Shown: piece by piece, positions 1-64,000 of the stretch | Layout of the letters: every line of letters begins with the position of its first letter | Position numbering within the stretch: position 1 is the first letter of the stretch | From: Neoroseomonas lacus | GTDB taxonomy: Bacteria; Pseudomonadota; Alphaproteobacteria; Acetobacterales; Acetobacteraceae | Assembly: GCF_014644535.1 (NCBI RefSeq) | Contig: NZ_BMKW01000001.1 | Span: forward strand, 434,001 to 498,000 | Length of the DNA stretch: 64,000 bases | Reading direction: 5' to 3' | Program-made: the position numbers and the translations under genes | Notes under the pieces: generated by a model | What the model was told of the DNA's origin: nothing | What the model saw: the letters and a program-made list of their open reading frames with translations, nothing else | Database searches by the model: none

Positions 1-311
1 CGGATAACGGGGCGCTCCCGCGCCTGCGTGTTCGCCGCGGCGGGCTTCACGATGATTCGGCCATGACGTGGGCGGCCGCATGAATCACTCCGGTGCGCTC
101 GCCGTCGCCCGATGGGCTGGCCCGCGGCCCAGCGTTGTTCAAGAACATCGACGGCAGCCCCATCGCGCATCGGCGGCGCCCTGGCATGTGCCTGACGCCA
201 CGTGACCGACGGCACGGGCGCCGACCACGGCACGGGAATCACTTGCGAATGGCCGCGGCGCGGGTGCCACTGCGCCAACGCGCCCGCCTCCCCCGCCCCG
301 CATGGTGCCCG
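1..311. other. Non-coding left edge
   Basis: No convincing gene is seen. The stretch precedes the DUF599 gene. An open frame extends upstream of that gene's ATG, but its translation is arginine/proline-rich and looks non-coding. It may hold promoters for the DUF599 gene and for a gene outside the window. Confidence 0.5.
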
Positions 312-995
312 ATGAACCTGCCCCTCACCCTACTCGACTGGATCGCCGTCACGATCTTCGCCGCCGCCTGGATCGGCTACGCCTCGGTCGTCGACCGTGT
401 GCCCTCGATCCGCGCGCGAAGCGTCATCGCCGCCATGGACGTCCATCGCGAGCGCTGGATGCGCGCTTCGCTCGGGCGGGACAATCGCATCGCCGACATC
501 GCGGCGATCGGCAACCTGATGTCCTCGACGTCCTTCCTCGCCACCACCTCGATCCTGGTGCTCGGCGGGTTGATCGCGATGCTGGCCGCGCCGGACCCGG
601 CCCGGCGCGTCGTCGCCATCCTGCCCTGGAGCGCGGTGCCGGATGAGATGATGTGGGAAGTGAAGATCGGCCTGCTGCTGGTGATCTTCGTGAACACCTT
701 CTTCGAATTCACCTGGGCACTACGGCAGTTCAACTACACCTCGACCCTGGTGATGGGCATGCCGAACGACGTCACGGCCCTGTCGCAGGCCAGTGCCGCG
801 GCGCGGCTCGCCAATCGCGGCGCGCGACATTTCAACACGGGGCTGCGGTCGTACTACTTCGGGCTGGCGGCCCTGGCCTGGATCCTCCATCCGCTGGCGC
901 TGATCGTCGCCAGCCTGTTCGTGTTGCGGGAGTTGCATCGGCGCGAATTCCGCTCGGCGGCGCGGGATGCGCTGGCGACGCGGGAGATCAGGTGA
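312..995 (+). CDS. DUF599 family membrane protein
   Basis: A 227-residue integral membrane protein with about four hydrophobic segments, near residues 5-25, 72-95, 115-137 and 186-210. The layout and the central FFEFTWALRQFNY-type stretch fit the DUF599 family, whose function is unknown. The ATG at 312 is chosen because the protein then begins directly with the first membrane segment (MNLPLTLLDW); translation of the longer frame upstream looks non-coding. The gene stands alone, and the next gene converges from the minus strand 73 bases away. Confidence 0.75.
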   Translation: MNLPLTLLDWIAVTIFAAAWIGYASVVDRVPSIRARSVIAAMDVHRERWMRASLGRDNRIADIAAIGNLMSSTSFLATTSILVLGGLIAMLAAPDPARRVVAILPWSAVPDEMMWEVKIGLLLVIFVNTFFEFTWALRQFNYTSTLVMGMPNDVTALSQASAAARLANRGARHFNTGLRSYYFGLAALAWILHPLALIVASLFVLRELHRREFRSAARDALATREIR

Positions 996-1068
996 GGGTC
1001 AGCGGCGCCGAGGGCATGTGACGCGCCGCCGACGCTTATAGCGGCGGCGCCCCTGCCTGGTCGTTCTC

Positions 1069-1680
1069 TCAAGGCACGCGCAACACCACCCCCGGCATGC
1101 CCCCGCGCCCCAGCCGGCAGGTCGCTGCCACGGCTGCGGCCGGTGGCTCGATGGCGATGGCCGAGGGTTCGCAGCTGCTGCGGCCGAGTTCATCGAACCG
1201 GCGTTCGATCGCGAACGCCTCGCGCAGCGTGCCCTCGGCGGTGATCTCGTGGAAGGTGTAGTCCACGCTGCAACAGCCATTGCGCCCGAGCGTCACCAGC
1301 CGCCCCGCCGCGTCGCGCGAAAAGGCCAGGCCGCTCACCTCCCCTGCCCGGCGGAACCGCGCCTGACCAGGCTGCATGAGCCACACATCCCAGGCGGTAT
1401 TCGCATTGCCGCCGATCACCGGCACCCAGAGGTCGAGCGCGCCATCGCCATTGGTATCGGCAAGGCGCGGCAGGCTGTCCGGCAGGTCCGACTGTACCTC
1501 GATGCGCTGGCTTTCGACGCCACCGTCGAGCACCGCAATGGTCCAGTATTCCGCGTTGGAGACGGCCTGCAGCGTGAGGGGCGGCGCGCCGGGGCGGGTG
1601 GCGCGCAGCGTGGCACGGGCAGCCTCGGCGACCGGCAGCGCGAGCGCGAGCAGCGCAGCGGCGAGCAGCCAGCGCCTCAT
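1069..1680 (-). CDS. Secreted hypothetical protein with an acidic DxNxDG loop
   Basis: A 203-residue protein with a clear signal peptide (MRRWLLAAALLALALPVAEA, cleavage near residue 20). The mature part has a DTNGDGALD stretch at residues 75-83, a calcium-loop type motif seen in FG-GAP/VCBS-like beta-propeller or dockerin-like repeats, and a CC pair around residue 135. It is probably periplasmic or exported. Its start overlaps the end of the P1-peptidase gene by 4 bases (ATGA), so the two are probably translationally coupled. No specific function can be assigned. Confidence 0.7.
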   Translation of the reverse strand: MRRWLLAAALLALALPVAEAARATLRATRPGAPPLTLQAVSNAEYWTIAVLDGGVESQRIEVQSDLPDSLPRLADTNGDGALDLWVPVIGGNANTAWDVWLMQPGQARFRRAGEVSGLAFSRDAAGRLVTLGRNGCCSVDYTFHEITAEGTLREAFAIERRFDELGRSSCEPSAIAIEPPAAAVAATCRLGRGGMPGVVLRVP

Positions 1681-2765
1681 CGCCCATACCTCGCGAGGAT
1701 GGCGCGCAGCGCGTCGAGGTCGATGGCGTGCCCGGTGGCGCGTCGACCCGTGCGGCCATCGCGGCCGATGGTGGTCGTCGCCATGGTCAGCGCGTTGAGC
1801 ACGGCTTCCTCCACCGCCTCGGCCGCGGCGACGAAGAGCGGCGACATGCGGTCATTCGGCCAGTCGGCGATGACCGCCTGTTGCGCACGTCGCTCGGCAT
1901 CGCGCCGCACGCCGGGATGGGTGGAGAAGGCGATGGCGTAGTCGCCCGACCCGTCGCTGAAGGCCGCGCCGGTGCGCGCCAGCCCGGCCATGGCACGGGT
2001 CGCCAGGCGAGTGAGGTTGCGGTCCGACAGCGGCGCATCGGTGGCAATCACCACCATCACCGAGCCATCGGCATCGCCGCGGTCGGTGTGTTCCTTCAGG
2101 TACCATTTGCCGAGTTCACGGCCGGCCGGGATGCCATCCATCGTCAGCACGCCGCCGTAATTGGCCTGCACCAGCGCGCCGATAGTCCAGCCGCCAAGAC
2201 CTTCGGGCAGCACACGGGAGGATGTGCCGATACCGCCCTTGAAGCCGAAGGCCATGGTCCCGGTGCCGGCGCCGACGCAGCCCTCGGCAAGCGGGCCATC
2301 CGTCGCGGCGTCGAGCGCGGCGAGGACATGCTCGGCACCCACGCCACGCGCGCGGATATCGTTGAGCCTTCCGTCATTGGTCTCGCCCACCACGGCATTG
2401 ACCGAGACGGCGTCAGGATTGCGCGCGAGGGTCCAATCCACCAGCGCTTCCACCGCGCGGCCGACGGCGAGGGTGTTGGTCAGGATGATCGGGGTTTCGA
2501 GTTCGCCGAGTTCGGCAAGCTGCGTCGCGCCGGCAAGCTTGCCGTAGCCGTTGATGACGGCGAGGCCGGCCGGCACACGGTCGGTAAAGGGGTTGCCGGC
2601 GTGCGGGATGATGGCGGTGACGCCGGTGCGGGTCGCCTCGCCGTCGATCAGCGTGACATGGCCGACCGCGACGCCGGCCACATCGGTGATGGCGTTGTGC
2701 GTGCCGGTGTTGAAGATACCTGGCGTGAGGCCGAGCTCACGGGCTCGGAGGCGGGCCTGCTCCAC
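1677..2765 (-). CDS. P1 family (S58, DmpA-type) aminopeptidase
   Basis: A 362-residue member of the DmpA/BapA (L-aminopeptidase/D-esterase) family of self-cleaving N-terminal nucleophile hydrolases. Family hallmarks are the N-terminal GITDVxGVxVGH-like stretch (NAITDVAGVAVGHVTL), the GxGTG motif near residue 167, and the DGSV autocleavage site. There Gly234-Ser235 would be cut to expose Ser235 as nucleophile. Length is normal for the family. The substrate is probably a small peptide, beta-amino acid peptide or D-amino ester/amide and cannot be chosen from sequence. No signal peptide is seen. The gene lies 3 bases behind the receiver-like gene and overlaps the secreted-protein gene, forming one minus operon. 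Confidence 0.9.
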   Translation of the reverse strand: MEQARLRARELGLTPGIFNTGTHNAITDVAGVAVGHVTLIDGEATRTGVTAIIPHAGNPFTDRVPAGLAVINGYGKLAGATQLAELGELETPIILTNTLAVGRAVEALVDWTLARNPDAVSVNAVVGETNDGRLNDIRARGVGAEHVLAALDAATDGPLAEGCVGAGTGTMAFGFKGGIGTSSRVLPEGLGGWTIGALVQANYGGVLTMDGIPAGRELGKWYLKEHTDRGDADGSVMVVIATDAPLSDRNLTRLATRAMAGLARTGAAFSDGSGDYAIAFSTHPGVRRDAERRAQQAVIADWPNDRMSPLFVAAAEAVEEAVLNALTMATTTIGRDGRTGRRATGHAIDLDALRAILARYGR

Positions 2766-2768
2766 GAT

Positions 2769-3401
2769 TCAGCCGCGGTCCTTCAGCGCGTCGAGGATCA
2801 GCTCCAGCAGCTGGTCGGGCCGAGTTGCAAGCCCCTGGGCGCCTGGCGGCAGGTCACGCGGCTGCCCGACATAGAAGATGAAGGGCGTATCGGACTCCAG
2901 GCCACTCAGAATAGCGAGCAGCGCCGGTCCGGCCGCGGGGCTTTCCGGCCGCGCCCAATCGGAGAGGACCAGGTCGAAACGACAGGGACGGGCGCGTAGC
3001 AATTCCTCCGCCTCTGCCGTGCTGGCAGCGAAGGTGAGATGCGCACCGAGCGCCATCAGTGCCTGCGCCTCGTTGTGGTTCCCCGAGGGGCGGTCATCGA
3101 CCCACAGGATCTCGGCCCCGTTCAACCGCTTGCCTTCCTTCGCCAGCCTGTCGCGCAGAGGGCTGCCCTCGGGCCCGGCCAGGGGGATCGCAACCTGTTT
3201 CTCGGCACCCGCCGCCGCCAAGGCCTTGAGGGAGACCTTGATGCCGAAGGCCTCGAACTGGTCGGCCTTGCCGAACAGGCCACGGATCTGCGGCAGCAGC
3301 GTGACGAAAGCGCCAGCCGCGAGCAGGCTCCAGATGATGCCGGCGCTGGCCTGCATGATCTGGACGGCGATCTGACCGGCAGTGGGCGGGTCGGCAGCCA
3401 T
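2769..3401 (-). CDS. Membrane-anchored receiver-like protein
   Basis: A 210-residue protein with one N-terminal membrane segment (about residues 12-37) and a C-terminal domain resembling a response-regulator receiver. It has an acidic pair in ILWVDDRP (D102, D103), a strand ending in LVLSDWA with the putative phospho-acceptor D148, and a later hydrophobic strand (TPFIFYVG). The conserved receiver lysine is not evident (GLATRPDQ in its place), so phosphorylation may be altered or absent. The ATG at 3401 is preferred because AAGAGA precedes it at good spacing; the longer frame reads like non-coding sequence. It is the first gene of the operon with the P1 peptidase and is divergent from the ART-like pair. 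Confidence 0.65.
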   Translation of the reverse strand: MAADPPTAGQIAVQIMQASAGIIWSLLAAGAFVTLLPQIRGLFGKADQFEAFGIKVSLKALAAAGAEKQVAIPLAGPEGSPLRDRLAKEGKRLNGAEILWVDDRPSGNHNEAQALMALGAHLTFAASTAEAEELLRARPCRFDLVLSDWARPESPAAGPALLAILSGLESDTPFIFYVGQPRDLPPGAQGLATRPDQLLELILDALKDRG

Positions 3402-3560
3402 GGCCGTGTCTCTTGAACTGTTGCGCTGGCGAACGGTAGCCTGAAGGCGGTCCATCGTGAAAGCGGGAGTGCCGCCATCATGTTGGTGCAATGGTGCCTG
3501 CGGGGCGTGCGGTCGTCGGCGTCGGTACCGCGCTTCGGCGATGCCGAGGCAACGGCGACG

Positions 3561-4151
3561 ATGAATACGCTGGGAATTCGTTCCGCCTGGGTATGGGATC
3601 CGTCCACCTCCGCCACAGGCAGATTTTCGCGCGAAGATGTATTCGCCGACGCGCATGCCGCGCTTTCGCCCACGGCGCTCGACGACCACGTCAACAATTT
3701 CGGCGCGGTAAAGCGTACCACGCCCTATCTCTCACTGACGGCAGGTGTCGTCACCTGGGGCGGCAGTGGCGTCGCAACGCCGCATGGCGCCTGGACCACG
3801 GCGGCAAACTTCGCGACCGGCGGCGGGCAGGTCGAAGGCTACATCTTCGAATGCTGGGTGCTGGTCGGGCCGAAGCCGGTCCCCGAGTTGCCCGGCTTCG
3901 GGGAGGAGGTGCGGGACCTCAACGCTTCAGCGCAGTTCTCCATCTGGCATTTTGAGGGTGAGATCGCCGCGAAACTGGTGGTGCCCCCGCGGCAGATCCG
4001 CCGGGTGGTGAAGATCGACGCGCAGGGCATGCCGGTGCAGGAACCGGCCCCGCAGCCCCGCCACGCGGGCGAGACGATCGATTGGCAACGCCCCAATCCC
4101 GATTTCGTCGAGCCTCATCGCATCACCAATCTGCGCGATTTGGTGCCCTGA
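3561..4151 (+). CDS. Hypothetical protein, possible ADP-ribosyltransferase-like fold
   Basis: A 196-residue protein of unknown function. PYLSLTAG (residues 55-62) followed much later by FEGEIAAKLVVPPRQI (E132-x-E134) is reminiscent of the S-x-S/T and E-x-E elements of some ADP-ribosyltransferase folds, with HV in DDHV (residue 43) as a possible first-motif residue. This is inference from motif order only. An in-frame ATG at 3480 would add 27 residues that look non-native. The stop codon overlaps the next ATG by one base, so the two genes are coupled. The gene is divergent from the membrane receiver-like gene. Confidence 0.6.
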   Translation: MNTLGIRSAWVWDPSTSATGRFSREDVFADAHAALSPTALDDHVNNFGAVKRTTPYLSLTAGVVTWGGSGVATPHGAWTTAANFATGGGQVEGYIFECWVLVGPKPVPELPGFGEEVRDLNASAQFSIWHFEGEIAAKLVVPPRQIRRVVKIDAQGMPVQEPAPQPRHAGETIDWQRPNPDFVEPHRITNLRDLVP

Positions 4152-5089
4152 TGGCACTCCTGCACACCCTTGCTCGCTGCGCGCCAAGCTGGGCGCGTCA
4201 GGCGGCATGGCTCGCCGAGATAAAGCCTGGAGCATTTGCGCGGCTTAGCGGCGCCGACGAGCGATCGTTGCAGCTTTCGACCGCCTGGGCGCGCTTGCAG
4301 GCTGTCGAGTTGTTTCTGGCGACACAGAACGTCCCCGACGCCCTCAAGGCCGCGGCTGCCGCCCTGGACGTTCTGCGGACGATGCCTGCGCCGCCTGCGA
4401 CTGCCGTCGCGCTCACTATCGGCCTCACCGCGGCGGCGGGCGTCAGCCTCGTCAGGCCGGAAGGGTTCAAGGTGCTCGATGACGTACTCAGCAGCAACAG
4501 CCTGCCGAACAACTTCGCGGCGTTGCAGAATGCTGCCGGACTGCTCCTCGCGGCTACACTGGCGGCATCGCCCGACATTCGCGGGCACGAATTGTTGCTG
4601 GAGACGCCACCGCCCCCGAGCGACAACAGCGTCGCGGCCAAGCTGCGGCACGCCTTGGGGGCCTGCGCGGAAGCGGCCGTCCTGCCGCACTTCGGCCTGC
4701 GCCGGATGCCCGGCAATCGCTTCGAGCCGATGGGCTTGCATTTGACCTACTCCGACTGGCCACCCGAGATGCCGGTGGACGAGGGCTGGTCTGATCCCGC
4801 ACAGAAGGCCGGCGCGACAGCCTTTCTGCATGCCCGCGGCACCGCCTTCGAGCAGCGCCTCACCGGCCTCGCGGCACGGCTGCGCGAGCCCGAGGATATC
4901 GGTGACGGCCACTTGCCATTCCAGCCGGCGCCGCCATTCGGCGGCCTGATCGACTGGCCCTTCCTCCTGCTGCTAGTTGCGCACTACCGCAGCCTTTCGG
5001 ACGAACTGCCGCGTTGGAGCGGCGAGACCTCGCTGACCCTCCGGCGGCTCGCCGCCGAGATTGTACGAGGCAGTCGCGAGCGCCGCTGA
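4151..5089 (+). CDS. Hypothetical alpha-helical protein coupled to the ART-like gene
   Basis: A 312-residue protein I do not recognise. It is alanine/leucine-rich and mostly helical, with a weakly hydrophobic stretch near residues 88-105 and a PFLLLLVAHYRSL segment near the C-terminus. It lacks a signal peptide and a clear catalytic motif. The ATG at 4151 lies inside the TGATG junction with the preceding gene, which argues for this start over an in-frame ATG at 4082 and for translational coupling. A partner role (immunity, chaperone or complex subunit) to the upstream protein is possible but unproven. It converges on alaS with only 5 bases between them. Confidence 0.6.
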   Translation: MALLHTLARCAPSWARQAAWLAEIKPGAFARLSGADERSLQLSTAWARLQAVELFLATQNVPDALKAAAAALDVLRTMPAPPATAVALTIGLTAAAGVSLVRPEGFKVLDDVLSSNSLPNNFAALQNAAGLLLAATLAASPDIRGHELLLETPPPPSDNSVAAKLRHALGACAEAAVLPHFGLRRMPGNRFEPMGLHLTYSDWPPEMPVDEGWSDPAQKAGATAFLHARGTAFEQRLTGLAARLREPEDIGDGHLPFQPAPPFGGLIDWPFLLLLVAHYRSLSDELPRWSGETSLTLRRLAAEIVRGSRERR

Positions 5090-5094
5090 TAACC

Positions 5095-7743
5095 CTACCC
5101 GCCTATCGCCGCCTTTATCGCCGCCAGCGCCTCGGCCGACTTGGTGGCATCCGGCCCGCCGGCCTGCGCCATCTCTGGCCTTCCGCCACCGCCCTTGCCG
5201 CCCACCGCCGCGCTTGCGGCGCGCACCAGCGCCACGGCGTCGGCCTTGCCCTTCGCCGCCTCGCCGATGGCGACGACGATCGACGCCTTGCCCTCGGCGG
5301 TAGAGACCAGCGCGACGACATCCGTCGTGCCGCCCTTCAGGATGGCTTCGGCCAAGCCCTTCAAGTCGCGCGCCGGTACCTCGCCGAGGTCGCGCAGGGC
5401 GACGCGCAGGCCGGCGACCTGCTCGACTTCCGCCCCGGCGCCGCCCGTGGCGAGCTTCTTGCGCAGATCCGCCACCGCATGTTCCAGCTTGCGGCGTTCC
5501 TCGACGAGCGCGCTGATGCGGCCGGCCAATTCACCAGGCTGTGCCTTCAGCACCGCGGCGGCGGCGGTGAGGCTCTCCTCCATGCCGGCGACGAGGGCGA
5601 GCGCGGCTTCACCCGTCACCGCCTCGACGCGGCGCACGCCGGCGGCGACGGCGCCTTCCGAGACGATCTTGAACAGGCCGATATCGCCGGTGCGCCGCAC
5701 ATGCGTGCCACCGCACAGTTCCAGCGAATAGACGCCGTGCTTCTCGACTGCCGCAGGGTCGTGGGCCATGCCGACGACGCGGACTTCCTCGCCGTACTTC
5801 TCGCCGAACAGCGCCATCGCCCCCGCCTCGACGGCCGCTTCGGGCGTCATCAGCCGGGTGATGACCTCGGCATTCTCGCGAATGCGGTTGTTCACCTCGG
5901 CCTCGACCCAGCGCAGGTCTTCCTCGGTCATCGGCGTGGGTTGGGAGACGTCAAAACGCAGCCGGTCCGACGCGTTCAGCGAGCCCTTCTGCGCCACATG
6001 CGTGCCGAGGCGGCGGCGCAGCGCCTCATGCAGCAGGTGCGTCGCGGAATGGTGGGCGCGGATGGCGGAACGTCGTGCGTGGTCGACCTCCGCCTGCACG
6101 GCAAGGCCGAGCTTCGCCTCTCCATGCACCACCGTGCCGATATGGACATAGAGCGCGCCGAGCCTCTTCTGCGTGTCGCGGATTTCGATGCGGCAGGCAT
6201 CGCCGGCCTGGATGATGCCGGTGTCGCCGACCTGGCCGCCGGATTCGGCGTAGAAGGGCGTCTGGTTCAGCAGCACCGCGACCTCGGTGCCGACCGGCGC
6301 GGTATCCACCGGCTTGCCGTCGGCGACGATGGCGATGATCTCGCCCTCGGCGGTCTCAGTGGTGTAGCCGAGGAACTCGCTGGCCCCGACCTTCTCCTTG
6401 AGGTCGAACCACACGCTTTCGGTCGCCGCCTCGCCGGAGCCGGCCCAGGCGGCGCGGGCGCGCTTGCGCTGTTCGGTCATGGCGGCGTTGAAGCCCTCGA
6501 CATCGACCGGGCGGCCCTCGGCGCGCAGCGCGTCCTGCGTCAGGTCGAGCGGGAAGCCGAAGGTGTCGTAAAGCCGGAACGCGACATCGCCAGGAAGCGT
6601 CTGCTTGTCACCGAGCCGGCCGGTTTCCTCCGCCAGCAGGTGCAGGCCTCGTTCGAGCAGCGAGCGGAAGCGGGTTTCCTCCAGTCGGAGCGTCTCGCTG
6701 ATCAGCGATTCCGCGCGCACCAGTTCGGGGTATGCCGCGCCCATCTGGCGCAACAGCGCCGGCAGCAGGCGGTGCATCAACGGGTCGCGCGAGCCCATCA
6801 TGTGGGCGTGGCGCATGGCGCGGCGCAGGATGCGGCGCAGGACGTAGCCGCGGCCTTCATTGGAGGGCAGCACGCCATCGGCGATCAGGAAAGCGCCAGC
6901 GCGCAGGTGGTCGGCGACGACGCGGTGGCTCGAGCGGAACGGGCCGTCCGGTTCCTGGCCGGTGGCTTCGGCCGAGGCGAGTATCAGGGCGCGCAGCGTG
7001 TCGGTGTCGTAGTTGTCGTGCTTGCCCTGCAGGATGGCGGCGAAGCGTTCGAGGCCCATGCCGGTGTCGATGGACGGGCGCGGCAGCGGGTTGCGCGTGC
7101 CGGCCGGCTCCTCGAGGAACTGCATGAACACCAGGTTCCAGATCTCGATGAAGCGGTCGCCATCCTCATCCGGCGAGCCAGGCGGGCCGCCGGGGATCTT
7201 GTCGCCATGGTCGAAGAAGATTTCGGAGCACGGGCCGCAGGGGCCGGTGTCGCCCATGCGCCAGAAATTGTCGGAGGTGGAAATGCGGATGATGCGGCTG
7301 TCGGGCAGGCCGGCGACCTTGCGCCAGATGGCGGCCGCTTCCTCATCCTCGGAATAGACGGTGACGAGCAGCTTGTCCTTGGGCAGGGCGAAGTCACGGG
7401 TCAGCAATTCCCAGGCATAGGGGATCGCCTGTTCCTTGAAGTAATCGCCGAAGGAGAAGTTCCCCAGCATCTCGAAGAAGGTGTGGTGGCGCGCGGTGTA
7501 GCCGACATTGTCGAGGTCGTTGTGCTTGCCGCCGGCGCGGACCGACTTCTGCGCCGAGGTCGCACGCGTGTAGGGGCGCTTTTCCTGGCCGGTGAAGACG
7601 TTCTTGAACTGCACCATGCCCGAATTGGCGAACATCAGCGTCGGGTCGTTGCGCGGGACCAGCGGGCTCGATTCCACGACGGTGTGTCCGTTGCGGTGGA
7701 AGTAGTCGAGGAAGGTCGCCCGGATGTCGTTGCTGCTGGTCAT
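5095..7743 (-). CDS. alaS: Alanyl-tRNA synthetase
   Basis: An 882-residue, full-length class II synthetase that charges tRNA-Ala. The N-terminal catalytic domain starts with the typical [17 protein letters not shown] sequence and carries [11 protein letters not shown] and the GPCGPCSEI stretch. The editing domain has the HxxxH zinc motif (HHSATHLLH) and CGGTHV. The C-terminal part has the coiled-coil and [13 protein letters not shown] (C-Ala/DHHA1-like) region. It lies downstream of recA on the same strand, a common alphaproteobacterial arrangement. Confidence 0.98.
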
Positions 7744-7844
7744 GTCCCGCCCGTCGCGTCACCCGGGAAAAGCCCGTCCCGGCAAGGTGTTGGCCCAAAG
7801 GGAGCGACAGGTAGCGCGCGGGCGGCCGGGCGTGAAGGGGCGCG

Positions 7845-8042
7845 TCAGTCTGGCGGGCGTTTGTCGGCATCGGGGACGGGGTCGGCGCCGTCGCGCCGTG
7901 ACTTCTCCCGCTGGTGGCTTTCCTTGCCGTAATCGGGTCCGCCTTCCTTGCGCTCATCGGGCCGGAAGCGCGGGTCGGGCTTGTGCGGGGGCGGCGGTTC
8001 CGGCGCGATGGCGGGAAGACGAGGGCGGCGGGGCTTGTTCAT
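7845..8042 (-). CDS. Small basic/proline-rich hypothetical protein
   Basis: A 65-residue, highly charged, proline-rich and probably disordered protein lying between recA and alaS on the same strand. It starts MNKPRRPRLPAIAPE and has no membrane segment or known motif. A GAGGAAGGAG-type Shine-Dalgarno sequence sits just upstream of its ATG on the minus strand, which supports expression. Small proteins of this composition are frequent in related genomes. The function is unknown. Confidence 0.5.
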   Translation of the reverse strand: MNKPRRPRLPAIAPEPPPPHKPDPRFRPDERKEGGPDYGKESHQREKSRRDGADPVPDADKRPPD

Positions 8043-8119
8043 GGCGGCGTGCTCCTTCCTCAGAGGAACACGGCGCGGCGGCGATGGTTGCTATGCCGCC
8101 TGGCTTGCCGGCCAAAACG

Positions 8120-8164
8120 CGGGAAGGGCGCCGCCGGCCACCCGGCCGGGCAGCGCCCTTCCCG
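8120..8164 (-). terminator. Hairpin terminator after recA
   Basis: CGGGAAGGGCGC (8120-8131) and GCGCCCTTCCCG (8153-8164) form a perfect 12-bp stem, with a further GC-rich inner stem between them. On the minus strand it lies 21 bases after the recA stop and is followed by GCGTTTTGG, a short T-run, as expected for an intrinsic terminator. Confidence 0.75.
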
Positions 8165-8185
8165 TTCAGCTGCGGTCGCCGGGCC

Positions 8186-9268
8186 TTATTCGGCCGCCAG
8201 CGCCTCGTCGTCGTCGGTGCTGTTGCCCACCAGCATCTGCTCGGCCAGCAGGCCGGCCTGGCCGCGGACGCGCTGTTCGATGGAGGCGGCCATCTCGGGA
8301 TGGTCGCGCAGGAACTGCTTGGCGTTCTCGCGCCCCTGGCCGATGCGCTGGCTGTCGCAGGAGAACCAGGCGCCAGACTTCTCGACCACGCCCGCCTTGA
8401 CGCCGAGATCGATCATCTCGCCGACCTTGGAGATACCTTCGCCATACATGATGTCGAACTCGACCTCACGGAACGGCGGGGCCATCTTGTTCTTCACCAC
8501 CTTGACGCGGGTGTGGTTGCCGGTGACCTCGTCGCGATCCTTCACGGCGCCGATGCGGCGGATCTCCATGCGGACCGAGGCGTAGAACTTCAGCGCATTA
8601 CCGCCCGTGGTGGTCTCCGGATTGCCGAACATGACGCCGATCTTGAGCCGGATCTGGTTCAGGAAGACCAGCAGCGTGTTGGATTTAGAGACCGAGCCGG
8701 TCAGTTTGCGCAGCGCCTGGGACATCAGCCGGGCATGCAGGCCGACATGGGTGTCGCCCATCTCGCCTTCGAGTTCGGCGCGCGGCACCAGGGCGGCGAC
8801 GGAATCGACCACCAGCACGTCGATCGCCCCCGAACGCACCAGCGTGTCGGCGATCTCGAGCGCCTGTTCGCCGGCATCGGGCTGGCTGATCAGCAGGTTG
8901 TCGACATCGACGCCGAGCTTGCGGGCATAGCCGGGGTCGAGCGCGTGCTCGGCGTCGATGAAGGCGCAGGTGCCGCCATTCTTCTGCGCTTCCGCGATGA
9001 CATGCAGCGCGAGCGTGGTCTTGCCCGAGGATTCAGGCCCGTAGATCTCGACGATGCGCCCCTTGGGCAGTCCGCCGATGCCAAGGGCGAGGTCGAGCCC
9101 GAGAGAGCCGGTGGAGACGACATCAATGGCCCCATCCTGCGCCTGGCGGGCGCCGAGGCGCATGATCGAGCCCTTGCCGAAGGCCCGTTCAATCTGACTC
9201 AGCGCGGCGTCAAGCGCCTTTCCCTTATCCATGCCCTTCCCCCGATCGGACGACGATTTCTCAACCAT
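8186..9268 (-). CDS. recA: Recombinase RecA
   Basis: A 360-residue full-length RecA, the strand-exchange ATPase and SOS co-protease. The Walker A GPESSGKT is at residues 77-84, [15 protein letters not shown] forms Walker B, and the L2-type [17 protein letters not shown] segment is intact. The C-terminus is acidic ([11 protein letters not shown]), as usual. ATG at 9268 gives a normal length. An SOS box lies about 140 bases upstream and a strong hairpin follows the stop. Confidence 0.98.
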
Positions 9269-9407
9269 AGGGCGATTTCTCCATTCGGTCTATCGCCCAT
9301 TCGTTGCGGACCAACCGACGGTCCGACCCGTCGGGCCGGTCTGCACCGGCACATGACGGCGCGATTCGGCGCAAGCGAAAGATGCCCCCGGCCTGCCGGA
9401 ACCGCAA

Positions 9408-9422
9408 GAACAAATTAAGAAC
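9408..9422 (-). promoter_or_regulatory. Putative LexA (SOS) box upstream of recA
   Basis: On the minus strand the sequence reads GTTC-TTAATTT-GTTC, exactly the direct-repeat GTTC-N7-GTTC known for alphaproteobacterial LexA. It overlaps the last codons of the upstream histidine kinase gene and lies about 140 bases before the recA start, so recA can be induced separately from the flagellar operon that reads towards it. Confidence 0.75.
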
Positions 9423-10941
9423 CAGCGCCAGCTATTGCCGCCAGCAGCGACTTCATGCGGAACGGCTTCTCCAGGAAGACATAGTCGCGGCCGGCCAGCC
9501 CCTCCCCCACCGCGCGCTCGGCATAGCCCGAGACCAGCACCACCAGCAGATCCGGCAGGCGAGCATGCAGCGCATCGGCCAGGGCGAGCCCGTCCATCTC
9601 CCCGGGCATGGTCACGTCGGTGACCAGTACCTCGGGCACGAAGCCGTCCGCCACCGCTTCCAGCGCGACCTCGGCATCCTCGGCCTCGCATACCTCGTGC
9701 CCGGCCGCCTTCAGCGCATGGGCGGCAAGCCGACGCAGCGGCGGCTCGTCATCCACCAGCAGCACGCGCCGGGGTGCATCGGGCGCCCGCCTGGCCACCG
9801 GCGGGGATGACGCGGGCACGGCCGCCGGCGCCACCACGGCGGGGAACCACAGCCGGAACGCGGTGCCCTCGCCCAGTCGGGAGGCCACCGTCACATGCCC
9901 ACCCGACTGGCGCAGAATTCCCAGCACCGTGGAAAGGCCGAGCCCGGTGCCGCCTTCGGTACGGCGCGTTGTGAAGAAGGGCTCGAAGATCCGCGGCAGG
10001 TCGGCCGGCGCGATGCCGCGACCCTGATCCGCCACCGTCAGCACCACCCAGTCGCCGGGCGGCACGACGGCGCCGGGCTCGACACGCTCCTCGGCCAGGG
10101 TGACCGCCTCGACCCCGAGCCGGATGCCGCCACCGCCGGGCATCGCATCGCGTGCATTCACGGTGAGGTTCAACAGCACCTGGTCGAGTTGCGACGCATC
10201 GACCCGCACCTGCGGCCCCGGCCGCGCCGGCAGGTCGAGGGTCAGCAGGTGCCGGCCGCCGAGCAGCCGGTGCAGCAGCGGCGCCATCGCCTCCACCGTC
10301 GCAGCCAACGGCAGCACGCGCGGCGCCAGCGCCTGACGGCTGGCGAAGGCCAGCAGTTGCCGCACCAGGCGCGCCCCGCGCGAGGCGCTGTCGAGGATCT
10401 GGCGCAGATCCTCGGCCGTCGGCGCATCCGGCTCGCGCGACAGCGCCGCCTCGGCCGCGCCGGAGATCGCCGCCAGCAGGTTGTTGAAGTCATGCGCGAC
10501 GCCGCCGGCCAGCCGGCCGACCGATTGCAGCCGCGCGCCTTCCTCCATCTGCGCCTGCATGCGCTGCCGGGCCGTCACATCTGCCACGCGCAGCAGCGCG
10601 CCGGCTTCGCCACGCAGCGGGCGGCAGGCGACCTCAACCTGCGCATCGGCCGGCAGGGCGGCATCGGCCAGCCTGGCGAGGACCACCGCCGGCGCCGGCG
10701 GGCCGGCAAGGGCGGCGCGAACGATGTCGGCCACCGCGGTGGCCGTCTCCAAGGTGAACAGCGCAGCGGCGGCGATGCCCGGCTTGGGTCCCGGCCCATC
10801 GCCGCAAAGCCGCCCCAGCGCCGCATTGGCGAACAGGATGCGCCCCTGCGGGTCCAGCACGGCGAGCCCGACCGTGTCCTCGGCCTCGAACAATTTCCGG
10901 AACGCCGTCTCGTCCGGCTCGCGCCCGCGCAATTCGCTCAC
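9415..10941 (-). CDS. CckA-like soluble hybrid histidine kinase (PAS-HisKA-HATPase-REC)
   Basis: A 508-residue cytoplasmic hybrid kinase. A PAS-like domain (about residues 13-125) is followed by HisKA with H150 in LAGGVAHDFNNLLAAI, an ATPase domain (NLTVNARDAMPGGG, GRGIAPADLPRIFEPFFT, GGTGLGLS), and a receiver domain (VDDE at 397-399, phospho-acceptor D442, LVSGYAE, K492 in FLEKPF). The HDFNN H-box and SGYAE/KPF receiver resemble CckA, which feeds the ChpT-CtrA relay. Membrane segments usual in Caulobacter CckA are absent. Its start overlaps flhB by 4 bases, so it is the last gene of the flgB-flhB operon. The CckA assignment is inference. Confidence 0.85.
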   Translation of the reverse strand: MSELRGREPDETAFRKLFEAEDTVGLAVLDPQGRILFANAALGRLCGDGPGPKPGIAAAALFTLETATAVADIVRAALAGPPAPAVVLARLADAALPADAQVEVACRPLRGEAGALLRVADVTARQRMQAQMEEGARLQSVGRLAGGVAHDFNNLLAAISGAAEAALSREPDAPTAEDLRQILDSASRGARLVRQLLAFASRQALAPRVLPLAATVEAMAPLLHRLLGGRHLLTLDLPARPGPQVRVDASQLDQVLLNLTVNARDAMPGGGGIRLGVEAVTLAEERVEPGAVVPPGDWVVLTVADQGRGIAPADLPRIFEPFFTTRRTEGGTGLGLSTVLGILRQSGGHVTVASRLGEGTAFRLWFPAVVAPAAVPASSPPVARRAPDAPRRVLLVDDEPPLRRLAAHALKAAGHEVCEAEDAEVALEAVADGFVPEVLVTDVTMPGEMDGLALADALHARLPDLLVVLVSGYAERAVGEGLAGRDYVFLEKPFRMKSLLAAIAGAGS

Positions 10942-12002
10942 TCTGCCTGCCCCTGCCCGCCGAGCCGCCAGACATAGGCGATGATCTCGGCCACCGCCTG
11001 ATAATGCTCCGGCGGGATCTCCGTCTCCAGTTCAAGCCGGAACAGTGCGCGTGCCAAGGGCGGGTTGGAGACGATGGGCACGCCGGCCTCCCCGGCCACG
11101 GCGCGGATGCGGGCGGCGACCTCGTCGGCACCCTTGGCGACGATGCGCGGAGCCGATTCGCCACCCTGGTCATAGGCGAGCGCCACGGCGAAATGGGTCG
11201 GGTTGGTGATCACCACTGCCGCCTTCGGCACCGCAGCCATCATTCGCCCGCGCGCCCGCTGCTGCCGGATCTGACGCTGGCGCGCCTTGATGTGCGGGTC
11301 GCCCTCGGCCTCGCGCGCTTCCTCCTTCTGGTCCTGGCGGGACATGCGCAGGCGTTGCAGGTGCCGGTGCCGCGCCATCAGCCAGTCGAATGCGGCGATC
11401 GCGGCGAAGGCCATCAGCGCCGCCACCACCAGGTCGCCCGCCGCCCGGCCCAGCCGTTCCAGCAGCAGCGCCGGCGGCAGGAACAGCAGTCGCGGCAGTT
11501 CCGCCGGGTCGCCGACCGCGTGCCACAGCGCCGCGCCGACCAACGCCAGCTTGGCGAGGGTGCGCAGGAATTCGATGGCGCCATCCATGCCGAAGATGCG
11601 CTTGATCGCCGCCGCCGGGTTGAGGCGCGAGAATTGCGGCGCCAGCCCCTTCGCCGAGACCAGCCCGCGCGTCTGCAGGAAGGTCGCCGCCAGGGCGCCA
11701 ATGGCGGTCAGCAGGGCGATCGGCAGGACGACCAGCATGCCCAGCCGCGCCATCTCCATCGCGCCATCGATGGGCGGGATGTCATGCGCGCGGGACATCA
11801 CGCCCCCGAGCCCGCGCACCATCTGCGCGCCGAGCGGCATCGCCAGCACCATGCCAAGCACGCCGCCCGACAACGCCCCCAGCCCCGCCAATTCCCGCGA
11901 CAGGGCGACCTGGCCGTCATCGCGCGCGCGTTCGATCCGCCGTGGCGATGCGGCTTCGGTCTTGTCGTCGGACTCCGCGCCGCCTTCGGCGTCCCCGGCC
12001 AT
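10938..12002 (-). CDS. flhB: Flagellar export switch protein FlhB
   Basis: A 354-residue inner-membrane protein of the flagellar type III export gate. It has an N-terminal charged region (SDDKTEAASPRRIERARDDG), about four membrane segments, and a cytoplasmic domain with the self-cleaving NPTH motif (VVITNPTHFAVAL), the site that switches export from rod/hook to filament substrates. The start lies 3 bases beyond the fliR stop, and its end overlaps the kinase gene. Confidence 0.97.
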   Translation of the reverse strand: MAGDAEGGAESDDKTEAASPRRIERARDDGQVALSRELAGLGALSGGVLGMVLAMPLGAQMVRGLGGVMSRAHDIPPIDGAMEMARLGMLVVLPIALLTAIGALAATFLQTRGLVSAKGLAPQFSRLNPAAAIKRIFGMDGAIEFLRTLAKLALVGAALWHAVGDPAELPRLLFLPPALLLERLGRAAGDLVVAALMAFAAIAAFDWLMARHRHLQRLRMSRQDQKEEAREAEGDPHIKARQRQIRQQRARGRMMAAVPKAAVVITNPTHFAVALAYDQGGESAPRIVAKGADEVAARIRAVAGEAGVPIVSNPPLARALFRLELETEIPPEHYQAVAEIIAYVWRLGGQGQAE

Positions 12003-12005
12003 GGC

Positions 12006-12782
12006 TCAGCGCAGCCCGGGCAGGTTCATGAAGGCCCCGCGCGCGGCTTCCTCGAAGGCGCCGAGCAGCGCGGGCATTACCAGCGCGAGCAGCGCGACGC
12101 CCGCCAGCACCTGCCCCGGCACGGCGAGGAAATAGACCTGCACCTGCGGCGCGATGCGCGTCAGCAGGCCGAGCGCGACGTTGATGACCACCGCCGCCAG
12201 GACGAAGGGCGCGGCCAGCCGCAGCGCGAGCGCGAAGCTCTCGGCCGCCGCCGCGGCCATCGCCTCCGCCCCTGCCCCGGCGGGGAACGGCTCGCCCACC
12301 GGCAGCACGGCGTATGATTCGGTCAGCGCCCGCAGCGGCAGCGCGTACAGTCCGGTGCCGAGCACCACCACCACTGCCGCCAGCGAGAACAGCCGCCCCG
12401 TCGCGGTGCCCTGCCCGCCGAGTTCGGGGTCCGGCACCAGCGCCTGCGCCAGGCCAAGCAGGAGCGCGACGGCCTGGCCCGCCATGGCCATCGCGATCGT
12501 CACCAGCCGCGCCAGCCCGCCGAGCCACAGGCCGATCACCACCTCGATGACGATCAGCCGCGTCGCCGTTCCGACATCGTCAGGCGCGGCCGGCAGGCCG
12601 GGGGCCAGTGCCGGCATCAACAACAACACCAGGCCGAGGCCGAGGCCGAGCCGGATGGTGGCCGGCACTTCCTGTTCGCCGAGGCCGGGCAGCAGCATCA
12701 CCGCGGCGCCGAGGCGGGCGAAGAGCAACACCGCCTGGAAGGCCAGCACGGGCAGTTCGGCGAGGAAGCCATCGGCTTCCAT
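12006..12782 (-). CDS. fliR: Flagellar export protein FliR
   Basis: A 258-residue polytopic membrane protein of the export gate complex FliPQR. It begins MEADGFLAELPVLAFQAVLLFARLGAAV and ends in the typical hydrophobic C-terminal helices (LLALVMPALLGAFEEAARGAF). ATG at 12782 overlaps the fliQ stop by one base (TGATG on the minus strand), so fliQ and fliR are coupled. A longer upstream frame is not used because it lies inside fliQ. Confidence 0.95.
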   Translation of the reverse strand: MEADGFLAELPVLAFQAVLLFARLGAAVMLLPGLGEQEVPATIRLGLGLGLVLLLMPALAPGLPAAPDDVGTATRLIVIEVVIGLWLGGLARLVTIAMAMAGQAVALLLGLAQALVPDPELGGQGTATGRLFSLAAVVVVLGTGLYALPLRALTESYAVLPVGEPFPAGAGAEAMAAAAAESFALALRLAAPFVLAAVVINVALGLLTRIAPQVQVYFLAVPGQVLAGVALLALVMPALLGAFEEAARGAFMNLPGLR

Positions 12783-13051
12783 CAGCCGCGCAGGCCCACA
12801 TCCACCATCGCCTGGAACAGTTCGCCGGCATAACCGCGCAGCACGCCGACGAAGAACGGCCCAAGCACCAGCAACGCGCCACCCAGCACCACGACCTTGG
12901 GCAGGAAGGCGAGCGTCGCCTCGTTCACCTGCGTCAGCGCCTGCAGCACGGCGATCACCAGCCCGATGGCGAGCAGCAGCACCAGCAGCGGCCCGCCGAT
13001 CTGCAAGGTGACCCACAGCGCCTGGCGCGCGGCGAGGGCGGTTTCATTCAT
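12782..13051 (-). CDS. fliQ: Flagellar export protein FliQ
   Basis: An 89-residue, two-helix membrane protein of the FliPQR export gate. It has the family pattern of a first helix (GGPLLVLLLAIGLVIAVLQALTQ) and a second (VVVLGGALLVLGPFFVGVL). It is encoded between fliE and fliR in the usual alphaproteobacterial order. Confidence 0.96.
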   Translation of the reverse strand: MNETALAARQALWVTLQIGGPLLVLLLAIGLVIAVLQALTQVNEATLAFLPKVVVLGGALLVLGPFFVGVLRGYAGELFQAMVDVGLRG

Positions 13052-13092
13052 GGCCGGGATTTTCCCAGGGGGTGGCCGCGCGTGGCGACCCG

Positions 13093-13389
13093 TCAGATCG
13101 GCATCCGCATCACGTCCTGATAGGCGGCGACGACGCGGTCACGCACCGCCACCGCCGTCTGCAACGTCAGTTCCGCCCGCCCGACCGCGAGCACCACATC
13201 GGTCACGCTGCCCTGCCCGCTCAACGCCGCGGTGGAGGCTGCATCGGCCTGGTGGCCGACATCGACGGCCTGTTCCATCGCGCGGGTGAGCGCGGCGCCG
13301 AAGCCCGCGCCGCCGGTCGCGGCCTGCGGCAACGCGTCGGCACTGCGGTAGGCAGCAGCTACGCCAGCGGCGGCGAGTGGCGACACCAT
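13093..13389 (-). CDS. fliE: Flagellar hook-basal body protein FliE
   Basis: A 98-residue FliE, the MS-ring/rod junction protein exported before the rod subunits. The C-terminal half has the typical QGSVTDVVLAVGRAELTLQ and VVAAYQDVMRMPI ending. It overlaps the flgC stop by one base and is followed by fliQ after 41 bases. Confidence 0.95.
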   Translation of the reverse strand: MVSPLAAAGVAAAYRSADALPQAATGGAGFGAALTRAMEQAVDVGHQADAASTAALSGQGSVTDVVLAVGRAELTLQTAVAVRDRVVAAYQDVMRMPI

Positions 13390-13802
13390 CAGCGCAGCGC
13401 CTCGATGGTGCGGGTCAACATGCCGCGCGTCACTTCCAGCACCTGCAGATTGGCGGCGTAGGAACGCTGCGCCTCGCGCATATCCATCGTCTCCATCATG
13501 CTGTCGACATTCGGCATGCGGACATAGCCGCGTGCATCGGCAGCCGGATGCGACGGGTCGTAGCGCTGCGGGAAATCCCCAACGGCGGTGCCGATGCGCC
13601 CGACCTGCACCATGTTGGTGCCGAGTTCGCGGTCCATGCGGTTGCGGAAGGTGATGGTCTTGCGGCGATATGGGTCCGCGCCGGGTGTCTGCCCCGTGCT
13701 GTCCCGGTTGGCGAGGTTTTCGGCCACCACGCGCAGGCGCGCCGATTGCGCCTGCATGCCGGCGGCGGAGATGCGCAGCGCGCGATCGAGGTCCATGCCC
13801 AT
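13389..13802 (-). CDS. flgC: Flagellar basal-body rod protein FlgC
   Basis: A 137-residue proximal rod protein. The N-terminal rod motif (RISAAGMQAQSARLRVVAENLANRDS) and the C-terminal helix (MREAQRSYAANLQVLEVTRGML) are complete. It lies between flgB and fliE in a tight operon. Confidence 0.97.
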   Translation of the reverse strand: MGMDLDRALRISAAGMQAQSARLRVVAENLANRDSTGQTPGADPYRRKTITFRNRMDRELGTNMVQVGRIGTAVGDFPQRYDPSHPAADARGYVRMPNVDSMMETMDMREAQRSYAANLQVLEVTRGMLTRTIEALR

Positions 13803-13808
13803 CGTCCC

Positions 13809-14189
13809 TTACTGATTACGCCCGAGCGCCGTGCGGAACATGCCGATGTAATGGCGGTGCAGCCCGGTCGCGAGGGCATGCGCCGTCTCGGTATCGGCGA
13901 TGCGCATGGCCTCGCGGTCGAGGGCGACGCCATTGCCGTCCATGCTGCGTTCGACGCGCCGCTCACGCTGGATGCGGGCATCGCGCGTCGGCGCCAGGTG
14001 GCGCGGATCGGTGCGCGCCATCGCGCCCTGCGCGCCAGCCAGCGCCTGGGTGAAGGGTTGCAGGTCCGAAGGACGGTAGCCGGGTGTATCGGCGTTGGCG
14101 ACGTTCTGCGACAGCACGCGCTGGCGCGCATCGAGCCAGCGCAGGCGGGTCTCGGCAAGGGCGATCGGGCCGGAGCGGGTCGGGTCCAT
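13809..14189 (-). CDS. flgB: Flagellar basal-body rod protein FlgB
   Basis: A 126-residue proximal rod protein with the conserved QRVLSQNVANADTPGYRPSD segment and a C-terminal helix. It is the first gene of the minus operon running through flgC, fliE, fliQ, fliR, flhB and the hybrid kinase. The 110 bases upstream separate it from a divergent small gene and should contain its promoter. Confidence 0.96.
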   Translation of the reverse strand: MDPTRSGPIALAETRLRWLDARQRVLSQNVANADTPGYRPSDLQPFTQALAGAQGAMARTDPRHLAPTRDARIQRERRVERSMDGNGVALDREAMRIADTETAHALATGLHRHYIGMFRTALGRNQ

Positions 14190-14299
14190 GACGCATCAGG
14201 TCGCATGGACGTGACGAAGGATCGGTTAACGACCGTGGCCTTCCGCGCTGGCCTGCCGTGGATGTCGGCGCCTCGACAACCTCGCGGTAACCACAGCCG

Positions 14300-14587
14300 G
14301 TGTTGGATGCGTCGATGGACAGCATCGTGATCAGCACCGACGCGGAGGCACGACAGGCGGCCGTGCTGCTTGCCGCGATCGAGGCGATGGAAGCGACGGT
14401 CGCCGTCGCCGATGCGCTCGCCACCGAACGTCGTCGCATCGACCTCGCCGGGCTGGAGGATGAGGTCGGGCGCATTTGCGTGGCCTGCCTCGCCGCTCCG
14501 CGCAGCACGGTGCCGGCGGTGCGCGCCAGGCTCGAAGGGCTGCTGCGGCGGCTCGACCAGCTGCGCGGCGCGCTCGCGCCGCCCTGA
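14300..14587 (+). CDS. Small helical hypothetical protein ahead of fliO
   Basis: A 95-residue protein with no recognised domain, predicted mostly helical with many alanines and two paired acidic/basic stretches. It stands between divergent flgB and fliO, 33 bases ahead of fliO, so it is probably the first gene of the fliO-fliP operon. A second ATG at 14315 could be the true start. Neither start has a strong ribosome site. A helper role in flagellar export or assembly is a guess from context only. Confidence 0.5.
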   Translation: MLDASMDSIVISTDAEARQAAVLLAAIEAMEATVAVADALATERRRIDLAGLEDEVGRICVACLAAPRSTVPAVRARLEGLLRRLDQLRGALAPP

Positions 14588-14620
14588 CGTCACCCCGAAC
14601 CGCCGGCAGGAGGCCGCGGC

Positions 14621-14881
14621 ATGACCATGGACCCCACCACCTGGATCACAGCGGCCGCGGCGCTTGCCGGCGTCGTCGCGCTGATCCTGCTCGCCGGGCG
14701 GCTGGCGCGGCGGGCCGGTCTGGCGCCGCAAGGCAGCGGCCGGCTGCGCGTGGAGGAGACGGTGGCGTTGGATGCGCGTCGGCGTCTGGTGCTGGTGCGC
14801 TGCGACGGGCGGGCGCTCCTGCTGCTGACCGGCGGCGCGCAGGACCAGGTAGTCGGCTGGCTGCCCGAGGGCAGCGCATGA
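14621..14881 (+). CDS. fliO: Flagellar biosynthetic protein FliO
   Basis: An 86-residue single-pass membrane protein. A transmembrane segment (about residues 9-28) is followed by a basic linker and a small beta-rich domain (LRVEETVALDARRRLVLVRC) typical of FliO/MopB. FliO helps FliP assemble into the export gate. A strong AGGAGG ribosome site precedes the ATG by about 7 bases. Its stop overlaps the fliP start by 4 bases. Confidence 0.88.
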   Translation: MTMDPTTWITAAAALAGVVALILLAGRLARRAGLAPQGSGRLRVEETVALDARRRLVLVRCDGRALLLLTGGAQDQVVGWLPEGSA

Positions 14882-15615
14882 AACGCTGGCTGCCGCTGGC
14901 GCTGCTGCTGCTGCTGGTCCTGCCGGGCGCCGCGATGGCGCAATCGGTGGCGATCGACCTCGGCCAGACCAGCCAGCCCGGCGCGACCGCGCGGCTGGTG
15001 CAGCTGACCGCGCTGATCGGCATGCTGTCGCTGGCGCCGTCGCTGCTGGTGATGGCGACAGCCTTCGCGCGCATCGTCATCGTGCTGGCCCTGCTGCGGA
15101 GCGCGATCGGCGCACAGGGCATCCCGCCCAATCCGGTGCTGGTGGGGCTTGCGCTGTTCCTCACCTTCTTCGTCATGCAACCGGTCTTCGAAGCGTCCTG
15201 GACGCAGGGCATCCTGCCGATGACCGAGGGGCGGCTCGCCGAATTGCCGGGGCTGGAGGCAGCGGCCGAACCCTTCCGTCGCTTCATGGCGGCCAATGTG
15301 CGCGAGGATGATCTCAACCACTTCATCGAACTCGCCAACCTGCCGCAGCCGGCCAGTGCCGGGGCCGCACCCTACCGCGCGCTGGTGCCCGCCTTCATGA
15401 TCAGCGAGTTGCGCCGCGCCTTCGAGATCGGCTTCCTGCTGTTCCTGCCTTTCCTCGTCGTCGACATGGTGGTGGCCTCGGTGCTGATGTCGCTCGGCAT
15501 GATGATGCTGCCGCCATCGGTGGTGGCGCTTCCCTTCAAGCTGATCTTCTTCGTGCTAGTGGATGGCTGGCGACTGGTCGCGGCGAGCCTGGTGCAGGGT
15601 TTCGCCAGCGGGTGA
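14878..15615 (+). CDS. fliP: Flagellar export protein FliP
   Basis: A 245-residue export-gate membrane protein made with a cleavable signal peptide (MKRWLPLALLLLLVLPGAAMA). The body has the family motifs LSLAPSLLVMATAFARIVIVL, PPNPVLVGLALFLTFFVM and the C-terminal MMLPPSVVALPFKLIFFV. ATG at 14878 overlaps the fliO stop (ATGA). Confidence 0.97.
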   Translation: MKRWLPLALLLLLVLPGAAMAQSVAIDLGQTSQPGATARLVQLTALIGMLSLAPSLLVMATAFARIVIVLALLRSAIGAQGIPPNPVLVGLALFLTFFVMQPVFEASWTQGILPMTEGRLAELPGLEAAAEPFRRFMAANVREDDLNHFIELANLPQPASAGAAPYRALVPAFMISELRRAFEIGFLLFLPFLVVDMVVASVLMSLGMMMLPPSVVALPFKLIFFVLVDGWRLVAASLVQGFASG

Positions 15616-15814
15616 GGCCTGCGGACAGATGCATCCGCCGCTGGCGTCGGCGACGGGTGTCCCCGCAAGCGCCGGACCGCCGGCGGGGTCTGGTCGGGCA
15701 GCGGTGTTCCGGCGCACAACCCGCACGCGCGACGGTCCGCACGGTCTCGCGCTTTGTGGACATGCCGCGCAGCAGGCTGATAGCGTCGGTCTCAATGATG
15801 GGAGTTCACGCGAC

Positions 15815-17290
15815 ATGCGCGGCTTGCTCGCAATCCTGTCGATGGTGGCCTTGCTGGGTGCCGCCGCCACCGCGCAGACGCCGGCCCAAGCGCCACTGAC
15901 GGCGACGACACCGCCCGCGACGCAGGACCGGCCTCCGATCCGCGCCGGAAGCTTCATCTTCTGCGGCACCAATGAAGGCACCGTGCTGCTCGACAATGGC
16001 CAGCAGCACGCGGCCACGCCCTACATGGATGAGGAACAGGTCGCCCGCTACCTGCGCACGAATGCGCCGCGCCTGGTGGTCAAGGCCAGCCGGCAGACCG
16101 CCAAGGCGATCGCCACCGTCGAATTCCGCCTCAGCCGGCCGGAGACGATCAGCGAAGCGGATTGGACGCGCGCCTGGCTCGAGGCCGTGCTTTACCCGTC
16201 CAATATCGCCCGCACCGAGATCACCGCCGGCAGCCTGATCGCCGGTCGCGTCCAGCCGCCGACACCAACGGCGGCCGACACCAACGTCACCGTCGAATTC
16301 CCCGACATCAGCGGCGGCTGGCTGCCATCGAGCTGGGAGGTGGCGCTGCTCGTCTGCGTCGATCGCGGCGTCGGCGCGAACCCCAATCTCGACAATAACC
16401 ACCTGGTGCGGGAATACGGGCGCGTGCCGCTGTATGTGTCATCGCTGAAGCTGTCGGCGGCGATCGGCATTGGCGGCTTTCTCGCGCTGTATGTGGTACT
16501 CGCCTTCACCGCCGCGCTGCTGCACCGCCGCCAATTCGAGGTGGCGCGCCGCGCCATGGAAGCATCCTCAGGCCGCTCTGTCGCCGCCTGGACCTTCGCG
16601 CTGCGCCCGACTGTGATCGCGCAGGACGCCTTCGGCTTCTGTTCCCTGGCACGCTTCCAGGTGCTGATGTTCACGCTCGTGCTCGCCGGTGTCTATGCCT
16701 ATGTCATGGCGCGTACCGGCAGCCTGCCGAACGTCTCGAACACGGTGTTGGCGTTGCTCGGCATCACCCTGTCGGGCTCGACGCTGGCACGGGTGATCGA
16801 AGGGCCGGTGGTCGATACGCCGAACCGGCTGTGGCTGCTGGGTACCGGCATCATCGACCCCTCCCCGCGCGTGCCGCGGTGGCAGGACATGCTGGCTGGC
16901 GACGGCGAGATCGATGTGACGCGGGTGCAGGCGCTGGCCTTCAGCCTCTTCGCCGCCGTCGCGCTGGTGGTGCAAGGCACCGGCGACCTCGAACATTTCG
17001 AGATCCCGGAGCAGCTGAACTACCTGATCGGCTTGTCGCAGGCGGTCTATGTCGCGGGGCGCGCGCTGCCGCGGGAATCGGCGAAGCGGCTCAACGAGGA
17101 AGTGCGCGCGACGCGCGAGGCGGAAACCGCCGTCTTGCTCAAGCCGGACGATCAGAACGCGCAGCTTGCCTTCGAGACAGCGCGCAATGCGCTCGCCACC
17201 TCGCTGTTCGACTTCTTCGGCGAACGCTTCCAAGCCCCACGCCTGATGGCATTGCGGGCCGGCGAACGTCCGGAGCCGGTGCTTTACTAG
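15815..17290 (+). CDS. Multi-pass membrane protein of unknown function
   Basis: A 491-residue protein with a signal peptide (about 1-20), a roughly 190-residue extracytoplasmic region, and four membrane segments near residues 212-236, 281-299, 307-325 and 371-388. A long cytoplasmic-type tail includes a charged helical stretch (420-470). There is a Cys pair (C50, C181) in the exported region. I do not recognise the family. ATG at 15815 is preceded by GGGAG at suitable spacing, and an upstream extension would overlap fliP. It stands alone after fliP with 199 bases between, so an independent promoter is likely. Confidence 0.75.
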   Translation: MRGLLAILSMVALLGAAATAQTPAQAPLTATTPPATQDRPPIRAGSFIFCGTNEGTVLLDNGQQHAATPYMDEEQVARYLRTNAPRLVVKASRQTAKAIATVEFRLSRPETISEADWTRAWLEAVLYPSNIARTEITAGSLIAGRVQPPTPTAADTNVTVEFPDISGGWLPSSWEVALLVCVDRGVGANPNLDNNHLVREYGRVPLYVSSLKLSAAIGIGGFLALYVVLAFTAALLHRRQFEVARRAMEASSGRSVAAWTFALRPTVIAQDAFGFCSLARFQVLMFTLVLAGVYAYVMARTGSLPNVSNTVLALLGITLSGSTLARVIEGPVVDTPNRLWLLGTGIIDPSPRVPRWQDMLAGDGEIDVTRVQALAFSLFAAVALVVQGTGDLEHFEIPEQLNYLIGLSQAVYVAGRALPRESAKRLNEEVRATREAETAVLLKPDDQNAQLAFETARNALATSLFDFFGERFQAPRLMALRAGERPEPVLY

Positions 17291-17334
17291 AACGGCTTCC
17301 GCTCGCTCCGGCTCGCCGAATTCCATGTCTAGGC

Positions 17335-17384
17335 GAGCATCTCCAACCGATCAGGTGAGTCCACCTGATCGCGACCTGCTCTAA
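17335..17384. repeat. Dispersed palindromic repeat, copy 1 (hairpin)
   Basis: CGATCAGGTG (17348-17357) and CACCTGATCG (17362-17371) form a perfect 10-bp stem with a 4-base loop. Read on the minus strand, the flank TTAGAGCAGGTCGC matches the copy at 51135-51182 closely. The element sits between convergent genes and includes the speE stop codon, so it may also act as a bidirectional terminator. Confidence 0.65.
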
Positions 17385-18250
17385 TCCGCCGGCAGATGCT
17401 CGGCGATATAGGGCGGCAGGTGGAAGGCACCGACATGGATTTCCGGCGTCCAGTAGCGCGTGGTGCCGAGGATGCCGGCGGCCTCGGCACGACGGCGGAT
17501 CTCGGCCACCGGCACAGTGCGGCAGGCGGCGTCCTTGCCTGACCAGCCCAGCGTCATGAAACCGCCGACATAGGTCGGCACGGCAGCGAGATAGGCCCAG
17601 ATGTCGGGGAAGAACGTGCCGCGACGGATCGAGGTTTCGCGCAGTTCATCGGCCTGCATCGCCGGTACGCCGCACTGGTTCACCACGATGCCGCGCGGGG
17701 TCAGCAGGCGCGCGCAATTCGCATAGAATTCGTCGGTGAACAGCACCTCGCCCACGCCGATCGGGTCGGTGCTGTCAACGATCACCACGTCAAAGGACGC
17801 ATCGGCCGCCTTGCGGACGAAGTCGATGCCATCGGCGACCAGAACTTCCGCACGGGGGTCGTTCCACGCATCGCCGGCAATACGGGGCAGGAATTCCTTG
17901 GCCAGGCGGATCACCTCGCCATCGATCTCGACCATCACCGCCTTTTCGACGTTCCTGTGCTGCAGCACGCGGCGCAGCACGCCGCCATCCCCGGCACCGA
18001 TGATGAGCACGCGCTTCGCCTCGCCATGCGCCAGCAGCGGCACATGGGCGATCATCTCCTGGTAGGAGAATTCATCCGCCTCGGTGATCTGCACCACACC
18101 ATCGAGCATCATGACGCGGCCATGCGTCTCGCTCTCGAAGATCATGATGTCCTGGAAGTCGGACGTGACGCGGGCGAGTTCGCGCTTCACTCGGAAGCGC
18201 TGGCCCCAGGCGTCGTACAGCGTCTCATTCACCCAGAGATCATAGGCCAT
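17381..18250 (-). CDS. speE: Polyamine aminopropyltransferase (spermidine synthase)
   Basis: A 289-residue spermidine synthase that transfers aminopropyl from decarboxylated SAM to putrescine. The family N-terminus (LWVNETLYDAWGQRF), the SAM-binding IIGAGDGGVLRRVLQH (about residues 83-98), the VEID motif and the active-site VDSTDPIG (D159) are present. ATG at 18250 is preferred over one at 18271 because it gives the standard MAYDLW start and a GGGGGA ribosome site. It lies 81 bases downstream of speD on the same strand, so the two probably form an operon. Confidence 0.95.
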   Translation of the reverse strand: MAYDLWVNETLYDAWGQRFRVKRELARVTSDFQDIMIFESETHGRVMMLDGVVQITEADEFSYQEMIAHVPLLAHGEAKRVLIIGAGDGGVLRRVLQHRNVEKAVMVEIDGEVIRLAKEFLPRIAGDAWNDPRAEVLVADGIDFVRKAADASFDVVIVDSTDPIGVGEVLFTDEFYANCARLLTPRGIVVNQCGVPAMQADELRETSIRRGTFFPDIWAYLAAVPTYVGGFMTLGWSGKDAACRTVPVAEIRRRAEAAGILGTTRYWTPEIHVGAFHLPPYIAEHLPAD

Positions 18251-18331
18251 GAGGATGGTCCCCCGTTGCAACGAAGAAGGGCCGGGCGTTGCCGCCCGAC
18301 CCCTTGCAGACGTGCTGATTGAAGCCTGGCG

Positions 18332-18790
18332 TCAGCCGATCAGGCCGCGCTTGTGTTCCGACAGCTGCACGCGTTCGGGCAGGAAGCCGCGCTTGAGCGC
18401 CGGGATCGCCTTGTACGGATCGCACTCGCCGCAGACGAAGATGTCGAGCGCGGCGTAGTCACGTTCCGGCCAGGAATGGATCGACACATGGCTTTCCGCC
18501 AGTACCAGCACACCCGACACGCCGCCATTGGGCGAGAAGTGATGGAAATGCCCGTGCAGGATGGTCGCCCCGGTCGCCAGCGCGGCTTCACGCAGCACCG
18601 CATCGATATGATCGGGGTCGTCGAGATTCGTCGCCCCCCACAGGTCGATGATCAGGTGCGTGCCGGCATAACGAATGCCGTTGCGCGCAATAAAGTAGTC
18701 CTTCTCGGGGTGCACCGAGCGGTCTTCGTCAATGTTCCGGGTGTCGCTCGGCAAATCCGAGACCATCCCCGGTTGGACGAGAGCATCCAT
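18332..18790 (-). CDS. speD: S-adenosylmethionine decarboxylase proenzyme
   Basis: A 152-residue SpeD of the bacterial class 1B type, supplying decarboxylated SAM to SpeE. The self-cleavage motif AESHVSIHSWPE is intact, with the Ser after Glu becoming the pyruvoyl group, and so is the FVCGECDPYKAI segment. The N-terminal 30 residues (MDALVQPGMVSDL...) are longer than in minimal homologs, so an internal start is possible. Confidence 0.95.
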   Translation of the reverse strand: MDALVQPGMVSDLPSDTRNIDEDRSVHPEKDYFIARNGIRYAGTHLIIDLWGATNLDDPDHIDAVLREAALATGATILHGHFHHFSPNGGVSGVLVLAESHVSIHSWPERDYAALDIFVCGECDPYKAIPALKRGFLPERVQLSEHKRGLIG

Positions 18791-18915
18791 GTGAGGGCTC
18801 CTTCCAGCCAGCAGATGACCAGGGCGATCGGTGAATTCCGATCATTGGGTCAACGGCCGGCGCATATGGGGCAAGGGGTCCGACAGCGCAAGTGAAATTA
18901 CGAGACAGCGCCGGA

Positions 18916-18944
18916 AAATTTGCAGATGTCCCCCCGGGGGGACA
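18916..18944 (-). terminator. Hairpin after the TPR-protein gene
   Basis: TGTCCCCCCGGGGGGACA (18927-18944) is a perfect palindrome 6 bases after the stop of the TPR gene. On the minus strand it is followed by TCTGCAAATTTTCC. It is a plausible terminator for the fliL-to-TPR operon. The palindrome has no loop, so the working hairpin must open a few central bases. Confidence 0.55.
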
Positions 18945-18950
18945 CGCATC

Positions 18951-21863
18951 TCAGCGCGCGACCTGCACCCCTGCCCGCAAGGCATCCAGCCGAGATGGCA
19001 ACAAGCGCATCATGCCGAGTTCCCGTTGCAGACGCGGCAGGTCGGACAGGCCGCGCACCGGGTCGGATGTCAACACGCCGAATGCCTCGGCCAGCGGCCC
19101 GTTTGCCATGCGCGTACCCTGCGCGGCGCGCAAGGCGGACAGCCCCGCATCGTCGCCGGCCAGCGCGAGATAGGCGGCCTGGCGCGCCAGCGCAGCCCGA
19201 TCCCCCTGCCCAAGTGGTTCGGACGCAACCGGCAGCATCGCGGCGAGATGGTCCGCCATCGCCGCCGCGGCGCCTGCCCAATCCCGCGCCTCGGCACGCA
19301 GGTCGGCCAGCGGCGCGGCGCCGGCGTGTCCGAGTGTGGCGAGCAGCGCCTCGGCCTCCGGGCGCGCGCCACTGCGCGCCATCGCGCGTGCGCGCAACAC
19401 CGTGCGCCGCATGGCCAGCGACGCTTCAGGATTGATCGATTCGCTGGCATCCAGCGCGGCGATCGTGCCCGCACTGTCCCCCTCGGCCGCGCGCACGGCC
19501 GCGAGCCGCGCGCCGATGGCCGCCCGCGCCGTACTGTCCGTCGTTGCGCCCATCGCACCTTGCAGCAAGGCCGCCGCGCGCTGTGGAAGGTCGAGACCGG
19601 CCAGCCTGTCGGCCAGCACGAGCACCGCCGCCTGACCGCGTGCCCCGGCCGGCAGCAGGTCGGGGCGCGTATCGAACAAGGTCGCGGCGGCAAGCGGCGG
19701 TGCGGTCTCCAGCGCCGAGGCGAAGGCATCCTGCAAGGCTGGACGCAGCGCCGCCGCCTGGTCGGGGAACAGCTTCCCCGTTTCATCGATCAGCGCGAAA
19801 GCCTGTTCACCCTGCCCCGCCTCCTGCCGCAACTCGGCGATGCGTCGGCGCAACGCGGGCTCCTCAGCACCGCCCCGCCAGGCATAGAGGGATTGCTCAA
19901 GCGCCTCAGCCGCCCCGGGCTTGTCGATGATGCCGGCGGTCAGCCGCAATTCCGCGAGGCGACGCATCGCTATCGCACGATCGTGGCGGTCTCGCCCGGC
20001 CACCAGCGCGCCATAGGCCGCGATCGCCGCATCCCGTTCGCCCCGCGCCTCAACCACCATGGCGCGCGCAAGGTCGAGACCCGGCGCGTCCCCCGCCTGG
20101 GCCAGCAGGGCGGCTGCCGCGGTCGCTTCCCCGCCGCTGGCCATGGCTTCAGCGGCCATCGGCAGCGTTCTGGCGCGCAGCGCCTCGGGGTAGGTCAGCA
20201 GCACCGGGGCACTCGCACGCAACGCGGCCGCGGCGTCCTGGCCACGGGCGATGGCCAGCAACGCGCGCCACACCACGACCTCATCACGCGACGGCAGCCG
20301 TGGATCGTCGATCGACCCGGCATCCTCGAGGCGACCGGACAGCAACGCGGCCACGCCATGGGCAAGCAGCAGACGAGGATCCTCCCGCGCCTCGGGGGAT
20401 TCGCGGAAGGCGATGGTGCCCATTGCCTGACCTTCCTGCGGCATGCCGAGCGCCAGGAGCGTCTCCGCCGCATCGCGCCGCACCGGCGCGCGCGCAAGCG
20501 GCGGGGCGGCGTTCACCGCGGTCAGCACATTGCGCAGCCGTTCGAGCAAGGTCTGCACGGAACCCGATGGCAAATCGAGCAGACGCGTCATCGCCGTCGC
20601 CGCGGCTGGCGGTTCGCGCCCGAGTTGCGGGCCGAGGCCGAGCGGTTCCGTCCCCGTTGCCTGCAGCGAGAAACGGTTCTCGGTCGTCACGCGCAGCGCC
20701 AGCCGATCCGACCGTGCCACGATCGCGGCCCCCTGCATGCTCGGCAGCAGGTCGAATTCCGGCAAGCGACGGGCCTGGTGCACGCCAGGCCCGGGCTGGC
20801 GCAAGGTGCCGACCAGCAGGGTTTCCCCGGTTGCCGGGTCGGCCAGGGTGACGCTGCCACCGGGAAGGCCGCCCTGCAGCAACAGGCGCGTCGGCGGCCC
20901 GGCATCGGCAATCGCACGCAGGTTCGCCGAATCGACGCGACTTGCTTCGGGCGTGACTTCCAGCACCCATGCCGCGCCGTCGCGTCGCACCGCGAGGTGC
21001 GCAGGGGCAGACAATGGCAGGCGGAGGGCAGTGGCCTCACCGGCCGGCTGCGCTTCCAGCCCGCCGAAGACTGGGTGGCCCCGCAAGGCGGACAGGTCGG
21101 TGTCGATGGCGCGGTCGAGCACGACATGGACCCAGTCACCGCGTCGGAACACAGCGAGGCCCGCCTCGGCACCGGCATCCAGCGCGATCGCAGGGGCGCC
21201 AGGAAGCAGCCTGATGGATGAGGGGCGCGCGCCAGGGAGCGCCGTCGCGCGGGTCGCCAAAGAGCGTGTGGCGGCGGGGCTTGCTGATGCAGCAGCCGTC
21301 ACGGGTACATGCGCTGCTGGCGTGGCGCCATGAGCGGCCGGCGCCACCGCTTGGCCGGGTGCCACGGCAGTTTGGGCCAAAGGCGCGGCTGCCTGGGGCA
21401 GCGCGGCGGCAATGGGTTCGGCAGCGGGTGGCGGTGCTGCTGCTGCCAGCCGCGTCCGGGTCGGTGGCGGCGTGGGTGCGCGGGCCGGCGGTGCCGGCTC
21501 GGCAGCCGCGACGGGGTCGCGCACATCCACCACGATGCGGTTGCCGAGGCGGAAGGCCAGCGGCCGCGCGCCCGGTGGGATGCGAAGCGCGATCGCCTCG
21601 CCATCCTGGTCGATGGCCAGCACATTGCGCGGCGGGCGTCGCACCGCGGCAAGGTCGATCCGTGCCGGCGCGGCGAAGCGTATGACGACCCGCCCATCCT
21701 GTTCCTCAAGGCTATACCCGACCCGGGACGGCCAGTCGAAGACCAGCCGCCCCCGATCGGGATGGGTACCAACGCGCACGCCGATGCGCGGCGCCTCCTG
21801 CCCCCACGCCACCGGCATGAACGCAAGCAGCGCGAGAAACAGCAGCGCCGGTAGACGCATCAA
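18951..21863 (-). CDS. Large secreted or periplasmic TPR-like protein of the motility operon
   Basis: A 970-residue protein with a signal peptide (to about residue 21, PVAWG-Q) and an N-terminal beta-rich region (residues 25-115) resembling an AMIN-type domain. A long Pro/Ala-rich linker follows (about 117-210), then a second beta region, then roughly 450 residues of alanine-rich helical repeats like tetratricopeptide repeats. It overlaps cheZ by 4 bases, so it belongs to the fliL-fliM-motE-cheY-cheZ operon. The domain plan suggests a peptidoglycan-binding scaffold for motor or polar assembly, comparable in plan to FimV-type proteins. That is inference. Confidence 0.75.
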   Translation of the reverse strand: MMRLPALLFLALLAFMPVAWGQEAPRIGVRVGTHPDRGRLVFDWPSRVGYSLEEQDGRVVIRFAAPARIDLAAVRRPPRNVLAIDQDGEAIALRIPPGARPLAFRLGNRIVVDVRDPVAAAEPAPPARAPTPPPTRTRLAAAAPPPAAEPIAAALPQAAAPLAQTAVAPGQAVAPAAHGATPAAHVPVTAAASASPAATRSLATRATALPGARPSSIRLLPGAPAIALDAGAEAGLAVFRRGDWVHVVLDRAIDTDLSALRGHPVFGGLEAQPAGEATALRLPLSAPAHLAVRRDGAAWVLEVTPEASRVDSANLRAIADAGPPTRLLLQGGLPGGSVTLADPATGETLLVGTLRQPGPGVHQARRLPEFDLLPSMQGAAIVARSDRLALRVTTENRFSLQATGTEPLGLGPQLGREPPAAATAMTRLLDLPSGSVQTLLERLRNVLTAVNAAPPLARAPVRRDAAETLLALGMPQEGQAMGTIAFRESPEAREDPRLLLAHGVAALLSGRLEDAGSIDDPRLPSRDEVVVWRALLAIARGQDAAAALRASAPVLLTYPEALRARTLPMAAEAMASGGEATAAAALLAQAGDAPGLDLARAMVVEARGERDAAIAAYGALVAGRDRHDRAIAMRRLAELRLTAGIIDKPGAAEALEQSLYAWRGGAEEPALRRRIAELRQEAGQGEQAFALIDETGKLFPDQAAALRPALQDAFASALETAPPLAAATLFDTRPDLLPAGARGQAAVLVLADRLAGLDLPQRAAALLQGAMGATTDSTARAAIGARLAAVRAAEGDSAGTIAALDASESINPEASLAMRRTVLRARAMARSGARPEAEALLATLGHAGAAPLADLRAEARDWAGAAAAMADHLAAMLPVASEPLGQGDRAALARQAAYLALAGDDAGLSALRAAQGTRMANGPLAEAFGVLTSDPVRGLSDLPRLQRELGMMRLLPSRLDALRAGVQVAR

Positions 21864-22453
21864 TCGAAACTCGCCAGCAGGCGGTCGATCTCCTCCTGCG
21901 AGGAGCCACCACCGGGCAGCTGCGGGCCATTCGCCAGTTCCTGGCCCTCGGTGCGTGGCGCGGACGGGGGCGGTGGCACCGCCATCGGTCGCCCCGTGGC
22001 GTTGGAGACGGCTGCCTCGACGCGAGCTTCGATCGCCTTCAACGCGGAGACCACCTTGCCGATGCGCTGGCCGGTGATGTCTTGGAAGGAGCAGGCCTCA
22101 TAAATGCGTGTCACGGCGTCTTGCAGGGCGGCGGCCGCGTCCGCGGGCACCTGCGACTGCAGCCGTTCGAGCACTTCGCAGCAGTCGAGGATCTCGTTGG
22201 TCGCCTCCGCCGTGTGGCCGACGATCGCGTCGAGTTCATCGGTCGCCGAGGGAATGTGCGCGCCGGTGATGTCATCCACCGACAGCGCCGCGATCTCCGC
22301 CTTGGCGCGGGCGATGGTGCGGCCGAGCGCCTCAAGCTCGGCCAACAACGCCGCTTCACGCGCCGTGAGGTCGCCCGACATGGAGCCGAGCACGGCACGC
22401 ACGGCCGCTTCGACGCGGTCGCCTTCCGGATCCCCGGGGATACCGTCAGGCAT
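21860..22453 (-). CDS. cheZ: CheZ-like CheY phosphatase
   Basis: A 197-residue helical protein. The central EACSFQDITGQRIGKVV segment contains the CheZ catalytic Asp/Gln arrangement (D and Q of QDITGQ). The extreme C-terminus, QEEIDRLLASFD, matches the CheY-binding tail of CheZ, joined by a Pro-rich linker. It would dephosphorylate CheY-P at the motor. It overlaps cheY by 8 bases. Confidence 0.88.
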   Translation of the reverse strand: MPDGIPGDPEGDRVEAAVRAVLGSMSGDLTAREAALLAELEALGRTIARAKAEIAALSVDDITGAHIPSATDELDAIVGHTAEATNEILDCCEVLERLQSQVPADAAAALQDAVTRIYEACSFQDITGQRIGKVVSALKAIEARVEAAVSNATGRPMAVPPPPSAPRTEGQELANGPQLPGGGSSQEEIDRLLASFD

Positions 22454-22826
22454 GGACCGACACCTTCTCGATCTTGTCCTTCAGCGTCTCGGCGTTGAAG
22501 GGCTTCACGATGTAGTTCGAGACGCCGGCAGCCTTGGCCGCGACCACGTTCTCGGTCTTGCTTTCGGCCGTGATCATGATGAAGGGCATGTTCTTCAGCC
22601 GCGCGTCGGCACGAACCTCCTTCAGCAGGTCGAGCCCGGTCATCGGCGCCATGTTCCAGTCGCTGATGACGAGGCCGAAATTGCCGGCGCGCAGCTTGGC
22701 CAGCGCCTCCTGCCCATCGGTCGCCTCATCGACATTGTTGAAGTCGAGCTGCTTCAGCAGATTGCGGATGATGCGCAGCATCGTCCGGTAGTCGTCCACG
22801 ATCAGGACGTTGGTATTCCTGTCCAT
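22446..22826 (-). CDS. cheY: Chemotaxis response regulator CheY
   Basis: A 126-residue single-domain receiver. It has the acidic pair D11/D12, phospho-acceptor D56 in VISDWNM, T86 and K108, all in canonical places. The DWNMAPMTGLDLLK stretch is typical of motor-binding CheY. It is encoded just before cheZ in the fliM operon, with no cheA or cheW in view. Confidence 0.96.
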   Translation of the reverse strand: MDRNTNVLIVDDYRTMLRIIRNLLKQLDFNNVDEATDGQEALAKLRAGNFGLVISDWNMAPMTGLDLLKEVRADARLKNMPFIMITAESKTENVVAAKAAGVSNYIVKPFNAETLKDKIEKVSVHA

Positions 22827-22856
22827 CGGTCCGGTCTTGCCTCCTGTCTGGTAAGT

Positions 22857-23495
22857 TCAATCCGCCACGGTCTGGCGTGCGCGATGGCGCGCCAACTCCG
22901 CCGTCACCATCCGCGCCCGTTCCGGGCGCATCGCGCCGATCACGGGTGCCGCCTTGCGCTCGCTCATGCGGTCGAGAATCTCTACCAGCACAGGCATTTC
23001 GAGTTCGTTGAAGATGGTCGCCGCATCGCGCGGGCGCATCGTTTCATAGGTGCGCACCAGGCCTCGCCAGCCTGCCTCCTCCTGTTCGCTGTGCGTGCGG
23101 TCGAGGGATTCGATCCGCCGTTGCATGGCAGTGAGTTCCTCGACGCGCCGTGCCAGGCGCTGCTCGGTCGCCTGCAACACGACCTCCTGCGCGGCGACCG
23201 CTTGCTCGCGCGCTTCCAGTTCCGTCCGTCGCGCACGCAGCTGTTCGAGCAACGCGCGTTCGGCCACCGCCGCCGGATCGGGCGGCGACGGTGCCGGCGG
23301 CGGTGCCTGGGGCCGAGCCGGGGTCACCGCCGGGCCCGGCGCATGGGCCGCCGGCGCCGGTTCCGAGGCCCGCGCCGGGGCCATCACCGGCAATGCCGGC
23401 GCGCGCAAGGCGGTCAGCAACGCCTCGGCCTTGACCAGGAACAGCCCCGCCATGGCCAGGATGGCCGCGGGCAGCAGGCGCGGGCGCCATGTCAT
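22857..23495 (-). CDS. motE: MotE-like flagellar protein (MgtE-N type)
   Basis: A 212-residue protein. An N-terminal membrane/signal segment (about 5-22) is followed by a Pro/Ala-rich linker, a coiled coil (about 80-140), and a C-terminal MgtE_N-like helical domain (YETMRPRDAATIFNELEMPVLVEILDRM). This plan fits the alphaproteobacterial MotE family, in which MotE is a chaperone for MotC. It is encoded between cheY and the DUF6468-like gene and overlaps the latter by 4 bases. Confidence 0.8.
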   Translation of the reverse strand: MTWRPRLLPAAILAMAGLFLVKAEALLTALRAPALPVMAPARASEPAPAAHAPGPAVTPARPQAPPPAPSPPDPAAVAERALLEQLRARRTELEAREQAVAAQEVVLQATEQRLARRVEELTAMQRRIESLDRTHSEQEEAGWRGLVRTYETMRPRDAATIFNELEMPVLVEILDRMSERKAAPVIGAMRPERARMVTAELARHRARQTVAD

Positions 23496-23923
23496 CGCGC
23501 GGCCCGCGCCCCGAGGGTGATGGCGCGCAGCAAGTCGCGCTCGGCCTGGCTCTGCAAGGGGACGGGCTCGGCCGGGCGCGGCGTCTCATTGGCGATCGGC
23601 CGGCCGGCACGCACCAGGCCCTCAAGCCGGTCAGCCAGGGCTTCGGCACGCTCGACGAGGTAGCGCAGGTCGTCGCGCAGAGGCTCGGCCGTCGCGGTGC
23701 GCTCGGCGACCTGCCGGCCGGCCAGTTCCGCCGAGGCGCGCAGCCGCACCATCGCCGCCTCGGCCATGCGCGCGGCCTCGCTCAACCCCTGCGCACTGCC
23801 CTCCAGTGCCGATCGGTCGGCACGGATTTCGCGCAGCGCGCGTTCCAGCCGCAGCGCGAACGGGATCGCCGCGCCGAGCATCAACAGCAGCGCCAGTTGC
23901 AGGACCCATTCGAGCATCGTCAT
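23492..23923 (-). CDS. DUF6468-like membrane-anchored coiled-coil protein
   Basis: A 143-residue protein with one N-terminal membrane segment (about 4-24) followed by a long charged coiled coil and a short conserved C-terminal RDLLRAITLGARAAR. Placement between fliM and the motE-like gene with 4-base overlaps on both sides matches the small alphaproteobacterial motility family I know as DUF6468; that family name is recalled, not checked. It is probably a motor-associated membrane protein. Confidence 0.7.
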   Translation of the reverse strand: MTMLEWVLQLALLLMLGAAIPFALRLERALREIRADRSALEGSAQGLSEAARMAEAAMVRLRASAELAGRQVAERTATAEPLRDDLRYLVERAEALADRLEGLVRAGRPIANETPRPAEPVPLQSQAERDLLRAITLGARAAR

Positions 23924-25038
23924 GCCGCCGCCCCCGCCACGCCGCGACCGCGTTCCAATTCCCGCGAAATGCGTACCGCAAGGCGCTGTTCCTGCCGGCC
24001 GAGTTCACCTTCGAACAACGGCACCTCCCCGCAGCGCAGTCGCACCGGCGCGCCCGGCGAAACGCCGAGGGCAATGCGGTCGCCGACCTTCAGGCTGATG
24101 ACCGAGGAGAGCGGCACCATCTGTTCATCGAGCACGACGTCGAGCGCGACCTCGGTCGAGCGCAACTCCTCGGCGAGGTGGGTCTCCCAGATGCTGTCGC
24201 GGCCGAATTTCTCGCCCATGAACTGCTGCAACAGCAGCTCGCGCACCGGCTCCAGCGTGGCATAGGGCAGCAGCAATTCGAGCTTGCCGCCACGGTCCTC
24301 CATGTCGACGCGCAGCCGCACCAGCACGCAGGCATTGGACGGCCGCGAGATGGCGGCGAAGCGCGGATTCACCTCCAGTCGCTCGAAGCCGAACACCACG
24401 GGGCACAGCGGTTCGAAGGCGGCGGTCAGGTCGTCGAGCACCACGCCGATCAGGCGTTCGACCAGGGTGCGTTCGATGGTGGTGTAGGGGCGGCCTTCGA
24501 TGCGCATCGCCGCGGTGCCGCGCCGCCCGCCCAGCAGCACGTCCACCACGGAATAGATCAGCGCGGAATCGACCACGACCAGGCCGTAATTGTCCCATTG
24601 CTCGGCGCGCGTCACGCCCAGCATCGCCGGCAGCGGGATGGAATTCAGGTAGTCGGCGAAACGCAGCGAGACGATGCCGTCGATCGACACTTCAACGTTG
24701 TCGGAAGTGAAGTTGCGGAGCGTGGTGGACATCAGCCGGACCATGCGATCAAAGACGATCTCCAGCATGGGCAGGCGTTCATAGGAGACGAGGCCCGAGG
24801 AGATGATCCTCTGGATTCCGCTCTCCTCGCTGCCGTCGCCGCCCTTGCTGTCGAAGCCGAGCAGGCTGTCGATCTCGGCCTGGTTGAGCACCCGCGCGGC
24901 ATCCGGCCCCGGTGAGGCTTCCCCGGCGCCGGCGGCCGCGGCGGCATCGCTGCCGGTGCTCTCCTCCTCATCCAATGCCGCGCCCCAGGCGGCGGCGAGG
25001 TCGTCGTCGGATTGCTCGCTGCCGGACTCCCCGCTCAT
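23920..25038 (-). CDS. fliM: Flagellar motor switch protein FliM
   Basis: A 372-residue switch (C-ring) protein. After an acidic N-terminal region it has the core FliM sequence (LNQAEIDSLLGFD, GIQRIISSGLVSYERLPMLE) and the C-terminal SpoA domain (VALDVVLDEQMVPLSSVISLKVGDRI). The N-terminal region is longer and more acidic than usual. It overlaps fliL by 4 bases. Confidence 0.97.
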   Translation of the reverse strand: MSGESGSEQSDDDLAAAWGAALDEEESTGSDAAAAAGAGEASPGPDAARVLNQAEIDSLLGFDSKGGDGSEESGIQRIISSGLVSYERLPMLEIVFDRMVRLMSTTLRNFTSDNVEVSIDGIVSLRFADYLNSIPLPAMLGVTRAEQWDNYGLVVVDSALIYSVVDVLLGGRRGTAAMRIEGRPYTTIERTLVERLIGVVLDDLTAAFEPLCPVVFGFERLEVNPRFAAISRPSNACVLVRLRVDMEDRGGKLELLLPYATLEPVRELLLQQFMGEKFGRDSIWETHLAEELRSTEVALDVVLDEQMVPLSSVISLKVGDRIALGVSPGAPVRLRCGEVPLFEGELGRQEQRLAVRISRELERGRGVAGAAA

Positions 25039-25574
25039 TGCACGAGAATCTCCGTGAACAGCACATCGGTGATGCGCGGGGCGGGCTGCGTGCTGCCCGC
25101 TGGCGGCGCGACGGCGATATTGGCGCGCGCCATCAACTCCTCGCGCAGGCGCTGGGTGCCGGCGGAACCGCGCAGTTCCTCGGGGCGCATCTCGCGCAGG
25201 TGGGTCTGGAACAGGTCGAGCAGGCGGGGCAGCGCGAGCTGGATCGCCGCCGCATCCTCGGCCCGCGTGATCTCGAGCTTGCTACGCAGCTTCACATAGA
25301 CCGGCCGCCGCCCGGTGGCATTCAGATTGGCGATGATCTCGGGCATCTCGAAAAAGGCGGGCGGGCGCGGCGGCTCGGCCGCCGCCGTCCGGCCGTGTTC
25401 GTCCGCCGGATGCGCTCCCACGCCGAACATTGATGGCAGGATGTCGCTGAACCACAGCCCCGCCCCGATGCCGCCCAGCAGCAACGGCAGGGCAATCAGG
25501 ATGAGCTTCTTCCTTCCCCCGCCGCCCTTGCCCGCTGCCATCTCGACTTGCTCGGCCGCTGCCGCCGCTGCCAT
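25035..25574 (-). CDS. fliL: Flagellar basal body-associated protein FliL
   Basis: A 179-residue single-pass inner-membrane protein that supports stator function. It has a cytoplasmic Gly/Lys-rich head, a membrane segment (about 23-45) and a periplasmic domain ending DVLFTEILVQ, the typical FliL C-terminus. ATG at 25574 is used because AGGAGG lies 6 bases upstream. An in-frame ATG at 25601 lacks such a site. First gene of the minus operon. Confidence 0.93.
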   Translation of the reverse strand: MAAAAAAEQVEMAAGKGGGGRKKLILIALPLLLGGIGAGLWFSDILPSMFGVGAHPADEHGRTAAAEPPRPPAFFEMPEIIANLNATGRRPVYVKLRSKLEITRAEDAAAIQLALPRLLDLFQTHLREMRPEELRGSAGTQRLREELMARANIAVAPPAGSTQPAPRITDVLFTEILVQ

Positions 25575-25717
25575 GCCATGCCTCCTGTAAGGGGGCAGCA
25601 TCCACGGGCCTCGTTAAGGAAGGCTTGCGGCGGCGGAAACCGGCCCTGGACTGCCGGGTACCAGGCCGCCCCTGCCGGCTGCCGGCAGCAAATGCCGCCC
25701 CACTGGGCGCCCCGGAC

Positions 25718-25733
25718 TGGCACGGCGGTTGCC
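25718..25733 (+). promoter_or_regulatory. Sigma-54 promoter for flgF operon
   Basis: TGGCACGGCGGTTGCC matches the sigma-54 consensus TGGCACG-N4-TTGC with the required 10 bases between GG and GC. It lies 50 bases before the flgF ATG in the correct orientation, giving a short leader. The TGGCACG half is perfect. Confidence 0.82.
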
Positions 25734-25782
25734 CCGCCCGGCTGCCCCCGACGGACGATGCCGGGGCGACGGAGACCACGGC

Positions 25783-26526
25783 ATGGACAACCCCGGCTAC
25801 ATCATCCTCTCGCGGCTTTCGTTGCAGAGCCGTGCCACCGAGATCCTGGCGCACAACGTCGCCAATGCCGACACGCCAGGCTACCGCGCGCAGCGCCCGG
25901 TCTTCGCCGAATATGTCGCGCGCCAGGAAGCTGGCGCCGTGCCGCCCGGCGGCCGGCCGGTCGCCTATGTGCAGGACCGCGCCACCTGGCGGGAGATGGA
26001 ACCGGGCGCGATCCAGTCCACCGGCAACCCGCTCGACGTCGCGATCAGCGGTGAGGGCTTCTTCGCCGTCGAGACCCCGCGCGGCGAGCGCTTCACCCGC
26101 GCCGGGCGCTTCTCGCTCAGCGGCGACGGCCGCATCGTCGACATGGAGGGCCATGCGGTGATGGGCGCCGGCGGCGCGCCGATCGCCGTCTCGCCCAACG
26201 ACACCCGCATCACCATCCAGGGCGACGGCACCGTGCGCAGCGAGAACGGCACGCTCGGCCAGTTGCGCGTGGTGCGCTTCGACAATCCACAGACACTGCG
26301 CGCCGAGGGCGACCGGCTGTTCGACCCGGCCGGCGAGCCGCCGCAGCAGGTCGACCGTCCGCAGGTCGTCCAGGGGGCGCTCGAGGGCAGCAATGTTCGC
26401 CCCATCATGGAAATGACCCGCCTGACCACCGAGCTGCGCGAATTCCAATTCGCCGCCCAGTTCGCCGAGAAGGAAGGCGAACGCTTGTCCACCGCCGTCG
26501 AGCGCATCCTGCGCCGCCGCTCGTAA
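25783..26526 (+). CDS. flgF: Flagellar basal-body rod protein FlgF
   Basis: A 247-residue proximal/distal rod subunit. The N-terminal SRLSLQSRATEILAHNVANADTPGY motif and the C-terminal EFQFAAQFAEKEGERLSTAVERI helix are present. ATG at 25783 is preferred over an in-frame ATG at 25729 because it gives the standard MDNPGYIIL start and lies downstream of the sigma-54 site with GGAG ahead. First gene of the flgF-flgG-flgA-flgH operon. Confidence 0.95.
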   Translation: MDNPGYIILSRLSLQSRATEILAHNVANADTPGYRAQRPVFAEYVARQEAGAVPPGGRPVAYVQDRATWREMEPGAIQSTGNPLDVAISGEGFFAVETPRGERFTRAGRFSLSGDGRIVDMEGHAVMGAGGAPIAVSPNDTRITIQGDGTVRSENGTLGQLRVVRFDNPQTLRAEGDRLFDPAGEPPQQVDRPQVVQGALEGSNVRPIMEMTRLTTELREFQFAAQFAEKEGERLSTAVERILRRRS

Positions 26527-26538
26527 GGATCACGCCCG

Positions 26539-27324
26539 ATGCGTTCCCTCACCATCGCCGCCACGGGCATGATGGCCCAGCAGAACAACGTTGAAGTCAT
26601 TTCCAACAACATCGCCAACATCTCGACCACCGGCTTCAAGCGGCGTCGGGCGGAATTCCAGGACCTGATTTACCAGAATCTGCGCCGCACCGGATCGCAA
26701 TCGGCCGACACCGGCACGACGCTGCCCTCCGGCGCGCAGATTGGCCTCGGCGTGCGCACCGCCGCGGTCTACCGGATCAGCGAACAGGGCAATCTGCAGC
26801 AGACCGAGAACCGCTTCGACCTCGCCATCCGCGGCAATGGCTTCTTCCAGATCCAGATGCCCTCCGGCGAGACGGCCTATACCCGCGACGGCACCTTCGG
26901 CCTCTCGGCGGAAGGCACCATCGTCACGGCGGAAGGCTTCATCGTGCAGCCGGGCATCACCATCCCGGCCAATGCGCGCGACGTCACCATCAACGCCAAT
27001 GGCGAGGTGCTCGCCAAGATCGACGGCCAGGTGGCGCCGCAGAATGTCGGGCAGATCCAGCTCGCCATCTTCGCCAATGAAGGTGGGCTCGAAGCGGTCG
27101 GCGACAACCTGTTCCTCTCCACCCCTTCCTCCGGTGAGTCGCAGCAGGGCTCACCCGGTGCGGTCGGCTACGGCCAGACCATGCAGGGCTTCATCGAGAC
27201 GTCCAACGTCAATGTCGTGCAGGAGATCACCTCCCTGATCACCGCCCAGCGCGCCTATGAGATGAACTCGCGCGTCATCACCGCGTCCGACGAGATGCTC
27301 TCGACCCTGACGAGGCTGCGGTGA
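26539..27324 (+). CDS. flgG: Flagellar distal rod protein FlgG
   Basis: A 261-residue distal rod protein with the canonical MRSLTIAATGMMAQQNNVEV start, the NNIANISTTGFKRRRAEFQDL motif and the VNVVQEITSLITAQRAYEMNS C-terminal helix. It begins 12 bases after flgF, and its stop overlaps the flgA start. Confidence 0.98.
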   Translation: MRSLTIAATGMMAQQNNVEVISNNIANISTTGFKRRRAEFQDLIYQNLRRTGSQSADTGTTLPSGAQIGLGVRTAAVYRISEQGNLQQTENRFDLAIRGNGFFQIQMPSGETAYTRDGTFGLSAEGTIVTAEGFIVQPGITIPANARDVTINANGEVLAKIDGQVAPQNVGQIQLAIFANEGGLEAVGDNLFLSTPSSGESQQGSPGAVGYGQTMQGFIETSNVNVVQEITSLITAQRAYEMNSRVITASDEMLSTLTRLR

Positions 27325-28289
27325 TGCGCCGGCGCGCGCTTGCCCTCTTGCCGCTGCTCGCGCTGCCGGCGCGCGCGCAGGGCGTCGCCCAGGGGTCGCC
27401 GCCCGCGCCCCGCCCGCTCGTGGTCGCCGAAAGCGCGACGCTCCGGCTCGCTGACCTGTTCGAGAATGCCGGCGATGCCGGCCAGGCCGTGCTCGGCGCA
27501 GCCCCCGTGCCGGGGCGACGGATGATGCTCGATGCCGGGCAGCTCGCCATCATCGCGCGGCGCTACAACCTGGCCTGGCGGCCGCTCTCGGGCGAGGAAC
27601 GCAGCATCATCGAGCGGCCCGGCCACCCCTTGCCGCGCGACGAGGTCGAGACGCTGCTGCGCGAGGAGTTGGTGCGTCTCGGCATGGATCCGGAAGCCGA
27701 GTTGGAACTGCCCGGCTTCGCCGCGCCCTCCGTGCCGCTCGGCACGCTGCCGCAGCTGATGCTCGAAGCCGCGCAATACGACAACGGCACGCGGCGCTTC
27801 GCCGCGACGCTGGTGGTCGCGGCCGATGGCATGGCGAGCTGGCGCGGGCGGGTGACCGGCCGGGCGCTGCCGACCGCGCCGGTGGTGGTGGCGACGCGCC
27901 GGCTCGCGGTCGGTGACATCGTCGGGCCGGAGGATCTGCGCGAGATCCGCCTGCGCAGCGAACGCGTCCGCCCCGGCGCCGCCCAACAGGCGGAGGAAGT
28001 GGTCGGCCGCCAGCTGCGCCGGCCGATCGGGGCCAACCTGCCCTTCGTGCTGGTCGACCTCGTCGCGCCGCGAATCGTTGCCCGCAATCAAGTGGTGTTG
28101 ATGGTGCTGGACGGGCCGGGCCTGGCGATGACCGCGCAGGGCCGCGCCATGTCGGCCGCCGCGCACGGCGAACGCGTGCCGGTGATGAACCTCGGCTCCC
28201 GCTCGATCGTCGAGGCCGAGGCGATTGGGCCGGGCCGCGTGCGTGTGGTCACCGGCAGCGTGCCGCTGCAACTCGGGCGGAGGAACTGA
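27324..28289 (+). CDS. flgA: Flagellar P-ring assembly chaperone FlgA
   Basis: A 321-residue periplasmic protein needed for P-ring (FlgI) assembly. It has a signal peptide ending near ARAQ and the C-terminal SAF domain (RRLAVGDIVGPEDLREIRL, then RPIGANLPFVLVDL and ILVRNQVV-like pattern). ATG at 27324 lies in the TGATG overlap with flgG. It is longer than enterobacterial FlgA (about 219) because of an extra N-terminal domain, as usual in alphaproteobacteria. Confidence 0.92.
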   Translation: MRRRALALLPLLALPARAQGVAQGSPPAPRPLVVAESATLRLADLFENAGDAGQAVLGAAPVPGRRMMLDAGQLAIIARRYNLAWRPLSGEERSIIERPGHPLPRDEVETLLREELVRLGMDPEAELELPGFAAPSVPLGTLPQLMLEAAQYDNGTRRFAATLVVAADGMASWRGRVTGRALPTAPVVVATRRLAVGDIVGPEDLREIRLRSERVRPGAAQQAEEVVGRQLRRPIGANLPFVLVDLVAPRIVARNQVVLMVLDGPGLAMTAQGRAMSAAAHGERVPVMNLGSRSIVEAEAIGPGRVRVVTGSVPLQLGRRN

Positions 28290-28290
28290 G

Positions 28291-29025
28291 ATGCGCCGCT
28301 ACCTGCTGCTGATGCTGCCGCTGGCGACAATGGCGTGTTCGGGGGCGGAGAGGCTCGCACGCCTGGGGGACGCGCCGGAGATGGCCGGCGTCACCAACCC
28401 GACCCAGGATCCGCGCTGGCGGCCGGTCACCATGCCAATGCCGAACCCGCAGGACCCACCGCTCGCCAATAACTCGCTGTGGCGGCCCGGCAGCCGGACC
28501 TTCCTGCGCGACCAGCGTGCCGCCACGGTGGGCGATATCGTCACGGTGCTGGTGAAGATCGCCGATGAGGCCGAATTGCAGAACCGCACCATTCGTTCGC
28601 GCGACAACAGCGAGGGGATGGGGCTGCCGCAGCTGCTTGGCCTCCAGGCTTCCTATCCCAGGCTGTTCCCGGCTGGCATCGACCCCTCCCGCCTGGTGGA
28701 GGCGAGCTCGACCAGCGGCGTGAACGGCATTGGCCAGATCCGCCGCAACGAGACGGTGACGCTGCGCGTCGCCGCGACCGTCTCCCAGGTGCTGCCCAAC
28801 GGCAACCTGGTGGTGACCGGCCACCAGCAGGTGCGGGTGAACAGCGAATTGCGCGACCTGACGGTGGGCGGCGTGATCCGGCCGCAGGACATCGCCTCCG
28901 ACAACACCGTGCAGCATGACCGGCTGGCCGAGGCGCGCATCGCCTATGGCGGACGCGGCACGCTCAGCGACGTGCAGCGGCCACGCACCGGGCAGGAACT
29001 GCTGGATATCATCCTGCCGTTCTGA
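28291..29025 (+). CDS. flgH: Flagellar L-ring lipoprotein FlgH
   Basis: A 244-residue outer-membrane L-ring protein. A lipoprotein-type signal ends at Cys16 (LATMAC), though Thr at -3 is unusual for a lipobox. Conserved FlgH segments SLWRPGSRTFLRDQRA, VGDIVTVLVKI, RNETVTLRVAATVSQVLPNGNLVV and GVIRPQDI are present. GGAGG precedes ATG 28291 closely. Last gene of the operon. Confidence 0.96.
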   Translation: MRRYLLLMLPLATMACSGAERLARLGDAPEMAGVTNPTQDPRWRPVTMPMPNPQDPPLANNSLWRPGSRTFLRDQRAATVGDIVTVLVKIADEAELQNRTIRSRDNSEGMGLPQLLGLQASYPRLFPAGIDPSRLVEASSTSGVNGIGQIRRNETVTLRVAATVSQVLPNGNLVVTGHQQVRVNSELRDLTVGGVIRPQDIASDNTVQHDRLAEARIAYGGRGTLSDVQRPRTGQELLDIILPF

Positions 29026-29093
29026 GGCACCGCCGGATGGGTCCCCCCTCCGGCGCCTTGCCCCCCGGGGGCCGGTGCGGGCAAACAGGGTGG

Positions 29094-29825
29094 ATGTGCG
29101 GGCGGTATTTCCAGCAGCGGTCGTCGGGCGACGTCGCGCGGCACTTCAAGGTGACGGGCGCGATCGCGAACCTGCCACCCTCCTTCAACCGCGCGCCGAC
29201 CCAGGATGGGCTGGTGCTGCGGCGCCACCCCGAGACCGGTGCGCGGCACCTCGACGCGCTGCGCTGGGGGCTGGTGCCGCGCTGGGCCAAGGATGCCTCG
29301 GGCGGCGCACGTATGATCAATGTGCGCAGCGAAACCGCCGCCGAGAAGCCGGCCTTCCGCGATGCCTTCGCCAAGCGCCGTTGCATCGCAGTGGCCGACG
29401 GCTTCTATGAATGGCAACAGCATGGCCCGAAGGGCGCCAAGCAGCCCTTCGCAGTGGCGATGGCCGATGGCGCGCCGATGCCGCTCGCCGCGCTGTGGGA
29501 AGGTTGGCGCGCCCCGGACGGCACCATCCTGCGCAGCTTCACCATCCTGACCACGGCCGCGGTGCCCGAATTGGCGGTGCTGCACGACCGCATGCCGGTG
29601 ATCCTGCCGCCCGAATCCTGGGCCGCCTGGCTCGGCGAGGCATCGGCGGATGAGGCGGCGCTGCACGCCCTGCTGCAGCCCTACCCGCGTGCCGGCCTCG
29701 CGGTGTGGCCGGTGGGGTCGCGGGTCGGCAGGGTGGCGGAGGATGATGCCGGGCTGATCGCGCGTGATCCCTTGGCCGTGGCGCCGCCCGGTCTCGACGA
29801 CCCGCCATTGCGCTTCGATGGCTGA
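29094..29825 (+). CDS. SOS response-associated peptidase (SRAP/YedK-HMCES family)
   Basis: A 243-residue SRAP protein of the family that crosslinks to abasic sites in single-stranded DNA. ATG at 29094 exposes the invariant MCGRY start with catalytic Cys2. FNRAPT, NVRSETAAEKPAFR, the glutamate in DGFYEW and the histidine in HDRMPV complete the active site. It sits between flgH and convergent dksA. No SOS box was found directly upstream. Confidence 0.95.
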   Translation: MCGRYFQQRSSGDVARHFKVTGAIANLPPSFNRAPTQDGLVLRRHPETGARHLDALRWGLVPRWAKDASGGARMINVRSETAAEKPAFRDAFAKRRCIAVADGFYEWQQHGPKGAKQPFAVAMADGAPMPLAALWEGWRAPDGTILRSFTILTTAAVPELAVLHDRMPVILPPESWAAWLGEASADEAALHALLQPYPRAGLAVWPVGSRVGRVAEDDAGLIARDPLAVAPPGLDDPPLRFDG

Positions 29826-29967
29826 CTGACCCGAACCTGCCCGAGGCCCGCTCTCGGGCCGCGAGCGCACAGCGCGACGGCGCCGAGACAGCCTGTCGTC
29901 GCCAGCACAGCGGTGCTCGGCGCGAAGGCAAGCGGGCCGGCTCGCCCGCGTCCGGCGTCCAAGGGCA

Positions 29968-29992
29968 ATAAAAAAGGCCGCCACACGCGGCC
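29968..29992 (-). terminator. Intrinsic terminator of dksA
   Basis: GGCCGC (29976-29981) and GCGGCC (29987-29992) form a stem with loop CACAC. On the minus strand it directly follows the dksA stop and is followed by TTTTTTATT. It is the clearest rho-independent terminator in the window and separates convergent dksA and the SRAP gene. Confidence 0.9.
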
Positions 29993-29999
29993 CGGGCCG

Positions 30000-30416
30000 T
30001 CAATCGTCGCGGTGGACGCGTTCCATGCGCTCGTGGCGTTCCTGCGCCTCGATGCTCATCGTCGCGATCGGGCGGGCTTCGAGGCGGCGCAGGCCGATCG
30101 GCTCGCCGCTCTCCTCGCAATACCCGTAGGTGCCGGTCTCGATGCGCTCGATCGCCTGGTCGATCTTGCTGATCAGCTTGCGGGCCCGATCGCGGGTGCG
30201 CAGCTCAAGGGCACGGTCGGTCTCGACACTCGCGCGATCGGTGAGGTCCGGTTCGGTGATCCCACCCTCGGAGAGGGAGGACAGCGTCTCGCCCGCCTCG
30301 CGCAGCAAGTCCTGCCGCCAGCGCATCAGCTTCTGCCGGAAATACTCCTGCTGAAGCGGGTTCATGAATTCCTCGTCGTCCGAGGGGCGGTAGTCCGGCG
30401 GTAGCGTCACGAGCAT
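30000..30416 (-). CDS. dksA: RNA polymerase-binding transcription factor DksA
   Basis: A 138-residue DksA. The coiled-coil tip carries DLTDRASVETD (the DxxDxA element that reaches the polymerase secondary channel), followed by ERIETGTYGYCEESGEPIG and RRLEARPIATMSIEAQERHE. Only one of the four zinc-finger cysteines remains (Cys in YGYC; the others are Ser, Ser/Thr and Ala), a reduced finger common in alphaproteobacteria. ATG at 30416 is chosen over 30470, whose added residues overlap a G/C-rich leader. The strong terminator follows. Confidence 0.93.
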   Translation of the reverse strand: MLVTLPPDYRPSDDEEFMNPLQQEYFRQKLMRWRQDLLREAGETLSSLSEGGITEPDLTDRASVETDRALELRTRDRARKLISKIDQAIERIETGTYGYCEESGEPIGLRRLEARPIATMSIEAQERHERMERVHRDD

Positions 30417-30558
30417 TTCTATCCATTCCCCCGGGCCGAAGGGGCGTCCTGCTCGGGTCAGAGCGGACACCCCCCCTCAATGCGGGCGGAACATAGACGC
30501 GTGCCATGGCGGAAGCCAAGAGGGGAGAACGAGACAAATCCCTGAAACAGCGCGCTTT

Positions 30559-30975
30559 TCAGTCTGATGACGATGCGGCCTCCAGACCGTGCCGCGCCAG
30601 TTCCACCCTGGCGCGCAGGCGGATCGCCGAGATTGCCGCGGCAAGTGCCGGATCGGCCGCCTCCTCGCCTGGGACGAGTGCGGCCATGGCACGGAGTCGC
30701 GCCGGGTCCAGCCGGCCACCGAGCAGCCCGAGTTGCAACTCGGACAGGGATTGCAGCAGCGCCTCCCCGCGCTTGCGGGCGCGGGAGTCGCGCTCGGCGA
30801 CCGGCCCGGCTTCCTGCAGGGCGAGCAGGCCAACCGCCTGCGCCGGTGCCGCGGCCTGCGCCGCGGCCGCCGCCCCGGTCGAGGCGCTGCCCAGGCTGAA
30901 GCCGGACGCGCCGTTGCGCACCCGCCGCCCCTTCCCCGCCGCCGTCCCTCCCGTCACGCCACTGACGCCAACCAT
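30559..30975 (-). CDS. fliX: Flagellar assembly regulator FliX
   Basis: A 138-residue protein. The C-terminal half (ALLQSLSELQLGLLGGRLDPARLRAMAALV, then RARVELARHGL) matches FliX, which in Caulobacter couples early basal-body assembly to FlbD/sigma-54 transcription. The N-terminus is Gly/Ala-rich and probably flexible. ATG at 30975 has a strong GGAAGGGAAGGG ribosome site. It is divergent from flgI, the Caulobacter arrangement. Confidence 0.88.
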   Translation of the reverse strand: MVGVSGVTGGTAAGKGRRVRNGASGFSLGSASTGAAAAAQAAAPAQAVGLLALQEAGPVAERDSRARKRGEALLQSLSELQLGLLGGRLDPARLRAMAALVPGEEAADPALAAAISAIRLRARVELARHGLEAASSSD

Positions 30976-31052
30976 GACCCTTCCCTTCCTCATGACCGGC
31001 AAGTCCCGGCCCATCCCCGGCAAAGCCTGCCGGTCGATTCCGTCCCCGCGGC

Positions 31053-31068
31053 TGGCATGCGCCTTGCG
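31053..31068 (+). promoter_or_regulatory. Sigma-54 promoter for flgI operon
   Basis: TGGCATGCGCCTTGCG fits TGGCACG-N4-TTGCA with two mismatches and exact 10-base GG-to-GC spacing (GG 31054-31055, GC 31066-31067). It points toward flgI, whose start is about 89 bases downstream, and lies in the fliX/flgI divergent gap where sigma-54 control is known in Caulobacter. Confidence 0.68.
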
Positions 31069-31156
31069 CTTTCACCACCACCAGCCCCCGGGACCTCCCG
31101 CGGGGCCCGATCCGGTCAGGCGTGTCGCATTCATTGCGTCGCGCGGGAGACGCATC

Positions 31157-32278
31157 TTGGGCTGCAATGCTTTCGCGAGAACGAAGAGGCTGCTGGCTGG
31201 CCTTCTCCTCGCCCTGAGCCTGGTCCTGCCGGCCAGCGCCCAGGTCCGCATCAAGGACATCGCGGATGTCGAGGGCGTGCGCGACAATCAGCTGGTCGGC
31301 TACGGGCTGGTGGTCGGGCTGAACGGCACCGGGGACCGGCTGCGTTCCTCGGTCTTCACCCGGCAGTCGCTGGTCGGCATGCTGGAACGGCTCGGCGTCA
31401 ACACGCGGGACAATGAACGCCAGCTCGACACACGCAACGTCGCGGCGGTGATGGTCACCGCCAACCTGCCGCCCTTCGCCCGGCCCGGCAGCCGGATCGA
31501 CATCTCGGTCTCGGCGCTGGGCGATGCCACCAACCTGACCGGCGGCACGCTGCTGGTGACCCCGCTGCTCGCCGCCGATGGCGAGGTCTATGCCGTCGCC
31601 CAGGGGTCGATCGCCACCGGGGCGATCAGCGCGCGCGGCGCCGGCGCCTCGGTGACACGCGGCGTGCCGACCGCCGGGCGGATCGCCAATGGGGCGATCG
31701 TCGAACGCGAGGTGCCCTTCCAACTCGCCTCGCGCGACCGTGTGCGGCTGTCGCTGCGCAACCCGGACCTGACCACGGCCCGGCGGATCGCCTCCGCGAT
31801 CAACGGCGCGATGCGCGGGCAGGTCGCCGCGGCGACCGATTCGCGCACCGTCACCGTCGCTCTCAATGGCCACAGCGCGGTGGATTTCCTCAGCCGGATC
31901 GAACAGCTGCGCGTCGAACCCGACCAGGTCGCCCGCGTCGTCATCGACGAGGCCTCGGGCACCATCGTCATGGGGGACAATGTGCGCGTGTCCACCGTCG
32001 CGATCGCGCAGGGCAACCTGACGATCCGCGTCACCGAGACGCCACAGGTCAGCCAGCCCAATGCGCTCGCCCAGGGGCGCACGGTGGTCACCCCGAATAC
32101 CAATATCGAGGTGGATGACCAGAACACGCGGCGGATGGGCGTGCTGCCGCGCTCGGTCACGCTGCAGGAACTGGTGCGCGGGCTGAACAGCCTCGGCGTC
32201 GGGCCGCGCGACCTCATCACCATCCTGCAGGCAATCAAGGCCGCCGGCGCGCTGCAGGCCGAATTGGAGGTCCGCTGA
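31157..32278 (+). CDS. flgI: Flagellar P-ring protein FlgI (TTG start)
   Basis: A 373-residue periplasmic P-ring subunit. The mature region begins QVRIKDIADVEGVRDNQLVG after a signal peptide ending PASA, and the family blocks GYGLVVGLNGTGD, VMVTANLPPFARPGSRIDI and GVGPRDLITILQAIKAAGAL are complete. No suitable ATG or GTG exists between the upstream non-coding stretch and the signal peptide. TTG at 31157 follows GGGAGA by 6 bases and is taken as the start. Its stop overlaps the next ATG by one base. Confidence 0.94.
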   Translation: MGCNAFARTKRLLAGLLLALSLVLPASAQVRIKDIADVEGVRDNQLVGYGLVVGLNGTGDRLRSSVFTRQSLVGMLERLGVNTRDNERQLDTRNVAAVMVTANLPPFARPGSRIDISVSALGDATNLTGGTLLVTPLLAADGEVYAVAQGSIATGAISARGAGASVTRGVPTAGRIANGAIVEREVPFQLASRDRVRLSLRNPDLTTARRIASAINGAMRGQVAAATDSRTVTVALNGHSAVDFLSRIEQLRVEPDQVARVVIDEASGTIVMGDNVRVSTVAIAQGNLTIRVTETPQVSQPNALAQGRTVVTPNTNIEVDDQNTRRMGVLPRSVTLQELVRGLNSLGVGPRDLITILQAIKAAGALQAELEVR

Positions 32279-32619
32279 TGGACACCCCCGCTGCCGCCAT
32301 GGCCCCCGCCCAGCCCCGCGCTCTGCGCGCGCCGGGGGCCGCGGGCAACGAGGCCGCGCAGCGCCAGGCCGCCCGCGACTTCGAGGCACAGGCGATGGGC
32401 ATGCTGCTGCAACCCATCTTCGCCACCGTCGATACCTCGAAATCCCGCTTCGGCGGCGGCGCGGCGGAGGCGCAGTGGCGACCCATGCTCGTCGATGCCT
32501 ACGCCGCCGCCGCCGTGCGCGCGGGTGCCGGCATCGGCCTCGCAGATTTCGTGCTGCGGGAGATCCAACGCATCCGCGGCGCGCAGCCCACCTCCAATAC
32601 GGAAGAGACCACACCATGA
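32278..32619 (+). CDS. Rod-binding protein (FlgJ N-terminal domain type)
   Basis: A 113-residue protein matching the rod-capping/rod-binding half of FlgJ (AARDFEAQAMGMLLQPIFATV, then FGGGAAEAQWRPMLVDAYA). The muramidase half of enterobacterial FlgJ is absent, as is normal in alphaproteobacteria. ATG at 32278 overlaps the flgI stop (TGATG). Confidence 0.9.
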   Translation: MDTPAAAMAPAQPRALRAPGAAGNEAAQRQAARDFEAQAMGMLLQPIFATVDTSKSRFGGGAAEAQWRPMLVDAYAAAAVRAGAGIGLADFVLREIQRIRGAQPTSNTEETTP

Positions 32620-33017
32620 TGGACAGCCTGATCCTTGCCGGCCACCGCCTCGCCGAGGCGTTGCGCGCGGAGAACGAGGCGCTCGCCAAGCTCGACCTGT
32701 CGCGCGCGGCGACGCTGGCGAGCAGCAAGATCGCCGCCTCGGACGCCTTCGCCGCCGCCTATGCCGCGCAGGCCAAGCACGGGATGGCGCCAGAGGCGCC
32801 GGTGCGCCAGGCGGCTGCGCTGCTGACCCGGCGGCTCGAGGAACTCGGGCGGGAGAATCGCCAGTTGCTCGAACGCGCCGTCTCGCTGCAGTCGCGGGTG
32901 ATCGAGACGATCGCCGGGGCGGCGCTGCCGCGCATGACCACGCAGGGCTATGCGCCGGCCGGCACGCGGGTGGGGGGGCAGCGGCCGCCGGCGCTGGCGC
33001 TGTCGGCGCGCATCTGA
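32616..33017 (+). CDS. flgN: FlgN-like flagellar chaperone
   Basis: A 133-residue helical protein with a heptad-like pattern (AHRLAEALRAENEALAKLDL and LLTRRLEELGRENRQLLERAV). It follows the rod-binding protein by overlap. Size, helical plan and position in the flgI operon fit FlgN-type chaperones of hook-filament junction proteins, a poorly conserved family. Two adjacent ATGs (32616, 32619) follow GGAAGAG. Confidence 0.65.
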   Translation: MMDSLILAGHRLAEALRAENEALAKLDLSRAATLASSKIAASDAFAAAYAAQAKHGMAPEAPVRQAAALLTRRLEELGRENRQLLERAVSLQSRVIETIAGAALPRMTTQGYAPAGTRVGGQRPPALALSARI

Positions 33018-33114
33018 CGCCGTCGGTGGGCGCCGGCGCCGATGGGCAGGCATCCGCGCCCCCACAGCCGATACCAGCATCGGGCAATCTGCTCTAAGCA
33101 TCCCTGACACCGGG

Positions 33115-34209
33115 ATGCCCGCGACCATGCAGATCGTCTCCACCGCCTGGATCGACGCCTCGCTCGAGGAATTCGAGCTGTCGGTCGGGCTCGGCCTGCA
33201 TGCCGAGCATGGGCGTGCCTCGGCCGCCGCGCCGCTGCGCGTGCTGGTGCTCGACGGCTTCGCCAAGGTGACGCCGGCCTACGCCGCCCATCTTGCCGCC
33301 GGGCATGTGCTGGTCGAGGACGCCACGTCGCTGGTCGCGGCCTGGCGGGCGCGGCTGCCACATCTCGGCCAGCGCCTGAACCGCTACGAGACGCTGTGCT
33401 TCCTGCGCTGGCCGGTGCTGCGGGAGGCACTGGCGGGCGCGCCGTTCCTCCACATCGACCTCGACCTGTTCCTGCAGCCCTCCTTCGCCTCGATCACGGC
33501 GGCGCTCGCCGGGCGAAGCGGGACGCTGGGCAGCCCGTGCTTCATGGCGATGTCCGACACCGGCTGGCTCGATACCTGGTGCGCCGAGATCGAGGCCTTC
33601 GACCACGACCCGGAGGCCACGCAGGCGCGCCTGCAATGGCCCGGCACGCCGAGCCGTCGGCAGATCGGCAGCGACCAGAACCTGCTGGGCGCCCTGTTGC
33701 GCGCCCGCATCCTGACGCGCGGCGACCTCGGCTCGCTGTTCCAGGATTACGCGGCCTTCGACAATCCGCTGATGCCCCGGTTCCACGGCGCCGCCGCGCC
33801 GATCGTGGCGACCCGCGCCGATGGCATCGACCGGTTCGGCGGCCGGCCCGTGCTGTACTGGCACATGCAGAATAATTTCGCGCAGTTCGCCGGGCAGTTC
33901 CTGATGGTCGAGCAGCATCTGCGCACCCGGCCGGACAGCCCTGCCCTGCGGCTGCAGAACGCCTTCGCGCAGCGCTTCCCGACCCCGGAGACCATCGCCT
34001 TCGGCGCGCTGCGCGCCGCCATCCGGCGCGAACACCGCCGACAGATCGCCACCGGCGCGCTGACGCTCGAGGCCATCCTCGGCCTCGTCGCCCGCGCGCC
34101 GACCGACTTCCTCGCCCGCGCCGTGGCGACGCGTCATTTCGCCCTGCGAGGCGAAGGCCGCGAGATGTTCACGGCCGAGCGCTGGTGGGAGCCGGGCCTC
34201 TTCGCCTGA
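33115..34209 (+). CDS. Glycosyltransferase-like protein with DxD
   Basis: A 364-residue cytoplasmic protein of uncertain family. FLHIDLDLFLQPS (D115, D117) is a DxD-type sugar-nucleotide/metal motif, followed by a pattern like GT-A fold enzymes (IGSDQNLLGALL, DYAAFDNPLMPRFHG, VLYWHMQNNFAQF). A second in-frame ATG lies at 33127. It comes about 97 bases after the FlgN-like gene on the same strand. Glycosylation of flagellin or surface polysaccharide is possible, but the family is not certain. Confidence 0.55.
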   Translation: MPATMQIVSTAWIDASLEEFELSVGLGLHAEHGRASAAAPLRVLVLDGFAKVTPAYAAHLAAGHVLVEDATSLVAAWRARLPHLGQRLNRYETLCFLRWPVLREALAGAPFLHIDLDLFLQPSFASITAALAGRSGTLGSPCFMAMSDTGWLDTWCAEIEAFDHDPEATQARLQWPGTPSRRQIGSDQNLLGALLRARILTRGDLGSLFQDYAAFDNPLMPRFHGAAAPIVATRADGIDRFGGRPVLYWHMQNNFAQFAGQFLMVEQHLRTRPDSPALRLQNAFAQRFPTPETIAFGALRAAIRREHRRQIATGALTLEAILGLVARAPTDFLARAVATRHFALRGEGREMFTAERWWEPGLFA

Positions 34210-34257
34210 CAGTCTCGTCGCGCAGGCGAATTCGGGCATTGTCCTGCTTGCGGCGCT

Positions 34258-34857
34258 ATGTCGCAGAAGCGGCGCCGACCCGAGCCCGGTGGGCTTGCCG
34301 GCCGCCGCGGCCCGGCGCAGGTTGCGCGCGTGATCAATCTGCTCCGCCGCAATGCCAGCCTGATGGTGATCGCCACCATCGGAGCCGCCGCCGCGGCCGG
34401 CCTGTGGCAACGCGATGGCGGCGCCGCTGTCGGCCATGCGCTCTATCATGCGTGGGAGCTGTTCCTGTTCATCGTGCCCTCGCTGCTGGCCGGGCTGTTG
34501 CTCGCCGCGGCGCTGCGGCAATTGATGTCACCCGGCGCGCTGGGGCGCTGGATGGGGGCGGAAAGCGGCTGGTTCGGCCTGTTGGTCGCGACGGTCGCCG
34601 GCGGGCTGACACCCGGCGGGCCGATGGCGGCCTTCCCGCTGGTGCTGGTGCTCGGCGGCGCGGGGGCCGACCGTGGCGCGCTGATCGCCTATATCCTGGG
34701 CTGGTCGCTGAACGGTTTCCAGAAGCTGCTGGTCTATGAAGTGCCGCTGCTGGGGCCGGAATTCGCCATCATGCGCACGCTGATCACCCTGCCAATGCCA
34801 ATGCTGGCGGGCTGGCTCGCGCGCAAGCTGCCGATCGTGTGGGAGCCGCCCAAGTGA
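34258..34857 (+). CDS. Half-size ArsP_1/DUF318 permease, subunit A
   Basis: A 199-residue membrane protein with about four to five membrane segments and the motif VAGGLTPGGPMAAFPLVLVLGG in the family of permeases related to ArsP_1/DUF318. That family normally has two such repeats in one polypeptide. The start is uncertain because the N-terminal 30 residues are arginine-rich; GTG at 34330 is an alternative. It overlaps the second half-gene by 4 bases (GTGA). Substrate unknown. Confidence 0.75.
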   Translation: MSQKRRRPEPGGLAGRRGPAQVARVINLLRRNASLMVIATIGAAAAAGLWQRDGGAAVGHALYHAWELFLFIVPSLLAGLLLAAALRQLMSPGALGRWMGAESGWFGLLVATVAGGLTPGGPMAAFPLVLVLGGAGADRGALIAYILGWSLNGFQKLLVYEVPLLGPEFAIMRTLITLPMPMLAGWLARKLPIVWEPPK

Positions 34858-35369
34858 CGCCGGGGCAAATGTTCCTGTGGCTGGTGGCGCTGGTCGCGCT
34901 GGGCTTCTGCCTGCGGCGCGGGCCGGGCATGCTGCGCCGGGTCGGCACCGAGACCGGGCAGAGCCTGGTCAAGATCCTGCCGCTGTTCGCCGTCGCGCTG
35001 CCGATGGCGGCCTTCCTCGCCGAGCTGATGCCGGCCGATGCGGCAGTCACCTGGATCGGGCCGGAGTCGGGGCCGCTGGGGGTGGTGATCGCCTCGGTCG
35101 CCGGCGGCTTCATGCCGGGCGGGCCCTTCGTCACCTTCCCGCTGGTGCTGGCCTTTGCCAAGGCCGGCGCGGGCGTGCCGCAGATGGTCGCGCTGATCAC
35201 CGGCTGGTCGATCTTCGCGGTGCACCGGATCATCAGCTGGGAATATCCGCTGCTGGGCTGGCGCTTCGTGGTGCTGCGGCTGGTCTCGGCCCTGCCGCTG
35301 CCGATCCTGGCCGGGCTGCTGGCCGAGCTGGTTGTCGAATTCCTGCCGATGACCATCGGCACCCCCTGA
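34854..35369 (+). CDS. Half-size ArsP_1/DUF318 permease, subunit B
   Basis: A 171-residue membrane protein with about five segments and the paired motif VAGGFMPGGPFVTFPLVLAFAKAG, equivalent to the VAGGLTPGGP motif of the preceding protein. GTG at 34854 overlaps the upstream stop (GTGA) and has GGGAG before it; ATG at 34869 is an alternative. Together the two proteins would make one full permease, probably as a heterodimer. Confidence 0.75.
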   Translation: MTPGQMFLWLVALVALGFCLRRGPGMLRRVGTETGQSLVKILPLFAVALPMAAFLAELMPADAAVTWIGPESGPLGVVIASVAGGFMPGGPFVTFPLVLAFAKAGAGVPQMVALITGWSIFAVHRIISWEYPLLGWRFVVLRLVSALPLPILAGLLAELVVEFLPMTIGTP

Positions 35370-35380
35370 CGCTCGATCGC

Positions 35381-35451
35381 GATGGGTTCACCCATCACGC
35401 CCTAACCTATTGTCTGATGGCGTGATTCAGACCTTCGGTGCTGTCGCACCG
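35381..35451. repeat. Two small inverted repeats between genes
   Basis: GATGGGT-TC-ACCCATC (35381-35396) and CGGTGC-TGTC-GCACCG (35436-35451) lie in the 134-base gap between the permease pair and the RibD-like gene. They may terminate the permease transcript. No T-run follows either, so the assignment is weak. Confidence 0.4.
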
Positions 35452-35503
35452 ACGGTCATCACGCTCTGGCGTTGGCCTGCGGCTTCGGGCATGAGGCGCG
35501 AGC

Positions 35504-36280
35504 ATGGACAGCCCCCCCGAGGACCCCGACTGGGCCGCGCTGCTGGCCGCCCGCGATGGCGGGCCGGCGACCGGAGCGCTGGCGCCCCTGTTCGCGCCGC
35601 TGCTCGCACCCGCCCTCGCAGCCGATGGCTGCCGCGTGGTCGGGCGGCTGGCGCAGACGCTGGATGGACGAATCGCCACCGCCTCCGGCTCCAGCCAGTG
35701 GATCGGCGGGCCAGGCGACATCCTGCACACCCATCGCCTGCGCGCGCTGTGCCACGCGGTGGTGGTGGGTGCGGGCACGGTGCGCCATGACGACCCGCGG
35801 CTGACGACGCGCGAGGTGCGCGGCCCCGACCCGGTGCGCGTGGTGATCGACACCGACCGTCGGCTGTCGGCGAACTATGGCGTGTTCCGCCATGGCCCGC
35901 CGACGCTGTTGGTCTGCGCGGATGATGCCCCGGGTGGCGACCGCCACGGCACCGCCGATGTGCTGCGGATCCCGCGCACGCCGACCGGCGGTATCGCGCC
36001 GCCTGCGCTGCTGCGCGCCCTCGCCGCGCGGGGGCTGACGCGCATATTCGTCGAGGGTGGCGGGCTGACCGTCTCGCGCTTCCTCGCCGCCGGCTGCCTC
36101 GACCGGCTGCATGTAACGATCGCGCCGGTGCTGCTCGGTTCGGGCATCCCGGCCTTCACCCTGCCGGAGGTGCCGCGCATCGCTGACGGGCTGCGCTTCA
36201 CCTGGCAGGTGTATCCGATCCCGCCGGACATATTGCTCGACATCCCGGTGGATCGGGCACGGCCGGGAGGTCTCGCATGA
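35504..36280 (+). CDS. RibD C-terminal (dihydrofolate-reductase-like) reductase
   Basis: A 258-residue protein of the RibD_C/bacterial DHFR-like family: AQTLDGRIATASGSSQWIGG, HRLRALCHAVVVGAGTVRHDDPRLTTR, PVRVVIDT and LTRIFVEGGGLTVSRFL. The cytidine-deaminase half of riboflavin RibD is absent, so this is a stand-alone NAD(P)H reductase, probably of a pyrimidine or pterin. It overlaps the next gene by 4 bases and opens the cluster to the methyltransferase. It is not the only possible riboflavin enzyme of the cell, so a specialised role is likely. Confidence 0.85.
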   Translation: MDSPPEDPDWAALLAARDGGPATGALAPLFAPLLAPALAADGCRVVGRLAQTLDGRIATASGSSQWIGGPGDILHTHRLRALCHAVVVGAGTVRHDDPRLTTREVRGPDPVRVVIDTDRRLSANYGVFRHGPPTLLVCADDAPGGDRHGTADVLRIPRTPTGGIAPPALLRALAARGLTRIFVEGGGLTVSRFLAAGCLDRLHVTIAPVLLGSGIPAFTLPEVPRIADGLRFTWQVYPIPPDILLDIPVDRARPGGLA

Positions 36281-37254
36281 TGGCGCGCGCGCTCTGGACC
36301 GTCGCTGAGGGGCGCTGCGAGATCCGCGAGGAGACGCTGCCGTCGCGCGCGCCCGACCATGCGCTGATACGCACGCTAGTGAGCGGCATCTCGCGCGGCA
36401 CGGAGCGGCTGGTGCTGACGGGCCGCGTGCCGGAAAGCCAGTACGCGGCGATGCGCTGCCCCTTCCAGGCCGGCGATTTCCCCTTCCCGGTGAAGTACGG
36501 CTACAGCGCCGTCGGTGTCGTCGAGGACGGGCCGGCGGCGCTTCTCGGCCGCCGCGTCTTCTGCCTGCACCCGCATCAGGACCGCTTCCTCGCCCCGGCC
36601 GGCATGTGCATCCCGGTGCCGGACAACGTGCCCGACGCCCGCGCCGTGCTCGCCGCCAACATGGAAACCGCGGTGAACATCCTGTGGGATGCCCGGCCGC
36701 TGGCGGGCGAGCGCGCGCTGGTGATCGGCGCCGGGGTGGTCGGGCTGCTGGTCGCCGCCCTACTCGCGCGCATGCCGGGGATGGAGGTGGTGGTCTGCGA
36801 CCTCGACCCGCTTCGCCGTGCCATGGTGGAGGCGCTCGGCGCGACCTTCGCCTCGCCGGAGGACGCCCCCGCCGAGCGCGACCTGATCATCCATGCCAGC
36901 GCCGATCCGGCCGGGCTGCGCCGCGCGCTGGAACTCTGCGCCTTCGAGGCGCGCATCATCGAAGCATCATGGTACGGCACCCGGGAAGCCACGCTGCCGC
37001 TCGGCGAGGCCTTCCATGCCAAGCGGCTGCAGATCGTCTCGACCCAGGTCGGCGCGGTGGCGCCGGCGATGCGCGGGCGGCGCAGCCATGCCGAGCGCAT
37101 GGCGCTGGCGCTGTCCCTGCTGGCCGACCCGCGCTTCGACGCGCTGCTGGCACCGGCCACGCCCTTCGCCGGGCTGGCCGCGGCGATGCCGGGGCTGCTC
37201 AATCCGCCGCCTGGCGCGGCGACACCGCTTTGCCCGGTCGTCGCCTATGGCTGA
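36277..37254 (+). CDS. MDR-family dehydrogenase without canonical zinc ligands
   Basis: A 325-residue medium-chain dehydrogenase/reductase. The N-terminal catalytic domain has GISRGTERLV in place of the usual Cys-containing zinc motif and KYGYSAVGVVE. The nucleotide-binding domain has VIGAGVVGLLVAALL (about residues 149-163) and a following acidic strand (VVVCDLDP), suggesting NAD(H). The motif pattern resembles the BchC-like subgroup but is clearly different. Start ATG overlaps the RibD-like stop. It presumably oxidises or reduces a hydroxyl or carbonyl on the cluster product. Confidence 0.8.
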   Translation: MMARALWTVAEGRCEIREETLPSRAPDHALIRTLVSGISRGTERLVLTGRVPESQYAAMRCPFQAGDFPFPVKYGYSAVGVVEDGPAALLGRRVFCLHPHQDRFLAPAGMCIPVPDNVPDARAVLAANMETAVNILWDARPLAGERALVIGAGVVGLLVAALLARMPGMEVVVCDLDPLRRAMVEALGATFASPEDAPAERDLIIHASADPAGLRRALELCAFEARIIEASWYGTREATLPLGEAFHAKRLQIVSTQVGAVAPAMRGRRSHAERMALALSLLADPRFDALLAPATPFAGLAAAMPGLLNPPPGAATPLCPVVAYG

Positions 37255-37387
37255 CCTCACGCAAATCTGAGCGGATTCACTCATCCTTCCACTGCGGTCC
37301 AGCAAACTTCCGCGGTCGGCTGGCGTTGTTTGCGCGGAGCGATGCGCGATGCGTGGCCTGCCCGTCTCCGACCAGGAAGGACAGCCT

Positions 37388-37549
37388 ATGACCGACCCGA
37401 AATCCGCCATGTCACCCGACGTCGTCGACGAGACGACGGCAGTCCGCCAGGGCCAGACACTCGGCTCGATGCGGTGGGTGCTGCTGGTCTCGCTCATTGC
37501 CGTGGTGACATCCTTCATCGTCGCCTTCGCTGTCATGCCGATGCCATGA
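37388..37549 (+). CDS. Small single-pass membrane protein
   Basis: A 53-residue protein with a hydrophilic N-terminus and one C-terminal membrane helix (MRWVLLVSLIAVVTSFIVAFAV). ATG at 37388 follows AAGGA at good spacing. It interrupts the biosynthetic run, with 133 bases before and 46 after. A longer in-frame start at 37349 is possible but less likely. Role unknown. Confidence 0.55.
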   Translation: MTDPKSAMSPDVVDETTAVRQGQTLGSMRWVLLVSLIAVVTSFIVAFAVMPMP

Positions 37550-37595
37550 ATCGGCGCCGCGTGACGGGAGGCTGAGGCACCGCTAAACAGGCTGC

Positions 37596-38000
37596 ATGTT
37601 CAGCCTGACCGTCGTCGACCACGTCATGATCGCCCATTCCTTCCGCGGGGAGGAATTCGGGCCAGCCCAGCGCCTGCACGGCGCCACCATGGTGGTGGAG
37701 GCCGAGTTTCGCGCGCCGAAACTCGACCGCCTGAACCTGCTGGTGGACATCGCCGCTGCCAAGGTGGAGCTGCGACGCATCCTGGACGGGTTCGACTACC
37801 GCAACCTCGATGCCGAACCGCAATTCGCCGGGCAGAACACCACCACCGAGTATCTCTGCGCGCATATCCACAGGCTGCTCTCGGCGGCGCTCGCCGAAGG
37901 CCGGCTCGGGGATGGCGGGCGCGCGGTGACGGGGCTGAAGATCCTGCTGAAGGAAAGCCACATCGCCTGGGCGGCCTATGAAGGAGCACCGGCGGCGTGA
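37596..38000 (+). CDS. PTPS/QueD-like protein with divergent active site
   Basis: A 134-residue T-fold protein of the 6-pyruvoyltetrahydropterin synthase family, with IAHSFRGEEFG, AQRLHGATMVVEAEF, NTTTEYL and LKESHIAWAAYEG. Compared with E. coli QueD, the catalytic Cys before RLH is Ala, the third zinc His (HGH) is Ala (HGA), and the DH catalytic His is Tyr (FDYRNLD); the glutamate in KES is kept. A normal PTPS/QueD reaction is therefore doubtful, and another pterin or pyrimidine substrate is likely. Its stop overlaps the GTG of the glycosyltransferase. Confidence 0.82.
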   Translation: MFSLTVVDHVMIAHSFRGEEFGPAQRLHGATMVVEAEFRAPKLDRLNLLVDIAAAKVELRRILDGFDYRNLDAEPQFAGQNTTTEYLCAHIHRLLSAALAEGRLGDGGRAVTGLKILLKESHIAWAAYEGAPAA

Positions 38001-39043
38001 GCCTGCATCTATTGGTGCCGGGGCCGTTCGACGCCATCTCGGGCGGCTATATATATGACCGGCGCATGGTCGAGGGCCTGCGCGCCCTGGGCGAGAGCGT
38101 CGAGGTGGTGGAACTGCCCGGCAGCCACCCCGCCCCGGACGAGGCCTCGACCGAGGGAGCGCGGGCCGCGTTGCGTGCCCTGCCGGCCGATGCGCGGATC
38201 GTCATCGACGGGCTCGGCCTGCCGGCCTTCCTGCCGCTGACGCAGGAACTCGCCGAACGCCGCGCGGTCGCGCTGATCCATCACCCGACGGCGCTCGAAC
38301 ATGGCGCGTCCGAGGCGGCGCGCACCGTGCTCAAGGCCCGCGAACGCGCGCTGTTCGGCGCCATGGCGCGGATCGTCTGCACCTCCCCGCTCACGGCGCG
38401 GCGCCTGCCTGAGGAATTCGGCGCCAATCCCGACCGCATCGGCGTGGTCGAGCCCGGCACCGACGAAGCCACGCGTGCGGCGGGGTCGGGCGGGCCGGGC
38501 TGCGCCATCCTCTCGGTCGGCACGCTGGTGCCGCGCAAGGGGCATGACGTGCTGCTGCGCGCCCTGGCCCGGCTCACCGACCTCGAATGGAGCCTGACCA
38601 TCGTCGGCGACAGCCGGCGCGACATCGTCCATGCCGATGGGCTGAAGGCGTTGGCCGAGGAACTCGGTATCGCCAACCGTGTGACCTTCGCGGGTGAACT
38701 GACGGGCACGGCGCTGGAGGCGCTGTATCACCGCGCGGACCTCTTCGCCCTAGCCACGCGATGGGAAGGCTATGGCATGGTCGCCGCAGAAGCGATGGCG
38801 CGCGGCCTGCCGCTGGCCATCACCGCCGGCGGCGCGATCGCCGAGGTGGTGGTGCCGGGCTCGGCCATCGTCTCGCCGGTCGATGACGTGGTGTCGCTGT
38901 CCAAGGGCATGCGCCGGGCAATCTTCGACGCCGACCTGCGCGCCGAGATGGCCGAGGCGGCCTGGTCCGGCGGCCAGGCCCTGCCGCGCTGGCCCGACCG
39001 CGCCACGGCGTTCCGTGCCGAGATCGAGAAGGCCTACGCCTGA
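37997..39043 (+). CDS. Family 4-type glycosyltransferase
   Basis: A 348-residue GT-B glycosyltransferase. The C-terminal domain has VGTLVPRKGHDVLLRAL, LTIVGDSRRD and the donor-binding E257-x7-E265 in EGYGMVAAEAMARG. GTG at 37997 overlaps the PTPS-like stop (GTGA), and the end overlaps the methyltransferase start by one base, so the three genes are tightly coupled. It probably glycosylates the product or intermediate of this cluster. Confidence 0.9.
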   Translation: MSLHLLVPGPFDAISGGYIYDRRMVEGLRALGESVEVVELPGSHPAPDEASTEGARAALRALPADARIVIDGLGLPAFLPLTQELAERRAVALIHHPTALEHGASEAARTVLKARERALFGAMARIVCTSPLTARRLPEEFGANPDRIGVVEPGTDEATRAAGSGGPGCAILSVGTLVPRKGHDVLLRALARLTDLEWSLTIVGDSRRDIVHADGLKALAEELGIANRVTFAGELTGTALEALYHRADLFALATRWEGYGMVAAEAMARGLPLAITAGGAIAEVVVPGSAIVSPVDDVVSLSKGMRRAIFDADLRAEMAEAAWSGGQALPRWPDRATAFRAEIEKAYA

Positions 39044-39915
39044 TGTCGGAAGGCTTCGACGGCGATTGGCTCGACCTGCGCGAACCCTATGACGCCGCGG
39101 CGCGCGACATCGACCTCGCCTTCCGGCTCGCCGAGGCCTTGCCGGCGCGGCCGCGGCTGCTCGACCTCGGTTCGGGCACCGGCAGCCTGATCCGCTGGCT
39201 CGCCCATTTCATCGACCGCGCCCAGGCCTGGACGATGGTCGATGCCGACGCCGAGCTGATGTCGCGCGCCTTTGACACCATCGCCGAACGGGCCGAGGCG
39301 GTGGGCGTGGCGGCCACCTTCCCGGGGAAGAAGACGCTGCTGGTGCATGCGCCCGGCGGCGCTTGGCGGATCGAGGGGCTGCTCGCCGACCTCGCCGAGG
39401 CGCCGGAGATGCTGCCGCTCGACAAGGCCGACGCGGTGGTCAGCACGGCGTTGTGCGACCTGGTCTCGGCGGCCTGGGTGGAGCGCATGGCCGCCGCCTG
39501 CGCCGCGCGCCGCCTGCCCTTCTATGCCGCGCTGAACGTGACGGGGCGCGAGCGCTTCTGGCCGCCGCATCGCGCCGATGCGCTGGTGGCGCGTGGCTTC
39601 CGGCGCGACCAGCGGCGCGACAAGGGCTTCGGTGGCGTGGCGCTGGGCCCGGCCGCGCCTTCCGTGATGGCGGCGGCCTTCGCGGCACATGGCTATACCG
39701 TGCTGCGCGCGCCGTCCGATTGGATCATCGACCGCCGCGCGCGCTTCTTCACCCAGGAGATCGCGACCGGCCACGGCACGGCGGCGCTGGCCTGGGAACG
39801 GCGCGGCGCGGCCGCCATCGAGGACTGGATCGCCACGCGACGCGCCCAGGCAGCCGATGGGCTGCTCTCGGTGCGCATCGGCCATCAGGATCTGCTCGCC
39901 TTGCCCCCTGGCTGA
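39043..39915 (+). CDS. Class I SAM-dependent methyltransferase
   Basis: A 290-residue Rossmann-fold methyltransferase. The SAM-binding motif I is LLDLGSGTGSLIRWL (about 39-53), with TMVDADAEL as the acidic motif II. The substrate cannot be read from sequence. ATG at 39043 lies in TGATG overlap with the glycosyltransferase, which argues for methylation of the same metabolite. The cupin gene follows 13 bases later. Confidence 0.88.
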   Translation: MSEGFDGDWLDLREPYDAAARDIDLAFRLAEALPARPRLLDLGSGTGSLIRWLAHFIDRAQAWTMVDADAELMSRAFDTIAERAEAVGVAATFPGKKTLLVHAPGGAWRIEGLLADLAEAPEMLPLDKADAVVSTALCDLVSAAWVERMAAACAARRLPFYAALNVTGRERFWPPHRADALVARGFRRDQRRDKGFGGVALGPAAPSVMAAAFAAHGYTVLRAPSDWIIDRRARFFTQEIATGHGTAALAWERRGAAAIEDWIATRRAQAADGLLSVRIGHQDLLALPPG

Positions 39916-39928
39916 GAGGACGCCGTCC

Positions 39929-40411
39929 ATGAGCGACAAGCCCCCCATCGCCGTCACCGCCGCCGAAGTGCCGCCGCGCGCGCGGCCGTCGAACTATCCG
40001 GCCGATTTGGTCGACAAGATCGGCGGGCGGCAGAAAACGATCCTCGGCGACCTGTTCGGGCTGAAGAATTTCGGCGTGAACCTCACGCGCCTGCCGCCGG
40101 GTTCCGCCTCGGCGCTGCGCCATGCGCATGAGAAGCAGGACGAGTTCGTCTACATCGTCGAGGGCGCCTGCACCCTGGTCACCGATGCCGGCGAGACGCC
40201 CATGCAGGCCGGCATGTGCGCCGGCTTCCGCGCCGGCACCGGGGATGCGCACCACCTGGTCAATCGCGGCACGGCCGATTGCGTCTATCTCGAAATCGGC
40301 GACCGCACGCCCTTCGAGAAGGTCGACTACCCCGACGATGACCTGATGGTCCGGCCCGGACCGGACGGCAAGAGCGTCTATTTCCGCAAGGACGGCACGC
40401 CCGTTTTCTGA
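39929..40411 (+). CDS. Cupin domain protein
   Basis: A 160-residue single-domain cupin. The first motif is RHAHEKQDEFVYIVEG and the second GDAHHLVNRG, with three His and one Glu positions usable for metal. The C-terminal tail (VRPGPDGKSVYFRKDGTP) is typical of a conserved cupin subgroup. Linked by short gaps to the methyltransferase and the OtnK-like kinase, it could be a sugar-phosphate isomerase/epimerase or a product-processing enzyme. Confidence 0.85.
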   Translation: MSDKPPIAVTAAEVPPRARPSNYPADLVDKIGGRQKTILGDLFGLKNFGVNLTRLPPGSASALRHAHEKQDEFVYIVEGACTLVTDAGETPMQAGMCAGFRAGTGDAHHLVNRGTADCVYLEIGDRTPFEKVDYPDDDLMVRPGPDGKSVYFRKDGTPVF

Positions 40412-40423
40412 AGGAGGGCGACA

Positions 40424-41683
40424 ATGCCCCTGCTGCTCGGCTGCATTGCCGATGATTTCACCGGCGCGACCGACCTCGCCAATACGCTGGTCAAGGGCGG
40501 CATGTCGGCCGTGCAGGTGATCGGCGTGCCCGATGGGCCGTTGCCCGAGGCCGATGCCGTCATCATCGCGCTCAAGACGCGCACCGCGCCGGTCGCCGAT
40601 GCGGTGGCGCAGTCCCTAGCCGCCTGCGACGCGCTGACCAAGGCCGGCGCGAAGCAGTTGTTCTGGAAATACTGCTCGACCTTCGACAGCACGGACCAGG
40701 GCAATATCGGCCCGGTCGGCGATGCGCTGCTGAAGCGCCTCGGCTCGGGCTTCGCCATCGCTTGCCCGGCCTTCCCGACCAATGGGCGGACGATCTATCT
40801 CGGCCACCTGTTCGTCGGCGGCGCGCTGCTGAATGAGAGCGGGATGGAGAACCATCCCCTCACCCCGATGACCGACGCCAATCTGGTGCGCGTGCTGTCG
40901 CGCCAGGCCGAGGGCGGCGTCGGGCTCGTGCCCTTCAACACGGTGGAACAGGGTGCTGCGGCGATCCGCCAGGCGATGACGCGCCTGGTCGAGGCCGGCC
41001 GCCGCTGGGCTATCGTCGATGCCGTCACCGACGAGCATCTGATGGCAATTGGCGAGGCGGTGGCCCCGCATGCGCTGGTGACCGGCGGGTCGGGCGTGGC
41101 GATGGGGCTGCCGGAGAACTTCCGCCGCGCCGGGCTGCTGCCGGCGCGACCGGATGCCGATGCGCTGCCACCGATGCAGGGTTTCGCCGCCGTCGTCGCC
41201 GGGTCCTGCTCGCGCGCGACGCTCGGTCAGATCGGCCTTGCCCGCGACCATGTGCCGGTGCTGGAACTGGATGCGCTCGCCACCCCCGATGCGGCGGCGA
41301 TGGCTGCCCAGGCGCTGGCCTGGGTTGATGGCAAGCTGGAGGCATCCCGCCCCGTGGTGATCGCGGCCTCCGCGACGCCGGAGAAGGTGGCGGCCTTGCA
41401 GGCGAAGCTCGGCCGCGATGCCGCCGGCGCGCTGGTGGAGAGCGCGGTCGCAACCATCGCCGCCGGGCTGGTGGAACGCGGTGTCGGCCGGCTGGTGGTG
41501 GCGGGCGGCGAGACCTCGGGCGCGGTGGTGCAACGTCTCGGCGTGACCTCGCTGCGCATCGGGCCGGAGATCGACCCCGGCGTGCCCTGGACCTATGCCA
41601 ACCCGACCGGGCTGCATCTCGCGCTGAAGTCCGGCAATTTCGGCGCACGCGACTTCTTCCTCAAGGCGTTCAGCCATGGATGA
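40424..41683 (+). CDS. otnK: Four-carbon acid sugar kinase (OtnK/DUF1537)
   Basis: A 419-residue DUF1537 protein. The N-terminal substrate domain starts LLGCIADDFTGATDLANTLVKGG, and the C-terminal nucleotide-binding domain has LVVAGGETSGAVVQRLGV and GVPWT-type loop. The family phosphorylates 3-oxo-tetronates (or related four-carbon acids). The following OtnC-like gene overlaps by 8 bases, giving the known kinase-decarboxylase pair that ends in dihydroxyacetone phosphate. AAGGAGGG precedes ATG. Confidence 0.92.
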   Translation: MPLLLGCIADDFTGATDLANTLVKGGMSAVQVIGVPDGPLPEADAVIIALKTRTAPVADAVAQSLAACDALTKAGAKQLFWKYCSTFDSTDQGNIGPVGDALLKRLGSGFAIACPAFPTNGRTIYLGHLFVGGALLNESGMENHPLTPMTDANLVRVLSRQAEGGVGLVPFNTVEQGAAAIRQAMTRLVEAGRRWAIVDAVTDEHLMAIGEAVAPHALVTGGSGVAMGLPENFRRAGLLPARPDADALPPMQGFAAVVAGSCSRATLGQIGLARDHVPVLELDALATPDAAAMAAQALAWVDGKLEASRPVVIAASATPEKVAALQAKLGRDAAGALVESAVATIAAGLVERGVGRLVVAGGETSGAVVQRLGVTSLRIGPEIDPGVPWTYANPTGLHLALKSGNFGARDFFLKAFSHG

Positions 41684-42308
41684 GGCCGCACTCCGCGATC
41701 AACTGGCGATGCTCGGCGCCTCGCTGTTCCAGCGCGGCTATTCGGTCGGCACGGCGGGCAACATCTCCGTGCGCCTGGCCGACGGGTACCTGATGACGCC
41801 GACCAATTCCTGCCTCGGGCGGCTCGACCCGGCGCGGATCAGCAAGCTCGCGCCGGATTGGTCGCATATCGGCGGGGACAAGCCGTCGAAGGAAGTCTTC
41901 ATGCATCGCGCGGTGCTGACAGCGCGGCCGGATGCCGGCGCCGTGGTGCATCTGCACTCGACCTATGCGACCGCCATCGGATGCCTCGCCGAACCCGGCG
42001 AGACGGCGCCGATCCCGCCGCTGACACCGTATTTCGTCATGCGCGTCGGCCGCTCGTTGCCGGTGATCCGCTACTACCGGCCCGGTGACGGCGCGATGGA
42101 AGGCGACATCCACGAGGCGGCGAAGGGCGCGAAGGCGGTGCTGCTCGCCAACCACGGCCCGGTGGTCAGCGGCAGGACACTCGCCGATGCCGTCGCCGCT
42201 GCCGAGGAACTCGAGGAATCGGCCCGCCTCGCGCTGCTGCTGCGCGGCGTGGGCGCGCGCGGCCTGACGCCGGCGCAGGTGGACGACCTGCTGACCACCT
42301 TCGGCTGA
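41676..42308 (+). CDS. otnC: 3-oxo-tetronate 4-phosphate decarboxylase (OtnC, class II aldolase fold)
   Basis: A 210-residue class II aldolase/adducin protein. It has GNISVRL, SKEVFMHRAVL, zinc-type VVHLHSTYATAIG and LLANHGPVVSG. Paired with OtnK it would decarboxylate 3-oxo-tetronate 4-phosphate to dihydroxyacetone phosphate. The stop overlaps the DUF4406 start by one base. Confidence 0.92.
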   Translation: MDEAALRDQLAMLGASLFQRGYSVGTAGNISVRLADGYLMTPTNSCLGRLDPARISKLAPDWSHIGGDKPSKEVFMHRAVLTARPDAGAVVHLHSTYATAIGCLAEPGETAPIPPLTPYFVMRVGRSLPVIRYYRPGDGAMEGDIHEAAKGAKAVLLANHGPVVSGRTLADAVAAAEELEESARLALLLRGVGARGLTPAQVDDLLTTFG

Positions 42309-42646
42309 TGTGGATCATGGTCGCCGGGCCATACACCAGTGGCGATGCCGATGAGGCGACCCGCGCGGTACGCGTGGCCGAGATGAACCGCGCCGCGCTC
42401 GCGCTGTTCCGCCTCGGCCATGTGCCGGTCATCGGCGTGAACATGGCGCTGCCGGTCATCGAAGCGGCCGAGTGCGACGCCTTCGACGAGGTGATGATGC
42501 CGCTCTCCCTCGCGCTGGCCGAGCGCTGCGATGCGGTGCTGCGCATCGGCGGGCCGAGCGCCGGGGCGGATGCCGAGGTGGCGCGGTTCACCGCCGCCGG
42601 CAAGCTGGTGTGCCACACCATCGAGGAAGTTCCGGCATGCCCTTGA
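42308..42646 (+). CDS. DUF4406/nucleoside deoxyribosyltransferase-like protein
   Basis: A 112-residue protein with the N-terminal MWIMVAGPYTSGDADEATRAVR pattern of the nucleoside 2-deoxyribosyltransferase-like fold (DUF4406). The LRIGGPSAGADAEVARF stretch is the nucleotide-binding end. The substrate is unknown. It overlaps both neighbours (1 and 10 bases), so it is made with OtnC and MgsA. Confidence 0.8.
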   Translation: MWIMVAGPYTSGDADEATRAVRVAEMNRAALALFRLGHVPVIGVNMALPVIEAAECDAFDEVMMPLSLALAERCDAVLRIGGPSAGADAEVARFTAAGKLVCHTIEEVPACP

Positions 42647-43038
42647 CCCTCGCCCTGGTCGCGCATGACCGGATGAAGCCCGCGCTCGCCGCCTGGGCCA
42701 CGCGCCACGCGGCGGAACTCGCCCCGCATGCGCTGGTCTGCACGGCGACGACCGGCGGGACGATCCGTGAGCAATGCCCCGACCTGCCGATCCGCCTGGT
42801 GAAGTCCGGCCCGCTCGGCGGCGACCAGCAGATCGGCGGCATGATCGCCGAGGGAGAAATCCACGCGCTGATTTTCTTTCCCGACCCGCTCGCCCCCCAG
42901 GCGCACGACGTCGATGTGAAGGCGCTGCTGCGCATCGCGCTGGTCTATGACATCCCGGCGGCGTTCAGCCCGGCGACGGCGGATCTGCTCGTAGCCGGCG
43001 GGTTGCTGACGCCACCGAAGGCCGCCGGCGGCGATTGA
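42637..43038 (+). CDS. mgsA: Methylglyoxal synthase
   Basis: A 133-residue MgsA, which turns dihydroxyacetone phosphate into methylglyoxal plus phosphate. H10, the phosphate-binding TATTGGTI, catalytic D63 in PLGGDQQIGGMIAEG, and FFPDPLAPQAHDVDVKALLRIA are all conserved. Last gene of the run that includes the DHAP-forming OtnK/OtnC pair. ATG at 42637 overlaps the previous gene by 10 bases. Confidence 0.95.
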   Translation: MPLTLALVAHDRMKPALAAWATRHAAELAPHALVCTATTGGTIREQCPDLPIRLVKSGPLGGDQQIGGMIAEGEIHALIFFPDPLAPQAHDVDVKALLRIALVYDIPAAFSPATADLLVAGGLLTPPKAAGGD

Positions 43039-43040
43039 AC

Positions 43041-43229
43041 TCAGTGCCCGGCGCTGGGCGCCTCCTGCCCCGGCTCGATGACCGCGCATTCGACGAGACC
43101 ATTCGGAATTTCGTGGCAGCGGATGACCGGCTCCGGCGGTGGCGGCGGGGCAGCGGCACAGGCTGCGAGGCAGGCGAGCCCGGCCGCCAGCGCGTGCCAG
43201 CGCCATCGACGCGCCCTCTTCGCGGTCAT
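43041..43229 (-). CDS. Small putative lipoprotein
   Basis: A 62-residue protein with an N-terminal signal of lipoprotein type (LAAC, Cys24) and a short Pro-rich and charged mature part. It overlaps the MgtC-like gene by 4 bases and ends convergent with mgsA. No function can be assigned. Confidence 0.6.
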   Translation of the reverse strand: MTAKRARRWRWHALAAGLACLAACAAAPPPPPEPVIRCHEIPNGLVECAVIEPGQEAPSAGH

Positions 43230-43927
43230 TCACCCACCTCCGCCCAACCCGCCCGCGTCACGGCGGGCTCCAGGCTCAGCCGGCCGGTGATCGCCTCCAG
43301 CCGTTCCTCGGCCGCGCCGCCGACCACCACCTGCGCCGTCAGGGCGACGCGCGCGGTGCCGCCGTCAGGACATGGCAGGTCCTCGCTGTCCAGGCGCCGC
43401 AACCGCGCCTCGCTGGCGGCGATCTGCTTGACCAGCAGAAGGCGCAGCGCCGCCTCGCTCTCGGCCGCGCCGGTCGCCGTGATGCGAAAGACACGCTCGA
43501 CCTCCGCCCCCGATCGCGGCGAGCGGTCGATCGCCGCGACCAGCGGGCGGACCACGATGTTCACCACCACGATCAGCCCCGCCACCAGCGTCGCCAGCGC
43601 GAAGAACCCCGCCCCGCAGCCGACGCCCACCGCAGCCGAGCACCACAGCGTCGCCGCGGTGTTCAGCCCCTTCACGTTCAGCCCCTCGCGCATGATCGCC
43701 CCGGCGCCGAGGAAGCCGATGCCCGAGACCACCTGCGCGGCCATGCGGGTCGGGCTCGCCTCCCCCGCCATGGAAAATCCGACCAGCGCGAAGGCCGCCG
43801 CCCCGAGGGCGACCAGCGCATTGGTGCGCAGCCCGGCGGCGCGCTGGCGGTATTGGCGTTCCACACCGATCGCCCCGCCCAGCAACAGGGAGATGACCAG
43901 CCGCAACGCGGCATCCTCGAACGACAT
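43226..43927 (-). CDS. MgtC/SapB family membrane protein
   Basis: A 233-residue protein with about five membrane segments. The N-terminal LRLVISLLLGGAIGVERQYRQRAAGLRTNALVALG and GIGFLGAGAIMREG motifs define the MgtC/SapB family, and a C-terminal soluble ACT-like domain follows. MgtC relatives affect magnesium homeostasis and ATP synthase in pathogens; the role here is not known. The small lipoprotein gene is coupled downstream. Confidence 0.92.
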   Translation of the reverse strand: MSFEDAALRLVISLLLGGAIGVERQYRQRAAGLRTNALVALGAAAFALVGFSMAGEASPTRMAAQVVSGIGFLGAGAIMREGLNVKGLNTAATLWCSAAVGVGCGAGFFALATLVAGLIVVVNIVVRPLVAAIDRSPRSGAEVERVFRITATGAAESEAALRLLLVKQIAASEARLRRLDSEDLPCPDGGTARVALTAQVVVGGAAEERLEAITGRLSLEPAVTRAGWAEVGE

Positions 43928-44061
43928 GGCGGCATCCTTCCCGGCACACCGGATGTGCCCCGGTCAGGAGCGGCACGGCAAGGGCGGCGTCTTGACCCGG
44001 CCGAGCCGGCAGGCGAGAGGCCACGACAACGCGCCATCCAGGCGCCGGAGGAACTTCACCA

Positions 44062-44664
44062 ATGACCGACCGCACCGCCCCCGCCGCGCATCCGATCGCG
44101 CCCGTCCTCGCCGCGCGTTGGAGCCCGCGCTCCTTCGAGGACCGCGCCGTGCCCGACGCGGCGCTGGCGCAGGTGCTGGAAGCCGCGCGCTGGGCGGCCT
44201 CCTGCGTCAATGACCAGCCGTGGAACTACATTGTCGCCCGCAAGGATCGCGAGCCGGAGGCGCATGCCAGGCTGTTCGCCTGCCTGTCGGCGAACAACCA
44301 GGGCTGGGCCGGGCGCGCGCCGGTGCTGATCCTCGGCATCGCACGCACGCATTTCGCCGCGAACGGCAACCCGAACCGGCATGCGGCCTATGACCTCGGC
44401 CAGGCGACGGCGAACCTCGCCGCGCAGGCGGCGGCGACCGGCCTGCAGGTGCACCAGATGGCCGGCTTCGATGCCGCCAAGGCGCGCGAGGCCTTTGCCA
44501 TTCCCGAGGGCTTCGACCCGCTGGTGATGGTCGCCCTCGGCCACCCCGGCCCGGCCGAGGCGCTGCCGGAAGCGCTGGCGGCGCGCGAGACGGCGCCGCG
44601 GATGCGCAAGCCGATCGGTGAGTTCGTGCATCTCGGCGCCTGGGGCAGCACCGGGGCGCCGTGA
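44062..44664 (+). CDS. Nitroreductase family protein
   Basis: A 200-residue FMN-type nitroreductase fold protein: APVLAARWSPRSFEDRAV, LEAARWAASCVNDQPWNYIVARK and a C-terminal ALGHPGPAEALPEAL. It would reduce an electrophilic substrate with NAD(P)H. ATG at 44062 starts it, 134 bases past the divergent MgtC gene. The small domain and lack of partner give no specific substrate. Confidence 0.9.
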   Translation: MTDRTAPAAHPIAPVLAARWSPRSFEDRAVPDAALAQVLEAARWAASCVNDQPWNYIVARKDREPEAHARLFACLSANNQGWAGRAPVLILGIARTHFAANGNPNRHAAYDLGQATANLAAQAAATGLQVHQMAGFDAAKAREAFAIPEGFDPLVMVALGHPGPAEALPEALAARETAPRMRKPIGEFVHLGAWGSTGAP

Positions 44665-45048
44665 CGCGCGGGCGCCTTGGGGAAGGCGCCGCGCCAATTG
44701 CCGTCGGCGATTGGAGAGGGGCGCTGCCCCTCTCCAAACCTCACCCCGCCAGGGTGCCGGGCACCCTGGACCGCCGGGACGTGGTACTGGGCAGCATAGG
44801 CACGCTTTCGAGCATAGTGCCGTGAATCGCGACCACGTTTCGGGCGCGGCGGCCGCATCGTCCCGGCGCAAATCCCGGCCCGCGCAACGCCCAGTATTGG
44901 TGTCCAGAGGCCCTTAGGTCTTTGGTGGGGGCGTGAGGCACTGCCTCGCGCGGAGGGGGCAAAGCCCTCTCCGCTTCTACCGCGCGGCCGCACCTTCCTC
45001 ACGCCTGCGGTCCAACGCCCCTCCAGTGCTTCAGCGGCACTCCCCCCG
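44665..45048. other. 384-base intergenic block with hairpins
   Basis: No gene is seen. Three inverted repeats are present: 44711-44737 (12-bp perfect stem, loop GCT), 44749-44769 (stem CCAGGGTGC/GCACCCTGG) and 44950-44974 (near-perfect stem with loop AAA). The first two follow the nitroreductase gene and can serve as its terminator; the last sits between convergent ends near the oxidase gene. The middle of the block looks degenerate. Confidence 0.65.
44711..44737 (+). terminator. Hairpin after nitroreductase gene
   Basis: TTGGAGAGGGGC and GCCCCTCTCCAA form a perfect 12-bp stem with a 3-base loop, 46 bases after the stop. It is followed by ACC rather than a clear T-run. Confidence 0.6.
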
Positions 45049-46455
45049 TCAGGGCAGCATCTTGCCAGGATTCATCATCCCCGTCGGGTCGATCACCGCC
45101 TTGACCGCACGCATCAGGTCGAGCGCCACCTTGTCCTTGTGCGTCGCCATCGCATGCCGCTTCGACTGCCCGATGCCGTGCTCGGCGGAAAACGACCCGC
45201 CGAGATCGACGGCGATCGCGTTGACGACCTCCTCCGCCCCGCTGGCGCGGACGCTCCAGGCGGCATAGTCGGTACCGCGTGGCGCCATCAGGCTGACATG
45301 GATATTGCCGTCGCCGGCATGGCCGATCGCGATCAGCCGCCCTTCCGGCCAACGCTCGGCCAGCGCCGCCCCGACCCGCGCGCAGAAGGCCGGCACCGCC
45401 GAGACGGGCACCGCCGTGTCAGTATTGACCGAGGGCGCCTCGCGCCGCCCGCAATCGGGCCAGTCCTCGCGGATGCGCCAGATCATCGCGCGCTGCGCCT
45501 CGTTCTCGGCGATGGCGGCGTCAAGCACCTCCTCCGCCTCGGCCCCGGCGGCGAGCGTGTCCTCCAGCATCTCGCGCAGCGGCACCGAGGGATGCGCGGC
45601 GGCAAGTTCAACCATCACATACCAGGGGCTGCCGACCGGCAGCGGGATACGGATGCCGATGCCATTGCGGCTGACGATCTCCATGCATTCGCCGATGATG
45701 AGTTCGAAGGCGATGACATCCGCGCCGCTCTCCATCACGCGTGAGAACAGCGCCAGCGCGGCATCCGGCGAGGGCACCGCGACGAAGGCGGTCTCGACCC
45801 GCTTGAGCGCCGGCACCAGCCGCAGCGCGGCGGCGGTGATGACACCGAGCGTACCCTCCCCACCCAGGAAGAGGTGGCGCAGCGCGTAGCCGGAATTGTC
45901 CTTCCGCACGCGGCGCAAGTCGTTCAGCACGCGGCCATCGGGCAGCACCACTTCGAGACCCATCACCAGGTCGCGCGCATTGCCCCAGCGCAGGGTTCGG
46001 ATGCCGCCGGCATTGGTGGACAGCGCGCCACCGACCATCGCCGAGCCCTGCGCGCCCCAGGAGAGCGGGAACAGCCGGTCCACCGCCACCGCCGCCTGCT
46101 GCACGTTCTGAATGACGCAGCCAGCCTCGGCGACCAGCGAGAAGTCGCGCGCATCGACGTCGCGGATGCGGTTCATCCGTTCGAGGCTGAGCACCACCGA
46201 GGGCGGCCCGTTCTGAGCCACGATGGCGCCGCCGCACAGGCCGGTGCGGCCGCCTGCGGGCACCACGGACAGCCCCTGCGCGGCGCAGGCACGCAGCGTG
46301 GCGGCGACCTCCTCCGTGCTGCCCGGCCGCAGTACGGCGCGCGGCGTGCCGTGCCAGGTGCCGCGCCAATCCACGGCATAGGGGGCGATGTCGTCCGGTT
46401 CGGTGAGGCAGTGGCGCGGGCCGAGCGTTGCGGCCAATTCGTCGAGCGTTTCCAT
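45049..46455 (-). CDS. FAD-linked oxidase (D-lactate/glycolate dehydrogenase type)
   Basis: A 468-residue FAD_binding_4/GlcD-type oxidase. The FAD-binding motif PAGGRTGLCGGAIV and the strand AVLRPGSTEEVAATLR, then GIGQSKRHAMATHKDKVALDLMRAVK and the terminal GMMNPGKMLP, define the family. The substrate (D-lactate, glycolate or D-2-hydroxyglutarate) is not determined by sequence. D-lactate is attractive because mgsA is nearby, but that is inference. It is the last gene on the minus strand of this group, 31 bases from the isochorismatase-like gene. Confidence 0.88.
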   Translation of the reverse strand: METLDELAATLGPRHCLTEPDDIAPYAVDWRGTWHGTPRAVLRPGSTEEVAATLRACAAQGLSVVPAGGRTGLCGGAIVAQNGPPSVVLSLERMNRIRDVDARDFSLVAEAGCVIQNVQQAAVAVDRLFPLSWGAQGSAMVGGALSTNAGGIRTLRWGNARDLVMGLEVVLPDGRVLNDLRRVRKDNSGYALRHLFLGGEGTLGVITAAALRLVPALKRVETAFVAVPSPDAALALFSRVMESGADVIAFELIIGECMEIVSRNGIGIRIPLPVGSPWYVMVELAAAHPSVPLREMLEDTLAAGAEAEEVLDAAIAENEAQRAMIWRIREDWPDCGRREAPSVNTDTAVPVSAVPAFCARVGAALAERWPEGRLIAIGHAGDGNIHVSLMAPRGTDYAAWSVRASGAEEVVNAIAVDLGGSFSAEHGIGQSKRHAMATHKDKVALDLMRAVKAVIDPTGMMNPGKMLP

Positions 46456-46486
46456 GCCCGTGATCCTGCGCCCGCGGCGCGGCCGG

Positions 46487-47181
46487 TCAAGCCGGCAGGT
46501 AGCTGAGCAGGTCGTCGGCGCGCATCACCTCGCAATAGATGCGGTTGAGGATCTCGATCTCGCGCGTGTGCAACTCCATGGTCCCGGCCGCGCAGGCATC
46601 CTCGACCACGATGACATCGAAGGATTCATCGGCCAGCGACCGCACGGTGGAGGACACGCATTGGTCGGTGAAGATGCCGGTACAGACCACATGGGTGACG
46701 CCCATGTTGTGCAGGACCAGCCGCAGATTGGTGCCGGTCAGCGCGGAATCGGTGGTCTTGGTCACCACCACCTCGCCGGGACGCGGCGCGAGTTCGGCAA
46801 CGATCTGCGAGGCCTCGGCATCCCTCGGCAGGAAGATGTTGTTCCAGCCCGGCTTCTTCTGGCTGAGCGAGCGGTCGGCGCCATCGGGCGTCAGGCAGGC
46901 GATGCGCGCGAAGACCACCGGGTTGCCATCGGCGCGGAAGCGCTCGACCAGCCGCGCGATGGTCGGGATCACCGTGCCATGCATGCGGTCGTGGAAGGGC
47001 GCCCAACCGGCAATGCGCGCCTGCTCGGCCGGTGGCAGCCCGGCCGGGTTGGCCTGGACCAGGTAGGTGTTCTGCACGTCGATCACCAGCAGCGCGACGC
47101 GGCCCTTCACTAACACCGGGTCCTCCGCCTCGGGCGCGCCGTCGTAGTAGAAGGAACGCCAGGCGGTCTTCCAGCCGGCCA

Positions 47182-47182
<1 letters not shown>
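46487..47182 (-). CDS. Isochorismatase-family cysteine hydrolase
   Basis: A 231-residue cysteine hydrolase with the catalytic triad D35 (LLVIDVQNTY), K142 (VVVTKTTDSAL) and C175 (FTDQCVSSTV). The TDQCVSST motif and C-terminal VVEDACAAGTMELHTREIEILNRI suggest an amidase of the biuret/ureidoacrylate type rather than isochorismate. ATG at 47182 is preferred to the GTG at 47185; it overlaps the mtnA stop by one base, so the genes are coupled. Confidence 0.9.
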
Positions 47183-48270
<1,088 letters not shown>

Positions 48271-48600
48271 GGCGGGGGTGTCCTCAGCGATGCATGCATG
48301 GTCCGATGCATCCGCAGTCGCACGACTGGATGCGGGACGACAAGCGCAACCGGTTGCAGCTCGATCCGCCCGGCACGCTTTTCGATCGGACGGCTCCGGC
48401 CCAGGGCGCCTGTCACGGTGACAATCGCCCGAATGGGTGGCCGAGCGAGGGGGAGTGACGCGTCCGGAAGGTCGGACATCGCCTTGGTGTCCTGCCGGCA
48501 AAGGTCACTGACATTCCAGCGAACCGTAGGAACGGGCAGGTCACCGAAAACCATGTCGGGTGGTGCGAAAACCAGCTCCGCAAGACGTCGGGTCAGGAAA
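48271..48600. other. Non-coding gap upstream of mtnA
   Basis: No convincing gene in about 330 bases. Contains GATGCAT-type short repeats near 48290-48320 and presumably the mtnA promoter. No riboswitch could be identified by eye. Confidence 0.5.
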
Positions 48601-49071
48601 TCAGATGCGCTGGTGCAACGCGCAGACCAGGGTGAACAGCCGCCGCGCCGTTTCGAAATCGACGTCGATCCGCCCCTTGAGGCGCTGTTGGAGCAGTTCG
48701 GCACCCTCGTTGTGCAGCCCGCGCCGGCCCATGTCGATCGCCTGGACACGGGACTCCGGGCCGCTTTCGGCGACCGCCCGCTCATGCGCCTCGACCACCA
48801 TGTGGTAGTCCTTGATCAGCCGGCGGAACGGGCCGAGCGCCAGCGCCAGAACATGCAGCGGCCGGTTGTCGACATCGCGGATGTCGAGCACCAGCCGCCC
48901 TTCCCGCACCGACACCGCCAGCGCATAGGGACCCGGCGGCAGGTTGGGCGGGTCGAAGTGGTTGCCCGACAGCAGGTCGGCGATCGCCTGGCGACGGTCG
49001 GCCTCGGCGAAGGCGGAAGGTGCCGGTGCTTCCTCCGGCAGTTCCAGCCGGATCAGACGCTGTTCAGGCAT
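48601..49071 (-). CDS. UPF0262 family protein
   Basis: A 156-residue protein with strong UPF0262 character (LVLDIRDVDNRPLHVLALALGPFRRLIKDYHMVVEAH and MGRRGLHNEGAELLQQRLKGRI). The family is restricted to alphaproteobacteria and its function is unknown. It overlaps the DUF983 gene by 8 bases. Confidence 0.93.
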   Translation of the reverse strand: MPEQRLIRLELPEEAPAPSAFAEADRRQAIADLLSGNHFDPPNLPPGPYALAVSVREGRLVLDIRDVDNRPLHVLALALGPFRRLIKDYHMVVEAHERAVAESGPESRVQAIDMGRRGLHNEGAELLQQRLKGRIDVDFETARRLFTLVCALHQRI

Positions 49072-49513
49072 CGCGCGGCACCGTTCGGGTCGGCGGGGTC
49101 GGGATCTGCGCGCCCTGCTCGGTGCCGGTCAGGCCGAGACGCATCATCCAGGCCACCACCGCCCCCTTCACCGGGCGCAGGAACAGCGCGCTGAGGATGG
49201 CGAACAGCGGCAGCCACACCGCCATGTGCACCCACATCGGCGGATGCCAGGCGCGCTCGACGACGAAGACGATCGGCACCAGGACGTGGCCGACAATCAG
49301 GATGGTGAAATAGGGCGGCGCATCATCGGCGCGGATGCGGCCGAGCGGCGTGTGGCACTGCGAACATTCATCGACCAGCCGCAGATAACCGTTGAACAGT
49401 TTGCCTTGTCCGCAGACCGGGCAGCGGCCCATCGCGCCACGCGCCAGGGCGGTGCCGATCGGCGGCAGGGCGGCGGCGACAGCGGCGGGGGCCGGCTCGG
49501 AAGTCCAGGGCAT
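49064..49513 (-). CDS. DUF983 family zinc-ribbon membrane protein
   Basis: A 149-residue protein. The N-terminal part has two Cys pairs in MGRCPVCGQGKLF and DECSQCHTPLG that suit a zinc ribbon. Then come two membrane segments (about 75-95 and 98-120). This is the DUF983 pattern. ATG at 49513 has AAGGA before it. UPF0262 follows by overlap. Confidence 0.9.
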   Translation of the reverse strand: MPWTSEPAPAAVAAALPPIGTALARGAMGRCPVCGQGKLFNGYLRLVDECSQCHTPLGRIRADDAPPYFTILIVGHVLVPIVFVVERAWHPPMWVHMAVWLPLFAILSALFLRPVKGAVVAWMMRLGLTGTEQGAQIPTPPTRTVPRDA

Positions 49514-49647
49514 GTGGCGTTCCTTTCGCTGACGCTCTCGCGGCGCCGATTGTGCAATGCAACATAAACACGTTTCGTGCCGAAAATTCAAGCTTGACGC
49601 ACCAGGACGGGCTTGAAGCAGCCATGCACTCGGCGCGAGGATGCGTG

Positions 49648-50325
49648 ATGGCCGAACGCATCTTGGTGATCAACCCGAACTCGAGCCTGTCCTGCACGGA
49701 CGGAATCGCTACCGCCATCGCGCCCTTTGCGGCGCCGGGGCTGCCGCGCTTCGACGTGATGCGCATCGCCGAGGGGCCGCCCGCCATCGTCACCTGGCGC
49801 GACTGGTACGGCATCGCCGAACCGCTGTGCCGCGTCGTCGAGCGCGAGAAGGCCGATGCCTATGTCATTGCCTGCGTCTCCGACCCTGGGATCGAGGCGG
49901 TGCGCACCGCGACCGACAAGCCAGTCTTCGGGACGCTGCGCTGTGCCGTCGCCGCGGCGATGATGCGCGGCGAACGCTTCGGCATCGTCGCCTTCACCGA
50001 CAAATCGAAGCCGCGCCAGCGCCGGGCGCTGCAGGCGCTGGGGGTGGAAGGGCGGCTCGCCGGCACGGTCCCGCTCAACCTCGACATGGAAGTGCTCACC
50101 GACCCGGTCGCGCCACGCGCCCGGCTGGCCGAGGCGGCGCGCGAATTGGTGGCGATGGGGGCGGAGGCGATCATCCTCGGCTGCGCCGGCATGGCCGGGC
50201 ATCGCGCCTTCGCCGAGGATGCCTGCGGCGTGCCGGTGATCGAACCCTGCCAGGCGGCGGCAACGCAGGCGCTGCTGGCGGTCGTGGCGGCACGCGGCGG
50301 GCAGGTCCGGATGGCGGCCGAGTAG
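49648..50325 (+). CDS. Asp/Glu/hydantoin racemase family protein
   Basis: A 225-residue racemase-fold protein. MAERILVINPNSS is the typical start. The two catalytic cysteines are in YVIACVSDPGIEA and LGCAGMAGH. Hydantoin racemase is the best fit, and the hydantoinase and carbamoylase-like genes lie 1-7 kb away. ATG at 49648 follows GAGG at suitable spacing; the frame upstream is not conserved-looking. Confidence 0.85.
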   Translation: MAERILVINPNSSLSCTDGIATAIAPFAAPGLPRFDVMRIAEGPPAIVTWRDWYGIAEPLCRVVEREKADAYVIACVSDPGIEAVRTATDKPVFGTLRCAVAAAMMRGERFGIVAFTDKSKPRQRRALQALGVEGRLAGTVPLNLDMEVLTDPVAPRARLAEAARELVAMGAEAIILGCAGMAGHRAFAEDACGVPVIEPCQAAATQALLAVVAARGGQVRMAAE

Positions 50326-50458
50326 GCATCGCCGTTCCCGGGCTTCGCGGTCGGAACAAGCCTGGCCGCTTGCATCGGCAGCGCCGGGCCGACGAGGCAT
50401 CCCCCAACCGCGTGCTGCGGAGACCTTCCGCCATGGCGCCGGATGACGGGGCGCCGCG

Positions 50459-50701
50459 CTAGAAGTTGCGGAAGGCCGGCGGGACCTGGTCCGGCATCAC
50501 CGGCCCCTGGCCCGAGCCACCGATGTCGAAGGGCGCATAGCCGGGTTCGCCGCTCGGCTGGGCGGTTGGTGGGGGGCGGCGCGCGCCCTGCTGCTCAGGG
50601 GCGCTGCGGGGCACCGGGGCCGGCAGTGCCGCGGCAGGCGGCATGGGCTGTTCGGCACAGCCAGCGGCGAGCACCGCGGCCATCAGGATCATGCGGCGCA
50701 T
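50459..50701 (-). CDS. Small proline-rich lipoprotein
   Basis: An 80-residue protein with a lipoprotein-type signal (MRRMILMAAVLAAGC, Cys15) and a Pro/Ala-rich, probably disordered mature part ending PAFRNF. It is convergent with the racemase-like gene. No homology-based function. Confidence 0.65.
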   Translation of the reverse strand: MRRMILMAAVLAAGCAEQPMPPAAALPAPVPRSAPEQQGARRPPPTAQPSGEPGYAPFDIGGSGQGPVMPDQVPPAFRNF

Positions 50702-50796
50702 TGCTTCCCCTCCTCAACAAGCATGTCGGACACGACACCGGCCACGCCACGGCAGGCGGCACCGCGCCCCGCACGGACAACGTCGCGAGGCCGCGG

Positions 50797-51099
50797 TCAG
50801 ATGCCGCTGAACGGGATGCCTACCTGCGGCACAGCCCCACCGACGTCGTTGCCACCCACATCGAGGTCGGTGGACGGCGTCGGCATGCCGGACATCGAGG
50901 CGGCATAAGGGTCGGCATCCTGCGCACGATCCTGCCGCGTCTCCTGGTTCATCGCCCGGTTCAGACGTTGCGAATCCTGCTGCGCCGCGGTGCCGGCCGC
51001 GGCCGGAGTCGGCGCCTGCGGCACATAGGTGATCGGGATGGGCGGCCGCTGCTCGCAGGCACCGATGAGGAGAATGGCCGGCAGCAGAAGGCGAAGCAT
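50797..51099 (-). CDS. Small lipoprotein
   Basis: A 100-residue protein with an excellent lipobox (LLIGAC, Cys15) after MLRLLLPAIL. The mature part has PQAPTPAAAGTAAQQDSQRLNRAMNQ and DVGGNDVGGAVPQ. ATG at 51099 has AGGA upstream; a longer frame to 51129 is less likely. Tandem with the 80-residue lipoprotein on the same strand. Confidence 0.7.
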   Translation of the reverse strand: MLRLLLPAILLIGACEQRPPIPITYVPQAPTPAAAGTAAQQDSQRLNRAMNQETRQDRAQDADPYAASMSGMPTPSTDLDVGGNDVGGAVPQVGIPFSGI

Positions 51100-51134
51100 G
51101 GGGTGTTCGTCCTGAGGAATGTCGGCCACGATCC

Positions 51135-51182
51135 TAGAGCAGATCCCGATCGGATGGAATCACATGGTCGGGTTAAGATACG
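51135..51182. repeat. Dispersed palindromic repeat, copy 2
   Basis: TAGAGCAGATCCCGATCGGATGGAATCACATGGTCGG matches, on the opposite strand, the element at 17335-17384 (TAGAGCAGGTCGCGATCAGGTGGACTCACCTGATCGG). The palindromic core is less perfect here. It lies ahead of a lipoprotein gene. Confidence 0.6.
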
Positions 51183-51306
51183 CATGAAAACAACAAGCTA
51201 GGGCGAACTGCGCGACGCTTGCGAAGGGCGCCGCGCCAGGCGCCCGTGGGCGCGGCGCGCCGCTGTTCAACGCGTGGTTGCCGCCAACCCTCTGCCCCAG
51301 GTGCGG

Positions 51307-52278
51307 CTATTCCGCCGCCCGCGCCGGGGACCACACCGCCGGCGGCTCGCTGCCGACCTGCGCGGTGATGCGGCCATAGGCCTCGGGCCGGCGGTGCTTC
51401 TCGAAATTGAAGATGGTGGTGCGGCCGAGGTCGCACATGCCGAGGTCGGCTTCCGCGACGATCAGTTCGTCGCCCCAGGAGGTCGCCTGGGCCATGATCT
51501 CGCCCTGCGGATTGACGATGATGGAATGGCCGAACAGCTCGTGGCCGTCCTCGGTGCCCGCCTTGGCGGTGGCGACGGCGAAGCAGGCGTTCTGGTAGCA
51601 GCCGGCCTGGATCGTCAGGTGCGAATGGGCGACGCGCAGGTGATGCGCCTCGAAGCCGCGGTTATCCATGTTCAGCGAGGGCGTGTTGTAGCCGAGCATG
51701 ACCAGCTCGACCTGCTGCAGCCCCAGCACGCGCCAGGCCTCGGGCCACCGCCGGTCGTTGCAGATCAGCATGCCGACGTTGACCTCCTGCCCGGCGACCG
51801 GGGCGCGGATCACCGGGAAGCCGAGATTGCCGACCTCGAAGTAGCGCTTTTCCAGATGCTGCACCTTGCGGATCGGGTCGTAGTCCTTGTGCCCGGGCAG
51901 ATGGACCTTGCGGTATTTCAGCATGATCTCACCGCCCGGACTGACGAAGACGGCAGTGTTGTAGCGATGGCCATCCGCCGTCTTCTCGGCATAGCCAAGA
52001 TGGAAGGCGATGTCGTATTTGCGCGCAGCCTCGAACAGCGGCGCGGTCTCGTTCGACGGCAGCGCCGATTCGTACCAATGGTCGGCCTGAGCGATGTCCT
52101 CCTCGTACCAGCGCGGGAAGAAGGTGGTCAGCGCCAGTTCCGGGAAGACGACGACCTGCGCGCCCATCCGGTGCGCCTTTTCCATCAGCCGCACCATGCG
52201 GCCGACGGCGGCGTCACGGCCCTCGGCCTTCTGGATGGGGCCGAGCTGGGCGGCGGCGAGGACGAGGCTGCGGGTCAT
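51307..52278 (-). CDS. Carbon-nitrogen hydrolase (N-carbamoylase-like), paralog 1
   Basis: A 323-residue nitrilase-superfamily protein. Catalytic triad E47 (FPELALTTFFPR), K124 (KYRKVHLPG) and C173 (LICNDRRWPE) are intact, and the overall motif layout fits N-carbamoyl-D-amino acid amidohydrolase. It is a clear paralog of the gene at 55027-55971 (same triad and spacing). It ends the minus operon containing the hydantoinase-like gene. Confidence 0.9.
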   Translation of the reverse strand: MTRSLVLAAAQLGPIQKAEGRDAAVGRMVRLMEKAHRMGAQVVVFPELALTTFFPRWYEEDIAQADHWYESALPSNETAPLFEAARKYDIAFHLGYAEKTADGHRYNTAVFVSPGGEIMLKYRKVHLPGHKDYDPIRKVQHLEKRYFEVGNLGFPVIRAPVAGQEVNVGMLICNDRRWPEAWRVLGLQQVELVMLGYNTPSLNMDNRGFEAHHLRVAHSHLTIQAGCYQNACFAVATAKAGTEDGHELFGHSIIVNPQGEIMAQATSWGDELIVAEADLGMCDLGRTTIFNFEKHRRPEAYGRITAQVGSEPPAVWSPARAAE

Positions 52279-52352
52279 GGGCGGGAGCTCCGAATGGCTC
52301 GGCGAGTCCTAACCATCCAGGTCCGCTCGGTCGAGGCCCGGCGGCACTGCCC

Positions 52353-52967
52353 TCAGGCCTCACGCGAGAGAACCCGGCACACGGCGGGACGGGCCATCAT
52401 GCGTGCCCGATGCGCGGTGTAATGCACCAGCGCCTCCATCGGCAGGCCGGCCCTTAGCCCCCAGCCGTAAAAGACGAAGGCATAGCCATCGGCAAGCGTA
52501 TAGGTGTCGAAAAGCCAGACCCGCCCGGCGAGCCGAGCATCGATGTCACGGCAATGCTCATGAAAGGTCGCGAGGCCGCGCTCCCGCACCCCGGTTTCGC
52601 CCACCGGGTCGCCGGTGAAGCGCTGCGGGGCGAAGAAATGCGAGAAGGCCGGGTGCACCGCGGTGGCAAAAAGCGCCATGATTGCCAGTACCTGTGCCTC
52701 GCCGGCCGGATCGGGTGGCAGCAGCGCCGCCGCCGGATTGCTGCGCGCGGCGTAGAACTGGATGGCGATGTTCTCGACCAGGACCGAGCCATCCGGCAGG
52801 CGCAGCGCCGGCACCTTGCCGCGCGGATTGATCGCGAGATAGGGCGGGCGGCGATGCTCGCCGGCATCCTCATCGATGCGCTGCACGTCGAACTCGATGC
52901 CGGCTTCCTCGAGGGCGATATGAGCGGCAAGCGAGGAGGATCCCTGCGCATAGAACAACCGGTGCAC
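52353..52967 (-). CDS. Glutathione S-transferase-like protein
   Basis: A 204-residue GST. The thioredoxin-like N-terminal half has LFYAQGSSSLAAHIALEEAGIEFDVQRI and the cis-proline region GKVPALRLPDGSVLVENIAI; the rest is all-helical. No ATG is in the right place. GTG at 52967 has GGAGGG 6 bases before it and is taken as the start. Substrate unknown. Confidence 0.88.
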   Translation of the reverse strand: MHRLFYAQGSSSLAAHIALEEAGIEFDVQRIDEDAGEHRRPPYLAINPRGKVPALRLPDGSVLVENIAIQFYAARSNPAAALLPPDPAGEAQVLAIMALFATAVHPAFSHFFAPQRFTGDPVGETGVRERGLATFHEHCRDIDARLAGRVWLFDTYTLADGYAFVFYGWGLRAGLPMEALVHYTAHRARMMARPAVCRVLSREA

Positions 52968-52992
52968 CCGCTGCCCTCCACCTCGCGCCGCC

Positions 52993-53193
52993 TCACCGCG
53001 GCTCGATGATCGCCGCCCCATGCTTCAGCCGCGCCCGGGCGGCGGCGGCGGAAAGCGCTTCCTCCCAGGCTTCCAGCATCAATTCCGCAAGGTCATCGGC
53101 CGCCGGGCGCGTGCGGGCGATGCCGAGCGTCTCGCCGCGCAGCGTCACCACGCGGAAGAAGCCGGTCTGCTCATCCTGGACGACCTCGATCAC
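52993..53193 (-). CDS. 66-residue small protein coupled to the monooxygenase
   Basis: A short protein (VIEVVQDEQTGFFRVVTLRG..., read from GTG at 53193) ending KHGAAIIEPR. GTG overlaps the monooxygenase stop (GTGA) and has GGGGA 7 bases before. An N-terminal beta hairpin and a C-terminal helix are predicted. Function unknown; co-translation suggests a helper for the monooxygenase. Confidence 0.65.
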   Translation of the reverse strand: MIEVVQDEQTGFFRVVTLRGETLGIARTRPAADDLAELMLEAWEEALSAAAARARLKHGAAIIEPR

Positions 53194-54947
53194 GCGACCA
53201 TCCCCAATTCCCGCGCCTTGATCTGCAAGGCCAGCACCTTCGAATAGATGCGGCATTGTGCCAGCCCGCCGGCATGGAACCACAGCCCATTCTGGCCGGT
53301 GGGGCGCCACATGCCGTGCAATTCACCCTCGTCGTCGAAGCCCCAGACCTGCCCGACCCGATCGCCCACCGCATCGCCGAACAGCCGCCGCGCCGCCGCC
53401 GCCTGGCCCTCATACCCGGTGGCGAGCACGATGAGGTCGGCCGGCGTCACCGAGCCATCCTTCATCACCGCCCCGTCAGGCCCGAAGCGCTCGATATCGG
53501 CGAACTGCAGCAGCCCGACGCGGCCATCGATGATCATCTGCGAGCAGCCGGCATCGAAGTAATACCCGCCGCCCCGGTTCTGATACATGATCTGCCAGCC
53601 GGTATCGTCCTCGCCGAAGTTCAGGCGGAAGCCGCGCCGTTCCAGTCCCTCCAGCAACGCTTTGTCGGCCTGGCGGTTCATCACCACAATGCGCTGGTGC
53701 GCCCGCCGCATCACCGGATAGGGGAAGGAGGTGGCGAGCAGGTCCTTGTCCTCGAAGCTGATCTCCTCGTCGTAAAGCATGTAGGGCGCCTGGGCTTCCT
53801 TCAGGCTGACCACCAGCGAGGGGCGGTTCTGGATGATGCTGACCTCCGCCGCGCCCGAGACCGCAAGGTCCTGCGCCACGTCATGCCCGGAGGTGCCGGT
53901 GCCGAGCACCAGCGCCCGCTTGCCCGCCCAGTCGCGCCCGCTGCCGAGCTTGCTGGAATGGCGCACCGCGCCCTTGAAGTCCTTCAGCCCCGGAAGGTCG
54001 GGCATGATCGGCGTGGTGGAGACGCCATTGGCCATGATGATGTGGCGCGGGCGCATCCGCCGCGTCAGGCCATCGGCGCGCCGCAGCGTCACCTCCCAGC
54101 ATTGCGCCGCCTCGTCCCAGGACCCGCCGGCGAGTTCCGTGCCGGTCCAGACATTCAGCTCCATCGCCTCGGCGTAGAGCTCGAACCAATTGGCCAGCAT
54201 GTCCTTCGGGATGAAGACCGGGAAGGATTTCGGGAAATGCATGTAGGGCAAATGGTTGACGCGCGTTTCGTTGTGCAGCGTCAACGCGTGATAACGCTGC
54301 CGCCAGCTGTCGCCGATGCGCGGGTCGCGGTCCACCACCAGCGTATCGACGCCGAGCAGCCCCAGCCGCGCCGCGACCGACAGCCCGGCCTGCGCCGCAC
54401 CCACCACCAGCACCGCCGGGTCGCGGGCGGCATAGGCACGCGCCTTGTTGCGCCGGTCGAGCCAGTTCTCGCCGCCGAAATTCCGCTTCCAGTCGACATC
54501 CCGCCAACGCTTGCCATTGGCCGGATCCTCATGGCCGCGGATCTCCTCCAGCGAGGTCATCAGCGTCCAGGCGCGCGCGGCGCCGCCCTCAGTCACCAGG
54601 CGAACCACGCCCGTACAGGGACCTGTCGCGGTCTCGAAGGTGAAGATGGCCTCGATCGCCTCGGTCCCCGCGCGGGTGACGCGGTGCGGCGGGGTGCGGT
54701 CCATGGCAAGGGCGAGACCGCGCGGTGTCGTGGCCGCTAGCCTCGGCAGCAGCCGCCCGGCGATCGCCGCCGCCCCCGAGACGGTGCGCAGGTCCCAGGT
54801 GAAGGCGAGGATGTCGCGCCAATGGCACTCCGCCCCGAACAGCGCGGCGAGACGCCTGGCGTCGGCGGCTTCGAGCGCCGCCGCGAAATCCGCGATCCAG
54901 GCCCGTGCCGCAGCCTCGGTCGATGTGCCGGTGAGGATGCCGTCCAT
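53190..54947 (-). CDS. Flavin-containing monooxygenase with N-terminal SnoaL-like domain
   Basis: A 585-residue protein. An NTF2/SnoaL-like domain (about residues 1-140) is fused to a two-dinucleotide-binding flavoprotein. The first FAD motif is VVGAAQAGLSVAARL (Ala replaces the usual middle Gly) and the second is LGTGTSGHDVAQDL. Related proteins are FAD/NADPH monooxygenases of the CzcO/YUCCA type. GGAGGAAG precedes ATG 54947. The substrate is unknown; oxidation of a ring nitrogen or carbon in the local catabolic scheme is a guess. Confidence 0.88.
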   Translation of the reverse strand: MDGILTGTSTEAAARAWIADFAAALEAADARRLAALFGAECHWRDILAFTWDLRTVSGAAAIAGRLLPRLAATTPRGLALAMDRTPPHRVTRAGTEAIEAIFTFETATGPCTGVVRLVTEGGAARAWTLMTSLEEIRGHEDPANGKRWRDVDWKRNFGGENWLDRRNKARAYAARDPAVLVVGAAQAGLSVAARLGLLGVDTLVVDRDPRIGDSWRQRYHALTLHNETRVNHLPYMHFPKSFPVFIPKDMLANWFELYAEAMELNVWTGTELAGGSWDEAAQCWEVTLRRADGLTRRMRPRHIIMANGVSTTPIMPDLPGLKDFKGAVRHSSKLGSGRDWAGKRALVLGTGTSGHDVAQDLAVSGAAEVSIIQNRPSLVVSLKEAQAPYMLYDEEISFEDKDLLATSFPYPVMRRAHQRIVVMNRQADKALLEGLERRGFRLNFGEDDTGWQIMYQNRGGGYYFDAGCSQMIIDGRVGLLQFADIERFGPDGAVMKDGSVTPADLIVLATGYEGQAAAARRLFGDAVGDRVGQVWGFDDEGELHGMWRPTGQNGLWFHAGGLAQCRIYSKVLALQIKARELGMVA

Positions 54948-55026
54948 GGCGCCGCTTCCTCCATCCCTATGATTGTTGGGACGGAGTTTGGGCGCCACGC
55001 AACGGCGCGGCAAGCGGCGCGCGCGG

Positions 55027-55971
55027 TCAGGCCGGCGGGACGGCGCCCACCTGGTCGATGATCGGCCGATACCATTGCGGCCGGCGATGGGCGGCGAAGT
55101 TGAACATCTTCTCCTTGCCCTGGCGGCAGGCGTCGAGGTCGGCATCGGCGACGATCACCTCGTCGCCGAGCGTCTTCGCCTCGGCGACGACGATGCCATT
55201 CGGGCTGACGATCACCGACCCGCCGATCAACCCGGAGCCATCCTCATTGCCGGCCTTGGCGACCGAGACCGCCCAGGTCGCATTCATATAGGCATTGGCC
55301 TGCGCGGCGAGCGTCGAGTGGAAGGTGCGCAGCGAGGCGTCCTCGGTGGTCCCGCCCATCGGGTCATAGGCGGCGGAGTTGTAGCCGATCAGCATGAGCT
55401 CCACGCCCTGCAACCCATAGACGCGCCAGCCTTCCGGCCAGCGGCGGTCATTGCAGATCAGCATGCCCATGATGGCGCGGCCCCAGGATTCCGGCCCACG
55501 GAAGGCCGGGAAGCCGAGATCGCCATACTCGAAATACCGCTTCTCCAGCTGCTGGAAACGGTCGCCGATGCGCGGTTCCACCGTGCCTGGCAGATGGATC
55601 TTGCGGTACTTGCCGAGGATCGTCCCATCCGGCCCGACGGTGATCGACGTATTGAAATGCTGCCCCTGCGGGGTGAGTTCCGCGAAGCCCACATACATGC
55701 CGACGCCGAGCGCCTTCGCCCGGTCGAACAGCGCCTGGGTGTTCGGCCCGGGCATCGATGTCTCGAACCAGGCATCGACCTCAGCCTGCGTCTCAAACAG
55801 CCAGCGCGGGAAGAAGGTGGTGAAGGGCAGTTCGGGGAAGACGACGAGCTGCGCGCCCTGGCCGGCGGCATCGTCCAGCAGCGCGATCATGCGATCGAGG
55901 ATCTGGCGGCGGCTGTCGGCCTTCTGGTTGGCGCCCATCTGGGCGCCGGCAAGGCGGATGATACGGCTCAT
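55027..55971 (-). CDS. Carbon-nitrogen hydrolase (N-carbamoylase-like), paralog 2
   Basis: A 314-residue nitrilase-superfamily enzyme with E47 (FPELPFTTFFPR), K124 (KYRKIHLPG) and C173 (LICNDRRWPE). Very similar to the 51307-52278 protein and likewise N-carbamoyl-D-amino acid hydrolase-like. ATG at 55971 overlaps the small membrane protein by 4 bases. The paralogs probably differ in side-chain preference. Confidence 0.92.
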   Translation of the reverse strand: MSRIIRLAGAQMGANQKADSRRQILDRMIALLDDAAGQGAQLVVFPELPFTTFFPRWLFETQAEVDAWFETSMPGPNTQALFDRAKALGVGMYVGFAELTPQGQHFNTSITVGPDGTILGKYRKIHLPGTVEPRIGDRFQQLEKRYFEYGDLGFPAFRGPESWGRAIMGMLICNDRRWPEGWRVYGLQGVELMLIGYNSAAYDPMGGTTEDASLRTFHSTLAAQANAYMNATWAVSVAKAGNEDGSGLIGGSVIVSPNGIVVAEAKTLGDEVIVADADLDACRQGKEKMFNFAAHRRPQWYRPIIDQVGAVPPA

Positions 55972-56252
55972 TTGAAGAGATCCCTGAAATCCTGAAGCGT
56001 GCCACCAAACGCGCGCCACACCAGCGCGGCACCAAGACAGAAGCCACCGCCGAGCAGCAGCCCGGGCACGCCTTCGCGCACCCCGGCCTGGGCCGACAGG
56101 CTGGCACCCAGCAGGCCAAGCCCAAGCCCGACCGCGATGGCGATCATCGCCGGCCCGAAGCCTGGCTTCTGGCGCGGCGGCGGCGCATCGCCGGCGCGCG
56201 AGGGCCGCGGCGGGCGCTTCACCCAATGGCCGGGTGGTCGCTTGTCACTCAT
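55968..56252 (-). CDS. Small two-helix membrane protein
   Basis: A 94-residue protein with a basic, Pro-rich N-terminus (residues 1-33), then two hydrophobic helices (about 34-52 and 60-78). It overlaps the hydantoinase-like gene by 8 bases and the carbamoylase-like gene by 4, so it is firmly in the operon. Function unknown. Confidence 0.72.
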   Translation of the reverse strand: MSDKRPPGHWVKRPPRPSRAGDAPPPRQKPGFGPAMIAIAVGLGLGLLGASLSAQAGVREGVPGLLLGGGFCLGAALVWRAFGGTLQDFRDLFK

Positions 56253-57636
56253 CGCCGAGATAGGTCCCGTTGTGCTGGCGCGGCACGAACTGCCCGGCCC
56301 CCGGCTTGGCCAGCACCGTCTTGCCGTCCCAGATGCACGCACCGCGCAGCCAAGTCGAGGCAACGCGCGCCGACATCCGCCGCCCGTCATAGGGCGACCA
56401 GCGGGCATCCTCGTCGTCCTGGATCTCGCGCGCGTCGAAGGTGAAGTCGCCGGTCTCCATCACCACGAAATCGGCATCCGCCCCGATGCGGATCGCACCC
56501 TTCTTCGGGAACAGCCCGTGGAACTTCGCCGGCCGCTCGGCGCAGTACTTCGCCATCAGCGTCACCGGCAGCGAGCGTTCGGTAAGCAGGGTGAACATCA
56601 GCGGCGCGAAGGACTGCATGCCGGTCAGCCCGGCGCCCACGGTGAAGATATCACCGGTATAGGTCTTGCGATCCTTCGGCCAGGGCGCGTGATCGGTCGA
56701 GACATAGGCGATCTTGCCGGCGGCGAAGGCGTCCCACATGCGGGTGACTTCGTCCGCCGTGCGGAACGGGGGGTTGCACTTGCCGAAGCCCTCGAGGCGG
56801 ATGATGTCCTCCTCGGTCATGCACAGGTACTGGATGCAGGCCTCGCCGGAGGCCTTGCCGCCCATCCTGCGGAACACCTCGGCGATGTCGAAGCCACGCG
56901 CCAGCGATGAATGGGCGATATGGACATGCGCCCCGGTCTCCAGCCCGATCTCGAAGATCTCGAGGTCCGCCATGGTCTCGCACAGCGGCGGGCGGGTGCG
57001 GCAATGCCAGATCGGCGAGGTATGGCCGGCGGCCTTCGCCTCCGCCGTCATGCGGACCACGATCTCCTGGTCTTCATTGTGAATGCCAACCATCAGGTTG
57101 GTCTTGGCGATCTCGCGAAAGGCGGCGACCATGGTCGGATGGTCGATGCGCGGGAAGCGCACCGGGTCATACTCATATGTAGACAGCTTGAAGGAGCAGA
57201 CGCCGGCTTCCGCCAGCCCGGCGATGGCGTCTACCCCGCCTTCCTTCCTGATGGTGCCGTACAGCGCCATGTCGACATGCGACAGGCTGTTCACCACCTC
57301 GATCTTCTCGGCGAGGATCGAGGCATCGGTGACCGGCCGCGGCACGTCATAGGGCATGTCGACGCAGGTGGTCACGCCACCGGCCGCCGCCGACATCGAC
57401 GCCCCCTTGATCCCCGGCCAGCCGCGCGAGGAGGAGGTGTGCATATGCCCGTCCACCAGGCCGGGCATCACATACTTGCCGGAGAAATCCACCACATCCT
57501 TGGCCGGCGGGATTGCCCCTTCGCCGATCGCGGCGATGGTTTCGCCACGGATGGCGACATAGCCGTCGCGCAGCACCCGGTCGGACAGGACGATGTCGCC
57601 GCGGATGACGCGGTCGAAGGGGGCGGCGTCGGACAT
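56245..57636 (-). CDS. Hydantoinase/dihydropyrimidinase-like amidohydrolase
   Basis: A 463-residue cyclic amidohydrolase with the binuclear metal set: H64 and H66 (VDGHMHT), K150 carboxylysine position (FKLSTYE), H186 (GIHNEDQ), H242 (HIAHSS) and D315 (STDHAP). It would open a cyclic ureide such as a hydantoin, dihydropyrimidine or allantoin. First gene of the minus operon; ATG at 57636 is 117 bases from the divergent PEP-mutase-family gene. Confidence 0.9.
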   Translation of the reverse strand: MSDAAPFDRVIRGDIVLSDRVLRDGYVAIRGETIAAIGEGAIPPAKDVVDFSGKYVMPGLVDGHMHTSSSRGWPGIKGASMSAAAGGVTTCVDMPYDVPRPVTDASILAEKIEVVNSLSHVDMALYGTIRKEGGVDAIAGLAEAGVCSFKLSTYEYDPVRFPRIDHPTMVAAFREIAKTNLMVGIHNEDQEIVVRMTAEAKAAGHTSPIWHCRTRPPLCETMADLEIFEIGLETGAHVHIAHSSLARGFDIAEVFRRMGGKASGEACIQYLCMTEEDIIRLEGFGKCNPPFRTADEVTRMWDAFAAGKIAYVSTDHAPWPKDRKTYTGDIFTVGAGLTGMQSFAPLMFTLLTERSLPVTLMAKYCAERPAKFHGLFPKKGAIRIGADADFVVMETGDFTFDAREIQDDEDARWSPYDGRRMSARVASTWLRGACIWDGKTVLAKPGAGQFVPRQHNGTYLGDE

Positions 57637-57753
57637 GGGCTGGGACTCCCGGCAAGAAGGAAGGCGGGAAGCTACCGCCAGCCGCGCGCCATGCCCACCC
57701 CGGGCCCGGTTGTCCGTCTTGATGCGATGGCCGCGGCGGTGGAGCATCGCGGC

Positions 57754-58620
57754 ATGCAAACGCCCGCCGCGCTGCTGCGCGCCCGCCTCACCCCCGACAA
57801 CCCGGCCATCGCCATGTCGGCGCACAATCCGCTCTCCGCCAAGCTCGCCGCCGAGGCCGGCTTCGGCGCCATCTGGGGCAGCGGCTTCGAGCTCTCGGCC
57901 GCCCATGCGGTGCCCGATGCCTCGATCCTGTCCTGGGAGACGCATCTGGCCGCCATGCGCGCCATGGTCGAGGTGCAGGACGCCCCGGTCGTCGCCGATA
58001 TCGACACCGGCAGCGGCAATGCCGTCTCGGTCGCCTACCTGGTGCCGCGCTACGCGGCAGCCGGCGTCGCCGCCGTGGTGATGGAAGACAAGACCTTCCC
58101 CAAGGATTCCTCCCTGCGGGTCGGCGGAAGGCAGGAACTCGTGCCGGTCGAGGAATTCCAGGGCAAGGTCGAAGCCGCGCGGGTGGCGGGCGGCCCGCTG
58201 GTCATCGCCCGCACCGAGGCGCTGATCGCCGGCCTCGGGCAGGACGAGGCGCTCAGGCGCGGCATCGCCTATGCCGAGGCCGGCGCCGATGCCGTGCTGA
58301 TCCATTCCAAGCAGAAGACGCCCGATGAGATCATCACCTTCTGCCAGTCCTGGCCCGGCCAGGTGCCGCTGGTGCTGGTGCCGACCTCCTATCCGCAATT
58401 GTCCTTCGGCGACATCGCCGCGCTGGGCAAGGTCGGCCTGATCATCTGCGGCAACCACGCGATCCGCGCCGCGGTCGCCGCGATGCGCGACACCTTCGGG
58501 CGCATCCTCGCCGAGGGTGGCATCGCGGGCGTCGAATCCCGCATCGCCTCGGTGCGGGACATCTTCGCCCTGCAGGGGGACGACCACATGCGGGACCTCG
58601 AGCAGCGCTTCCTGCGCTGA
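57754..58620 (+). CDS. Phosphonopyruvate hydrolase-like (PEP mutase/ICL superfamily)
   Basis: A 288-residue TIM-barrel enzyme. MSAHNPLSAKLAAEAGFG, ADIDTGSGNAVSVAYLVPRY and VVMEDKTFPKDSSLRVGGRQEL are close to my memory of the phosphonopyruvate hydrolase subgroup (the DKTFPK loop; Ser where the hydrolase has Thr and PEP mutase has Asn). The KKCGH motif of isocitrate/methylisocitrate lyases is absent. It is followed by prpD. ATG at 57754 has GGAG upstream; the in-frame ATG at 57691 is less likely. Confidence 0.85.
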   Translation: MQTPAALLRARLTPDNPAIAMSAHNPLSAKLAAEAGFGAIWGSGFELSAAHAVPDASILSWETHLAAMRAMVEVQDAPVVADIDTGSGNAVSVAYLVPRYAAAGVAAVVMEDKTFPKDSSLRVGGRQELVPVEEFQGKVEAARVAGGPLVIARTEALIAGLGQDEALRRGIAYAEAGADAVLIHSKQKTPDEIITFCQSWPGQVPLVLVPTSYPQLSFGDIAALGKVGLIICGNHAIRAAVAAMRDTFGRILAEGGIAGVESRIASVRDIFALQGDDHMRDLEQRFLR

Positions 58621-58778
58621 TCGCCGAAGACGGCCGGTCGCACGCATCGAAAGGATGCATGGTCGGGCGAAGCGGACGGCATGCCCGCCCTTCGACCGGC
58701 CGGATTGGACGATCGCGCCAGACGAGGGCACAAGGCATCATTCGTGCTCTTTAGTGCTCTGTTGAAGGGAGAACGCCC

Positions 58779-60305
58779 GTGAAGCTCCACCCCGTGAAGG
58801 TCCACCCGTCCAAGTCGCTGCTCAAGCGCGAGGACCAGCTCGCCTGGAAGATGGCCGGCGTCGCCACCGACAAGGTGCCGGTCGAGAAAGACGTCCAGGA
58901 GATGATCATCAACCGGGTGATCGACAACGCCTCGGTGGCCATCGCCGCGATCAACCGCCGCCCGGTCGTCTCCGCCCGCGGTATGGCGCTCGGCCACGCC
59001 AAGAAGGCCGGCGGTGCGCAGGTGATGGGCGTGAAGTCCTCGACCACCGTCTCCCCCGAATGGGCGGCCTGGGCGAACGGCACGGCGGTGCGCGAGCTCG
59101 ACATGCACGACACCTTCCTCGCCGCCGACTACTCCCACCCCGGCGACAACATCCCCCCCGTGCTTGCCGTGGCGCAGGCGATGGAGAAGTCGGGCAAGGA
59201 CCTCATCCGCGGCCTCGCCACCGGCTACGAACTGCAGATCGACCTGGTGCGCGCGATCTGCCTGCATGAACACAAGGTCGACCACATCGCCCATCTCGGG
59301 CCCTCGGCCGCCGCCGGCATCGGCACGCTGCTCGGCCTGAAGCAGGAGGTGGTGTTCCAGGCCATCCAGCAGGCGCTGCACACCACCGTCTCGTTCCGCC
59401 AGTCGCGCAAGGGTGAGATCAGCTCCTGGAAGGCCTACGCCCCGGCCCATGCCGGCAAGCTGGCAATCGAGGCGGTCGACCGCTGCATGCGCGGCGAAGG
59501 CGCCCCCTCGCCGATCTATGAAGGCGAAGATTCCGTCATTGCCTGGGTGCTCTCGGGCCGTTCCAATCGCGACGACGTCTATGGCCCGGTCTACTACAAC
59601 GTGCCGCTGCCCGAGCCCGGTGAGGCCAAACGCGCCATCCTGTCGAGCTACACCAAGGAACACTCGGCCGAGTACCAGTCCCAGGCGCTGATCGACCTCG
59701 CTTTCCGCATGCGCGAGCAGATCAGCGACTTCGACGCCATCGAGAGGATCATGATCCACACCTCCCACCACACCCACTACGTGATCGGGACCGGGGCAAA
59801 CGACCCGCAGAAGATGGACCCGAAGGCGAGCCGCGAGACGCTCGACCACTCGATCATGTACATCTTCGCCGTCGCCCTGCAGGACGGCCGCTGGCACCAT
59901 GTCGACAGCTACGCGCCCAAGCGCGCCGGCCGCGCCGACACGGTCCGCCTGTGGCACAAGGTCGTCACGACCGAGGACCCGGAATGGACCCGCAAGTACC
60001 ATTCCAAGGACCCCGACGAGCTGGCCTTCGGCGGCCGCGTCGAGATCCTGTTCAAGGACGGCTCGAAGCTGGTCGATGAACTGGGCGTGGCGAATGCCCA
60101 CCCGAACGGCGCCAAGCCCTTCGGCCGCGAGGACTACATCCGCAAGTTCCGCACCATCACCGAGGGCCTGCTCACGGCCCGCGAGACCAACCGCTTCATC
60201 GAGGTGGTGCAGAACCTGCCGAAGCTGAAGGCGGGCGAACTCAGCGCGCTCAACGTCGCCCTGCCGGCCGGCACGCTGGCCGAGAGCAAGCCCGGCATCT
60301 TCTGA
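58779..60305 (+). CDS. prpD: 2-methylcitrate dehydratase PrpD (MmgE/PrpD family)
   Basis: A 508-residue Prp[47 protein letters not shown] and [25 protein letters not shown] are typical. It dehydrates 2-methylcitrate in propionate breakdown. The start is GTG at 58779, with AAGGGAG before it. The upstream 158 bases separate it from the PEP-mutase-family gene, and a prpC-like gene lies past the efflux module. Confidence 0.93.
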
Positions 60306-60315
60306 TGCCGACGGT

Positions 60316-60951
60316 TCAGGCCGTCCGCGCGGCCTGAACCGTCCCATAGGCGCGGCAGAACACGGCGGCGGCATGCTCCGCCGCCGCCCGCAGCGCGGCG
60401 TCATCCGGCACGCCGAGCCCAAGCCCGGCGCGCAGCCAGACATCGCCGCGCAGCAGCCCGGCGAAATCCACCGCCGCCACATCGGCATCCACTGTCGGAT
60501 CAAGCCGGCCGCGCCGCTGCTCATCCGCCAGCCACGCGGCCAGCGCGCGGCGCCCCGCCATCGGCCCCGCCTCGTAGAAGGTCGCGGCGATCCCCGGTGC
60601 GCGCGGCCCCTCGGCCATCACGATGCGGTATATCGCCAGCGTGCCTGGCGAGACGAGGAACCGCAGCGTCGCCGCCCCGAAGCGCGCCAGCCCCTCGCGC
60701 AGCGACGTGCCGTGCCCCGCCAACGCCACCGCCTCACGCGCCATGGCGTCGCAGCGTTCCGTCACCACCGCGCCGAACAGCGCATCCTTGCTCGCTATAT
60801 GCGCATAGAGCGTTGCCTTCGAGACATCGGCCTCGCGCGCCACCGCATCCATGCTGGTGCCGGACAATCCCTCGGCCATGAACAGCCGCCCCGCCGCCGC
60901 CAGGATGGCTTGGCGCTTGGCGGCCTGGCGCGGCTTCAAAGGGGCGGTCAT
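60316..60951 (-). CDS. TetR-family repressor
   Basis: A 211-residue TetR regulator. The N-terminal helix-turn-helix is AILAAAGRLFMAEGLSGTSMDAVAREADVSKATLYAHIASKD. The ligand domain is alanine-rich. It is divergent from emrA/emrB, so it probably controls the efflux genes and itself. The alternative start ATG at 60960 would add MDR. Confidence 0.92.
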   Translation of the reverse strand: MTAPLKPRQAAKRQAILAAAGRLFMAEGLSGTSMDAVAREADVSKATLYAHIASKDALFGAVVTERCDAMAREAVALAGHGTSLREGLARFGAATLRFLVSPGTLAIYRIVMAEGPRAPGIAATFYEAGPMAGRRALAAWLADEQRRGRLDPTVDADVAAVDFAGLLRGDVWLRAGLGLGVPDDAALRAAAEHAAAVFCRAYGTVQAARTA

Positions 60952-60959
60952 GCGGTCCA

Positions 60960-61033
60960 TCGGCTGGCAGGTTTCAGCTTTTTTACTTGCCCCTTTCCGT
61001 TCGGCGGCGCAATCAGAAACTGAACTGAACGGT
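60960..61033. promoter_or_regulatory. TetR/emrA divergent promoter region
   Basis: A short gap with TGAAC-GGTATG-GTTCA (61026-61041), an inverted repeat with 5-base arms that overlaps the emrA start region, and a TTTTTTACTTG stretch. It is a candidate TetR operator, though the arms are short. Confidence 0.35.
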
Positions 61034-62125
61034 ATGGTTCATATGCCTGACGCCCTCCCTCCGGTCTTGCCGACGCGTACCGCCCCCGCGGTCAAGCGCC
61101 GTCGCCGGCTGTCCCCGCGCCTTCTCGGCCTGCTCTGCATCCCGCTGCTGGCGGCCGCCGGCGGCGGCTGGTGGTGGCTGCATCGCGGCGAAGTCACCAC
61201 CGACGACGCCTATGTCGCCGGCGACATCGCGCCGATCTCCTCGCGCATCGAGGGCGACATCGAGGCCATCCTGGTCGCCGACAATGCCACCGTCACCGCC
61301 GGCCAGCCGCTGATCCGCCTGGTCGATGCCGATTGGCAGGCGCGCCGCGACCTCGCCGCCGCCGCCGTCACCGAGGCGCGCGCCGCCCATGCCGCGCTGC
61401 TCGCGCAGGAAGCCCAGGCACAGGCCAACCTCGATGCCGCCGCCGCCGCCGTGCCGCAAGCCCAGGCCGGCCGCGAACTCGCCGTCGCCGAGGCCGCCCG
61501 CTTCGGCTCGCTGGCGGCGAGCGGCGTCGGCTCGCGCGAACGCGCCGAGCAGACCCGCGCGGCGATGCACCAGGCCGATGCCACGCTGGCCGCCGCCCAT
61601 GCCGGCCAGGCCGCCGCCGCCGCCGCGCTGCCCGTGCTCGCCGCGCAGACCGAGAGCGCCCTCGCCCGCATCGCCCAGGCCGAGGCAAACCTCGCGCTGG
61701 CCGAGAACAACCTCGCCTACACCATCATCCGCGCGCCCTTCGACGGCACGGTGAGCAACCGCGCCGCCCAGCTCGGCCTGCATGTGAAGCCGGGCCAGGG
61801 GCTGATCTCGCTGACGCCGCCGGCCTCGCGCCAATGGGTGGTGGCCAACTTCAAGGAAACGCAGCTCGCCACCCTGCGCGCCGGTCAGCCCGTCTCGGTG
61901 GTGCTCGACGTAACCGGCGAGACGCTGCGCGGCCATCTCGACAGCTTCGCGGGGGCGACCGGCGCGCTGTTCAGCCTGCTGCCGCCGGAGAACGCCACCG
62001 GCAACTTCACCCGCATCATCCAGCGCCTGCCGGTGCGCATCGCGCTCGACGACAGCCACGCCATGCTGCGACCGGGCCTCTCGGCGACGGTGACGGTCAA
62101 CACCGACCCCGCTCCCGCGCCATGA
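61034..62125 (+). CDS. emrA: EmrA/HlyD-type membrane fusion protein
   Basis: A 363-residue periplasmic adaptor. A membrane anchor (about 24-45) is followed by VTTDDAYVAGDIAPISSRIEGDI and the lipoyl/coiled-coil HlyD blocks, with FDGTVSNRAAQLGLHVKPGQGLI and WVVANFKETQL near the end. ATG at 61034 or 61043 is the start. It overlaps emrB by 4 bases and forms a multidrug efflux pair. Confidence 0.93.
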   Translation: MVHMPDALPPVLPTRTAPAVKRRRRLSPRLLGLLCIPLLAAAGGGWWWLHRGEVTTDDAYVAGDIAPISSRIEGDIEAILVADNATVTAGQPLIRLVDADWQARRDLAAAAVTEARAAHAALLAQEAQAQANLDAAAAAVPQAQAGRELAVAEAARFGSLAASGVGSRERAEQTRAAMHQADATLAAAHAGQAAAAAALPVLAAQTESALARIAQAEANLALAENNLAYTIIRAPFDGTVSNRAAQLGLHVKPGQGLISLTPPASRQWVVANFKETQLATLRAGQPVSVVLDVTGETLRGHLDSFAGATGALFSLLPPENATGNFTRIIQRLPVRIALDDSHAMLRPGLSATVTVNTDPAPAP

Positions 62126-63690
62126 GTGCCAGCGCCGCCCCGGCCACGGCGCCGGTCGGCGCGCGCACCACCCTCGCCTTCTTCGCGATGGTGCTGGGCA
62201 TGTTCATGGCGGTGCTCGACATCCAGATCGTCTCCGCCTCGATCGCCGACATCCAGGCCGGCCTCGGCGCCAGCGCGGATGAAGCCTCCTGGGTGCAGAC
62301 CAGCTACCTGATCGCCGAGATCGTGATGATCCCGCTGTCGGGCTTCCTCTCGCGCATGCTCTCGACGCGCGGGCTGTTCGTGATCTCGGCGATCGGCTTC
62401 ACCATCTTCTCCTTCGCGTGCTCGCTGGCGACCTCGCTGTCGATGATGATCGCCTTCCGCGCCGCCCAGGGCTTCCTTGGCGGGGCGATGATCCCGACCG
62501 TCTTCGCCGCCTCCTTCCTGCTCTTCCCCGGCGCGGCGCGGGTGCGCGCGACGGTGATTATCGGCCTGACCGCGACGCTCGCGCCGACCCTCGGCCCGAC
62601 GCTGGGCGGCATGCTGACCGCGGCGTTCTCCTGGCACGCCTTGTTCCTGATCAACGTGCCGGTCGGCATCTTCATCGCGGTGACGGTGTGGCTGACCCTC
62701 GACCTCGACCGGCCGGACCTCACCCTGTTCTCCCGTTTCGACTGGTTCGGGCTCGGCCTGCTCGCCCTGTTCCTCGGCAGCCTCGACTACGTGCTGGAGG
62801 AAGGCGCGCGCTGGCAGTGGCTGCAGGACGACACCGTCGCCACGTTTGCCGCCATCGCCGCGGTCTCGGGCGCGCTGTTCTTCTGGCGCAGCCTGACCAA
62901 CCCGCATCCGGTGGTGGATCTGCGCGCCTTCACCGACCGCAACTTCGCCATCGGCAGCATGTTCGGCTTCATCCTCGGCGTGGCGTTGTACGGCAGCGTC
63001 TACCTGGTGCCACTGTTCCTCGGCTCGGTGCGCGGCTACGACGCGCTGCAGATCGGCCAGACCATGTTCGTCACCGGGGCGGTGATGTTCGTCGCCTCGC
63101 CGGTGGTGGGCATGCTGTCGCGCCGGGTGGATGCGCGCTGGCTGGTGGCGCTCGGCCTCGCCATCACCGGCATCGCGATGCTCCTGACCGCGCGGCTGAC
63201 CAACCAGTCGGCGCTGCCGCAACTGTGGTTTCCGCTCGGGCTGCGCGGGCTCGGCATCATGCTGGTGATGGTGCCGGTCACCACCCTGGCGATGGGCACC
63301 CTGCCGCCACCGGCGATCAAGAACGCCGCCGGGCTGTTCAACTTGATGCGCAATTTCGGCGGCGCCTTCGGCCTGGCGCTGATCAACACCATGGTGATCG
63401 ACCGCGGCGCCGCACACCGGCTGCATCTGGCCGAGGGCATGACGACCGGCCGGAACGAGGCGGTGGCGATGCTCGCCCACATGCAGGACGGCATGGCCAC
63501 GCATGTCCTGAACGGCGTCGATCCCGACCTGGTGGCCTTGCGGCGCCTAGCCATGATGGTGACGCGCGAGGGCAATGTGCTCGCCTACAACGACGCGCTG
63601 CTGATGATGGCGGCCTTCTTCGCCGCCGCCCTGCCGCTGGTACTGCTGATGCGCGCGCCGCGCGGCCCGGGGGGCGCCCCGGCGCATTGA
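62122..63690 (+). CDS. emrB: EmrB/QacA-type DHA2 MFS transporter
   Basis: A 522-residue 14-segment major facilitator of the DHA2 drug:H+ antiporter family. AVLDIQIVSASIADIQAGLGASADEASWVQTSYLIAE and the later PTLGPTLGGMLT antiporter motif are typical. ATG at 62122 overlaps emrA (ATGA). It exports drugs or toxic metabolites with EmrA and an outer-membrane channel not seen here. Confidence 0.95.
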   Translation: MSASAAPATAPVGARTTLAFFAMVLGMFMAVLDIQIVSASIADIQAGLGASADEASWVQTSYLIAEIVMIPLSGFLSRMLSTRGLFVISAIGFTIFSFACSLATSLSMMIAFRAAQGFLGGAMIPTVFAASFLLFPGAARVRATVIIGLTATLAPTLGPTLGGMLTAAFSWHALFLINVPVGIFIAVTVWLTLDLDRPDLTLFSRFDWFGLGLLALFLGSLDYVLEEGARWQWLQDDTVATFAAIAAVSGALFFWRSLTNPHPVVDLRAFTDRNFAIGSMFGFILGVALYGSVYLVPLFLGSVRGYDALQIGQTMFVTGAVMFVASPVVGMLSRRVDARWLVALGLAITGIAMLLTARLTNQSALPQLWFPLGLRGLGIMLVMVPVTTLAMGTLPPPAIKNAAGLFNLMRNFGGAFGLALINTMVIDRGAAHRLHLAEGMTTGRNEAVAMLAHMQDGMATHVLNGVDPDLVALRRLAMMVTREGNVLAYNDALLMMAAFFAAALPLVLLMRAPRGPGGAPAH

Positions 63691-63781
63691 CAGCGGCGCC
63701 CTGTTGCCAGGGGTTCGCCCCGGCCTATTCTGCTGCGCCGCACACGTTCCACCGCGCCGAACGGCCAGCATGAGGAAAGCC

Positions 63782-64000
63782 ATGAGCGATACCCCCGACA
63801 TCAAGAAGGGCCTCGTCGGCGTCTATGCCGACGTCTCCAGCATCTCGAAGGTGATGCCGGAGACGAACAGCCTGACCTATCGCGGCTATGCCGTGCAGGA
63901 CCTGTGCGAACTCGCCTCCTTCGATGAGACCGCCTACCTGCTGTGGAACGGCGAATTGCCGACCGCCGCCCAGCTCGCCGCCTTCCAGGCCGAGGAGAAG
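63782..64000 (+). CDS. prpC: 2-methylcitrate synthase/citrate synthase, partial
   Basis: The first 73 residues are visible before the window ends (KKGLVGVYADVSSISKVM, LTYRGYAVQDLCE, AYLLWNGELPT). They match bacterial citrate synthase-like PrpC. GAGGA precedes ATG 63782; an in-frame ATG at 63770 is also possible. With prpD nearby, methylcitrate synthase is likely, but the catalytic residues are outside the window. Confidence 0.8.
   Translation, partial: MSDTPDIKKGLVGVYADVSSISKVMPETNSLTYRGYAVQDLCELASFDETAYLLWNGELPTAAQLAAFQAEEK

Follow-up and report, generated by a model that had tools for sequence, protein, structure and literature searches.

Five neighboring genes in the window (the whole 64,000-nt stretch of Neoroseomonas lacus DNA analyzed here) encode a RibD_C-type reductase, an MDR dehydrogenase, a T-fold protein of the PTPS family, a GT4-family glycosyltransferase, and a SAM methyltransferase (MT). 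Do these genes form a biosynthetic unit and, if so, which compound would it make? The sequence-only reading had taken them for a tightly coupled, undescribed cluster for a decorated pterin or pyrimidine. All five genes were recovered at the positions and in the families it had given, based on the open reading frame list, Pfam and NCBIfam searches, and a structure model of the MT (Table 1). Tight coupling holds for three of the four junctions, with overlaps of 4 (RibD_C/MDR and PTPS/GT4) and 1 (GT4/MT) bases, whereas MDR and PTPS are separated by a 341-base gap. The putative 53-aa protein in this gap had no match in a Pfam search and convincing tblastn matches (54-71% identity) in only two of the loci searched (L060 and L061); it is lineage-specific. 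Beyond position 39915, where the described cluster ended, the tight run continues with cupin, OtnK, and aldolase genes. The cupin gene is present in some Acetobacteraceae loci only, among the matches listed, and lies outside the widely conserved core. Searches of the window against Rfam (gathering threshold) and for tRNAs gave no matches.

Table 1. Genes of the cluster and its immediate downstream neighbors in the window
Feature	Position	Strand	Basis
RibD_C reductase, no deaminase domain	35504..36280	+	PF01872, 138.8 bits
MDR dehydrogenase, BchC/polyol-dehydrogenase-like, without usual zinc-ligand motifs	36277..37254	+	ADH_zinc_N and NCBIfam bchC, below cut-offs
Possible 53-aa single-span membrane protein, MDR-PTPS gap	37388..37549	+	ORF
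PTPS-IV T-fold protein (FGPAQ...HGA)	37596..38000	+	PF01242, 72.1 bits
GT4-family glycosyltransferase, GTG start	37997..39043	+	PF00534, 109.4 bits
Class I SAM methyltransferase (MT), distinct subfamily	39043..39915	+	Alignment, AlphaFold model, Foldseek
Cupin-domain protein, next in tight run after MT	39929..40411	+	PF07883, 55 bits
OtnK	40424..41683		After cupin in tight run
Aldolase	41676..42308		After OtnK in tight run

Enzyme families of the cluster

The first protein is a RibD_C-type reductase in which, as had been claimed, no deaminase domain was detected. It scores under the cut-offs of both TIGR00227 (139.5 bits; cut-off 150.15) and TIGR01508 (103 bits; cut-off 186.45), and its best solved relative is a 2,5-diamino-6-ribosylamino-pyrimidinone 5'-phosphate reductase (6p8c). 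On these matches, it likely acts on the GTP cyclohydrolase II product by reducing its ribose. The MDR dehydrogenase falls under the ADH_zinc_N cut-off (27.3 bits; cut-off 31.8) and matches sorbitol dehydrogenase at an E value of 1.5e-5. Its best-scoring curated family is NCBIfam BchC (TIGR01202; bacteriochlorophyllide dehydrogenase), yet with 53.2 bits against a cut-off of 291.25. Among the matches listed, the zinc-type motifs C-x-G-S/T-D and GHE were found in 0 and 1 of 97 MDR sequences, respectively; BchC itself is likewise not known to carry such motifs. Moreover, D175, which follows the second Rossmann strand, is invariant (17/17), and the enzyme is likely NAD-dependent.

The GT4 protein hits 27 NCBIfam families; the 25 shown are all below cut-off and do not point to a sugar donor. 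The MT matched Methyltransf_25/23 below cut-off only, and a sequence search of solved structures returned no relative at an E value of 0.01. AlphaFold modeled it with confidence as a class I methyltransferase fold (mean pLDDT 96), and Foldseek retrieved class I methyltransferases (best 3mgg, TM 0.56/0.63-0.64); this structure comparison did not narrow down the methyl acceptor. As a correction to the methylated product proposed earlier, methylation is not universal, as GT4 runs into otnK with no MT found in 7 of the 42 Acetobacteraceae-type loci among the matches listed. This group (L060-L100 and L116) is our own, and its titles name Acetobacteraceae genera, Rhodospirillales, or unclassified Proteobacteria.

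The T-fold protein in the window carries FGPAQRLHGA, and FG[PT]A[RQ]..HGA was found in 99 of 101 PTPS sequences among the matches listed, with L086 and L097 off by one residue. The FGPAQ signature is given for PTPS-IV, a subfamily of COG0720, in the excerpted text of PMC5445326, and on this basis we assign the window protein to PTPS-IV. The family profile matches the solved structure 3d7j (SCO6650) with an E value of 4e-61. The catalytic motif of QueD/PTPS, C-x3-5-HGH, is absent from all 101 PTPS-IV sequences among the matches listed, where HGA replaces HGH; all 101 keep the (T/S)TE motif, and 97 have a Glu of the E-S/T-x type close to the C-terminus. The (T/S)TE motif and this Glu belong to the pterin-binding pocket. 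The earlier label of a PTPS/QueD-like protein stands at the level of the family (PF01242), but the window protein, as a PTPS-IV, is unlikely to run the usual PTPS/QueD reaction. Relatives frequently bear the annotation 6-pyruvoyl- or 6-carboxytetrahydropterin synthase, even though the 101 sequences lack the catalytic motif of that enzyme.

Conservation of the gene set

A total of 100 relative loci were compared, 80 of them found via PTPS (the best 80 by identity of at least 594 matching stretches) and 20 via MT, so that the PTPS and MT counts are partly given by the search. Presence was counted by tblastn at 1e-6; gene calls in the loci were made ad hoc and can miss short genes. Among the matches listed, MDR, PTPS, GT4, and MT occur together in 87 loci, with order and strand kept in 85 of these, and RibD_C and cyclohydrolase II are linked in 74 and 32 of the 100 loci, respectively. 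Two loci (L096 and L099) keep PTPS and GT4 with neither MDR nor RibD_C nearby. None of the five genes was found in any of 20 control stretches, of which 16 were taken from the same genomes and 4 from different genomes that also had an MT hit.

In the 20 alphaproteobacterial loci fetched by MT (16.6-20 kb; 20 of 31 other MT-hit genomes, mostly chosen by rank), MDR was near in 19, PTPS in 20, GT4 in 20, and RibD_C in 17, versus 0 of 20 control stretches of 20 kb for each gene. In addition, pairwise distances are correlated among MDR, PTPS, GT4, and MT (Spearman 0.60-0.73 over 88 sets, calculated without an unrelated yardstick protein). The five-gene set is a conserved unit and not a local accident, and its four-gene core (MDR-PTPS-GT4-MT) has the same gene order across several bacterial phyla. 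The sequence-only reading had staked its case on conserved co-occurrence and on a shared gene order in other alphaproteobacteria, and both were observed, the order for the four-gene core.

The gene set also extends beyond alphaproteobacteria. Among the matches listed, the relative loci belong to Proteobacteria, Actinomycetota, one Acidobacteria bin, and one Gemmatimonadales bin; in a one-genome-per-species collection, at least 581 stretches encode the PTPS-IV type.

The predicted pathway and its alternatives

Outside Acetobacteraceae, the unit is often accompanied by GTP cyclohydrolase II, a creatininase-family protein, a CDP-alcohol phosphotransferase, and a flippase (neighbor families were annotated by putting chosen representatives only through Pfam). 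GTP cyclohydrolase II is linked in 6 of the 20 alphaproteobacterial loci and in 26 of the 38 other loci among the matches listed. All 16 cyclohydrolases in which Met, His, or Gln replaces one active-site Tyr have a linked creatininase, compared with 5 of 16 Tyr forms (among the matches listed, from few genera overall). The Met forms come from Streptomyces and two Amycolatopsis, the Gln forms from Saccharopolyspora, and the His forms from Lentzea, Pseudonocardia, Actinomadura, and two Amycolatopsis. Tyr forms occur in Actinoplanes, Micromonospora, Salinicola, an Acidobacteria bin, and alphaproteobacteria; their count takes in L059 and L102, which the motif pattern missed and which were identified by eye, and these two and Salinicola combine a Tyr form with a creatininase. 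Within alphaproteobacteria, creatininase is not enriched (3/20 loci vs 1/20 controls). Membership in this family was assigned via PF02633, and the Salinicola protein scores 19 bits versus 180 in the NCBIfam ArfB model. BrbF, a creatininase-family enzyme, deformylates the formylated cyclohydrolase II intermediate, according to the excerpt of PMC9478397. The pairing of Met/His/Gln cyclohydrolases with creatininase suggests that the cyclohydrolase II product is the likely entry compound.

We tentatively propose, as a quite possible though not yet probable reading, that the five genes form an undescribed pathway leading from this product to a glycosylated, methylated pterin-type compound. GTP cyclohydrolase II would provide 2,5-diamino-6-ribosylamino-4(3H)-pyrimidinone 5'-phosphate; a Met/His/Gln form would halt at the formylated intermediate, from which the neighboring creatininase-family protein would take off the formyl group. 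RibD_C would act on the ribose by reducing it at C1', and the zinc-less, probably NAD-dependent MDR would oxidize the ribityl chain at its C2' hydroxyl, leaving a ketone. The PTPS-IV T-fold would then bind the 2-amino-4-oxopyrimidine and bring about ring closure onto the C2' ketone, giving a dihydropterin, a step proposed on chemical reasoning only. Finally, GT4 would attach a sugar, and in loci that have an MT this enzyme would add a methyl group. The final molecule would be a pterin or a pyrimidine. RibD_C was not found in 20 of the 38 loci outside alphaproteobacteria among the matches listed, and ten genomes without a linked copy hold 2-23 RibD_C-family genes each; therefore, the reduction step may be unlinked or not universal.

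The earlier idea of a decorated pterin or pyrimidine cluster is borne out in part: the unit is conserved and tied to cyclohydrolase II outside Acetobacteraceae, but neither a linked cyclohydrolase II nor a creatininase was found in the 42 Acetobacteraceae-type loci among the matches listed, some of which end at contig ends. Two cyclohydrolase II domains were found in the window genome; only that of a protein termed C13 has intact metal-site and EGRG motifs, and the RibBA copy has lost both. The C13 type occurs in 116 of 289 genomes, namely 24 of 32 alphaproteobacteria with an MT hit and 92 of 257 without (Fisher 3e-5, with loci taken as independent and kinship ignored, so that related species inflate the value). 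Being common also without an MT hit, this type is not diagnostic of the cluster. The candidacy of C13 as a dedicated cluster gene is weakened, as its type is widespread and C13 has the sole intact cyclohydrolase II domain found; the unlinked cyclohydrolase of the window genome is probably shared with riboflavin synthesis.

Alternatively, the same cyclohydrolase II start may lead to a ring that is never closed, yielding a glycosylated, methylated ribitylamino-pyrimidine or a lumazine/flavin-like product. We consider this credible, if on the unlikely side: both its family and its best solved match place RibD_C with the riboflavin-branch reductases, and the PTPS/QueD motif is gone from PTPS-IV, but T-fold PTPS relatives as core partners are more typical of pterin or deazapurine chemistry, and no lumazine synthase was seen among the neighbor families annotated for chosen representatives. 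Rather less likely, the pathway may build a membrane-lipid head group, with the CDP-alcohol phosphotransferase joining a GTP-derived glycoside to phospholipid, the flippase moving the lipid outward, and Acetobacteraceae making a soluble version. CDP-OH_P transferase and LPG_synthase_TM are found in 34 and 31, respectively, of the 38 non-alphaproteobacterial or ungrouped loci among the matches listed, CDP-OH_P in 7 of 20 alphaproteobacterial loci (0/20 controls), and GT2, YceI, and cytochrome b561 neighbors in some alphaproteobacteria. However, searches of the 42 Acetobacteraceae-type loci among the matches listed detected neither the transferase nor the flippase. The 20 alphaproteobacterial loci likewise gave no flippase, and three CDP-OH_P genes detected in the window genome are only weakly similar to the cluster type. 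Improbable, though conceivable, is a second natural pterin route without GTP cyclohydrolase I, in which cyclohydrolase II would open GTP, C1' reduction by RibD_C and C2' oxidation by an NAD-dependent MDR would replace the Amadori rearrangement, and a T-fold lacking the PTPS catalytic groups would close the ring. In Actinomycetota and Salinicola, the glycosylated product would then be attached to a phospholipid and flipped, yielding a membrane pterin redox lipid.

Roles in known pathways had been named as what would speak against a new cluster. A QueD role in queuosine synthesis, with the remaining genes incidental, is very improbable. The PTPS is the sole one found in the window genome, which also holds queA, tgt, queF, queG, and queC, but the QueD motif is absent and no match to the one QueE model used (TIGR04508) was found in this genome (~97% complete) by a search that did match E. 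coli and B. subtilis. Moreover, when 28 of the 31 other MT-positive alphaproteobacterial genomes were searched, 11 turned out to encode an additional PTPS-family protein, and queC is followed by a gene for a Vut_1 transporter, of the family that includes the preQ0 transporter YhhQ. A riboflavin role of RibD_C was likewise rejected, since the rib operon of the window genome has its own full-length RibD. Sugar-acid catabolism with otnK/otnC, the pterin look being only apparent, is equally disfavored: although otnK lies downstream in 35 of the 42 Acetobacteraceae-type loci, it was not found in the 38 non-alphaproteobacterial or ungrouped loci (both among the matches listed) or in the 20 alphaproteobacterial loci, where the core persists.

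Relation to known systems

Literature searches turned up no pathway or product described for this gene cluster, in line with the earlier statement that no characterized pathway with exactly this set was known. If the proposed pathway is correct, its predicted product would add a new small molecule or cofactor to search for, and a cofactor-like or membrane molecule common to very different bacteria, including antibiotic producers, would have been overlooked.

The link of PTPS-IV to cyclohydrolase II and RibD_C is already published: the excerpt of PMC5445326 reports, from AGeNNT, PF00925 (labelled 'FolE2' there) and PF01872 as neighbors in a cluster-node of 561 sequences. It shares with our loci the FGPAQ signature and these two neighbors, of which RibD_C is linked and cyclohydrolase II unlinked in the window; the GT4, MDR, MT, and creatininase partners seen here are not mentioned in that excerpt, nor is a pathway proposed there.

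Several Streptomyces loci have the order PTPS, GT4, MT, flippase, creatininase, cyclohydrolase II, and the numbering of SCO6650-SCO6655 in S. coelicolor fits this order as read in those loci. SCO6650 (3d7j), which matches the PTPS-IV profile, is labelled 'uncharacterized' as a structure, and SCO6655 was reportedly found by Spoonamore et al. (2006) to form the formylated intermediate; the proposed pathway, if true, would explain the purpose of this extra GTP cyclohydrolase II. For SCO6652, PMC3610822 gives log2 values of 4.3 and 4.1 at 48 and 72 h, which suggests that the genes may be expressed in aerial or sporulating cultures.

The front end of riboflavin synthesis (GCHII, BrbF/ArfB, RibD) draws on these enzyme families too and probably shares the first intermediates, but RibD_C here has no deaminase domain, PTPS-IV, GT4, MDR, and MT are added, and neither DHBP synthase nor lumazine synthase is among the cluster's annotated neighbors. 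Cyanopterin and the Chlorobium pterins derive from GTP cyclohydrolase I and canonical PTPS, neither of which was seen in this unit. In these pterin glycosides a glycosyltransferase decorates a reduced pterin, as described for Chlorobium in the excerpt of PMC5683033, and in this respect resembles the proposed GT4 step.

Conservation of the gene run

The contig that contains the window is 680 kb long and belongs to a genome of 6.4 Mb that is about 97% complete. The window holds genes for a RibD_C reductase, an MDR dehydrogenase, a T-fold protein (PTPS), a glycosyltransferase (GT4) and a SAM methyltransferase (MT). Three junctions of this run overlap by 4, 4 and 1 bases, in agreement with the 1-4 base overlaps that the sequence-only reading had reported for most junctions, but the MDR and PTPS genes are 341 bases apart.

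Features in the window and in two further fetched loci of N. lacus
Feature	Sequence	Position	Strand	Remark
Two overlapping half-size ArsP_1-type permease genes	window	34258-35369		just upstream of RibD_C
RibD_C, MDR, PTPS, GT4, MT (in this order)	window	35504-39915	+	five genes
Possible 53-aa single-span membrane ORF	window	37388-37549		between MDR and PTPS; among the loci searched, only L060 and L061 (loci of near relatives) give a convincing match
Cupin, 3-oxo-tetronate kinase (OtnK), class II aldolase, DUF1937 and MGS-domain genes	window	39929-43035		tight run directly after MT
RibBA	L038	6221-7357		rib operon; full RibD nearby
queA, tgt, queF, queG, queC	L168	5652-11114		window's contig; Vut_1 transporter gene adjoins queC

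A class-wide search of 289 alphaproteobacterial genomes with the MT query gave a match in 32, including N. lacus, and stretches of 16.6-20 kb were fetched from 20 of the 31 other positive genomes. The co-occurrence in other alphaproteobacteria by which the sequence-only reading had proposed to check the cluster was borne out: MDR (19/20), PTPS (20/20), GT4 (20/20) and RibD_C (17/20) were found near MT, and each was found in 0/20 of the 20-kb control stretches from elsewhere (16 lie in genomes of this set, four in other MT-positive genomes). A PTPS alignment run against a species collection produced at least 594 matching stretches, at least 581 of them confirmed. The best 80, taken as named loci, comprise 42 of an Acetobacteraceae type (our own grouping) and 38 others, whose hosts include Streptomyces, Amycolatopsis, Actinoplanes, Pseudonocardia, Lentzea and Micromonospora, as well as Salinicola, Lamprocystis, an Acidobacteria bin and a Gemmatimonadales bin. 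All four core genes (MDR, PTPS, GT4 and MT) are present in 87 of the 100 loci, with order and strand kept in 85 of these 87; MDR is inverted in the Lentzea and Saccharopolyspora loci. Since 80 loci were picked via PTPS and 20 via MT, only the remaining genes and the gene order count as independent facts.

Pairwise distances of the four core proteins increase together (Spearman 0.60-0.73, compared without an unrelated protein as yardstick). In a midpoint-rooted MDR tree of 66 rows, whose bootstrap is not fully settled, 27 Actinomycetota form a single group (100/99) among otherwise mostly proteobacterial rows, a topology that would fit a single entry of the cluster into Actinomycetota. Of 296 genomes sampled from the phylum to which one Streptomyces locus belongs, with the source genome of that locus among them, nine have PTPS of the window's subtype (PTPS-IV). 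Among the matches listed, the named organisms whose clusters come closest are Acetobacteraceae, e.g. Neoroseomonas. The otnK gene lies downstream of the cluster in 35 of the 42 Acetobacteraceae-type loci, and none was found in the 38 other loci; the permease pair recurs upstream in some Acetobacteraceae loci. In seven Acetobacteraceae-type loci (L081, L085, L087, L092, L096, L099 and L116), GT4 runs into otnK with MT undetected, so methylation seems to be optional; L096 and L099 carry PTPS, GT4 and otnK, with MDR and RibD_C also undetected in the stretch fetched.

The T-fold protein and its partner enzymes

The window PTPS has FGPAQ, which PMC5445326 gives as the signature of PTPS-IV. The earlier label of a PTPS/QueD-like T-fold protein holds for the fold family and fails for the motif: C-x-HGH of PTPS and QueD was found in 0/101 sequences examined, HGA replaces HGH, and (T/S)TE is present in 101/101. 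Judged from these sequences, PTPS-IV keeps the T-fold and probably also the pocket for a 2-amino-4-oxopyrimidine; having lost the known catalytic Cys motif, it likely catalyses a reaction different from that of PTPS/QueD. A solved PTPS-IV structure, 3d7j (SCO6650), is labelled 'uncharacterized'.

The nearest solved structure to RibD_C is a ribosylaminopyrimidinone phosphate reductase, but RibD_C itself scores below the NCBIfam cut-offs. MDR is weakly similar to polyol dehydrogenases and BchC; the zinc motif C-x-G-S/T-D is present in 0/97 sequences and GHE in 1/97, and an Asp of the kind that signals NAD use in dehydrogenases is retained. MT is modelled with confidence as a class I fold, and no close relative was found among solved structures.

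Linked cyclohydrolases and the probable entry compound

Counted within the fetched stretches only (alphaproteobacterial, Acetobacteraceae-type and other loci, respectively), linked genes encode GTP cyclohydrolase II (6/20, 0/42, 26/38), creatininase-family proteins (3/20, 0/42, 21/38), CDP-alcohol phosphotransferase (7/20, 0/42, 34/38) and the LPG_synthase_TM flippase (0/20, 0/42, 31/38). Cyclohydrolase II, the phosphotransferase and the flippase were found in 0/20 control stretches; creatininase was found in 1/20, and is therefore not enriched within alphaproteobacteria. Further alphaproteobacterial neighbours are membrane GT2 (7/20), cytochrome b561 (5/20), YceI (5/20) and YkuD (4/20, not significant against the control, p 0.053). 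The cytochrome b561 gene lies inside the cluster, between RibD_C and MT, in L043, L045 and L049, which hints that some alphaproteobacteria use a redox partner in the membrane.

At the position matching the E. coli active-site Tyr (residue 105), core-linked cyclohydrolases have Met (10), His (5), Gln (1) or Tyr (16). A creatininase is linked to 16/16 non-Tyr and 5/16 Tyr enzymes (Fisher 6.8e-5, without adjustment for kinship). SCO6655 of S. coelicolor reportedly yields the formylated cyclohydrolase intermediate. The creatininase-family protein BrbF deformylates this intermediate (PMC9478397). With two routes to the same deformylated pyrimidine in one cluster type, that pyrimidine is likely the entry compound of the pathway.

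Two cyclohydrolase II domains were found in the N. lacus genome. One, on another contig (C13), has intact motifs, and its gene adjoins a YkuD gene; in L040, L052 and L054, too, a cyclohydrolase gene and a YkuD gene are near neighbours next to the core. The other is the cyclohydrolase II half of RibBA, which lacks the cysteines and the EGRG motif, so the C13 enzyme probably serves both riboflavin synthesis and the cluster pathway. All four creatininase-family genes found in this genome are on contigs other than the window's. QueE (searched with one model) and canonical QueD were not found in the genome.

Proposed route and known systems

The literature searched, which covered few subscription journals, yielded no account of the cluster as a whole or of what it makes; PMC5445326 already links PTPS-IV with PF00925 and PF01872. 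Expression data offer hints: SCO6655 is in a list of genes mostly up in stationary phase (PMC2853524), and SCO6652, which would be the MT by gene number given the gene order of other Streptomyces, reaches log2 values of 4.3 and 4.1 at later stages of the mycelium (PMC3610822).

We consider it reasonably probable that the pathway starts from the product of cyclohydrolase II and ends in a pyrimidine or pterin that carries a sugar. The full mechanism is a more tentative hypothesis, which we rate as somewhat doubtful. RibD_C would reduce C1' of the sugar chain and MDR would oxidise C2' of the same chain; the 5-amino group could then close onto C2' inside the T-fold to give dihydroneopterin phosphate, which GT4 and MT would decorate. 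Such a scheme would account for a seemingly opposed reductase and dehydrogenase travelling together. Both enzymes are missing together from the L096 and L099 stretches; on the other hand, 20 of the 38 other loci have RibD_C out of reach. The net result of C1' reduction and C2' oxidation would be the carbon skeleton that GTP cyclohydrolase I produces by its internal Amadori rearrangement.
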